The notes under the pieces were generated by a model. The model ran no database searches, was not told the DNA's origin, and saw only the letters and a program-made list of their open reading frames with translations. From positions 1 to 35,474 of the forward strand of contig CAUJIB010000031.1 in NCBI GenBank assembly GCA_963205245.1: DNA of 35,474 bases. Reading direction: 5' to 3'. Source of the DNA: Pseudomonadota bacterium (GTDB taxonomy: Bacteria; Pseudomonadota; Alphaproteobacteria; Rickettsiales; SXRF01). This document shows positions 1-35,474 of this stretch, piece by piece; the stretch's first letter is position 1, and the number at the start of each line of letters is the position of its first letter. The translations under genes and the position numbers were made by a program.

Positions 1-300
1 ATGGCAGGTGCTATAGTGTTTATTCAGCTCTATAGTTTTCGTATTTTTCATACGCAATCACACTATAGGGATGGATGCAGGTGTCACGCCGACCTAGATG
101 CGGCTTTCCATGGAATGTCTCTGACCACAAAATGATTATAAGAACCAAATTAAATGCTCAGGAAGGGGGATTTTGAAAAAAAATGGTAAATAACCGTCAT
201 TGCGAACGTAGTGAAGCAATCCAGTTCTTTTATTGAGTTAGATTTTTACTGGATTGCCACGGAGTTTGCGCTCCTCCCAATGGTACTGATTATTTGTCTT
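1..300. other. Gene-free segment with nested inverted repeat and a dispersed palindromic repeat
   Basis: This is the region downstream of hom. Bases 11-18 (CTATAGTG) are complementary to 61-68 (CACTATAG). Between them lies a small perfect hairpin, CGTAT (40-44) with ATACG (50-54). An open frame from base 1 to a TGA at 133-135 would give 44 residues, but it resembles nothing I recognise and has no visible upstream signal because the window starts there. It may be the tail of a gene or chance. Bases 195-285 hold a palindromic repeat listed separately. Confidence 0.4.
195..285. repeat. Dispersed palindromic repeat, copy A (degenerate)
   Basis: It begins CGTCATTGCGA and continues with GAAGCAATCCAG. 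It then has a second half starting CTGGATTGCCACG and ending CTCCTCCCAATGG. The same arrangement occurs, better preserved, at 7303-7385 inside mtaB. Each half can fold on its own through ATTGC/GCAAT-type pairing, and the ends are roughly complementary. The layout resembles palindromic elements described in Rickettsia and other bacteria. Family membership is inference. Confidence 0.6.
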
Positions 301-1593
301 CTACAGATTTTCAATCCGAATCATATAAGGATGGTCGCGCATGAAGTCCAGCTCTGCTACTTCATTAATTGCCGCGAGCATTCTTGATTCCTCGGTTTCA
401 TGGGTAGTAAGTACCAGCTGCACAGTTTCATTAGGTGCGTGGGAATGCTGTAAGAATGAACGAAGTGAGATGCTATGTTTTTTGAAAATATTTGTTACTT
501 CTGCCAATACCCCTGATTTATCTATTACGCTAAGGCGCAGATAGTAGGAACAACGCAGGCTATTAATTCCTACAAAATTTTCGTGTGGTAGCGAAGCAAT
601 AGGCAGGGTAAAAGGTTTGTATTTTACGTTGCGGGCAATATCCATAATATCAGCAACAACAGAAGAACCTGTAGGATTTGCACCTGCACCGCGTCCTTCC
701 AAGAATACCCTTCCAACAAAATCACCTTCGACCAGTACTGCGTTATATACGCCTTGTACTGTTCCAAGCATGGAATTTTTCCCTACCATGCAAGGATGAA
801 CGCGCTGTTGGATTCCAGTTGCGGTTTGTACCGCGATGCCAAGTAATTTAATGGTATAGCCCAGCTCGTCGGCAAATTTCATATCACGCAGGGAAATGCG
901 CCTAATTCCCTCAATATAAACGTTATCAATTGAAGGGGCGCAACCATACGCAAGACTGGTTAGAATAGAAATTTTATGTGCTGTATCAATCCCGTCTACA
1001 TCAAAGCTTGGTTCAGATTCAGCGTAGCCCAGTGCTTGCGCTTCTTTTAATACTTCCTCAAAACTACGGCTGGTTTCCCACATATTGGTGAGTATATAAT
1101 TACAGGTGCCGTTTAGTATTCCTATAACTCGGGAAAAGCGATTGGCGGCCAAACCGTCACGCAAAGTTTTAATGATAGGGATGCCACCAGCAACGGCGGC
1201 TTCAAATGCCAGCACCGCGCCGGTTTTTTCTGCAAGCTCAGCCAGAGCAACGCCGTGATGGGCAATCAGGGCTTTATTTGCGGTGACCACGGATTTGCCA
1301 TTTGCCAGAGCTTTTTCTACAAGTGTGCGGGCAATACCATCAGTGCCACCGATTGATTCTACTATAATATCAATGTCAGGATCATCAGCGAGTGATGCCG
1401 TATCATCCACCCAGTGCAATCCGCTTAAATCAATATCGCGCTTTTTGTTTTTATTGGAGGCTGATACTGCCACGATTTGCAGAGGGCGACCACAACGTAT
1501 TTCAAGTAACTTTGCTTGATTGCGTAAAATAGTGAGCGCGCCACCACCAACAGTGCCGAGTCCGGCGATAGCGATACGAAGGGGGGAGCTCAT
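301..1593 (-). CDS. hom: Homoserine dehydrogenase
   Basis: It reduces aspartate semialdehyde to homoserine with NAD(P)H, the branch point to threonine and methionine, in the cytoplasm. The 430-residue length is normal for the two-domain-plus-ACT form. The nucleotide-binding GLGTVGGG is at residues 11-18. The catalytic core includes TANKAL (about 104-109), AAVAGGIPIIK (about 133-143) and the GTCNYIL and FDVDGIDTAHK motifs. The C-terminal ~80 residues (from about LRLSVIDKSGVLAEV) form an ACT domain, which in this family usually mediates threonine feedback inhibition. The ATG overlaps the alaC stop by 4 bases (ATGA), so the two are probably translationally coupled. The alaC-hom order is common in Alphaproteobacteria. 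No clear terminator was seen downstream. Confidence 0.96.
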   Translation of the reverse strand: MSSPLRIAIAGLGTVGGGALTILRNQAKLLEIRCGRPLQIVAVSASNKNKKRDIDLSGLHWVDDTASLADDPDIDIIVESIGGTDGIARTLVEKALANGKSVVTANKALIAHHGVALAELAEKTGAVLAFEAAVAGGIPIIKTLRDGLAANRFSRVIGILNGTCNYILTNMWETSRSFEEVLKEAQALGYAESEPSFDVDGIDTAHKISILTSLAYGCAPSIDNVYIEGIRRISLRDMKFADELGYTIKLLGIAVQTATGIQQRVHPCMVGKNSMLGTVQGVYNAVLVEGDFVGRVFLEGRGAGANPTGSSVVADIMDIARNVKYKPFTLPIASLPHENFVGINSLRCSYYLRLSVIDKSGVLAEVTNIFKKHSISLRSFLQHSHAPNETVQLVLTTHETEESRMLAAINEVAELDFMRDHPYMIRIENL

Positions 1594-2804
1594 CCCGCTT
1601 TTTCCAGTTTATGTATTTGTTTTTGTGGGTCGGAAGTCAGAAAATGCTTGATGTTGCGTACTGCCTGACGGATGCGGTATTTATTTTCCACCAGTGCAAT
1701 GCGCACATAACCTTCACCGCCATCACCAAAACCAATGCCTGGGGCAACGGCGACATCAGCATGTTGCAGCAGCAACTTAGAAAATTCAAGGCAGCCGATA
1801 TTTTTATAAGCATCAGGAAGGGCTGCCCATAAGAACATGGAGGCATCCGGTACGGTTACATTCCAGCCTGCGTCTTTTAGTCCATCGGCCAATATATCGC
1901 GGCGTTCCTTATACATTGCCCTAAGGTTAGTTACATAGTCCTGTGGGCCATTAAGGGCGGCAGCGGCGGCAACTTGTATGGGCAGGAAAGTACCATAGTC
2001 TAAATAAGATTTTATTTTAGTCAGGGCGGAGATAAGGGTTTTATTGCCGGCAGCAAAGCCAATGCGCCAACCAGCCATAGAATATGTTTTACTAATGGTG
2101 GTGAACTCAACCGCAATATCCTTAGCGCCTTTGACTTGCAGAATAGAAGGCGGTGGGTTGCCATTATAATATAATTCGCAATAAGCAAGGTCAGACAGTA
2201 CATAAATTTGATAATGGCGGCAAATATCAATTACGCGCTCATAGAATTCCAGACTTGCACTTTGTGCGGTTGGATTGCATGGATAATTTACTACCAATGC
2301 AACTGGTTTACGTTTGCCGTCTTCAAGCACTGCCTTCAGTGCAGCACAAAAATCTTCCCCTGTGCTGTTAGGAATAGAAACTACTTCTGCTCCAGCTATA
2401 ACAAAACCCCATACATGGATAGGATAACTGGGGTTTGGTACGATAAACCTGTCATCCGGCCCTGTTATTGCCTGTGCGAGATTAGCAAGACCTTCTTTAG
2501 AGCCGATTGTAACAACAATTTCACTTTCAGGGTCAAGCTCTACGCCAAAACGTCTGGAATAATAGCCCGCCTGTGCTTTGCGTAGGCCTTGGATGCCGCG
2601 CGATAGCGAGTAACGGTGTACTTTGGGGTCTTTCAGTGTTTCCCGCAGTTTTTCAATTACATGCTGAGGGGGCTGGGAATCAGGATTACCCATCCCAAAA
2701 TCAATAATATCTCGCCCTACAGCCCTAGCTGCGGCTTTCATTTTATTTACTTCAGCAAAAACATAAGGAGGTAATCGTGAGATACGATAAAAATCTTCTT
2801 GCAT
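1590..2804 (-). CDS. alaC: AlaC-like pyridoxal-phosphate aminotransferase
   Basis: A fold-type I aminotransferase of 404 residues. The N-terminal stretch (RISRLPPYVFAEVNKMK) and the SRGIQGLRKA segment closely match what I know of E. coli AlaC, a glutamate-pyruvate aminotransferase. The PLP Schiff-base lysine is K239 in SKTYSMAGWR, the cofactor-binding Asp is in SDLAYCELYY (about D205), and NYPCNPTA is the PLP-ring contact region. Such proteins are often labelled LL-diaminopimelate or aspartate aminotransferase. Coupling to hom is compatible with an amino-group transfer step in the aspartate/alanine network, but the substrate cannot be fixed from sequence. It starts 13 bases after the lipoprotein gene ends, so it probably shares that transcript. 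Confidence 0.9.
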   Translation of the reverse strand: MQEDFYRISRLPPYVFAEVNKMKAAARAVGRDIIDFGMGNPDSQPPQHVIEKLRETLKDPKVHRYSLSRGIQGLRKAQAGYYSRRFGVELDPESEIVVTIGSKEGLANLAQAITGPDDRFIVPNPSYPIHVWGFVIAGAEVVSIPNSTGEDFCAALKAVLEDGKRKPVALVVNYPCNPTAQSASLEFYERVIDICRHYQIYVLSDLAYCELYYNGNPPPSILQVKGAKDIAVEFTTISKTYSMAGWRIGFAAGNKTLISALTKIKSYLDYGTFLPIQVAAAAALNGPQDYVTNLRAMYKERRDILADGLKDAGWNVTVPDASMFLWAALPDAYKNIGCLEFSKLLLQHADVAVAPGIGFGDGGEGYVRIALVENKYRIRQAVRNIKHFLTSDPQKQIHKLEKAG

Positions 2805-2817
2805 ATAAAACTATTGC

Positions 2818-4389
2818 CTAACGATTAGAGTTACTTTGTTGCCTTAGACTTTCATAACGCGATGGGCGCATTGTCTTGATAATATCAGGAGATGGCAGGG
2901 CAGAAGTGTCTCCAATAACCTTAGAGGCGGGCTGGAAATTTGAATATGGATCAGATTTATTGTCGCTATCTGCGCTTGTTGATATTTTATCATCAGATTC
3001 TTTTACCGGTGTTACAACATCATTCTTAAAATTGTTCTCCGTTATTGTTTCACTTATTATTGGCTTAGGGGCAAACTCAATGACATTAGTTTCCTTTATT
3101 GTTTCTTCTTTTTTTGGTTCAGGCTTTGCATCAGATTGTACAGTTGAATCTGAATCTAGGGATTTCATAATGCGGTCAAAATAAGAGGATTTTTGTTCAT
3201 CGGCAGGAATTTGTTCCGGAGTTGGTTTTTCAGGAAAAGGGGTTGAATAAACAACGGTTGTTGGCTCGGAAGAAGGTTTATTTTCCATTGTGCTTGAGTT
3301 CTGGAAAAAAGCCGGTTTTTCCTCAGTGATTGACGTTGTAGTCTTTCCTAAATTTGTTTCAGGAAGTGGCTCTTCACTTTTTGGTTCTGGTAAAGACATG
3401 ATTTTCTGTGTGAGGTCAGGTTGTTTTAGGTCTGTTTTCTTTTCTTCAACCACGATCGGTGCAATTGAGGGAGGTGTTAAAGAATTAACAGATTTTTCTG
3501 GAGTCATTCCTGATACTTCACGCTCTAATGATTCCTTTTCCTGAGTTGCAATCGTACGTTCAAGTTTCAGGTCATCAAAATTTTGTTGTTTTTCATTTTT
3601 TATAACATCAAATTCTGTAGGTTTTGGTGGCACAGAAGATATTTCCGGACGTTCGCTGGTTGCTGGCATGTTATTAAAATCAGAAGTTGCATTATCCAGT
3701 TTTTTTTCATCAGAAAAATATGAACCGATTCTATCAAAAAAATTCTCTTTTTGAGGTTCAACAGAAGATCTTTTTTCAGGTTCTGACTCCTTATATAGTT
3801 CAGATTCCTTTGCAGAATTATTTGCCGGTGCTGTAATAAGAGGAGCTACAGCAGTACCTTCAGGAGAATAGGGGTTTCCTGCTAATGGCTTGCGAAAAAC
3901 CGGCTCATTATTGGATGCAGGTAAAGGTTCTTTTGGTGTGACCGGTTTGCTTGAACTAAAATCAATTCCAGTTAAATCAGTAAAAAAATTACTGTTTTTA
4001 TTTGTTGTGGAATCAGTTTTATCGCTGCTGATTTCATTGCCGTTTGCATCGTATTTATCAAAAGGGTTATCATCAGATGGTGGGGATGCCGGCTGCTGCA
4101 TTCTTACCGGTTCTGGCTGCCTGATATTATTAGTATCAACCGCTTCTACACGGGCTGCGTTCTCAGTATTTTGCGGTTGTTCTATTTTTGAAGGCATTGC
4201 CCGATGTGGATTAAGAGTTGGAATCCTACGGCTTCCAGATACTACCTGCTGGGCACGTGTTCCTGTAAAATTTTCCCAATTTTCTGATACCGCGCTACAG
4301 CCAGTTAGCAATAATGCTGCGATCCCGCCCACATATAAACTGGTGCGTGTTGTAAGATGGTTTTTATCAGAAAACTGCTTATTTTTCAT
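2818..4389 (-). CDS. Large low-complexity lipoprotein, unknown function
   Basis: I do not recognise this 523-residue protein. The N-terminus has a basic region, a hydrophobic stretch (SLYVGGIAALLL) and a lipobox LLTGC with Cys at residue 31, so it should be processed by signal peptidase II and lipid-anchored. The mature part is rich in Pro, Ser, Glu, Lys and Asn, has no obvious folded domain and repeats short motifs such as FFDRIGSYFSD / YFDRIMKSLDSD and SNFFTDLTGIDF. These could be short linear binding motifs spaced by disordered linkers. The extreme C-terminus (MRPSRYESLRQQ) is more ordered in composition. Ser follows the lipid Cys, which favours outer-membrane sorting by the Lol rule. It lies upstream of alaC-hom on the same strand. 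Confidence 0.8.
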   Translation of the reverse strand: MKNKQFSDKNHLTTRTSLYVGGIAALLLTGCSAVSENWENFTGTRAQQVVSGSRRIPTLNPHRAMPSKIEQPQNTENAARVEAVDTNNIRQPEPVRMQQPASPPSDDNPFDKYDANGNEISSDKTDSTTNKNSNFFTDLTGIDFSSSKPVTPKEPLPASNNEPVFRKPLAGNPYSPEGTAVAPLITAPANNSAKESELYKESEPEKRSSVEPQKENFFDRIGSYFSDEKKLDNATSDFNNMPATSERPEISSVPPKPTEFDVIKNEKQQNFDDLKLERTIATQEKESLEREVSGMTPEKSVNSLTPPSIAPIVVEEKKTDLKQPDLTQKIMSLPEPKSEEPLPETNLGKTTTSITEEKPAFFQNSSTMENKPSSEPTTVVYSTPFPEKPTPEQIPADEQKSSYFDRIMKSLDSDSTVQSDAKPEPKKEETIKETNVIEFAPKPIISETITENNFKNDVVTPVKESDDKISTSADSDNKSDPYSNFQPASKVIGDTSALPSPDIIKTMRPSRYESLRQQSNSNR

Positions 4390-4556
4390 TGCGCTGCCCT
4401 AATCACATACTTAATGTTTCAGAAATTTTAATTTATAAGATATATAATAGCTGGAATGGTTATGCAATTATCATTTGCAATTCTTGTTTATAATTATCAT
4501 ATTATGTATTATAGCTTAGAGAAGCTTCTAGAAAATATATATAAATTTAAGACAAG

Positions 4557-6362
4557 ATGTCCCAAATGCAAAAAGAAAATAATTCTGATGTCCCTCCGCA
4601 TACCCCGAATGAACTTGCTGAAAACATGGCAAAGGTTGCGGAAAAATGCCAATTAATCATGCAGGAGTTTTTGGCGCGACAGGCGCAGGATATAACTAAT
4701 ACACCGTTAGATCCCCTTAATATAGGTAGTGCTTTTACAGAATTATTATCACGGATGATCAATGATCCGTTCGGGATCGTAGAAAAACAGTTTAACTTAT
4801 GGCAAGATTATATGTTCTTGTGGCAAAGGACTGCCCAGCGTTTTATGGGTGAAGAACAAGAGCCGGTAATAAGTCCCGATAAGCGGGATAGACGCTTTAA
4901 GGATGAGGCATGGGAACAAAGCGCAGTTTTTGATTTTCTTAAACAGTCATATCTATTATCGGCGCGCTATATCCAGAATTCTGTAAATTCTGTGGAAGGG
5001 CTGGAGCCGCATGATGCGCGGAAGCTGGATTTCTATACCCGCCAGTTTGTGGATGCAATGTGCCCAAGCAATTTTTTAATAACTAATCCCGAAGTGCTTA
5101 AAGCTACTATTAATAGTAATGGTGAAAATCTTGTTAAGGGATTGGAAAATTTATTGGAAGATATTGAGCGCGGCAATGGTAGTTTGCGTATCAATATGAC
5201 TGATGATTCCGCTTTCTCCCTAGGAAAAAATCTTGCCCTTACTAAAGGGAAGGTGATTTTCAGGAATGATTTAATAGAGCTTATCCAGTATGAACCGGTT
5301 ACTAAAGATGTTTATAAAACCCCTGTTCTGGTAATGCCGGCATGGATAAATAAATATTATATTCTGGATTTGCAGCCTGAAAATTCCTATGTAAAATGGG
5401 CGGTGGAGCAGGGGCATACGGTGTTTGTAATTTCTTGGGTGAATCCAGATGAGAAATTAAGCCAGAAAACTTTTGATGATTATATGTTGGAAGGACCTCT
5501 TGCTGCAATGGATGCTATTGAACAGGCAACAGGTGAGAAGCAAGTCAGTATCATAGGCTATTGTTTGGGTGGTACATTGCTTTCAATTACATTGGCATGG
5601 CTGTATACCAAGAAGCAAGAGCATCGCGTTAAATCTGCGACCTACCTTACTACTATGATAGATTTTTCAGAGGCTGGTGAGCTTTCGGTGTTTATTGATG
5701 AAGAGCAGCTAAAACTCTTAGAAAATAAAATGTCGCAGCAAGGTTATCTGGAAGGTAGTGAAATGGCGATGACCTTTAATATGCTGCGGGCGAATGATTT
5801 AATCTGGTCGTTTGTGGTGAATAACTATTTGCTTGGTAAAGACCCGTTCCCGTTTGATTTGCTCTATTGGAATTCAGATTCTACCCGCATGCCTGCCAAT
5901 ATGCACAGTTTTTATCTGCGGAATATGTATCAGAAAAACCAACTAGTTAAACCTAATGCCCTGACTATTGGTGGTGTAGCGATTGATTTACGCAAGATTG
6001 CAACACCAGCTTATATGCTTTCAACTAGGGAAGACCATATCGCGCCATGGAAATCGACTTATGCTGCCACCCAGATCTTTAATGGTGATATTCGTTTTGT
6101 GTTAGCTGCTTCTGGTCACATTGCGGGGGTTATTAATCCGCCAACTAAACAAAAATATTGCTATTGGATAAATGAAAAATTGCCAAAATCCGCGGATGAA
6201 TGGTTAAAAGAAGCGAAAGAATATGCTGGATCATGGTGGTCGGACTGGAATAATTGGCAGAAGCAATTTGCCGGTGAGAAAGTTCCTGCCCGTTCTATTG
6301 GTAGCGGTAAATTAAAGCCTTTGGAAGATGCACCGGGGAGTTATGCTAAGGTTAAAGTATAG
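4557..6362 (+). CDS. phaC: Class I poly(3-hydroxyalkanoate) synthase
   Basis: It polymerises (R)-3-hydroxyacyl-CoA (usually 3-hydroxybutyryl-CoA) into storage polyester at the granule surface. The 601-residue length fits class I synthases. The lipase-like box GYCLGG supplies the nucleophile C336. D493 (in TREDHIAPW) and H521 (in ASGHIAG) complete the triad. The N-terminal PhaC domain includes DPFGIVEKQFNLWQDY and the conserved PSNFLITNPEV at about 170-180. The start is the first ATG of the frame, with only a weak upstream purine run (AAGACAAG). No phaA/phaB or phasin gene lies beside it, so precursor genes must be elsewhere. It converges on mtaB, leaving 9 bases between stops. Confidence 0.96.
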   Translation: MSQMQKENNSDVPPHTPNELAENMAKVAEKCQLIMQEFLARQAQDITNTPLDPLNIGSAFTELLSRMINDPFGIVEKQFNLWQDYMFLWQRTAQRFMGEEQEPVISPDKRDRRFKDEAWEQSAVFDFLKQSYLLSARYIQNSVNSVEGLEPHDARKLDFYTRQFVDAMCPSNFLITNPEVLKATINSNGENLVKGLENLLEDIERGNGSLRINMTDDSAFSLGKNLALTKGKVIFRNDLIELIQYEPVTKDVYKTPVLVMPAWINKYYILDLQPENSYVKWAVEQGHTVFVISWVNPDEKLSQKTFDDYMLEGPLAAMDAIEQATGEKQVSIIGYCLGGTLLSITLAWLYTKKQEHRVKSATYLTTMIDFSEAGELSVFIDEEQLKLLENKMSQQGYLEGSEMAMTFNMLRANDLIWSFVVNNYLLGKDPFPFDLLYWNSDSTRMPANMHSFYLRNMYQKNQLVKPNALTIGGVAIDLRKIATPAYMLSTREDHIAPWKSTYAATQIFNGDIRFVLAASGHIAGVINPPTKQKYCYWINEKLPKSADEWLKEAKEYAGSWWSDWNNWQKQFAGEKVPARSIGSGKLKPLEDAPGSYAKVKV

Positions 6363-6371
6363 TCTCTTAAA

Positions 6372-7703
6372 CTAGTTAAGCACTTCTCCATATAGGTTGC
6401 CGTTTTCATATCTGGTGATTCGGGCAGTTACAATTTTTCCTGCCTCACAAACTTTATCTAAATTTACTTCTGCGAAATGTAGGGTTTTGCCTAGTTTTTC
6501 TTTTTCAACCAAAATTTGGGTTGTTATACCAATTTGTGACTTCAAATATTTTTGCAGATTTTTTTCTCCGGATTCCCGCAGGGCAGCGGCACGCTGTTTA
6601 CGGATTTCTTTTGCTACTTGCGGCATTTTGGAGGCAGGGGTGCCGTTGCGGGCGGAGTAGGGGAAGACATGCAGATATATAAGCCCTGTTTCTTTTACTA
6701 AATTCAGGGTGTTTTCAAACATCTCGTCAGTTTCAGTAGGAAAACCGGCGATTATATCCGCGCCGAAAACAACATCGGGGCGTAATCCACGCAGCTTAGC
6801 ACAAAAATCAATTATATCCTGCCTATTATGACGGCGTTTCATTCGCTTTAACACCATATCATCGCCGGCCTGAAGGCTGATATGTATATGTGGCATCAGG
6901 CGCGGCTCTTTAGCAAATAAACGCAACAAATCGGCATCCACCTCCACTGCATCAATGGAAGAAAGGCGCAGGCGCGATAGCTCCGGTACTAAAGCCAGCA
7001 GGCGGCGGCACATTTGCCCAAGAGTGGGACTCCCCGGTAAATCCTTGCCATAATCGCTGATATCAACCCCAGTCAGTACAATCTCATTATAACCTGATTC
7101 TACTAAGCTGCGCACTTGCGTTACAATTTCACCCATAGGTACGGAGCGGCTATTGCCGCGTCCATAAGGGATGATGCAAAAGGTGCAGCGATGGTCGCAG
7201 CCATTTTGCACCTGTAAGAATGCCCGTGCTTTTCCCTCAAACGATGCCACTAAATGTGAAGCAGTTTCTTTTACTGACATGATGTCGTTGACGATTATTT
7301 TTTCGTCATTGCGAGCGAAGCGAAGCAATCCAGAACTTTCTCCATTCTGTATTGCCACGTCGGCTACGCCTCCTCGCAATGACGAATAAACATCTTTTTT
7401 CAATTTTTCTTCATTGCCGATGACGCTATCAACCTCACTCATATCAGCATATTGTTTGGGGTTGATCTGTGCACCGCAGCCAGTGACGATAATTTTTGCG
7501 TCAGGGTTTTCCTTGCGGGCTTTGCGGATAGATTGACGCACCTGTCGTTCTGCCTCGGCAGTAACCGCGCATGAGTTAAATATCAAGGTGTTCCCCAGCC
7601 CAGCTTCTTTAGCCTGTTGCTTGATTATTTCGCCTTCGTAAATATTAAGGCGGCAGCCGAAATTAATTACTTCTATTGATTTGTTAGCAGGATTATTTTT
7701 CAT
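6372..7703 (-). CDS. mtaB: tRNA t6A37 methylthiotransferase MtaB, with in-frame repeat insertion
   Basis: A radical SAM enzyme that adds a methylthio group to t6A37 of ANN-decoding tRNAs. With the ATG at 7703 as residue 1, the MTTase domain cluster cysteines are C17, C45 and C76. The radical SAM triad CDHRCTFC is C169, C173 and C176, and a C-terminal TRAM-like segment ends the protein. A TTG one codon upstream (7706) is the alternative start. Residues about 107-133 (SSLRGG to RFARNDE) are encoded by a palindromic repeat inserted in frame in the linker between the MTTase and radical SAM domains. That likely tolerates insertion, and all cluster ligands are intact. It overlaps the end of the GNAT gene by 11 bases in the dapF operon. 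Confidence 0.94.
   Translation of the reverse strand: MKNNPANKSIEVINFGCRLNIYEGEIIKQQAKEAGLGNTLIFNSCAVTAEAERQVRQSIRKARKENPDAKIIVTGCGAQINPKQYADMSEVDSVIGNEEKLKKDVYSSLRGGVADVAIQNGESSGLLRFARNDEKIIVNDIMSVKETASHLVASFEGKARAFLQVQNGCDHRCTFCIIPYGRGNSRSVPMGEIVTQVRSLVESGYNEIVLTGVDISDYGKDLPGSPTLGQMCRRLLALVPELSRLRLSSIDAVEVDADLLRLFAKEPRLMPHIHISLQAGDDMVLKRMKRRHNRQDIIDFCAKLRGLRPDVVFGADIIAGFPTETDEMFENTLNLVKETGLIYLHVFPYSARNGTPASKMPQVAKEIRKQRAAALRESGEKNLQKYLKSQIGITTQILVEKEKLGKTLHFAEVNLDKVCEAGKIVTARITRYENGNLYGEVLN
7303..7385. repeat. Palindromic repeat, copy B, inside mtaB
   Basis: The 13-base outer stem TCGTCATTGCGAG is exactly complementary to CTCGCAATGACGA at the other end, and there are internal ATTGC/GCAAT pairings. 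It matches the repeat at 195-285 in its GAAGCAATCCAG and ATTGCCACG segments. It stays open in the mtaB frame and adds about 27 residues. The architecture and protein-coding insertion recall Rickettsia palindromic elements. Confidence 0.85.
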
Positions 7704-8193
7704 CAAAAAGCAACCCCATGGTCAGTACATTTGCGTAAACGCCATCAGTTCTGCAAGCGTTACGTTTTTTACCTTCAACTTCAAAGCCAAATTTCTGGTA
7801 AAGTTTTATAGCGTTTACATTATCTTCGCGGACATCCAGTTCAACTCTGGTTAGCCCCATTTCCTTGCCTTTATCCAGCACGATCTGCATCAGTTTTGTG
7901 CCCAGACCAGTTCCGCGACATTCCTTGAGGACTCCCATACGTAACACGCCAGAATGGGCAAAAGCAGGGCGGTTGAATGAGGCTATATCACACCATCCCA
8001 CAATTTTATCACCAGCTATAGCAATATAATGCGGCATTTTATTTTTTAACTGTTCCAATATAAAAGAACGCACCTGTTCCATAGACGGTGTGTCCATTAA
8101 TGCCAGATATTTTCCTTCTTTGGCAACTGTGCCAACGGCATCTCGGAAAATTTCTATATGCTTTTCTTCAATAGGGATTATTTCGTAGTTCAT
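7693..8193 (-). CDS. GNAT-family N-acetyltransferase
   Basis: A 166-residue single GNAT domain. The acetyl-CoA pyrophosphate loop is CRGTGLGTKL (about residues 92-101), followed by helix and strand with VELDVREDNVNAIKLYQKFGFEVEG, a classic motif B. Substrate is unknown: the family includes protein, amino-acid and antibiotic acetylases. The start overlaps the dapF stop by 4 bases (ATGA) and its end overlaps mtaB, so translation of the three genes is probably coupled. GNAT genes between dapF and mtaB are not part of the usual dapF-mtaB pair, so this is an inserted operon member. Confidence 0.9.
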   Translation of the reverse strand: MNYEIIPIEEKHIEIFRDAVGTVAKEGKYLALMDTPSMEQVRSFILEQLKNKMPHYIAIAGDKIVGWCDIASFNRPAFAHSGVLRMGVLKECRGTGLGTKLMQIVLDKGKEMGLTRVELDVREDNVNAIKLYQKFGFEVEGKKRNACRTDGVYANVLTMGLLFDEK

Positions 8194-9020
8194 ATTTCTA
8201 TCGTTTCTTCAAATTCTTTTTCTATTTTCCCGCCCAATAAAATATGTCCGTTATGGTCTAGTTTTACGGATACATTTTCATTTGAGTTTTGGAAAAATAT
8301 AGTTGCCTGCGTCAGCGTATTATCTAGTTTGTTTGCTGCAACTAAAATTGCACAAGCCCCAGTGCCGCAGGCTTTAGTTAGTCCTGCGCCGCGCTCCCAG
8401 ATTTTGGCATCAATTTTTTCATTATGTTTTTTGGCAAAGCTTACATTTACACGTTTTGGGAATATTTCTGTAAAATTTTCAATTTGTGAGCCTATTTTGG
8501 TGACTTCCGCATCGTTTGGTATTTCATCCATGAAAAACACCACATGTGGATTGCCCATACTTACAAAAGCCGGATTTTCTAAACCGCTAAATCCTTCAAT
8601 TTTTTTTGTTGCTTCCTCTATAGGCATGGCAAGTGGAATATCCTGCCAGCCGAATTTTGGTTTGCCCATATCCACCAAGATATAATCATCCTGCTGTTGC
8701 ATGCCCTGTAAAATAGCTGCATTAGTTTTGATGGTTACAGGTAACCTGCCCATTTCTTTGTAGAGCACATCAGCGATGCAGCGCGTGGCATTGCCGCAGG
8801 CATCAACTTCGCCTCCGTCAGCGTTATATATACGCATGAACACATCAGCCGCATCTGACTTCTCTAATATAAGCAATTGGTCGCATCCACCTGTTATTTC
8901 GTTGTTGCGCGAGGAAAGCTTGTGGATTTGTTCTAGCGACAGCGAAACAGTGTTGTTCCGTGCATCAATAACCACAAAATCATTGCCTGCGCCGTTCATT
9001 TTTGTAAATTTTAATTTCAT
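8190..9020 (-). CDS. dapF: Diaminopimelate epimerase
   Basis: It interconverts LL- and meso-diaminopimelate using two active-site cysteines, the last step before peptidoglycan and lysine use of meso-DAP. The two-cysteine signature is complete: C75 in DACGNATR and C218 in KACGTGACA. The N-terminal KMNGAGNDFVVID motif (residues 7-19) is also typical. At 276 residues it has the family's usual length. It is the first gene of an overlapping dapF-GNAT-mtaB operon transcribed away from the small gene at 9155. The Shine-Dalgarno is weak. Confidence 0.97.
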   Translation of the reverse strand: MKLKFTKMNGAGNDFVVIDARNNTVSLSLEQIHKLSSRNNEITGGCDQLLILEKSDAADVFMRIYNADGGEVDACGNATRCIADVLYKEMGRLPVTIKTNAAILQGMQQQDDYILVDMGKPKFGWQDIPLAMPIEEATKKIEGFSGLENPAFVSMGNPHVVFFMDEIPNDAEVTKIGSQIENFTEIFPKRVNVSFAKKHNEKIDAKIWERGAGLTKACGTGACAILVAANKLDNTLTQATIFFQNSNENVSVKLDHNGHILLGGKIEKEFEETIEI

Positions 9021-9154
9021 ATAGATTCAAGTAAATCGTAGGTTAAGCGCCGATTATACTGCGATATAAACAAAAGGAAATCTTATTTTATAGTTGTATT
9101 TGCTGATTTTTCATATAGTTTAGTTATCAATAATTAATAATTATAAAAGTGAGA

Positions 9155-9433
9155 ATGTCTATGAAGTTTGTTGCAGAAGTCGGTGAATTGGTAAGTGCGG
9201 GCGGCAATCATCATGAGGTAAGGGTTTCTAACCTTATAAACCATAAACAGGTGCTTGATTTGGCAGGATTATTACCAGAAAACAAGGGCAATGGGGATGG
9301 TTTCAAAGTTGGTTCTGACGGTGGAAATATTAGTTTTACCGCCCGTTTTGCAAGTGATAATGCCGCTAAAATGTTTGCAGATAAAGTAAGTGATATGGGG
9401 AAATCAAATTCCGAAATTAGTAGATACAGGTAA
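9155..9433 (+). CDS. Small hypothetical protein
   Basis: About 92 residues from the ATG at 9155. An upstream in-frame GTG (9149) and a downstream ATG (9161) are alternative starts, and none has a strong ribosome site. There is no signal peptide or membrane segment. The sequence (KFVAEVGELVSAGGNHHEVRVSNL, then SFTARFASDNAAKMFADKVSDMG) suggests a small mixed alpha/beta domain with ordinary amino-acid usage, so it looks coding. I recognise no family. It lies alone between dapF, divergent, and the 16S promoter region, and no terminator was seen. Confidence 0.6.
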   Translation: MSMKFVAEVGELVSAGGNHHEVRVSNLINHKQVLDLAGLLPENKGNGDGFKVGSDGGNISFTARFASDNAAKMFADKVSDMGKSNSEISRYR

Positions 9434-9564
9434 GAAAAGTTGTTTTTAGCAGTGATAGCTTAGTAAAGATAGAAAGTAGCAAAATTTTATTGCACATTGA
9501 GAGATGAAAATAATCATTTATCCTTTTTCCATGGAGAAAATAGCAGTCGGAAGAGCGCAGAAAA
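9434..9564. other. Intergenic stretch before the 16S promoter
   Basis: AT-rich DNA between the small gene and the A-tract upstream of the 16S promoter. I see no supported gene, tRNA or clear hairpin terminator. Together with the promoter and leader it makes 9434-9973 free of protein genes. Confidence 0.5.
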
Positions 9565-9645
9565 TCTAGAAAAAATAAAAAAGTGAAAAAAAAGTGAAAA
9601 AAATGCATTTTCTTGCTTGACTATAGGGAAGAGATTCGCCATAAA
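9565..9645 (+). promoter_or_regulatory. Predicted 16S rRNA promoter with A-tract UP-like element
   Basis: A run of A-tracts at about 9570-9604 resembles an rRNA UP element. Directly after it TTGACT (9617-9622) and CATAAA (9640-9645) are spaced by 17 bases, giving a predicted start near 9652. The location is required by the processing stem: its 5' arm begins at 9727, so transcription must start upstream of that. The -10 is imperfect, hence moderate confidence. Confidence 0.55.
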
Positions 9646-9726
9646 AGCCATCCCGCAGACAACTGGTCAAACAGAATGTCTCCGCTAAGAAGCGGTTCTT
9701 TCTTAGCTGTAATTTGATAGTGTGAA

Positions 9727-9748
9727 GAGCATTTAAGCGCAGGTGGCG
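9727..9748 (+). other. 5' arm of pre-16S processing stem
   Basis: These 22 bases (beginning GAGCATTTA, ending GTGGCG) are complementary to 11538-11559 downstream of the 16S gene. There is one A.C mismatch and one G.U pair. The arrangement matches the long stem bracketing 16S precursors that RNase III cuts. The leader from about 9652 to 9973 also holds a 7-bp hairpin, CCAGTTC/GAGCTGG (about 9764-9782), and overlapping hairpins around CCGCT/AGCGG. Confidence 0.75.
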
Positions 9749-9973
9749 TTGTGTCACTGCAACCCAGTTCTTTCGGAGCTGGCGAGTAGTTGAAATTAAC
9801 AGCACAATGTCACTGCGTTACATATAACTATGCAAACGCAACATTATATAAGTAAATCCAAGGCGTTTTATATAATGGTGACGTTGTGCGTGTTTCCGAA
9901 AATTAAAGTCCTATAGAAATATAGGCATTTTGCGCAAGCGTTTATATATTTCTATAAACGATTGCCGGAATCT

Positions 9974-11462
<1,489 letters not shown>

Positions 11463-11537
11463 AAGGATTTTGTTTATTCGCATCCATGGAATTATTCTTT
11501 GGCTCTGACGTTAAACGGATCATTATACATGATGCTT

Positions 11538-11559
11538 CGCCATCTGCGCCTAAATGCTC
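11538..11559 (+). other. 3' arm of pre-16S processing stem
   Basis: The partner of 9727-9748: 20 Watson-Crick pairs, one G.U and one A.C over 22 positions. It lies between the mature 16S 3' end and the terminator, as expected for the trailer of a 16S-only transcript. Confidence 0.75.
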
Positions 11560-11578
11560 ACACACAGATTACTAAAAA

Positions 11579-11610
11579 AGGCTCTGGATTAATTTTCAGA
11601 GCTTTTTTTA
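11579..11610 (+). terminator. Rho-independent terminator of the 16S transcript
   Basis: The stem GCTCTG (11581-11586) / CAGAGC (11597-11602) is followed by seven T residues (11603-11609). Its place directly after the processing arm shows that the rRNA transcript ends without reaching a 23S gene. Confidence 0.85.
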
Positions 11611-11912
11611 TTTGTATTTTTTATAATGCGCTCGCTATCGTGCCTGCTGGCACTCACATAGCGCGTAGCTTCGCTAGCTGATGGCTTAATGACCTGCTGG
11701 TCATTACTAAAAAAGCCTTAGAAGATTTTCTGGGGCTTTTTTATTTTAGAAATTATATAAATGATGATATTTTTATTGCATATGGCAAAAAGAAGGAAAA
11801 TAACTGAAAAATAGAATGATACTGAAGATGGGCAATTATTATCTGCCGCCTTTGTTATTATGAATTTTTTTATTGCGATGACTTTTTTGCAAGTGCGTAT
11901 ATTTATAAAATT
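11611..11912. other. Structured gap between tandem terminators and following AT-rich DNA
   Basis: It contains the hairpin GTGCC-TGCT-GGCAC (11640-11653) inside an outer CGCTAT/ATAGCG stem, then TAATGACC-TGCT-GGTCATTA (11687-11706). A second terminator-like stem with a T-run follows at about 11714-11744. No protein gene or tRNA is supported here. The paired hairpins with identical TGCT loops could be a small RNA or repeat debris. Confidence 0.5.
11714..11744 (+). terminator. Second terminator downstream of 16S
   Basis: A stem GCCTTAGAA / TTCTGGGGC (with G.U pairs) is followed by a T-run. The stretch ATTACTAAAAAAG precedes both this and the first terminator, suggesting a local duplication of the terminator module. 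Confidence 0.6.
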
Positions 11913-12134
11913 ATGGATATAAGAAGTTGTCGTTTAGATATGCATGTAAGAAACCATATAGATTTAATAATAGATATAATATTACATACGATGTGTTTTG
12001 TATTTTATACCATCCCTAGCTATAAACAAAATATGGTTGGTAATATTTTCTTTGTAGTTTGTGGGACAATTTTTTTGCTTATTTCCTGGTCTAAGTTCCG
12101 TAAAATGAAAAGCTATAAAGATATAATGAAATAG
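11913..12134 (+). CDS. Possible small membrane protein (weak)
   Basis: An open frame of 73 residues with two hydrophobic stretches (LIIDIILHTMCFVFYTI and NIFFVVCGTIFLLISW) and a basic C-terminus (SKFRKMKSYKDIMK). The topology would suit a small inner-membrane protein. There is no ribosome-binding site and the region is very AT-rich, where such frames arise by chance, so it may not be a gene. Confidence 0.3.
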   Translation: MDIRSCRLDMHVRNHIDLIIDIILHTMCFVFYTIPSYKQNMVGNIFFVVCGTIFLLISWSKFRKMKSYKDIMK

Positions 12135-12308
12135 AAAAACGATTAATACATGCGTTGGAAGCAGTTGAGCGTATTATACTCCTCCAGCTTGGATTATAAA
12201 TTCCCAAAACAAGGCAGCTTTAACGGTGGACTGTGGGGTGATTTTGTGATAATATTTTTTGCATAGAATAAATCCATAAAGCAATAAAGTTAATTATTGG
12301 AGGCAGGT

Positions 12309-12506
12309 ATGCATTCGACAGCTAAAAAACACGAGCATTTAGAGCATCAGGTTGTTGTCGAAACTACTACCGAGAATATCGTGGAATTCGTTGCTCGTAG
12401 CCGTTTGATAGCTATACAGGCGGAAGAGGCTTGTCATCTTGAAGGCAATGTAAATTGTGACCTTGACGCTTTTGCTGAGAAATATGGCATTGCCTGTTTC
12501 GCTTAA
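12309..12506 (+). CDS. Small hypothetical protein
   Basis: The ATG at 12309 is preceded by a clear GGAGG at 12299-12303 (5-base spacing), which decides this start over an upstream in-frame TTG. The 65-residue product is soluble and acidic overall, with a His/Lys-rich N-terminus (HSTAKKHEHLEHQ), a helix-forming middle (ENIVEFVARSRLIAIQAEEACHL) and two C-terminal-half cysteines besides one in the helix. I recognise no family. The strong ribosome site and ordinary composition support a real gene. Confidence 0.6.
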   Translation: MHSTAKKHEHLEHQVVVETTTENIVEFVARSRLIAIQAEEACHLEGNVNCDLDAFAEKYGIACFA

Positions 12507-12568
12507 TTCTGAGGAAACTCGGATTTTTAATTGCCGCAAAGGTTAGATATTTCATATAGAATTATCTT

Positions 12569-12602
12569 AAAAACAAAACCCCGCCTTGTTATCAAAGCGG
12601 GG
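12569..12602 (-). terminator. Terminator of the DUF378-like gene
   Basis: Read on the minus strand, a 9-bp stem CCCCGCTTT / AAGGCGGGG with a GATAAC loop is followed by TTTTGTTTTT. It may also slow transcripts from the plus-strand gene ending at 12506. Confidence 0.8.
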
Positions 12603-12627
12603 AGTTGGTTTAGCACTGATCTAAAGA

Positions 12628-12825
12628 TTAGTGTGTTACAGTTTTTTTCAGTAGCGTAGTATACGTTGTAAGCAACATATATAGCCCAGAAAAACCAACC
12701 AGAACATTAATTATATGGCTGAAACCGCCAAATAATACACCGATCAGGTCAATATGTAGCAACGTCACTAGCCCAACATTGAGGGCTCCAATTATGACGA
12801 GCAACAAAGTGATCTTGTTGAACAT
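12628..12825 (-). CDS. DUF378 family small membrane protein
   Basis: A 65-residue protein matching the DUF378 (YuzA-like) pattern: N-terminal basic residues, ITLLLVIIGALNVGLV, then LIGVLFGG and a second hydrophobic helix VLVGFSGLYMLLT. Most family members have Trp after GALN, whereas here it is Val. Two transmembrane helices are predicted, and the family's function is unknown. A GGAGG lies upstream of the ATG on the minus strand, and a strong terminator follows the gene, so it is probably monocistronic. Confidence 0.85.
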   Translation of the reverse strand: MFNKITLLLVIIGALNVGLVTLLHIDLIGVLFGGFSHIINVLVGFSGLYMLLTTYTTLLKKTVTH

Positions 12826-13089
12826 ATGCTTTTTAACCTCCTCCCGTATGTTATGGGGTTAAAATTTCTTCTAACCCTAAGTTGATATTACCACAGTTTT
12901 CTGTGGATTAAAAGCATAATATATTGTTTTTTATAACTATTTTTGCTGCGATGCACAACAAAAACATCTAAAAACCAGTTAAAAATACTTCCGTATCCAT
13001 TTGAATTAACTGATAATATTGGGAAGGCTAGGTTGAGTGCTGTTTTGCAGCATGTTTTTATAAAAAACCCATGCATTAAATTTTTTTAT
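12826..13089. other. Intergenic region without supported gene
   Basis: It contains the DUF378 ribosome site and a short perfect hairpin CCACAG-TTTT-CTGTGG (about 12891-12906). The remainder is AT-rich DNA with only chance frames. Confidence 0.4.
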
Positions 13090-13893
13090 TCAGGACGCGG
13101 AAGATTCTTCATAAAAAGAATATAATCCACCGGCTAGAATAGGCATTGCCAGAGGAATAGGGAATATTAGGGCAATACAGACTAAATATAACAGCATCAG
13201 GCAGGATAGTTTTACTTGTGATTCAGTATCCAGCTTTTTCAATAATCCATAAGTTTTTTTTATGGTTTCCATAGCACCTAAATTGTAATCCAGAGCGATC
13301 ATTGGAATAGAAGTGCAAATCAACATAGCGATTGCGCTGGGAATAATTAATAATGGTAATCCTGCCATAGTGATAAAGGCGAATAAAACAGAAATAAGGG
13401 ATAGCTTCCCGAGGAGTGGGGCAAGGGTATAATCCAGAAAATCAAGATTAAGATTCTGCCCACGGTAAATACGTAAGGAAACCACTAAAAACGCGCTTTG
13501 CATGATCAAAAACATTATCCAGCCGGTCATTATGCTGGTAGCTATGTTATGAGATATTTCATAGGTTAATATACCTACCAACACAGCGAGCAATAATATA
13601 GCTCCGGCAAGTACAGACATGTTCTGATGCCCAGCGGTAAAATGCCATCCTTTGTCCAGTATATGGATAAGAGATAATCGTGGAGCATTGTTTAGTTCTT
13701 GCCGCATACTTTCTACGGGATTATTAAAAAACGAGGATAATTCATTTATCCTATAGGCGGGAATGAGTTCTTCCCCTTGACAGATCAGTGTATCGGGGAT
13801 TATTGCCCCTGAGCGGATACGACGCATGATTGTTACCAAATCATGCGGACCGTCTTTTTTTTGTTGTGAATTTATATAATGATAATATTGCAT
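13090..13893 (-). CDS. GYF_2-like N-terminal domain membrane protein
   Basis: A 267-residue protein. The first ~55 residues (YYHYINSQQKKDGPHDL, then IRSGAIIPDTLICQGEEL) fit the GYF_2 pattern: an aromatic start, a Gly-Pro turn, a helix, and 'G.i..dTlv...G...W..a' with the final Trp replaced. After a linker, hydrophobic segments at about 93-112, 118-138, 165-190, 195-212 and 232-258 predict a polytopic inner-membrane domain. GYF_2 modules bind peptides or partner proteins at the membrane, and the role here is unknown. It stands alone between divergent and convergent unknown genes. Confidence 0.75.
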   Translation of the reverse strand: MQYYHYINSQQKKDGPHDLVTIMRRIRSGAIIPDTLICQGEELIPAYRINELSSFFNNPVESMRQELNNAPRLSLIHILDKGWHFTAGHQNMSVLAGAILLLAVLVGILTYEISHNIATSIMTGWIMFLIMQSAFLVVSLRIYRGQNLNLDFLDYTLAPLLGKLSLISVLFAFITMAGLPLLIIPSAIAMLICTSIPMIALDYNLGAMETIKKTYGLLKKLDTESQVKLSCLMLLYLVCIALIFPIPLAMPILAGGLYSFYEESSAS

Positions 13894-14020
13894 AGACCTG
13901 TAATTATGGAATTAAAATGCTAAGAAAGTGTTATTTTTCCTAGCTTATTTATATTTTTATAGCTATTTTGAATTGCGTTAATTTTAATAAATGTTTTCTA
14001 TGGCTTGCAGGTAAAATTTT

Positions 14021-14539
14021 ATGATAGATCTAAAAGATGTGTATCCGGAATTGAATAATGTTCTAATGGATTTGGTAGATTATAGTAGAAAACAGAATAA
14101 TAGCATAATCTTGAAAAATAAAGCTGAGCAGGAGGTTGTAGAGCAGTTAGGGCTTAGTGCTTATGGGGATGGCTATCCAAAAGTTAGTGTAAATTTTCGC
14201 GAGAACAGAGAAAATAGTAATACTGATGCTATTGAATTAAAATTATCACGTTCAGCTCATGATAATCGTGTGGTTAGTTTTTCATTACACGAAAACGGAT
14301 CACAAAAAACATTTGATGCCGAGCAGATTCTAAAAGGATTACAAGAAATCAGAGGTAAAGGAATTAAGCTTGCTATGGAGTTTGTGACATATCAAGGTAA
14401 AAACCTTGATTTGCCGGTTGAGTTAGATCCTGTGATAAAGAAAATTCAGCAGGGAATCAGCCAGAAAATAGGTGGTGATATTGGGGAAGTTAATAATGTT
14501 AGCGCAAATAAATTTTCTGGGGAAAAAATTATAGGCTGA
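14021..14539 (+). CDS. Hypothetical soluble protein
   Basis: A 172-residue protein of unknown family. It has no signal peptide or membrane helix, and composition is normal. An N-terminal helix ([18 protein letters not shown]) is followed by strand-like segments ([38 protein letters not shown]), then a helix ([22 protein letters not shown]). The start has GCAGGTAA upstream. It converges on lptB with an 11-base overlap of the coding ends, occupying the place where many Alphaproteobacteria carry rpoN after lptB. Confidence 0.7.
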
Positions 14540-15368
14540 ATCTTTCCCCAAGATATACGCGGCGGACATCAACATTATTTACTATTTCTGCCGGCGTGCC
14601 TTCCATAAGGACATAACCGTCATGCATTATATAAGCGCGGTCAATAATGTCTAAGGTCTCACGCACATTATGATCAGTTATTAACACGCCAATGCCACGG
14701 TTTTTCAAGTGTTTTACAAGGCCGCGAATTTCTTCAACCGCTATTGGGTCAATACCGGCGAGTGGTTCATCAAGCAATATAAATGATGGTCGGCTGGCAA
14801 GGGCGCGGGCAATTTCTACCCGTCTGCGTTCTCCGCCGGAAAGGGTAATGCCTTGGGCGAGGCGGAGATGGGTTATAGAGAATTCAGCTAGTAATTCATC
14901 AAGTTGTGCGTGCCGTGAATCCAGATTTTTTTCATGTATTTCTAAAACGGATAAAATATTCTGCTCTACTGTAAGTCCGCGGAAAATAGAAGCTTCCTGC
15001 GGAAGGTAGCCAATACCCTGACGGGCGCGGCGATACATCGGCAGGCGGGTTATGTCCTCACCATCTAGAAATATTTTGCCAACATCTGGAGTAATGAGGC
15101 CGGTAATCATATAAAAGCATGTAGTTTTTCCTGCCCCGTTTGGCCCTAATAACCCTACGGCTTCTCCGCGTCTGACCCGTAGGCTCACATCACGTACCAC
15201 CGGTCTGCCGCTATAACGTTTTCCTATATGTTGTGCTTCAAGCCCATTATGAGTGGTTACAAGCCTCGGTGCGTTTGTTTGCCCTGAAAATTGTTCACTG
15301 GAAGATTCAGCAGTGGTTTTCAGCTTTTTACGGGGAGCATTTTTATTTTTGAATAATGACATGACCAT
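14529..15368 (-). CDS. lptB: LPS export ABC transporter ATP-binding protein LptB
   Basis: The ATPase that powers LPS extraction from the inner membrane with LptFG and LptC. Walker A is GPNGAGKTT (about residues 75-83), the signature is [15 protein letters not shown] and Walker B is [13 protein letters not shown]. The [20 protein letters not shown] stretch is characteristic of LptB. I chose the ATG at 15368: GGAAAGG overlapping the lptA stop precedes it. A longer start at 15407 would overlap lptA by 32 bases. The ~40-residue extension before the ABC core is Lys/Ser-rich. It is the last gene of the rnd-kdsD-lptC-lptA-lptB run. LptF and LptG are not in the window. Confidence 0.95.
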
Positions 15369-15375
15369 AATGCTA

Positions 15376-15984
15376 CTACCTTTCCTTCTTGAAAGGAACT
15401 TTTTCATCAGAATTTGGGACGAATAATGCTTTTACACGCTGCTTTTTGTCCGGATCTTTTGAGTTAGCTGAGTCAGATGAGGTAAGTTCGCTTTTGCCGG
15501 TATCAAAATCATAAACTAGTTTATTGCCTTTAAGTACGTTTTTATCGCGTGTTAGAACCACATTATCATTAAGATAAATCTTTTTATCTATCACATTATA
15601 TATACCATTTGCGCCGCTGGCTGTTTCTTCAGGAGTGGATAAAAAAACATTTTTTTCTACTATAATTTTTTCTATGGAGTTTTTCTCTGAAGCAGCAGGG
15701 GGGCTAATTAGAGATTTTTTAGCGGGTTTTTCTGCATTTTTTTCAGATTGTTTGTAAAAAACAACCATTTTTTCAGATTTTATTTTAACATTATCCTGAG
15801 TGGCAATTACATGTCCGGTAAAAATTGCTTTATTCTCCTGCTGCAAGACCTGAAGAGTATCAGAAGTTATCTCAATTGGTGCATTGGTTTTATGTTTGTC
15901 ACTGTTGTTTGCGGCATAGGAATGCTGTGTAGTGCTGATTAGCACTAGTGCCGAAATTGCCGATAATAAATTTTTATTTTTCAT
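15376..15984 (-). CDS. lptA: LPS transport periplasmic protein LptA
   Basis: An OstA-like periplasmic bridge protein of about 202 residues. The signal peptide is [23 protein letters not shown], with cleavage probably after SYA. The mature part begins with the family motif [41 protein letters not shown], the first beta-jellyroll strands. Later [28 protein letters not shown] repeats the fold. It has an inserted Lys/Ser-rich stretch in the middle (about 85-110). The ATG at 15984 is chosen, with a GTG two codons earlier as the alternative. It sits 20 bases after lptC and just before lptB. Confidence 0.88.
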
Positions 15985-16004
15985 AAACACACCGAATTAA
16001 CCTA

Positions 16005-16577
16005 CTACCTATACAACAACATTCTTACCGAACCGTTAAAATTTATAATATTTCCGCGCTCCAATATAGTGAAACTATTAGCTTGTATGGTGCCGGCTCC
16101 GCCTTGCCCCTCTATATGTTGATTGCCTTTTACCATACCCTTAACTGTATCAATATGCGCACTTTCAGTACGGAACTGATACCCGCCCTCATAAAATATC
16201 TCAACTCCTTTTGAGAGCTCCATTTGCTTTGTTATCGTATTCATTTCACCATAGCCGGAATTAAGTGCCATCCATGCGTTATTATCTCCGGTCATTTCGG
16301 AGTTAATATTATTAAGGGTAACGGTGTCCTTATCTTTTTGTAGACCTGTTTCTGCCTCAATAGTGTAGGGGCGGTTATGAATGTCAACACCGTGATATTT
16401 AGGCTTTTTCATTATATTCTGGGTTTCTTCAGTTTTTTGTGCGCTGGTAAATACCATCCTGCCCCCATTGTCAGCATTATTATTGGAAGCAATCCAGATA
16501 ACCAACGCTATTATCCCTAATGCCATTAGCGACAAAAAATTTTTTCCAAAAAAAACAAAGCGCGTATATTGTTTCAT
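16005..16577 (-). CDS. lptC: LPS export protein LptC
   Basis: A bitopic inner-membrane protein that passes LPS from LptBFG to LptA. One N-terminal membrane helix (SLMALGIIALVIWIA) is followed by a periplasmic jellyroll with the LptC pattern: PKYHGVDIHNRPYTIEAETG, then LNNINSEM, GYGEMNTITKQMELSKGVEIFYEGGYQFRTESA. The ATG at 16577, after the kdsD stop, gives 190 residues, the usual length. A longer frame from 16610 would start inside kdsD. The order kdsD-lptC-lptA-lptB is standard. Confidence 0.9.
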   Translation of the reverse strand: MKQYTRFVFFGKNFLSLMALGIIALVIWIASNNNADNGGRMVFTSAQKTEETQNIMKKPKYHGVDIHNRPYTIEAETGLQKDKDTVTLNNINSEMTGDNNAWMALNSGYGEMNTITKQMELSKGVEIFYEGGYQFRTESAHIDTVKGMVKGNQHIEGQGGAGTIQANSFTILERGNIINFNGSVRMLLYR

Positions 16578-16585
16578 ATGATTTA

Positions 16586-17548
16586 TTAGGCAATGCCAGA
16601 CCGAAGGCAATCATGAATATGTAAAATACCGACAGCTTTCCCATTGTCTGTTACGAATAATCCGGTAATGGAATGTTGGTTCATTATGGCAAGAGCTTCT
16701 GCTGCCAGAGCTTGTGGGCGAATAGTAAGGGGAGAATTTTTCATCACCTGACTTGCGGTTTTTTCCAGTAAATCCGGCTGCATGTTACGGCGTAGATCGC
16801 CATCGGTAATAATGCCTGATAAGTTGCCTATCTTATCTATAACTCCTGCACAACCAAAACGTTTTGAAGTCATAACAAGTAATATATCGCGCATTAAATC
16901 ATCTTCTTTTACAAGCGGCAGTTCGTCGCCTGAATGCATTAAATCCATAACCCGTATAAAGGCTTTGCCAAGCTTGCCGCCCGGATGGAATACAGAAAAA
17001 TCCTGTTTGTTGAAACCGCGTCTAGAAACTAGAGCAACGCTGATTGCATCTCCAAGTGCCAGCATCATAGTAGTTGAGGTAGTTGGTGCGCCTGTAATGC
17101 AGGCTTCTGGAGTTTCTGGTAAAACCATTGCTATATTTGCAGCATCAACCAGCATTGATCCTTTGCGGCGAGCAACTCCAATAAGTGGTATAGAAAAACG
17201 TTTGCAATAAGCGATTAAATCGGCAAGTTCTGCGGTTTCGCCTGAGTTAGAAAATGCCAGCACAGCGTCATCTTTGGTAATCATTCCCATATCGCCGTGG
17301 CTTGCTTCGGCAGGATGGACAAAATGGGCTGGTGTGCCGGTAGATGCCATAGTTGCTGCAATTTTACGGGCAATATGACCACTTTTTCCCATTCCGGTGG
17401 TGATTACCCGCCCTTTTATATTAGCAATGGCTTCCACCGTATCGGCAAACGGCTCTCCCAGTTCTTCTATCAGGGCTTGCAGGCCCTTGATTTCCTGTGC
17501 TAAAACAGCTTTGCCATGCTCTATATCGGTATTTTTATTTGTCATCAT
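16586..17548 (-). CDS. kdsD: D-arabinose-5-phosphate isomerase
   Basis: It converts ribulose-5-phosphate to arabinose-5-phosphate, the first committed step to Kdo. The SIS domain (about 30-170) includes GMGKSGHIARKIAATMASTG and HPAEASHGDMGM. The tandem CBS domains (about 200-320) include MTSKRFGCAGVIDK with GIITDGDLRRNM, and IMNQHSITGLFVTDNGKAVGILHIHD. The 320-residue length matches KdsD/KpsF. Its substrate could come from the pentose pool that rpe, just upstream in the window, helps balance. It lies 28 bases after rnd and slightly before lptC, so it is part of the LPS operon. Confidence 0.95.
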   Translation of the reverse strand: MMTNKNTDIEHGKAVLAQEIKGLQALIEELGEPFADTVEAIANIKGRVITTGMGKSGHIARKIAATMASTGTPAHFVHPAEASHGDMGMITKDDAVLAFSNSGETAELADLIAYCKRFSIPLIGVARRKGSMLVDAANIAMVLPETPEACITGAPTTSTTMMLALGDAISVALVSRRGFNKQDFSVFHPGGKLGKAFIRVMDLMHSGDELPLVKEDDLMRDILLVMTSKRFGCAGVIDKIGNLSGIITDGDLRRNMQPDLLEKTASQVMKNSPLTIRPQALAAEALAIMNQHSITGLFVTDNGKAVGILHIHDCLRSGIA

Positions 17549-17576
17549 CAATACCTGTTAAAGTGCCCATAATTTT

Positions 17577-18191
17577 TTAGCTATGTGCGAAAATATCTTC
17601 ATTCTCCCAGCCAGCCAGATCTAATTCTGCACGGTAAGGCAAAAAATCAAACGCGGCTTCGGCAAGTTCTGTTCTTCCTTCACGCGTAAGCATATCATCC
17701 AATTTTTCCTTGAGTTTATGTAAGTGCATAACATCTGAGGAAGCATATTCTATTTGTTCATTTGTCAGGGTTTGTGCTCCCCAATATGAGCTTTGCTGTT
17801 GCTTGGAAACATCAATGCCCAGCAATTCTTTGCAAATATCTTTATAACCATGCCTGTCACTGTAAGTGCGCACCAAACGTGAAGCTGTGCGGGTACAATA
17901 AACATTGCTAAGCCTGATCCCGATATAATGGCGCATTATGGCTAAATCAAAGCGGGCAAAATGGAAAATTTTAATACGTTTTGGGTCAGTCAATAGTTTT
18001 GTCAAATTGGGAGCGTTATATTCTCCATTTCTAAACTGTACTAAATGAGCATTGCCATCACCATTGGAAAATTGTACTAGGCAGAGCCTGTCACGCTTGT
18101 TATTCAATCCCATAGCTTCAGTATCAACAGCTAGGTCGCCGTCAATAATAAAATCTGCTGGCAGGTCGCCAATATGAAGAGTATTAGTAAT
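17577..18191 (-). CDS. Ribonuclease D-like 3'-5' exonuclease with probable ATT start
   Basis: A DEDD-family exonuclease resembling the single-domain RNase D proteins of Alphaproteobacteria (no HRDC domain), acting on RNA 3' ends. The first ATG of the frame (18113) would lose the Exo I motif. Reading upstream in frame gives LHIGDLPADFIIDGDLAVDT then EAMGLNN, which contains the catalytic Asp and Glu of Exo I (D23 and E25). The only start that restores it is ATT at 18191, 7 bases after AAGGAG. An in-frame TAG lies at 18207-18209 with no ATG, GTG or TTG between. With this start the protein is 204 residues, with D82 in HFARFD (Exo II) and Y149/D153 in YASSD (Exo III). The upstream part matches related N-termini from memory. 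It is followed by kdsD. Confidence 0.88.
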   Translation of the reverse strand: MTNTLHIGDLPADFIIDGDLAVDTEAMGLNNKRDRLCLVQFSNGDGNAHLVQFRNGEYNAPNLTKLLTDPKRIKIFHFARFDLAIMRHYIGIRLSNVYCTRTASRLVRTYSDRHGYKDICKELLGIDVSKQQQSSYWGAQTLTNEQIEYASSDVMHLHKLKEKLDDMLTREGRTELAEAAFDFLPYRAELDLAGWENEDIFAHS

Positions 18192-18204
18192 AAAAAATCT
18201 CCTT
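18189..18204 (-). promoter_or_regulatory. Ribosome-binding site that decides the ATT start of the RNase D-like gene
   Basis: On the minus strand AAGGAG (18204-18199), a 7-base A/T spacer, then ATT (18191-18189). It is the best Shine-Dalgarno upstream of the frame and points to the non-canonical start. Confidence 0.7.
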
Positions 18205-18284
18205 AACTAGTTACAGTTATTTATATATTGGGATTATGCTGAAAATCCAGCCAACAGCAAGAGTTTTTAATTGAATTTCCATAT

Positions 18285-18329
18285 AAAAAATACGCCAGAA
18301 TCCGGTGAGGGAATTCTGGCGTATTTTTT
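18285..18329 (-). terminator. Strong terminator after the His/Lys-repeat gene
   Basis: A 17-base perfect arm (AAAAAATACGCCAGAAT at 18285-18301) pairs with 18313-18329. A-run and T-run flank it, so it could work on both strands. It lies between the end of the 18348 gene and the RNase D-like gene. Confidence 0.85.
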
Positions 18330-18347
18330 GTGATTAAAATCTAATTA

Positions 18348-18587
18348 TTACTTAGATTCTTCTACTGCAGAAGCTTCTGTTTCAGCAGCTTCTTTTTCCG
18401 CGTGCTTTTTAGCATGTTTTTTAGCATGTTTTTTAGCGTGTTTTGCTTCAGCTTTAGCATCAGCTTTAACATCTGTGGTTTCAGTTGCAACAGCAGCGGT
18501 AGCAGCGTCTTTATGTTCGGCAGCGTGAGCCAAAGAAATAGGAGCTACAAGAGCAAGTGCAAGAGCAAGAGCGGAAAGTTTGTTCAT
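18348..18587 (-). CDS. Small exported Ala/His/Lys-repeat protein
   Basis: 79 residues. A clear signal peptide (NKLSALALALALVAPISLAHA, cleavage after AHA) is followed by an Ala/Glu/Asp/Lys stretch. Then come about four copies of His-Ala-Lys-Lys, encoded by a 12-base tandem repeat, and an acidic tail. The mature protein has charge blocks and no predicted fold. The composition resembles acid-shock (Asr-type) periplasmic proteins, but this is only compositional. The His-rich part could bind metal or acidic surfaces. It has AAGGAT before the ATG and its own strong terminator, suggesting an abundant monocistronic mRNA. Confidence 0.75.
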   Translation of the reverse strand: MNKLSALALALALVAPISLAHAAEHKDAATAAVATETTDVKADAKAEAKHAKKHAKKHAKKHAEKEAAETEASAVEESK

Positions 18588-18698
18588 AACAATTTATCCT
18601 TATTATTTGTAAGATTATGGATATTCCAACATGAAAATACCCGCTCATTTTTTACTACAGCTAAAATAATCTGTATAGGGAAGTAACATTACAAATTT

Positions 18699-18875
18699 TT
18701 AATGTTGGGTCGGGTCTTGTCCGTCAAAATTTTCCGGTATTTCATCGTCTTCAACAGCTGGCACGCTATATTCGCTCTGAAGCCATTTTATAAGGTCAAT
18801 GTTGGCACAATGTCTGGAACAAAAAGGGGCAGTTTCTTTAACGGTTTTTTTGCCGCATACAGGGCATTTATTCAT
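18699..18875 (-). CDS. yacG: DNA gyrase inhibitor YacG family zinc-ribbon protein
   Basis: A 58-residue gene found by translating the gap after rpe. The product begins [14 protein letters not shown], then [18 protein letters not shown], giving the four-Cys zinc ribbon C4-x2-C7 and C19-x3-C23 of YacG. An acidic tail ([14 protein letters not shown]) follows, as usual in the family. E. coli YacG binds GyrB and blocks DNA binding. The ATG overlaps the rpe stop by 4 bases (ATGA), so translation is coupled. The more common alphaproteobacterial neighbours of yacG (maf, rng) are absent. Confidence 0.92.
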
Positions 18876-19528
18876 GAGCGTAAATTAGCGATGTTTTTTG
18901 CGTAATCAGAAACATTGCCGGTAAATACAGCCGATCCTGCGACTAATACGTTTGCTCCTGCCTCTATAGCTGATTTTGCGGTTTGTGGGTTGATTCCGCC
19001 GTCAATTTCAAGATCAATATTACGGCCGGTTTTATTAATCATATCTCGCAGCACTCTGGTTTTGTGTAGTTGCGACTGAATAAAAGATTGTCCACCGAAT
19101 CCCGGATTGACGCTCATAACCAATATTAAATCCACGTCATCCATTACATATTCCAGCGCAGAAGTCGGCGTGGTTGGCACCAATGAGACGCCGCATTTTT
19201 TACCGAATGATTTTATAAGCTGCAGCGTACGGTTCAGGTGAGTGGTTGCTTCAGCATGGACGGTGATAATATCAGCCCCAGCCTTGGCATAAGCTTCTAT
19301 AAACTGGTCAACCGGTTCAATCATTAAATGTACATCAAAAATAAGCTGGCTGTGCGGCCTGATAGATTTAATAACGACAGGGCCAATGGTCAGGTTTGGC
19401 ACAAAATGTCCGTCCATAACGTCCACATGTATATAATCAGCTCCAGCTTTGGTGATGGCAGAAATTTCTTCACCCAAACGGGAAAAATCAGCTGAAAGGA
19501 TAGAAGGTGCAATTTTTATCTTGTTCAT
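18872..19528 (-). CDS. rpe: Ribulose-phosphate 3-epimerase
   Basis: It interconverts ribulose-5-phosphate and xylulose-5-phosphate in the pentose phosphate pathway. A TIM barrel of 218 residues, the normal length. Signatures are [17 protein letters not shown] at the N-terminus, [17 protein letters not shown] (metal-binding His and Asp), [20 protein letters not shown] and DLEIDGGIN near the end, followed by the phosphate-binding [12 protein letters not shown]. It forms a two-gene unit with yacG (4-base overlap). Confidence 0.97.
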
Positions 19529-19587
19529 TATGATTTTATAGCTCAGGAAAAAATCTTAAACAACTAGGAATTTATACTATAGTATAG

Positions 19588-20064
19588 TTAGCGCGCAGCT
19601 TGCGCATCCTGCTCTTTTTCTTTGGCATTTATTTTGTTCATCAGGCTTTTGCTGTTGGCAATGGTAAGAATGGCACCCAGTGTGAGGGTAGCAAAAGTAA
19701 GGCCAATCAGCGCAGAATCAACTCTTTGATCCCTGTGGATGCCGCCTAGTCTTTTAGAGAAACTAGTAAATCCCAATTCTTTTAGTTTGTTGTTGTAAAC
19801 ATCTGTATTTTGCCTGTGGAAGGCGGAAAGTTTTTCTGCCACTTTTGAGCGGATTGTTGCTGTTTCTGCTTTGAAATTTTCTTTGTTTTTGTTTAATCCG
19901 TCACCTAATTCGTCTAAACCCTTTAGGGTGTCGTAGAGTTTATCATTTACAGATGAAACAAACGTGAATGCCCCAGCTCCTATCGCAATTGGATAGGCGG
20001 CTAACTCAAGAATTTTGCTAGTTTTGCTGGGCTCTTGGTAGATTTTTATGTCATTGTCGCTCAT
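19588..20064 (-). CDS. Hypothetical protein with two membrane helices
   Basis: 158 residues, no family recognised. It has a hydrophobic segment at about 20-38 (ELAAYPIAIGAGAFTFV), a long Lys/Glu-rich helical stretch likely to form a coiled coil (about 45-105), and a second hydrophobic helix (about 117-137, ALIGLTFATLTLGAILTIA). The C-terminal tail is charged (NAKEKEQDAQAAR). This could place the coiled coil in the periplasm between two membrane anchors. It is 94 bases downstream of rsmB and could be co-transcribed. Confidence 0.65.
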   Translation of the reverse strand: MSDNDIKIYQEPSKTSKILELAAYPIAIGAGAFTFVSSVNDKLYDTLKGLDELGDGLNKNKENFKAETATIRSKVAEKLSAFHRQNTDVYNNKLKELGFTSFSKRLGGIHRDQRVDSALIGLTFATLTLGAILTIANSKSLMNKINAKEKEQDAQAAR

Positions 20065-20158
20065 TCGGGTATGCTAGCAGCTTCTGTGATTTGGGACAAT
20101 GTAAGAAAAATTAAAGTTTTGTGACAGGGTTTTTGGTTGTATAAGTGGTTGTAAAATA

Positions 20159-21478
20159 TTATTTTTTTACTAGAATAGCGGCATAAAATCCATCCATGCC
20201 CTGTGATTCGGCAAGGAAACAGGGTAGGGTGCGTATTTCACCGCGTCCAGTCACCCATTCTTTCATCCCGCCAATTACGGATGGATCAGCCGGTATCAAA
20301 GATATATCATTACGCTCAGCGAGTATTTGCGTTATCTGTTGTTCACCTTCTTCCGGCTGGAGTGAGCATACAGCATAAACCAGAATGCCGCCAGATTTTA
20401 GTATATCAAGTGCATGGTTAAGTAATTTATGCTGGGTTTGTGCTAAGCGGATTATGTCATCCGGTTTTTTATGCAGGGCAACATCTGGATGGCGGCGGAG
20501 TGTGCCGGTGGCGGAGCAGGGAGCATCCAGCAAAATAGCATCTGGGGTAAATGACGGAGTCCATTTGCAAGCATCAGTAGTGACATATTCAGCTTGTAAT
20601 TTCAGCCGGTGGATATTGGTTTTTAATATAGTTATACGTTCTTTTGAGCGGTCAATTGCGGTTACTTTTGCGCCTGCGGCAATCAACTGGGCGGTTTTGC
20701 CTCCTGGTGCAGCACAAAGGTCAAAGACATGTTTATCTTTTATATTACCAAGAAGGCGGGCAGGGATAGAAGCGGCGGCATCCTGTACCCACCAGTTACC
20801 ATCAGGAAAGCCTTTAAGGTGGGTAATATTTTTAGCATCGTGTAATCGGATAGAAGCAGTAGGAAGAATAGTGCCGCCTAATTCCTGCGCCCAGAATTCC
20901 GGATCGGATTTTGCTGTAATATCCAGCGGTGGATCGCTCATGTGCATTTCAGCGATTTTTCTGGTATTTTCTATGCCATAAGCTTTCTCCCAAGATTTCC
21001 ATAGCCACTCTGGGGTATTGAGTTGGGCTGCATCCTGCTGTTCAATGATTTTCCTACCCTCTTTTACAATTTTTTTTAGTACGGCATTTACAAGCCCGCT
21101 AAATTTTGTAAGCTTTATTTGTTTTGTCATTTCCACTGAGGAATGCACAGCAGCATGGGGTGGGGTTTCCAGCCAGATCAATTGTGCTATTCCTAGTCGT
21201 AAAATATGTGTAACCCGCGAAGTTTTACTGGTGATAGAATGCTCCAGTAATTTGCTTATAAGCTCGTCAATTTGTCCGAGATGGCGAAGTACAGTTTTTA
21301 CCAATAATTGGGCAAAGGCTTTATCCGATGGGCTCATGGAGGAAAAATGCCGATCAGCTGCCCACGCTGTATCAAGGGGTTTGCCTTTATCAATGGTGTG
21401 GACAAGGGCAGCTAAGGCACTAAGGCGCGCATTGGAAGCCACAGGGCTATCTGCTATATTCTGGTTTCTGGTAGCCAT
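20159..21478 (-). CDS. rsmB: 16S rRNA m5C967 methyltransferase RsmB
   Basis: 439 residues. An N-terminal NusB-like RNA-binding domain (about 15-145, with LVKTVLRHLGQIDELI and LRLGIAQLIWLETPPHAAVHSSVE) precedes a Rossmann methyltransferase domain. It has SAM site DLCAAPGGKTAQL (about 253-265), motif IV DAPCSATGTLRRHPDV with C321, and motif VI VCSLQPEEGE with C371, the two cysteines of m5C chemistry. It modifies 16S rRNA. The SDHAF4 gene is divergent next door, a pairing seen in other Alphaproteobacteria. Confidence 0.95.
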   Translation of the reverse strand: MATRNQNIADSPVASNARLSALAALVHTIDKGKPLDTAWAADRHFSSMSPSDKAFAQLLVKTVLRHLGQIDELISKLLEHSITSKTSRVTHILRLGIAQLIWLETPPHAAVHSSVEMTKQIKLTKFSGLVNAVLKKIVKEGRKIIEQQDAAQLNTPEWLWKSWEKAYGIENTRKIAEMHMSDPPLDITAKSDPEFWAQELGGTILPTASIRLHDAKNITHLKGFPDGNWWVQDAAASIPARLLGNIKDKHVFDLCAAPGGKTAQLIAAGAKVTAIDRSKERITILKTNIHRLKLQAEYVTTDACKWTPSFTPDAILLDAPCSATGTLRRHPDVALHKKPDDIIRLAQTQHKLLNHALDILKSGGILVYAVCSLQPEEGEQQITQILAERNDISLIPADPSVIGGMKEWVTGRGEIRTLPCFLAESQGMDGFYAAILVKK

Positions 21479-21556
21479 TTTAATCGTTATGTTTTATATA
21501 CCGTGGAATATTATCTTTTTATGACATAAGAATAATAAATAATGAAGTAGCTATTT

Positions 21557-21730
21557 ATGGAAAAAAATAAACCAGAAGTAAAAAATACAATACCAGATAA
21601 TGGAAAACTATATGAAAAAGAGAACAAAGTTGAACCAAATCAACTAGCTGTAGAAGTTGGTGGACGCGGTGGGCTGGATCCTGTGCGCTTCGGGGATTGG
21701 GAAATAGCTGGTAAGTGCGTGGATTTCTAG
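21557..21730 (+). CDS. SDHAF4/DUF1674 family succinate dehydrogenase assembly factor
   Basis: A 57-residue gene found by translating the gap upstream of rsmB. The C-terminal half, VGGRGGLDPVRFGDWEIAG then KCVDF, matches the conserved DUF1674 signature (GG..G.eP.R.GDW...G.c.DF). Mitochondrial homologues (SDHAF4) help flavinylated SdhA join the complex, and bacterial members are assumed to do the same. The N-terminal half is Lys/Glu/Asn-rich and variable. It is divergent from rsmB, and no sdh genes are in the window. Confidence 0.88.
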   Translation: MEKNKPEVKNTIPDNGKLYEKENKVEPNQLAVEVGGRGGLDPVRFGDWEIAGKCVDF

Positions 21731-21836
21731 CTTTTTGCTAAAATTACTAATAAATGATAAATAATTCGCTGTTGAAAAACGTAAATAGAATAGTTATCAT
21801 TAATAGATTAACAATTAATTTTGGTGTGTCGTAATA

Positions 21837-22427
21837 ATGCAACAACAAGATGAACTAACTGGTTTGCCACTTATCAGCCGTCGTAAATTTATTGGTGGTT
21901 TGGCTGCGGTGGCTGGCCTTTCAATAATGCCCACTTCTTCCTTTGCTTCAATTCCTAAGCCTAAAGCTGGAGTTTTAGCTAAGCCAGCCCGTTTCTTGGC
22001 GTTTGATAATTTGCATACCGGTGAAACCACTAAATTGATTTATTGGGAAAAGGGGCGTTATATAAAGGGCGCACTCAGGGAGATAAACCATATTTTGCGT
22101 GATCATCGTACTAATGAGGTATCGCGCATTGATCCTACGCTTCTGGATGTATTGTTTGTTTTGCATAATAAACTCGGTTCACGATCGGCTTTTCAGGTGA
22201 TTTCCGGCTACCGTTCACCTAAAAGCAATGCCATGCTGCATGAGCATTCCGGAGGGGTTGCAAAAAGAAGTATGCATGTGGAAGGAAAAGCTATTGATAT
22301 ACGTTTGCAGGATGCACGGCTTATTAACGTCCGCAATGCTGCACTTGCTATGAATTCCGGTGGCGTTGGCTATTATCCCGAGTCGCAATTTGTACATATT
22401 GATACGGGGCGCGTACGCCGCTGGTAA
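21837..22427 (+). CDS. Tat-exported DUF882 (peptidase M15-like) protein
   Basis: 196 residues. It has a twin-arginine signal, SRRKFIGGLAAVAGLSI (RR at 15-16), with a hydrophobic core ending in SSFA. The mature domain matches DUF882/YcbK: SGYRSPKSN, then MHVEGKAIDIR and FVHIDTG. This gives the zinc ligands H147, D154 and H187 of the M15 (D,D-/L,D-carboxypeptidase-like) fold. It probably trims or remodels peptidoglycan peptides in the periplasm. YcbK-type genes often lie beside an L,D-transpeptidase, as here (22556-23833 on the opposite strand). Confidence 0.92.
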   Translation: MQQQDELTGLPLISRRKFIGGLAAVAGLSIMPTSSFASIPKPKAGVLAKPARFLAFDNLHTGETTKLIYWEKGRYIKGALREINHILRDHRTNEVSRIDPTLLDVLFVLHNKLGSRSAFQVISGYRSPKSNAMLHEHSGGVAKRSMHVEGKAIDIRLQDARLINVRNAALAMNSGGVGYYPESQFVHIDTGRVRRW

Positions 22428-22460
22428 CCAAGCCATTTGATTTAAGTTTTCCCCTACGTC

Positions 22461-22523
22461 AGGCTTCAGCTCGTGTACTACGAAATCCACATGCGGGATT
22501 TCGTAGTACACGAGCTGAAGCCT
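22461..22523. repeat. Perfect 28-bp inverted repeat with 7-base loop
   Basis: Arms 22461-22488 (starting AGGCTTCAGCTCG) and 22496-22523 are perfectly complementary around ACATGCG. It lies between two convergent genes. It lacks a T-run, so it is unlike the other terminators in the window, and no other copy was seen here. It could be a transcription barrier, RNase III substrate or mobile palindrome. Confidence 0.9.
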
Positions 22524-22555
22524 TCCTTGGGTAATTCCTTTCTCAAATAGCTATA

Positions 22556-23833
22556 TTATTTCATAGCGATTTTAGTTTCATCTTCCTTTGCGGTTGTATT
22601 ACCCTCCGCTAGGTTATTTGCCGGTGTTTCCAGTGCTGCTATAATTTCATTTACCCGTTTTTTGTCACGTCCATAAATGTCATTCTGGAAATGAACCTTA
22701 CCTGTAGACTCATCTACCCAACTTGTCCAGTATGCTAGATAAACCGGTACAGGGATTACTTTCATGATTCTGGAAGTGCTGCTGTCGTATAATTTGCTTA
22801 TCCGTTCATCATTCCAGCCGTTCAGCCCGCTCATAACGAAATATGCCAGTTCTTTTGCCATTTCTACCCTGATGCAGCCATGACTCAAGGCACGTTCGGA
22901 TTTAGCAAAAAGTTTTGGGCTGCCGGTTGAATGCAGGTAGATATTGTTGGTGTTAGGGAGATTGAATTTAACTTTGCCTAGGGCATTGCCATCGCCTGAA
23001 CGTTGGACGAATTTATAATTATGCCCGCTTTCATTTTCCCAATCCACTTCACTGGCATTTACTATTCCACCATCACGGTTTTTGACAATATAATTACCTT
23101 TTTCCAGATAATCGGGGGTTGAGCGGATTTTGCTGATAAATTCATCACGGGCAATCCGATCCGGTACATGCCATTGCGGATTAAAGCTTACATCGGTAAT
23201 CGGGCGGTGGAAAAGCGGGGTGGCATTTTTGGGTGTGCCGACTATAATACGTGATGTAAGTGCAATAGTGTTTTTATCAACTGCTTTCAGGTAAAACCCC
23301 GGTACATTGACCAGTACATAACGTTCTCCCAAATCCGGCATTTCATGCATGCGTTCTAAGGTGGCATGTAACTGCGCCAGACGTGCTTCTGCAGAAACGG
23401 CAAGAGCTGCTTGGGTTTTTGCACCTATTGCCCCGTCCGTATCAAGGCCATGGCGTGCTTGAAAAATTTTTACTGCTTCAGCTAGCTCTTTATCCAATAT
23501 TTCTGAATACTGGGTTTCGGTGTTTTGATAATCATTTGTTACAGCAAGGATTTGGCGGATAATTGGTATGCGGGTATCTTTTGCCCCGATTTTAATGGCT
23601 TTGCCGGTTTTGAAATGTGGCCATCCACCGTTTTCTACAATTTTCTGATACTCACCTATCATTTTTTCCATAGAAGTGATATAGTGGTCAGCGCCGTTTT
23701 CTGATGATTCGGAGGGAGATTTCTGAGTCGCGTTTTCTGCAAAAGCTACTATAGTGGAAAATACAAAAATAAATATGGGTAATAGAAAATAAGCTATCCA
23801 TATTTTTATATTATCTATAGGGGTGGTTTTCAT
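22556..23833 (-). CDS. L,D-transpeptidase with peptidoglycan-binding domain (YcbB type)
   Basis: 425 residues. An N-terminal membrane segment/signal (IWIAYFLLPIFIFVFSTIVAF without clear cleavage) is followed by a PG_binding_1 domain (about 112-145, LAEAVKIFQARHGLDTDGAIG). Then comes a YkuD catalytic domain (about 170-350) with H301 in YLHSTGSP and nucleophile C320 in SHGCIRVE. The Cys enzyme makes 3-3 crosslinks or attaches proteins to meso-DAP peptidoglycan. GGAG sits 5 bases before the ATG. It converges on the DUF882 gene. Confidence 0.93.
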   Translation of the reverse strand: MKTTPIDNIKIWIAYFLLPIFIFVFSTIVAFAENATQKSPSESSENGADHYITSMEKMIGEYQKIVENGGWPHFKTGKAIKIGAKDTRIPIIRQILAVTNDYQNTETQYSEILDKELAEAVKIFQARHGLDTDGAIGAKTQAALAVSAEARLAQLHATLERMHEMPDLGERYVLVNVPGFYLKAVDKNTIALTSRIIVGTPKNATPLFHRPITDVSFNPQWHVPDRIARDEFISKIRSTPDYLEKGNYIVKNRDGGIVNASEVDWENESGHNYKFVQRSGDGNALGKVKFNLPNTNNIYLHSTGSPKLFAKSERALSHGCIRVEMAKELAYFVMSGLNGWNDERISKLYDSSTSRIMKVIPVPVYLAYWTSWVDESTGKVHFQNDIYGRDKKRVNEIIAALETPANNLAEGNTTAKEDETKIAMK

Positions 23834-23936
23834 GGGGGCTCCAACTATGCTAACTTATAGTAATATAATATCGCGCTTGAATTAATCTTTAGTTATTATT
23901 ATCTAAAATTTTATGTAATATTTTTTGAGGGATTAA

Positions 23937-24749
23937 ATGGTTAAAATAGCCTGTTTGCAACTTACCAGTGGTACTGATTTACTGGGAAATATCAAAAAAA
24001 TTGAAAATCTTGTTGCCAGTGCCGTTGCGCAAGGAGCAGAGTTTATTGTCACTCCTGAAAATACATTTTTAATGGAGGAAAATGGTAAAAATTTGGTTAT
24101 TTATAATCAGGATGAGCATCCGGCCGTCCGCGCATCGGCAGATATGGCAAGGAAATATGGTGTATGGCTACTTATCGGTAGTGTTTTGGTGGCTGCAGGT
24201 AATAATAAAAGCTATAACCGTTCTCTGCTTTTTAACCCACAAGGTGAGTTAGTTGTGCAGTATGATAAAATCCATTTATTTGATGTAGAGGTGGGGGATG
24301 GGCAGGTTTATCGCGAATCAGCTAGAATTGTTGCTGGGGATAAAGCGGTTATTGCTAAGTTGCCATTTGCTAAATTAGGTTTGACAATTTGTTATGATTT
24401 GCGATTTCCTAAGCTTTATCGCACCTTGGCTAAGGCTGGTGCAAGTATTATAACCGTACCAGCGGCCTTTACTCAAGTGACAGGGCAGGCACATTGGCAT
24501 GTACTGTTGCGCGCCCGTGCCATAGAGACTGGATGTTTTATAATTGCTCCTGCGCAAACTGGAATACACGAAAATGGGCGTAAAACTTATGGGCATTCTC
24601 TTATTGTAAGCCCTTGGGGAGAAGTTGTTGCTGATGCAGGAATAGGTGAGGGTGTCATTATAGCTGATATAGATTTATTAGAGGTAGAAAATGCCCGAGC
24701 TAAATTGCCAAGTTTGGAGCATGATCGGGATTTTATCACCAATAACTAA
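23937..24749 (+). CDS. Carbon-nitrogen hydrolase (nitrilase superfamily, Nit1-like)
   Basis: 270 residues, one nitrilase domain with the full triad: E41 (TPENTF), K111 (YDKIHLFDV) and C152 (TICYDLRFP). The DKIHLFDVEVGDG and RARAIETGCFIIAPAQTG motifs place it with the Nit1/YbeM group, whose known members hydrolyse deaminated glutathione as metabolite repair. Omega-amidase activity is the alternative. GAGGG precedes the ATG. It is divergent from the L,D-transpeptidase gene and convergent with ubiG. Confidence 0.92.
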   Translation: MVKIACLQLTSGTDLLGNIKKIENLVASAVAQGAEFIVTPENTFLMEENGKNLVIYNQDEHPAVRASADMARKYGVWLLIGSVLVAAGNNKSYNRSLLFNPQGELVVQYDKIHLFDVEVGDGQVYRESARIVAGDKAVIAKLPFAKLGLTICYDLRFPKLYRTLAKAGASIITVPAAFTQVTGQAHWHVLLRARAIETGCFIIAPAQTGIHENGRKTYGHSLIVSPWGEVVADAGIGEGVIIADIDLLEVENARAKLPSLEHDRDFITNN

Positions 24750-24830
24750 AATTATCCTCTTCCAGTACGTGAGATAACAGGATTTTGTTATGCTGACCAT
24801 AGCGAAGCAAAAGAGATTTGGCTTACTAGG

Positions 24831-25562
24831 TCATTTTTTGCCGCAAATCAAATAATTAACGGCTAAATCCTTATTATCTAAATGCCATTTCCACGTAAGC
24901 GGGTTCATCACCATTCCGGTTAGGTTCTTTACTTCTATATTATTATTTTCCAGAATATTATATAATTCGCTAGGGCGGAGGAATTTTTTCCAGCTATGCG
25001 TGCCGACAGGCAGAAGTCGCATAATATATTCCGCACCTATAATAGCCATAGCATAAGATTTTGCAGTGCGGTTTAAGGTGGAAAGAATTATAATTCCATT
25101 CGGTTTTAGAAGTTCATAAGCAGATTTAATAAATAGTTCAATATCAGCTACATGCTCTATTATTTCTAACGCCAGTATGACATCAAACTGTTTGCCGATA
25201 GTAGCTAAATTTTCAGCGGTGGTATATTGATAATTTATATCAAGCCCCATTTTTTCTGCATGTAATTTTGCGACTTTGATATTCTTTTCGGAAGCATCGA
25301 TAGCTGTTACATTTGCGCCAAGGCGTGTCATTGGTTCGGCTATTAATCCACCTCCACAGCCTATATCTAGCAGTTGTTTGTCTTGTAATGTTTGTTGAAA
25401 ATGCTCCGTTATTTGGGTCTTTATATATTCAATCCGGACAGGGTTCATACTATGTAGGGGGGCGAATTTTCCCTTTTCATCCCACCATTCGTCAGCGATG
25501 CGGGAGAAACGTTCTATCTCGTCGTTGTCTATAGTGCTGTGTTTTAGATTCTTTGTTTGCAT
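24831..25562 (-). CDS. ubiG: Ubiquinone biosynthesis O-methyltransferase UbiG
   Basis: It methylates both the 2-polyprenyl-6-hydroxyphenol and the demethylubiquinol intermediates of ubiquinone. 243 residues, the usual length. The N-terminal DEIERFSRIADEWWDEKGKF and LHSMNPVRIEYI are the UbiG hallmark. The SAM-binding LLDIGCGGGLIAEPM is at about 64-78, and LALEIIEHVADIELF is motif III. It implies aerobic (or ubiquinone-based) respiration. It is divergent from the TPR gene. Confidence 0.96.
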   Translation of the reverse strand: MQTKNLKHSTIDNDEIERFSRIADEWWDEKGKFAPLHSMNPVRIEYIKTQITEHFQQTLQDKQLLDIGCGGGLIAEPMTRLGANVTAIDASEKNIKVAKLHAEKMGLDINYQYTTAENLATIGKQFDVILALEIIEHVADIELFIKSAYELLKPNGIIILSTLNRTAKSYAMAIIGAEYIMRLLPVGTHSWKKFLRPSELYNILENNNIEVKNLTGMVMNPLTWKWHLDNKDLAVNYLICGKK

Positions 25563-25617
25563 TTGTGGAAATAACTTTATAAATTGGTAAAAATATTATA
25601 TTAAAGGAGTATAATAT

Positions 25618-26040
25618 ATGCCGCATCAAGAATCTCCCAAAAAAAGTAATTTTGTAGAAAATATACATTCATCAATTAAAACAGAGATGAAGAAAGGTGT
25701 TTTTGGTAGGAAATTACAACGATGGATGCGTGATACTTTTGCTTTTATAATAGACTTGAAGAGAATTCAAAATATTACCAAAAATAATTATGAATTAGGT
25801 AAGAAGCATTACGATCTTGGTAATTTTGAAGATGCAGTGATGCGTTTCAAATTTGTTACATGGTTGGATTCTAAACAGGTTATGGCGTGGTTCTGGCTTG
25901 GTAAAAGCTATATGGCGTCTGGTAATGTGCAAAAGGCAGTTGTGGCTTTTGGGAAATCACTGGAATTAAAGCCGGAATTACAGGAAGCAAGGGATTTATT
26001 GAAATCCATAAATGAAGCTAAAATTAATGGTAGCCCATAA
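25618..26040 (+). CDS. TPR-repeat protein
   Basis: 140 residues. A basic N-terminal ~55 residues precede at least two tetratricopeptide repeats: NYELGKKHYDLGNFEDAVMRF (about 60-80), then AWFWLGKSYMASGNVQKAVVAF (about 99-120) and the start of a third helix pair. TPRs mediate protein-protein contacts, and the partner is unknown. No signal peptide. AAAGGAG precedes the ATG. The 3' end overlaps the next gene by 29 bases, so the two form an operon. Confidence 0.82.
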   Translation: MPHQESPKKSNFVENIHSSIKTEMKKGVFGRKLQRWMRDTFAFIIDLKRIQNITKNNYELGKKHYDLGNFEDAVMRFKFVTWLDSKQVMAWFWLGKSYMASGNVQKAVVAFGKSLELKPELQEARDLLKSINEAKINGSP

Positions 26041-26488
26041 TTTTACCATTCGTGCAGTAGCACAAGAGTCAGCGGAAATACTTACTCATATTCATGAGCA
26101 GTGTTTTCCGCGCTATTGGAACAGAGAGGCTTTTACAGATTTTTTTGTGGTTGATGGTACGTTTTCTTTCCTAGTGGAAAACGAATTTGAACCTGTTGCT
26201 ATGCTGGTATATCGGGTGGCATTTGAGCAAGCTGATATACTGACACTTGCGGTTCTTCCGTCGTGGCGCAAAAAAGGCATAGCAAAATTACTGGTAGAAA
26301 AAATGTTGGATGGTTGTAAGGGGTTGGGCGTAAAAAAAATATTCTTGGAGGTGGAGGTTGGGAATGATCCGGCCATAAAGCTTTATGAGGATTATGATTT
26401 TAAGCATATCAGCCGTCGGAAATTATATTATCAGCAATTAGATGGCTCGCTCACTGATGCTCTGGTTATGAGTAGGAAGATTAATTAG
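26012..26488 (+). CDS. rimI: RimI-like ribosomal-protein/N-terminal acetyltransferase
   Basis: 158 residues of GNAT fold. The pattern resembles RimI: IHEQCFPRYWNREAF near the N-terminus, then ILTLAVLPSWRKKGIAKLLVEKML (acetyl-CoA loop, with RKKGIA in place of the usual R..G.G/A) and VEVGNDPAIKLYEDYDFK. RimI acetylates S18 N-termini, but many relatives have other targets. Alternative start ATG at 26027. In many Alphaproteobacteria rimI follows tsaB, whereas here it overlaps a TPR gene instead. It converges on the LysM L,D-transpeptidase with an 8-base overlap. Confidence 0.8.
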   Translation: MKLKLMVAHNFTIRAVAQESAEILTHIHEQCFPRYWNREAFTDFFVVDGTFSFLVENEFEPVAMLVYRVAFEQADILTLAVLPSWRKKGIAKLLVEKMLDGCKGLGVKKIFLEVEVGNDPAIKLYEDYDFKHISRRKLYYQQLDGSLTDALVMSRKIN

Positions 26489-27404
26489 AAGATTGTCTGC
26501 TAGCAGTGATTTCTACTGGAACAGAGCTGCGTTTGCTTTCCTCTTCATCAACGACATTCCAGTTAATTTCTGAATTATTATTCGTAATCTGTTTTATAGC
26601 ATCACGGAGTTCGGGAACGGCAAGTGGTTTTGGTGTTTTTGCTTTAGCAATAGTATCAGCCTGCTCTTGAGTAGGCAGAACTTCAAGAAATAGCTTATTA
26701 TCATGCCAGCCGAGTTTATAATGGTTATCAACTACTGTAACTTTTGTGCCGGCACTCACGGACTTAAATAATGTTTCTATATCTTCTGGATATAGCCGGA
26801 TACACCCGTGGCTGGCGCGTTTGCCAACACTGTATGGTTTATTGGTGCCATGAATTACAAAATTTTCCCAGCCTAGGTTCATAGCATAATAACCTAACGG
26901 ATTATCTGCTCCGGAAGGAATAATGTCAGGAAGTTCCGGATTTTCTGCACGGATGGATTCTGGCGGTGTCCATGTTGGGTTAGCACGTTTATAAATTATT
27001 GTGGTCGTACCTTTTCTGGTTTCCCAGTCTTTTTTTCCTATGGATATAGGAAAAGTCATGACATTGGAGGAATCAGGAAAATAAAAAAGGCGTAATTCTG
27101 ATAGATTTATTATAATCCCTTCACGTGGTTCGGTAGGTAAAATATGTAATGTGGGGATGGTGAGTTTTGTACCAATCTTTGGCTTCCAGATATTGGTTTT
27201 AGGGTTGGCAGCAAGCAGTTCTACAATGCCAACATCAAATTTTCTGGCAATTGCATATAGATTGTCGTTTTTGTTTACTTCATAATATTTTATTTCACCC
27301 ACTACATCGCTGTTGATACTATAGGTTGCCGCGTGTGATATATGTGGTGATATATACCAGTATAAAGCAGCAATAATGATAAGAAGTAAGGTATAAGGGC
27401 GCAT
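26481..27404 (-). CDS. LysM L,D-transpeptidase (ErfK/YbiS type)
   Basis: 307 residues. Signal peptide (YTLLLIIIAALYWYISPHISHA), one LysM domain (about 40-85, YYEVNKNDNLYAIARKFDV), then the YkuD domain with H185 (FVIHGTN) and nucleophile C201 (ASHGCIRLYPED). The architecture is that of ErfK/YbiS/YcfS, which in E. coli attach Braun lipoprotein to meso-DAP. A Braun lipoprotein homologue is not seen here, and other anchored proteins or crosslinking are possible. It has a Gln/Ser/Asn-rich C-terminal tail. It is one of two L,D-transpeptidases within 5 kb. Confidence 0.93.
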   Translation of the reverse strand: MRPYTLLLIIIAALYWYISPHISHAATYSINSDVVGEIKYYEVNKNDNLYAIARKFDVGIVELLAANPKTNIWKPKIGTKLTIPTLHILPTEPREGIIINLSELRLFYFPDSSNVMTFPISIGKKDWETRKGTTTIIYKRANPTWTPPESIRAENPELPDIIPSGADNPLGYYAMNLGWENFVIHGTNKPYSVGKRASHGCIRLYPEDIETLFKSVSAGTKVTVVDNHYKLGWHDNKLFLEVLPTQEQADTIAKAKTPKPLAVPELRDAIKQITNNNSEINWNVVDEEESKRSSVPVEITASRQSSN

Positions 27405-27793
27405 ATGTGTTATGGTTGGAGGGGAATATTTTAGAAAAATTATGTGTAAACCTGAATGAAAAATTCATAAAAACCAACTAAATATAAGCGCATTGTAGCA
27501 TAAAATAGATGTTATGTCAGTTCACGATTTTTTCTGTTTTGAGTATGTAAATATGAGGAGTGATATTTACAGAGGATACAGAGATAATTTATTTTCTATT
27601 TTAATAAATATTGTTTCTGAATTGCTTTAATTATTTATAGAAAAATTATTCCCTTGACAGTGTTACAATTCAATATCTTAATTAATATATTGAATTGTAA
27701 CACTTAAATAAAATGTTTGTTTTTTATATTTTTTTGTTACAATGCGGCATCTTTCTGGTTTTCCGTTATATTATAAATTATAAGGAATTAATC
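27405..27793. other. Regulatory intergenic region upstream of the Crp/Fnr regulator
   Basis: Gene-free for 389 bases. Very AT-rich, with a promoter/operator block at 27654-27703 and a further half-site at 27735-27743. A frame opening at 27713 would add 27 hydrophobic residues to the regulator but has no ribosome site, so I treat this part as untranslated leader. Confidence 0.6.
27654..27743 (+). promoter_or_regulatory. Promoter with perfect 17-bp inverted-repeat operator
   Basis: TTGACA (27654-27659) is followed at once by a perfect inverted repeat. Arm one is 27660-27676 (GTGTTACAATTCAATAT), then a 10-base spacer, then arm two at 27687-27703. With a 17-base spacing the -10 would be CTTAAT at 27677-27682, inside the repeat's spacer, so a bound protein would block polymerase. 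TGTTACAAT recurs at 27735-27743. The repeat is not the TTGAT-type FNR box. The regulator that binds it is unknown. Confidence 0.7.
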
Positions 27794-28552
27794 ATGATAA
27801 AGCTTTCTCTTGCTGATGTTGTAGAAACCCTGCCGTTATTTGCTGAGATAAGTGGGAAAGAAAAAACAGCATTATTGCAGGTCGCAAAACTTCGTAATCT
27901 AGCACATGGTCAGCTTCTGTTTATTCAGGGTGATCCGATGATTTATTTCCATATTATTTATAGTGGCACTATTCAGTTGTTTCGGGAAACGGCAGATGGT
28001 TATGAAATAACTCCTGCAATTCTTATTGCAGGTGATTCACTCTGTCCGGCAGAGGTGGTGGAAACTGCACCTTTTTATCATGTTAATGCAAAGGCGGTAG
28101 ATGATGCAATTCTATTTGAAGTCCCTATGGATTGGTTAAAGGCTAATTTGAAGGATTTTAATCATTTAATACTAAAATTATTTTCAGATGTTTCGCATCG
28201 TTTGCAAGAAAGTACTTTGGAAGTGGAGCGTCAAGCAACTATGTCGGCAGTACAGCTTGTAACCTGTTTTTTACACGATATATGTGTACGTTATAATTTT
28301 GATCCAAAAGGATTTGAATTGCCTTATAGTAAAACTTTAATAGCTTCCCGTTTAGGTATGGAGCTTGAAACTTTATCACGTTCTTTGCATAAGTTAAAAG
28401 ATTACGGTATAACAGTACAAGGTACGCATGAATCTTTTCATGATGCTCAGGCAGTTGAGGATTTTGCCTGTGAATATTGCGCAACTCCGATTAGTTGCAA
28501 TAAGCATAGTGAAGTAAAAAAGAAGGTTACGCATATTCCACAAAGTGCATAA
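27794..28552 (+). CDS. Crp/Fnr family transcriptional regulator
   Basis: 252 residues from the ATG at 27794, which has AAGGAA 6 bases upstream. The cyclic-nucleotide-binding-like beta-roll (about 10-125) includes GQLLFIQGDPMIYFHIIYSG. A dimer helix follows. The winged helix (about 170-215) has SKTLIASRLGMELETLSRSLHKL. Its E-T-L-S-R recognition helix carries the E-x-x-S-R that contacts TTGAT in FNR/DNR proteins. It lacks the N-terminal cysteines of FNR's iron-sulfur cluster, which argues for a DNR/NO- or other redox-type sensor. The C-terminus has C226-x2-C229-x5-C235, unusual and possibly metal-binding. A bidirectional terminator follows. Confidence 0.9.
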   Translation: MIKLSLADVVETLPLFAEISGKEKTALLQVAKLRNLAHGQLLFIQGDPMIYFHIIYSGTIQLFRETADGYEITPAILIAGDSLCPAEVVETAPFYHVNAKAVDDAILFEVPMDWLKANLKDFNHLILKLFSDVSHRLQESTLEVERQATMSAVQLVTCFLHDICVRYNFDPKGFELPYSKTLIASRLGMELETLSRSLHKLKDYGITVQGTHESFHDAQAVEDFACEYCATPISCNKHSEVKKKVTHIPQSA

Positions 28553-28573
28553 ATAATGCTTACTTATAATAAA

Positions 28574-28604
28574 AAAATCCCCACAATATTGGTGTGGGGA
28601 TTTT
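28574..28604. terminator. Bidirectional terminator
   Basis: A 12-bp perfect stem (28574-28585 with 28593-28604), flanked by A-run and T-run, lies between the convergent regulator and GH114 genes. Confidence 0.88.
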
Positions 28605-28617
28605 GATTAGAAGTAGT

Positions 28618-29475
28618 TTATCTGCATGCTTGTCGGGTTGCATCCAGATTTAAGTTCTTTTTAATTGCATTAAAATTCATGCTGTTTGCCTTAGAGCAAA
28701 ACTGGGATGTGTTCAGCTTATACTCTGCGACGAACACTGCTTTACCGGCTTTTATGAATGGAGTAAGTAGGTCGCATTCATTGTATTGGAAGCATTGTTC
28801 ATTAAGAGCCCAGTCGAAATAAGGAACTAATTCTTTCACCTGATCCAAATCATTTTTTAGACCTGCTGATAAACCTCTGGCATGAGCTTCGTTTGCTAGG
28901 AATTTGTTATATGCTAGCTGATCTTCAGATGTTAATGGGAATCCTGTTTTATTTGTATATCCATCAACATTATCAAATTCAACGGCATCAAAACCTTTTG
29001 ATTTACATAAATCTAGGCGAGCACGAATAATAGGGGCAAGAAGTTCAATTTTACGTATATCAAGCCATTTTTCACCAGCCCAGCCATTGCTTGCTCCAAG
29101 TACTGAAGCAGGGAATTTGGAGGCATCCGGACGCCAATTTTCATATGATCCGGCACTCATATAGCAAACCACTTTGCGACCCTTTTCTTTTAATGAAGCG
29201 ACAACACTGGCTGGATTATCGAATAAATCAATATTGTACATATCCACATTAACCGATTGATTAACGGGAGTTGTCAATTGCCATTGCCAGCTGGTTACTA
29301 GAGGAAAAATTATTTTTGATCCTGTGGGCGGCGTTGGCGTTGGAGTTGGAGTGGTTGTTGGTGTAGTTGGGCATGGGGACGTCTGGGCAAAAGCTGATGT
29401 ACATACGGTTGATAACGCTATTACGAGAAAATATTGAGCCATTTTATTTTTTATAGAGAAATAATTCTGTATCAT
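28618..29475 (-). CDS. GH114 endo-alpha-1,4-polygalactosaminidase-like exported protein
   Basis: 285 residues. Signal peptide (MAQYFLVIALSTVCTSAFA, cleavage after AFA), then a Pro/Thr linker of simple repeats, then a TIM-barrel domain. The GH114 pattern is visible: WQWQL, YNIDLFDNPASVVASLKEKGRKVVCYMSAGSYENWR, KWLDIR, GFDAVEFDNVDGY and LSAGLKNDL. Glu and Asp in EFDNVD are the likely catalytic residues. The family cleaves alpha-1,4-linked galactosamine, as in Pel-type exopolysaccharide. No pel genes are nearby, so it may act on host, fungal or foreign polymers. GGGA lies 5 bases before the first ATG. Confidence 0.87.
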   Translation of the reverse strand: MIQNYFSIKNKMAQYFLVIALSTVCTSAFAQTSPCPTTPTTTPTPTPTPPTGSKIIFPLVTSWQWQLTTPVNQSVNVDMYNIDLFDNPASVVASLKEKGRKVVCYMSAGSYENWRPDASKFPASVLGASNGWAGEKWLDIRKIELLAPIIRARLDLCKSKGFDAVEFDNVDGYTNKTGFPLTSEDQLAYNKFLANEAHARGLSAGLKNDLDQVKELVPYFDWALNEQCFQYNECDLLTPFIKAGKAVFVAEYKLNTSQFCSKANSMNFNAIKKNLNLDATRQACR

Positions 29476-29725
29476 ACTAATCCCTCTTGCGATTAATTAA
29501 TTTTAATTTATTTTTATATTATTTTAATATTAATATTGGTTAATAATTAAAGCATAATTTCAGAATTTATTCAAATCAATTATTTTTTTAAGGAATTAAT
29601 CATATTTTTCATGCTGTTATTGGCGATTGTTGATTTGTGATGGTGTTATATAATGCATATCTGAATCCGTATATATGGAGCAGGATTTTATTTACGCATT
29701 GCTTAAAGAATGTGTTTTAATTAAA
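29476..29725. other. Intergenic region without supported gene
   Basis: Very AT-rich (runs of TTAATATTAATATT). It probably contains the GH114 promoter. No gene, tRNA or clear terminator was seen. Confidence 0.4.
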
Positions 29726-30244
29726 TCACATTTTTAGGTGTTTGATTAAATCTTTGCCAGCGTAATGGGTTAAATCCTTGGGATATTCTATACGTATTTT
29801 TTTTAATGTATGCTCTTCCAGATTTTTCTTTAGATCTCCAAGCATTTTAGCTGGCGCAACCATGATCAAATTGTTGAACATTTTATTTATTGATGCTCCA
29901 TTAATTTGGTCTGCGATGTGTTTTGCAAAATTTTTCCTAATATTATCTTTTATGTAAGCATGAGGTTCAGCAATATGACGGGCGGTAGATGAGTTTTCAG
30001 GTATCGTGGCGGGTTTATTGCGGCCTTTTTCATATGATTCATCGGGTTCAGCTTGCCATTCCATGTTATTTACCGGTAGTAATTCGCGTATTAAAGTTGC
30101 CTTATAACGCGGATGCCCATAATCTCCTCGTATGGGAATGATTTTTTCAGTTATAGAATTTTTATATATTTGTGCCTGTTTTCCATCAGCTACCAGCACC
30201 CAAGTTATTGGAGATTTGATTGGTAGTATTTCTTTCCTTGGCAT
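29726..30244 (-). CDS. Host-attachment family protein (baeRF12-like)
   Basis: 172 residues from the third in-frame ATG, which has GGAG 6 bases upstream. Two earlier ATGs (30250, 30256) lack a site. The protein has ITWVLVADGKQAQIYKN at the start, ARHIAEPHAYIKDNIRKNFAKHIADQIN in the middle and LIMVAPAKMLGDLKKNLEEHTLKKIRIEYPKDLT at the end, the pattern of 'protein required for attachment to host cells' proteins (bacterial eRF1-like fold). The name is historical. The fold suggests a ribosome- or RNA-related role. It follows usp by 25 bases, so both are probably co-expressed. Confidence 0.85.
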   Translation of the reverse strand: MPRKEILPIKSPITWVLVADGKQAQIYKNSITEKIIPIRGDYGHPRYKATLIRELLPVNNMEWQAEPDESYEKGRNKPATIPENSSTARHIAEPHAYIKDNIRKNFAKHIADQINGASINKMFNNLIMVAPAKMLGDLKKNLEEHTLKKIRIEYPKDLTHYAGKDLIKHLKM

Positions 30245-30269
30245 GGCCATCTCCATTTACTCATTAAGA

Positions 30270-31178
30270 TTAATGTGACAGTAACAATGGAATTTCTGCA
30301 TTTTCTAAAACATAATCAGTGATACCTCCCAATATCATCTCCCGCAGGCGGCTATGACCATAAGCTCCCATAACCATAAGGTCGGAATCCAGCTCTTTGG
30401 CGCGTATCAATAACGCTTCGGCAGGCGTGCGGTTGCCGGCTGTTACAATAATTCCTGTGGCATTAATATTATGGCAGTTAAGATATTCTATGATATCTTC
30501 TTCTGCCTTGAGGTCATAATTAGTTTTGCTGTCTCGTATGGTAAGTAATTTGACGCTATCGGATTTTTCTAGAAAATCCATTGCATTATACATTCCCCGT
30601 GCAGCTTCTATTCCTCCATCCCATGCTATGGAAATATTTTTGCATTGCCATTTGCGTGCTTTAATTTCAACATCTTTGTGTATGGGTGTTATCAGCACTG
30701 GACGTGCGGTTTCAAATAATGCTGAGATAATTGCCGAATCATAAACCGCACTAGGATCATTGCTGCCACGGCTTATTACGATAATATCGTGGATACGTCC
30801 CTGTTGTGCCACTATATCTTTTATATCGCCGGTTAAAGTTATCAGTTCGGCGCTAGCGCAATTGCTTCTTTTATTCTTGTTACTGATGACCATATTATTT
30901 TTTTCTAAAACAGGGATGTTATATTTACTGGAAAGGGAATTTATATGTTGTTTGGCATGTTCCAGATGCGCGCTTATTTCTTTTTCTATAGCGGCAATAA
31001 CATATGAGCTTTCTATAACTCCTTCGCCGTATATTCCTACATAGTTGCTGGGATTAGGGGAGATATGTAATATGGAAAGTCTAGAAGAATAGGCTTCAGC
31101 CAAAGCAAAAGCAGTGGAGAGTGCGCCTAATTCTTTTTCTGTGCCAGCAAAAACACATAATACTGATTTAATAGACAT
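30270..31178 (-). CDS. Tandem universal stress protein
   Basis: 302 residues with two UspA domains. The first (about 1-140) begins SIKSVLCVFAGTE. The second (about 160-302) ends MVMGAYGHSRLREMILGGITDYVLENAEIPLLLSH with the G-x2-G-x9-G-type ATP-binding motif. The first domain's equivalent (IIVISRGSNDPSAVYDS) has lost it, so only the second is likely to bind ATP. GGAGG precedes the ATG. A perfect FNR-type box 56-69 bases upstream fits anaerobic/redox induction, as known for many usp genes. It heads the operon with the host-attachment family gene. Confidence 0.92.
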   Translation of the reverse strand: MSIKSVLCVFAGTEKELGALSTAFALAEAYSSRLSILHISPNPSNYVGIYGEGVIESSYVIAAIEKEISAHLEHAKQHINSLSSKYNIPVLEKNNMVISNKNKRSNCASAELITLTGDIKDIVAQQGRIHDIIVISRGSNDPSAVYDSAIISALFETARPVLITPIHKDVEIKARKWQCKNISIAWDGGIEAARGMYNAMDFLEKSDSVKLLTIRDSKTNYDLKAEEDIIEYLNCHNINATGIIVTAGNRTPAEALLIRAKELDSDLMVMGAYGHSRLREMILGGITDYVLENAEIPLLLSH

Positions 31179-31204
31179 ATTGTCCTCCGAGAAAGGGGTT
31201 ATAA

Positions 31205-31247
31205 ATAGTAAATGATTTTATTGGGAAATAGGTTTGATTGTAATCAA
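31205..31247. promoter_or_regulatory. FNR-type box and promoter between usp and acs
   Basis: TTGAT-TGTA-ATCAA at 31234-31247 is a perfect match to the FNR/ANR/FixK consensus TTGAT-N4-ATCAA. On the minus strand, TACTAT (31210-31205) is a plausible usp -10. It puts the box centre about 42 bases before the start, the class II activation position. For acs, TATTAT at 31261 would put the centre about 32 bases upstream of the start, which is less standard. Confidence 0.75.
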
Positions 31248-31291
31248 GCTGGAACTGATATATTATACGAACCGCAAAAATGGAGGGCAAT

Positions 31292-33130
31292 ATGAGTGAT
31301 CTGTTTTGGGAAATGATAGCTAGTAGGCTTGGGTGGCGTACACGTTGGAATAATGTAAATAACTCTGATTTCTGTACAGGTGTTATCCGTTGGTTTTTAG
31401 GTGGTGAACTCAGTGTTGCAGAAAATTGTTTGGACAGGCATCTCAGTACTCAGCCCGATAAAATTGCAATTATCTGGGAAAGTGATGATGGCAAGGAAAG
31501 CCGCCTTATTACTTACCGTGAGCTGCATCATGACGTTTGTAAAGCGGCTAATGCTTTGGTTGCAATGGGTGTAAATGCAGGTGACAGGGTAACCATTTAT
31601 TTGCCGATGATACCTGAAGCGGCAATTTCTATGCTGGCTTGTGCGCGGATTGGCGCTGTGCATTCAGTAGTATTTGGAGGATTTTCAGCCCAGTCTTTGC
31701 AGGGGAGGATAATTGATGCGGGTAGCCGTATAGTAATTACCGCTGATGAGGGATTACGCGGCGGCAAGCATATTCCGCTTAAAGCTACGGTAGATGAGGC
31801 TATTGAAGGTACAAAAGTTGAAAAAATATTGGTGGTGCAGCGCACAGGAGTTGATATAGCTTTTAACCGTGGGCGTGATGTATGGTGGCATGAAGCACTC
31901 GCTATGGCGAGTGCAGAATTTCCGGTACAGTTTTTTGATGCCGAGCATCCTTTATTTATTCTTTATACTTCCGGTTCTACGGGAAAGCCTAAAGGGTTGT
32001 TGCATACGTGCGGCGGCTATTTGGTATGGGCAGCATACACCCATCAAGAAATTTTTGATTTGAAACCGGATGATATTTTCTGGTGTACGGCTGATATTGG
32101 CTGGGTTACGGGGCATACTTACACTCTTTATGCTCCCCTTGCCAATGGAGCGACTATGCTGATGTTTGAAGGAGTGCCGAATTATCCCGATCCTTCGCGT
32201 TTCTGGCAGGTAGTGGATAAATATAAAGTGACGATTTTTTATACTGCACCCACTGCAATCCGCGCCCTTATGCGTGAGGGTGATGAATGGGTAAAAAAAT
32301 CCAGCCGCAAGTCACTGCGGATTTTAGGTTCGGTCGGTGAGCCTATTAATCCTGAAGCATGGCGGTGGTATAATGAAACTGTGGGTGAAAGACGTTTGCC
32401 GATAGTGGATACTTGGTGGCAGACAGAAACTGGCGCCACCCTTATCAGCCCGCTGGCAGGGAAAACTAAAACCAAGCCGGGTTCGGCAACTTTACCGCTT
32501 CCGGGAATCAAGCCGGTGCTTCTTGATGAGCAGGGTAAAGAGATTGAAGGTAAGGGCGAGGGGGCATTGTGCATAGCAGAACCGTGGCCGGGGCTTGCAC
32601 GCACTATCTATGGTGACCATGAGCGTTACCGCCAGACTTACTTCGCACCTTATGACGGCTATTATTGTACTGGTGATGGTGCAAGGCGTGACGAAGATGG
32701 TTATTACTGGATAACAGGACGGATGGATGATGTGCTGAATGTTTCAGGGCATAGGCTGGGAACAGCAGAAATTGAATCGGCTCTGGTTGCTCACGCGAAA
32801 GTTGCAGAAGCGGCGGTGGTAGGAGTGCCGCATGATATTAAAGGTGAGGGTATTTATGCTTATGTTACACTTAATGGCGATGTGGATATTTCAGGTGATA
32901 AAGAGGATCATATTAGGTTGGAGCTGAAAGCATGGGTACGTGCGCAGATTGGTGCAATCGCCATGCCGGATTTTATACAATTTGCGCCACAACTCCCCAA
33001 AACCCGTTCGGGCAAAATCATGCGCCGGATTTTGCGGAAAATAGCGGCCGGACAAACCGACCAGCTTGGTGATACCTCAACTTTGCTTAATCCTGAGGCA
33101 GTGGAAATGCTGGTGGCAGGGAAAGGGTAG
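31292..33130 (+). CDS. acsA: Acetyl-CoA synthetase (AMP-forming)
   Basis: 612 residues. It activates acetate (or a short-chain acid) to acyl-CoA. The start at 31292 has GGAGG with 5 bases to ATG; an ATG 12 bases upstream lies in that site. The adenylate-forming motifs are [11 protein letters not shown] (about 225-235), [48 protein letters not shown], and K575 in RSGKIMRR, the lysine usually regulated by acetylation. The N-terminal lid region is about 30 residues shorter than in typical Acs. The Trp in WWQTETG favours acetate. It is divergent from usp across the FNR-type box. Confidence 0.94.
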
Positions 33131-33140
33131 AATTTTTATT

Positions 33141-33223
33141 TGTCATACCGTATTTGTTGCGGTATCTGGAGATAAAAAATAAATTAGTATTATTACAGAC
33201 CCCGCAATAAATACGGGGTGACA
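33141..33223. repeat. Palindromic repeat of two covarying hairpins
   Basis: Arms 33141-33168 and 33196-33223 are imperfectly complementary (23 of 28). Each arm is itself a hairpin: ATACCG...CGGTAT in the left, ACCCCG...CGGGGT (read as its reverse complement) in the right. The arms differ at paired positions that keep each local hairpin, a sign of maintained structure. It lies between acs and prmA. Confidence 0.8.
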
Positions 33224-33241
33224 AATTAGAGTACTCTAAAA

Positions 33242-34147
33242 ATGAAAAAAATGTTTGAGAAAAATCCTTTTGCCCAAGCTGCGGTATATTGGCAGGTGTT
33301 GTTTATGCTGCCGGCAAATGCGGTGGGGACGGCTGAAGAAGCATTCAGCGATATTAGCACTTCGGTTGCTAATTTTGAAACTGATGAAGAAAATGGCATT
33401 TGGACATTCGAGCTTATCTGCGATGAAAAACCGGATGCTGATGAGATAAACAGGCGGCTCTTGGTGATTACGGCGTTGCATAATATCCCTATGCCGGAAA
33501 TAAGTATAGAGCAGCTTGTGCAGGCCGACTGGCTGTCGCAGGTGGCAAGGGATTTCCCACCTCTTTCTATCGGGCGTTTTTTTGTACATGGATCGCATGT
33601 GCCTCCATCACCAAAGCCTAGCAGTATTTCTATACAGGTGGATGCTGGCGCGGCGTTTGGCTCAGGAGAGCATGGCACAACCCGTTGTTGTCTTGAAGCA
33701 TTGGAATTTTTAGCGCAAAGCCGGAAATTTCCCAAAATCCTAGATATGGGAACTGGTTCAGGGATTTTAGCTATTGCGGCTGCCAAGCTTTGGAAAACAG
33801 ATATTCTAGCGGTTGATCTTGATCCGGTTTCGGTGCGGGTGACGGACGAAAATACTGTTACTAATAAGGTGCAGAAATTTATAAAAACTGGTGTATCCGA
33901 TGGTTATAGCGCGATGCTGATAAAACGTGCTGCTACGTATGATTTGATCATTGCTAATATTCTTGCCCGCCCGCTTATTGCCTTTGCCCCGCATTTGAAG
34001 GGAAATCTTGCAGAAGGCGGTGTGGCGGTGCTTTCCGGATTGCTGGTGTCTCAGGAAAAACAGGTGCTGGCCGCTCATCGTGTGCATGGGCTTGTCTTAA
34101 AAAAGAAATTTACACATCAAGGCTGGTGTACTCTAATTATTGGCTAG
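33242..34147 (+). CDS. prmA: Ribosomal protein L11 methyltransferase
   Basis: 301 residues. It trimethylates L11 lysines/N-terminus. An N-terminal L11-binding domain (about 1-110) precedes the methyltransferase domain. It has DAGAAFGSGEHGTTRCCLEAL (about 137-157), the SAM motif ILDMGTGSGILAIAAAKL, and NILARPL with LKGNLAEGGVAVLSGLL. The family motif NPPY is replaced by ANIL, as normal in PrmA. No clear ribosome site, and a palindrome (TTAGAGTACTCTAA, 33226-33239) lies just before the ATG. It may be expressed from the acs transcript. Confidence 0.93.
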   Translation: MKKMFEKNPFAQAAVYWQVLFMLPANAVGTAEEAFSDISTSVANFETDEENGIWTFELICDEKPDADEINRRLLVITALHNIPMPEISIEQLVQADWLSQVARDFPPLSIGRFFVHGSHVPPSPKPSSISIQVDAGAAFGSGEHGTTRCCLEALEFLAQSRKFPKILDMGTGSGILAIAAAKLWKTDILAVDLDPVSVRVTDENTVTNKVQKFIKTGVSDGYSAMLIKRAATYDLIIANILARPLIAFAPHLKGNLAEGGVAVLSGLLVSQEKQVLAAHRVHGLVLKKKFTHQGWCTLIIG

Positions 34148-34345
34148 AGAAATATATTTCTAGCGTCTTAGTTGTTATATTATATCATAATTCAACTTTA
34201 TAATATTATTATAATACAGATACATGGCAAAATGCTTGCCGTATACTGTACCTTTTTAATCCTTAATTAAACAATTTATGATTGAATTTATAAATTGAAA
34301 AGCAATTTTAAGTTTAATTAAGATGTCTTTTTTATAGGAGGTTAT
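34148..34345. other. Intergenic region upstream of the repeat-protein gene
   Basis: AT-rich DNA separating prmA from the repeat-protein gene. It probably holds that gene's promoter. No hairpin terminator with a T-run was seen. Confidence 0.4.
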
Positions 34346-35474
34346 ATGGCAGATCTTGATAAGGTTTCCAGCACTGATAATGCCCCAATCGGGCAAGGTG
34401 AAATACAAGGTGGTTTTGACCTTTTAACGGTTTTACAGGATGCGCCTGTAAGCGATTTGTCGGCAAAAGTATATTTTGCAGAGGATTTAGTACCATTTGA
34501 CGGTAATCCGGCGGCGGTGACATCCGCTCTTGACGAAATTATAGGAGTTCGGGATGGGCAAGGACAATTTAATGATGCAGTTATAAGGGGTATTCAGTCG
34601 GATAATGTTGTTTATAGTTCTGCGGGAAGAGAGGCAAGCCAATCTCAGGAAGCGGCAACACTTTCTTCATCATCAGATGTTGAAACAATCAGCAATGGCA
34701 ATACAGCTGAAATTAGCGAAAGTGATTTAACTCCGGTTACAAATAACGCTAATTCTGCTCAAGCCTTTAACCGCTCTAGTGAGGGGCAAACCCTACCAGA
34801 AATGACACCTGACAGTAATCCGGCAAATGATATTGAAGATAATGGTGGAGATAATACTGGTGGCGGAGATACTGGAGGTGGGAACAATGGTGGTTCTGGT
34901 GGAGGTGGAAACACAGGAGGTGGAGGAAATAATGGTGGTTCTTCACATCCAATCATAGATTTAGATCTAGGCTTAAATACTAACCAGCCTTCATTGGATT
35001 TGAATCTGGTGATTGATCCGAGTGGTGATACATTGCTTGATGTTGATGCTGCTGTGCAAACTATAGATAATACAGTAGTGCAGCTTGGTGCTACTATTGA
35101 ACATTTAAGCAGTGGTGCAGCAGTTGTTTTGAACTCTACTAGTGATTTATTAGGTAATGTTGTTGATACTATTTCCTCATTACCTAATATTAATCTTGCT
35201 ACTTCTCTTCCTAGTATTGGCAATGTTACCGATGGTCTTTCCGATACGGTAAGCTCTATTTTTGGCGCAGATTCCGTGTTGCCTGATATTAGTCAGATTA
35301 CCGATGGTCTTGGCGGGGTAGTGGATGCTGCTGGCTCTGTAGTTGATGCGGTTACATCGCTCGCCGATGTTGGACAGATTACCGATGGTCTTGGCGGGGT
35401 AGTGGATGCTGCTGGCTCTGTAGTTGATGCGGTTACATCGCTCGCCGATGTTGGACAGATTACCGATGGTCTTG
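34346..35474 (+). CDS. Large Gly-rich, tandem-repeat protein, 3' end outside the window
   Basis: Open for 376 codons to the end of the window with no stop, so it is incomplete. AGGAGG lies 4 bases before the ATG. There is no Sec signal. Residues 1-160 are acidic, with Ser/Asn/Asp/Glu. About 167-200 form a Gly/Asn-rich linker (GGDNTGGGDTGGGNNGGSG). From about 205 hydrophobic-acidic segments run (LDLNLVIDPSGDTLLDVDAAV). Perfect 27-residue repeats, ITDGLGGVVDAAGSVVDAV then TSLADVGQ, begin at 35297. The layout recalls secreted adhesins of the type I pathway (no N-terminal signal, Asp-rich repeats, C-terminal secretion signal), but that end is not visible. The function is inference. Confidence 0.75.
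   Translation, partial: MADLDKVSSTDNAPIGQGEIQGGFDLLTVLQDAPVSDLSAKVYFAEDLVPFDGNPAAVTSALDEIIGVRDGQGQFNDAVIRGIQSDNVVYSSAGREASQSQEAATLSSSSDVETISNGNTAEISESDLTPVTNNANSAQAFNRSSEGQTLPEMTPDSNPANDIEDNGGDNTGGGDTGGGNNGGSGGGGNTGGGGNNGGSSHPIIDLDLGLNTNQPSLDLNLVIDPSGDTLLDVDAAVQTIDNTVVQLGATIEHLSSGAAVVLNSTSDLLGNVVDTISSLPNINLATSLPSIGNVTDGLSDTVSSIFGADSVLPDISQITDGLGGVVDAAGSVVDAVTSLADVGQITDGLGGVVDAAGSVVDAVTSLADVGQITDGL
35297..35474 (+). repeat. Perfect 81-bp tandem repeat in the repeat protein
   Basis: Units 35297-35377 and 35378-35458 are identical at the DNA level, and a third unit begins at 35459 and is cut by the window end. Preceding sequence (NVTDGLSDTV) looks like a degenerate relative. Exact identity over two units implies recent expansion or gene conversion. 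In assemblies this is also a common breakpoint. Confidence 0.95.

Follow-up and report, generated by a model that had tools for sequence, protein, structure and literature searches.

Comparative evidence for a conserved AUU, AUC or AUA start codon of nrnC in an order of Alphaproteobacteria, probably Rickettsiales

ATT start codons are rare, and infC is the classic case, with AUU in Escherichia coli, AUC in Streptomyces and AUA in Staphylococcus aureus. To our knowledge, good support for an AUU, AUC or AUA start (hereafter AUH, or ATH in DNA) exists for only a handful of bacterial genes other than infC and pcnB. Both infC and sigR are repressed by IF3 (PMC5472188). In S. aureus, AUU and AUA starts with a strong Shine-Dalgarno (SD) sequence yield about 10% of the output of AUG, with ccpN reaching up to 30% in rich medium (PMC13009471). 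The AUU start of E. coli pcnB, encoding poly(A) polymerase, is thought to limit the level of the enzyme (Binns and Masters 2002, as cited in PMC13009471).

In this work we focused on the start codon of nrnC. In Alphaproteobacteria, NrnC forms octamers that degrade dinucleotides, and it can take the place of Orn where tested (PMC11706625). With infC, nrnC shares an AUH start that is conserved, comes with a good SD and is kept as non-AUG across lineages; IF3 acts on its own gene, whereas no feedback of NrnC on IF3 is known. Both pcnB and nrnC start with AUU and encode RNA-processing enzymes, but pcnB is another gene in another lineage. The S. aureus genes cvfC1 (AUU) and ccpN (AUA) share with nrnC a conserved AUH codon and a strong extended SD, and cvfC1 is also the first gene of its operon; their starts were shown by ribosome profiling and reporters (PMC13009471), whereas that of nrnC is supported by comparison. 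Streptomyces sigR likewise combines a non-canonical start with an extensive SD in a gene other than infC, but its start is GUC, a first- and third-position change, and its control by IF3 is experimental (PMC5472188), whereas for nrnC we infer it. No earlier report of an AUH start for nrnC or rsfS was found in the open-access literature. Such a start is thus apparently new for nrnC, and of a kind already known from infC, pcnB, cvfC1/ccpN and sigR.

The nrnC gene of the window and its neighbours

The window is the whole stretch of 35,474 nucleotides that was analysed. Its nrnC gene comprises the following features.

17577..18191, minus strand: nrnC coding sequence, 204 amino acids plus stop, with an ATT start, a frame open from the TAG below, a full-length match to solved NrnC and a conserved aligned start
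18189..18191, minus strand: ATT start codon of nrnC, from the sequence and the alignment with relatives
18199..18204, minus strand: SD sequence AAGGAG of nrnC, 7 nt before the ATT
18207..18209, minus strand: in-frame TAG, the upstream limit of the nrnC frame, 15 nt upstream of the ATT
18111..18113, minus strand: first in-frame ATG of nrnC (codon 27), with no SD in front; a start here would cost D23 and E25

On the minus strand the 5' region reads TAG TTA AGG AGA TTT TTT ATT ACT AAT ACT CTT CAT ATT GGC GAC CTG ... GTT GAT ACT GAA GCT ATG(18113). A first-pass annotation of this DNA had described an RNase D-like gene starting at an ATT 7 bases after AAGGAG, in a frame open back to a TAG and free of ATG, GTG and TTG, with its catalytic Asp and Glu upstream of the first ATG. 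All of this was borne out on reading the sequence: AAGGAG (18204-18199) precedes ATT (18191-18189), the frame between the TAG (18209-18207) and the ATG at 18113 contains no ATG, GTG or TTG, and the catalytic D23 and E25 (DTE motif) are encoded upstream of that ATG.

The label "RNase D-like" could be sharpened. The 204-residue product matches solved NrnC structures over its full length (Inquilinus NrnC 9qth, E = 1.5e-82; NanoRNase C 7mpr, 1.7e-70; 7mpr/7mpl about 1e-70), and its match to RNase D (1yt3) is weaker, at only 6e-6. The DEDDy residues D23, E25, D82, Y149 and D153 are invariant in an alignment of 18 sequences, as are D9, L10 and P11. With the NrnC enzymes of Bartonella, Brucella and Inquilinus (PMC11706625; PDB 7mpr, 7mpl, 9qth) the protein has in common full-length homology, the DEDDy residues, an HFxRFD motif and a C-terminal FAH. 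By homology, it is NrnC (nanoRNase C, a DEDDy dinuclease), a single-domain protein of about 200 residues with predicted activity. A weaker match lies in a longer frame elsewhere in the same genome, presumably a long RNase D.

The standard open reading frame listing gives nrnC as a 178-residue protein from the ATG at 18113, without D23 and E25. Gene callers miss AUH starts, and nrnC would here be called 26 codons short and deprived of two catalytic residues.

Further features on the same strand surround the gene.

16586..17551, minus strand: KdsD-like gene (SIS + CBS), directly downstream of nrnC
16005..16610, minus strand: LptC-like gene
15376..15990, minus strand: LptA-like gene
14529..15407, minus strand: ABC ATPase gene, LptB-like by position
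18283..18330, minus strand: strong terminator-like hairpin with a T run, between an upstream small open reading frame and nrnC (fold -25 kcal/mol, z -6.8)

The position at the head of an LPS operon, also proposed in the first-pass annotation, agrees with the LPS-transport genes (SIS + CBS KdsD-like, LptC, LptA and ABC ATPase) found directly downstream. Because the hairpin is terminator-like, nrnC is likely the first gene of its transcript. A consensus scan for a promoter upstream of nrnC gave nothing useful.

Two small frames lie further upstream on the minus strand. The first (18348-18587) encodes 79 residues with a signal-like N-terminus and a lysine-, alanine- and histidine-rich repeat (HAKKHAKKHAKKHA), and has no Pfam match; the second (about 18700-18876) carries a CPVCGK...FCS..C pattern and looks YacG-like by motif.

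Start codons and SD sequences among relatives

The start region of nrnC was compared between 121 members of the window's order (probably Rickettsiales) and 105 alphaproteobacterial loci outside it, the aligned start position being taken 8 codons before the conserved D-L-P. Within the order this position holds ATG in 43 genes, ATT in 19, ATC in 15, ATA in 14, GTG in 10 and TTG in one, the start being shifted in 19; outside, it holds ATG in 71, GTG in 15, TTG in 5, another codon in 14 and ATH in none. ATH thus occupies the aligned codon in 48 of the 121 genes of the order, or about 45 once three dubious cases are removed. Set against canonical starts, this gives 45 versus 54 inside the order and 0 versus 91 outside (p = 5e-16, with relatedness ignored, the genomes not being independent). 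While nrnC starts with ATG, GTG or TTG outside the order and with ATT in the window, ATH starts were found in 13 of the 25 families and 31 of the 82 genera sampled of the order. The comparison with close relatives suggested in the first-pass annotation yielded ATH in 12 of the 15 genes of the window's family, all three congeners among them.

In eight genomes, two of them single-contig (G264, G285), the whole stretch from the in-frame stop to the catalytic Asp is free of ATG, GTG and TTG. An additional in-frame ATG, GTG or TTG occurs within 12 codons upstream in 7 of the 45 ATH cases, and there the SD is spaced for the ATH codon. Between congeners, codons 2-26 of nrnC differ mostly at third positions (0.26, 0.11 and 0.47 differences per codon at positions 1, 2 and 3); by this pattern they evolve like coding sequence. 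As judged by these comparisons, AUH is a recurrent and conserved start of nrnC in the window's order. We consider it practically certain that the AUU is the start codon of nrnC in the window, as the first-pass annotation had proposed, its position, SD and codon class being conserved in relatives.

The AUG found in nrnC outside the order suggests that the AUH start is derived, probably from AUG. Mapping AUH onto the NrnC tree takes a minimum of 19 changes, compared with 36.6 in shuffles; by this measure the state is clustered but labile, and the change count gives no direction.

The two start types differ in their SD. An SD core precedes 47 of the 48 ATH starts (mean duplex -8.5 kcal/mol, spacing 6-8 nt), versus 13 of the 43 ATG starts of the same order (mean duplex -2.9 kcal/mol). 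A rank test of SD strength gave p = 2e-10, a value inflated by relatedness; restricted to the six independent pairs that well-supported branches provide, the comparison favoured the association by about 3.6 to 0, with a median p of 0.125, which is not significant. Among families with both start types, the SD is stronger on the AUH starts in 8 of 9.

AUH starts in rsfS and infC

In 21 nrnC neighbourhoods, 13 of 119 orthologous genes had no canonical start close to where homology begins; 12 of these were nrnC and the other was an alignment artefact. In a sample of 591 conserved open reading frames, drawn from four genomes of the family (mainly two of them), only nrnC and rsfS showed a conserved SD and ATH with no adjacent ATG. 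Most other frames that seemed to have no start proved to be antisense shadows or to carry an ATG a little way into the frame. General laxity in start codons was rejected on these sampled genes.

The rsfS gene (ribosomal silencing factor) of the window's genome (L441:8499-8891, G000:C34; Pfam RsfS 1.6e-30) reads TAA GTT AGG AGA ATT ACC ATA GTT around its start. Each of the 14 rsfS genes read in the family starts with ATA, ATC or ATT behind AGGAG (loci including L399-L425). Outside the order, a semi-automatic list read by eye gave an SD-preceded ATH without a good canonical start in at least 7 of the roughly 24 rsfS genes that could be read; for infC, about 26 of 29 such genes had an SD-preceded ATH, mostly ATA or ATC. 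Within the window's family, by contrast, the infC codon is ATG in each of 13 genomes, and this ATG comes without a strong SD. The infC loci of this comparison include L258, L304-L308 and L479-L508. These distributions suggest that the AUH starts of infC and rsfS are old in the Alphaproteobacteria, that nrnC is a recruit of the window's order, and that infC exchanged its AUH start for AUG in the window's family. In the first 30 infC genes, AUH seemed to occur in either infC or nrnC and never in both; with more genomes this failed, both genes having AUH in f7, f12 g191, f10 g218/g39, f2 G016 and some of f23.

Initiation at AUU and competing explanations

By analogy with infC, S. aureus cvfC1/ccpN and Streptomyces sigR, initiation of nrnC is probably weak and IF3-sensitive. 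The initiator tRNA (fMet) would start nrnC at AUU with the help of the strong SD; the near-cognate AUU would be unstable in the 30S P site, where IF3 would select against it. NrnC synthesis would then lie well below the output of AUG with the same SD, and would rise whenever there is little IF3 for the number of 30S subunits. Control by RNA structure around the ribosome binding site was rejected: the 56-nt region gave a fold no more stable than those of its shuffled versions (z 0.13). The conserved AUH starts suggest that cells hold NrnC production back on purpose. The first-pass annotation had cautiously proposed that the codon may tune this RNA-degrading enzyme, which agrees with the known cases.

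Such restraint might instead be constant. The AUU could set a low, steady NrnC level, as proposed for pcnB, with IF3 varying too little to matter and a strong SD with AUH being interchangeable with a weak SD with AUG. The apparent compensation between SD and start in 8 of 9 mixed families and the interchange of AUH and AUG at least 19 times on the tree speak for this explanation, as does an infC with ATG and no strong SD in the window's own family; indeed, the exchange of strong-SD AUH for weak-SD AUG in several relatives fits plain level tuning as well as IF3 control. However, if the level were all that counted, a weak-SD AUG, GUG or UUG would do equally well, which leaves it unexplained that 12 of the 15 family members keep AUH and that rsfS has it as well. 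We regard constant tuning as a serious possibility, although somewhat less than an even one.

The company of infC and rsfS favours an IF3-responsive set. We tentatively propose, while considering it rather unlikely in this full form, a small alphaproteobacterial translational set with AUH starts (infC, rsfS and, in the window's order, nrnC), whose translation would go up when IF3 is scarce relative to 30S, and which in the window's family infC would have left and nrnC joined. If true, it would link subunit anti-association (IF3, RsfS) to the last step of RNA breakdown (NrnC). The three genes in any case form a concrete, testable set for asking whether IF3 is a regulator beyond its own gene.

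That translation begins at the ATG of codon 27, the frame upstream being untranslated, is very improbable. This codon is the first in-frame ATG, but no SD precedes it, and a start there would remove the invariant D9, L10, P11, D23 and E25; moreover, codons 2-26 diverge like coding sequence, and relatives from outside the order carry an ATG precisely where the ATT stands here. Still less credible is a sequencing or assembly error hiding an ATG, or a start decayed in this genome only: the assembly behind the window is a draft in 97 contigs, but the same codon is ATT, ATC or ATA in the three congeners and in about 40 further genomes, single-contig ones included, which excludes the error that the first-pass annotation had named as a possible refutation and refutes this explanation for the lineage.

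The pcnB gene was rejected as a further AUH gene of the window's family, its pcnB-type genes having ATG, GTG or TTG candidates. In three genomes of the family, two PolyA_pol (PF01743) matches lie about 1.2 kb apart, the second much weaker (G005:C2, L391 and L396; G010:C15, L395 and L397; G008:C3, L386 and L398); these may represent a duplicated or neighbouring nucleotidyltransferase.
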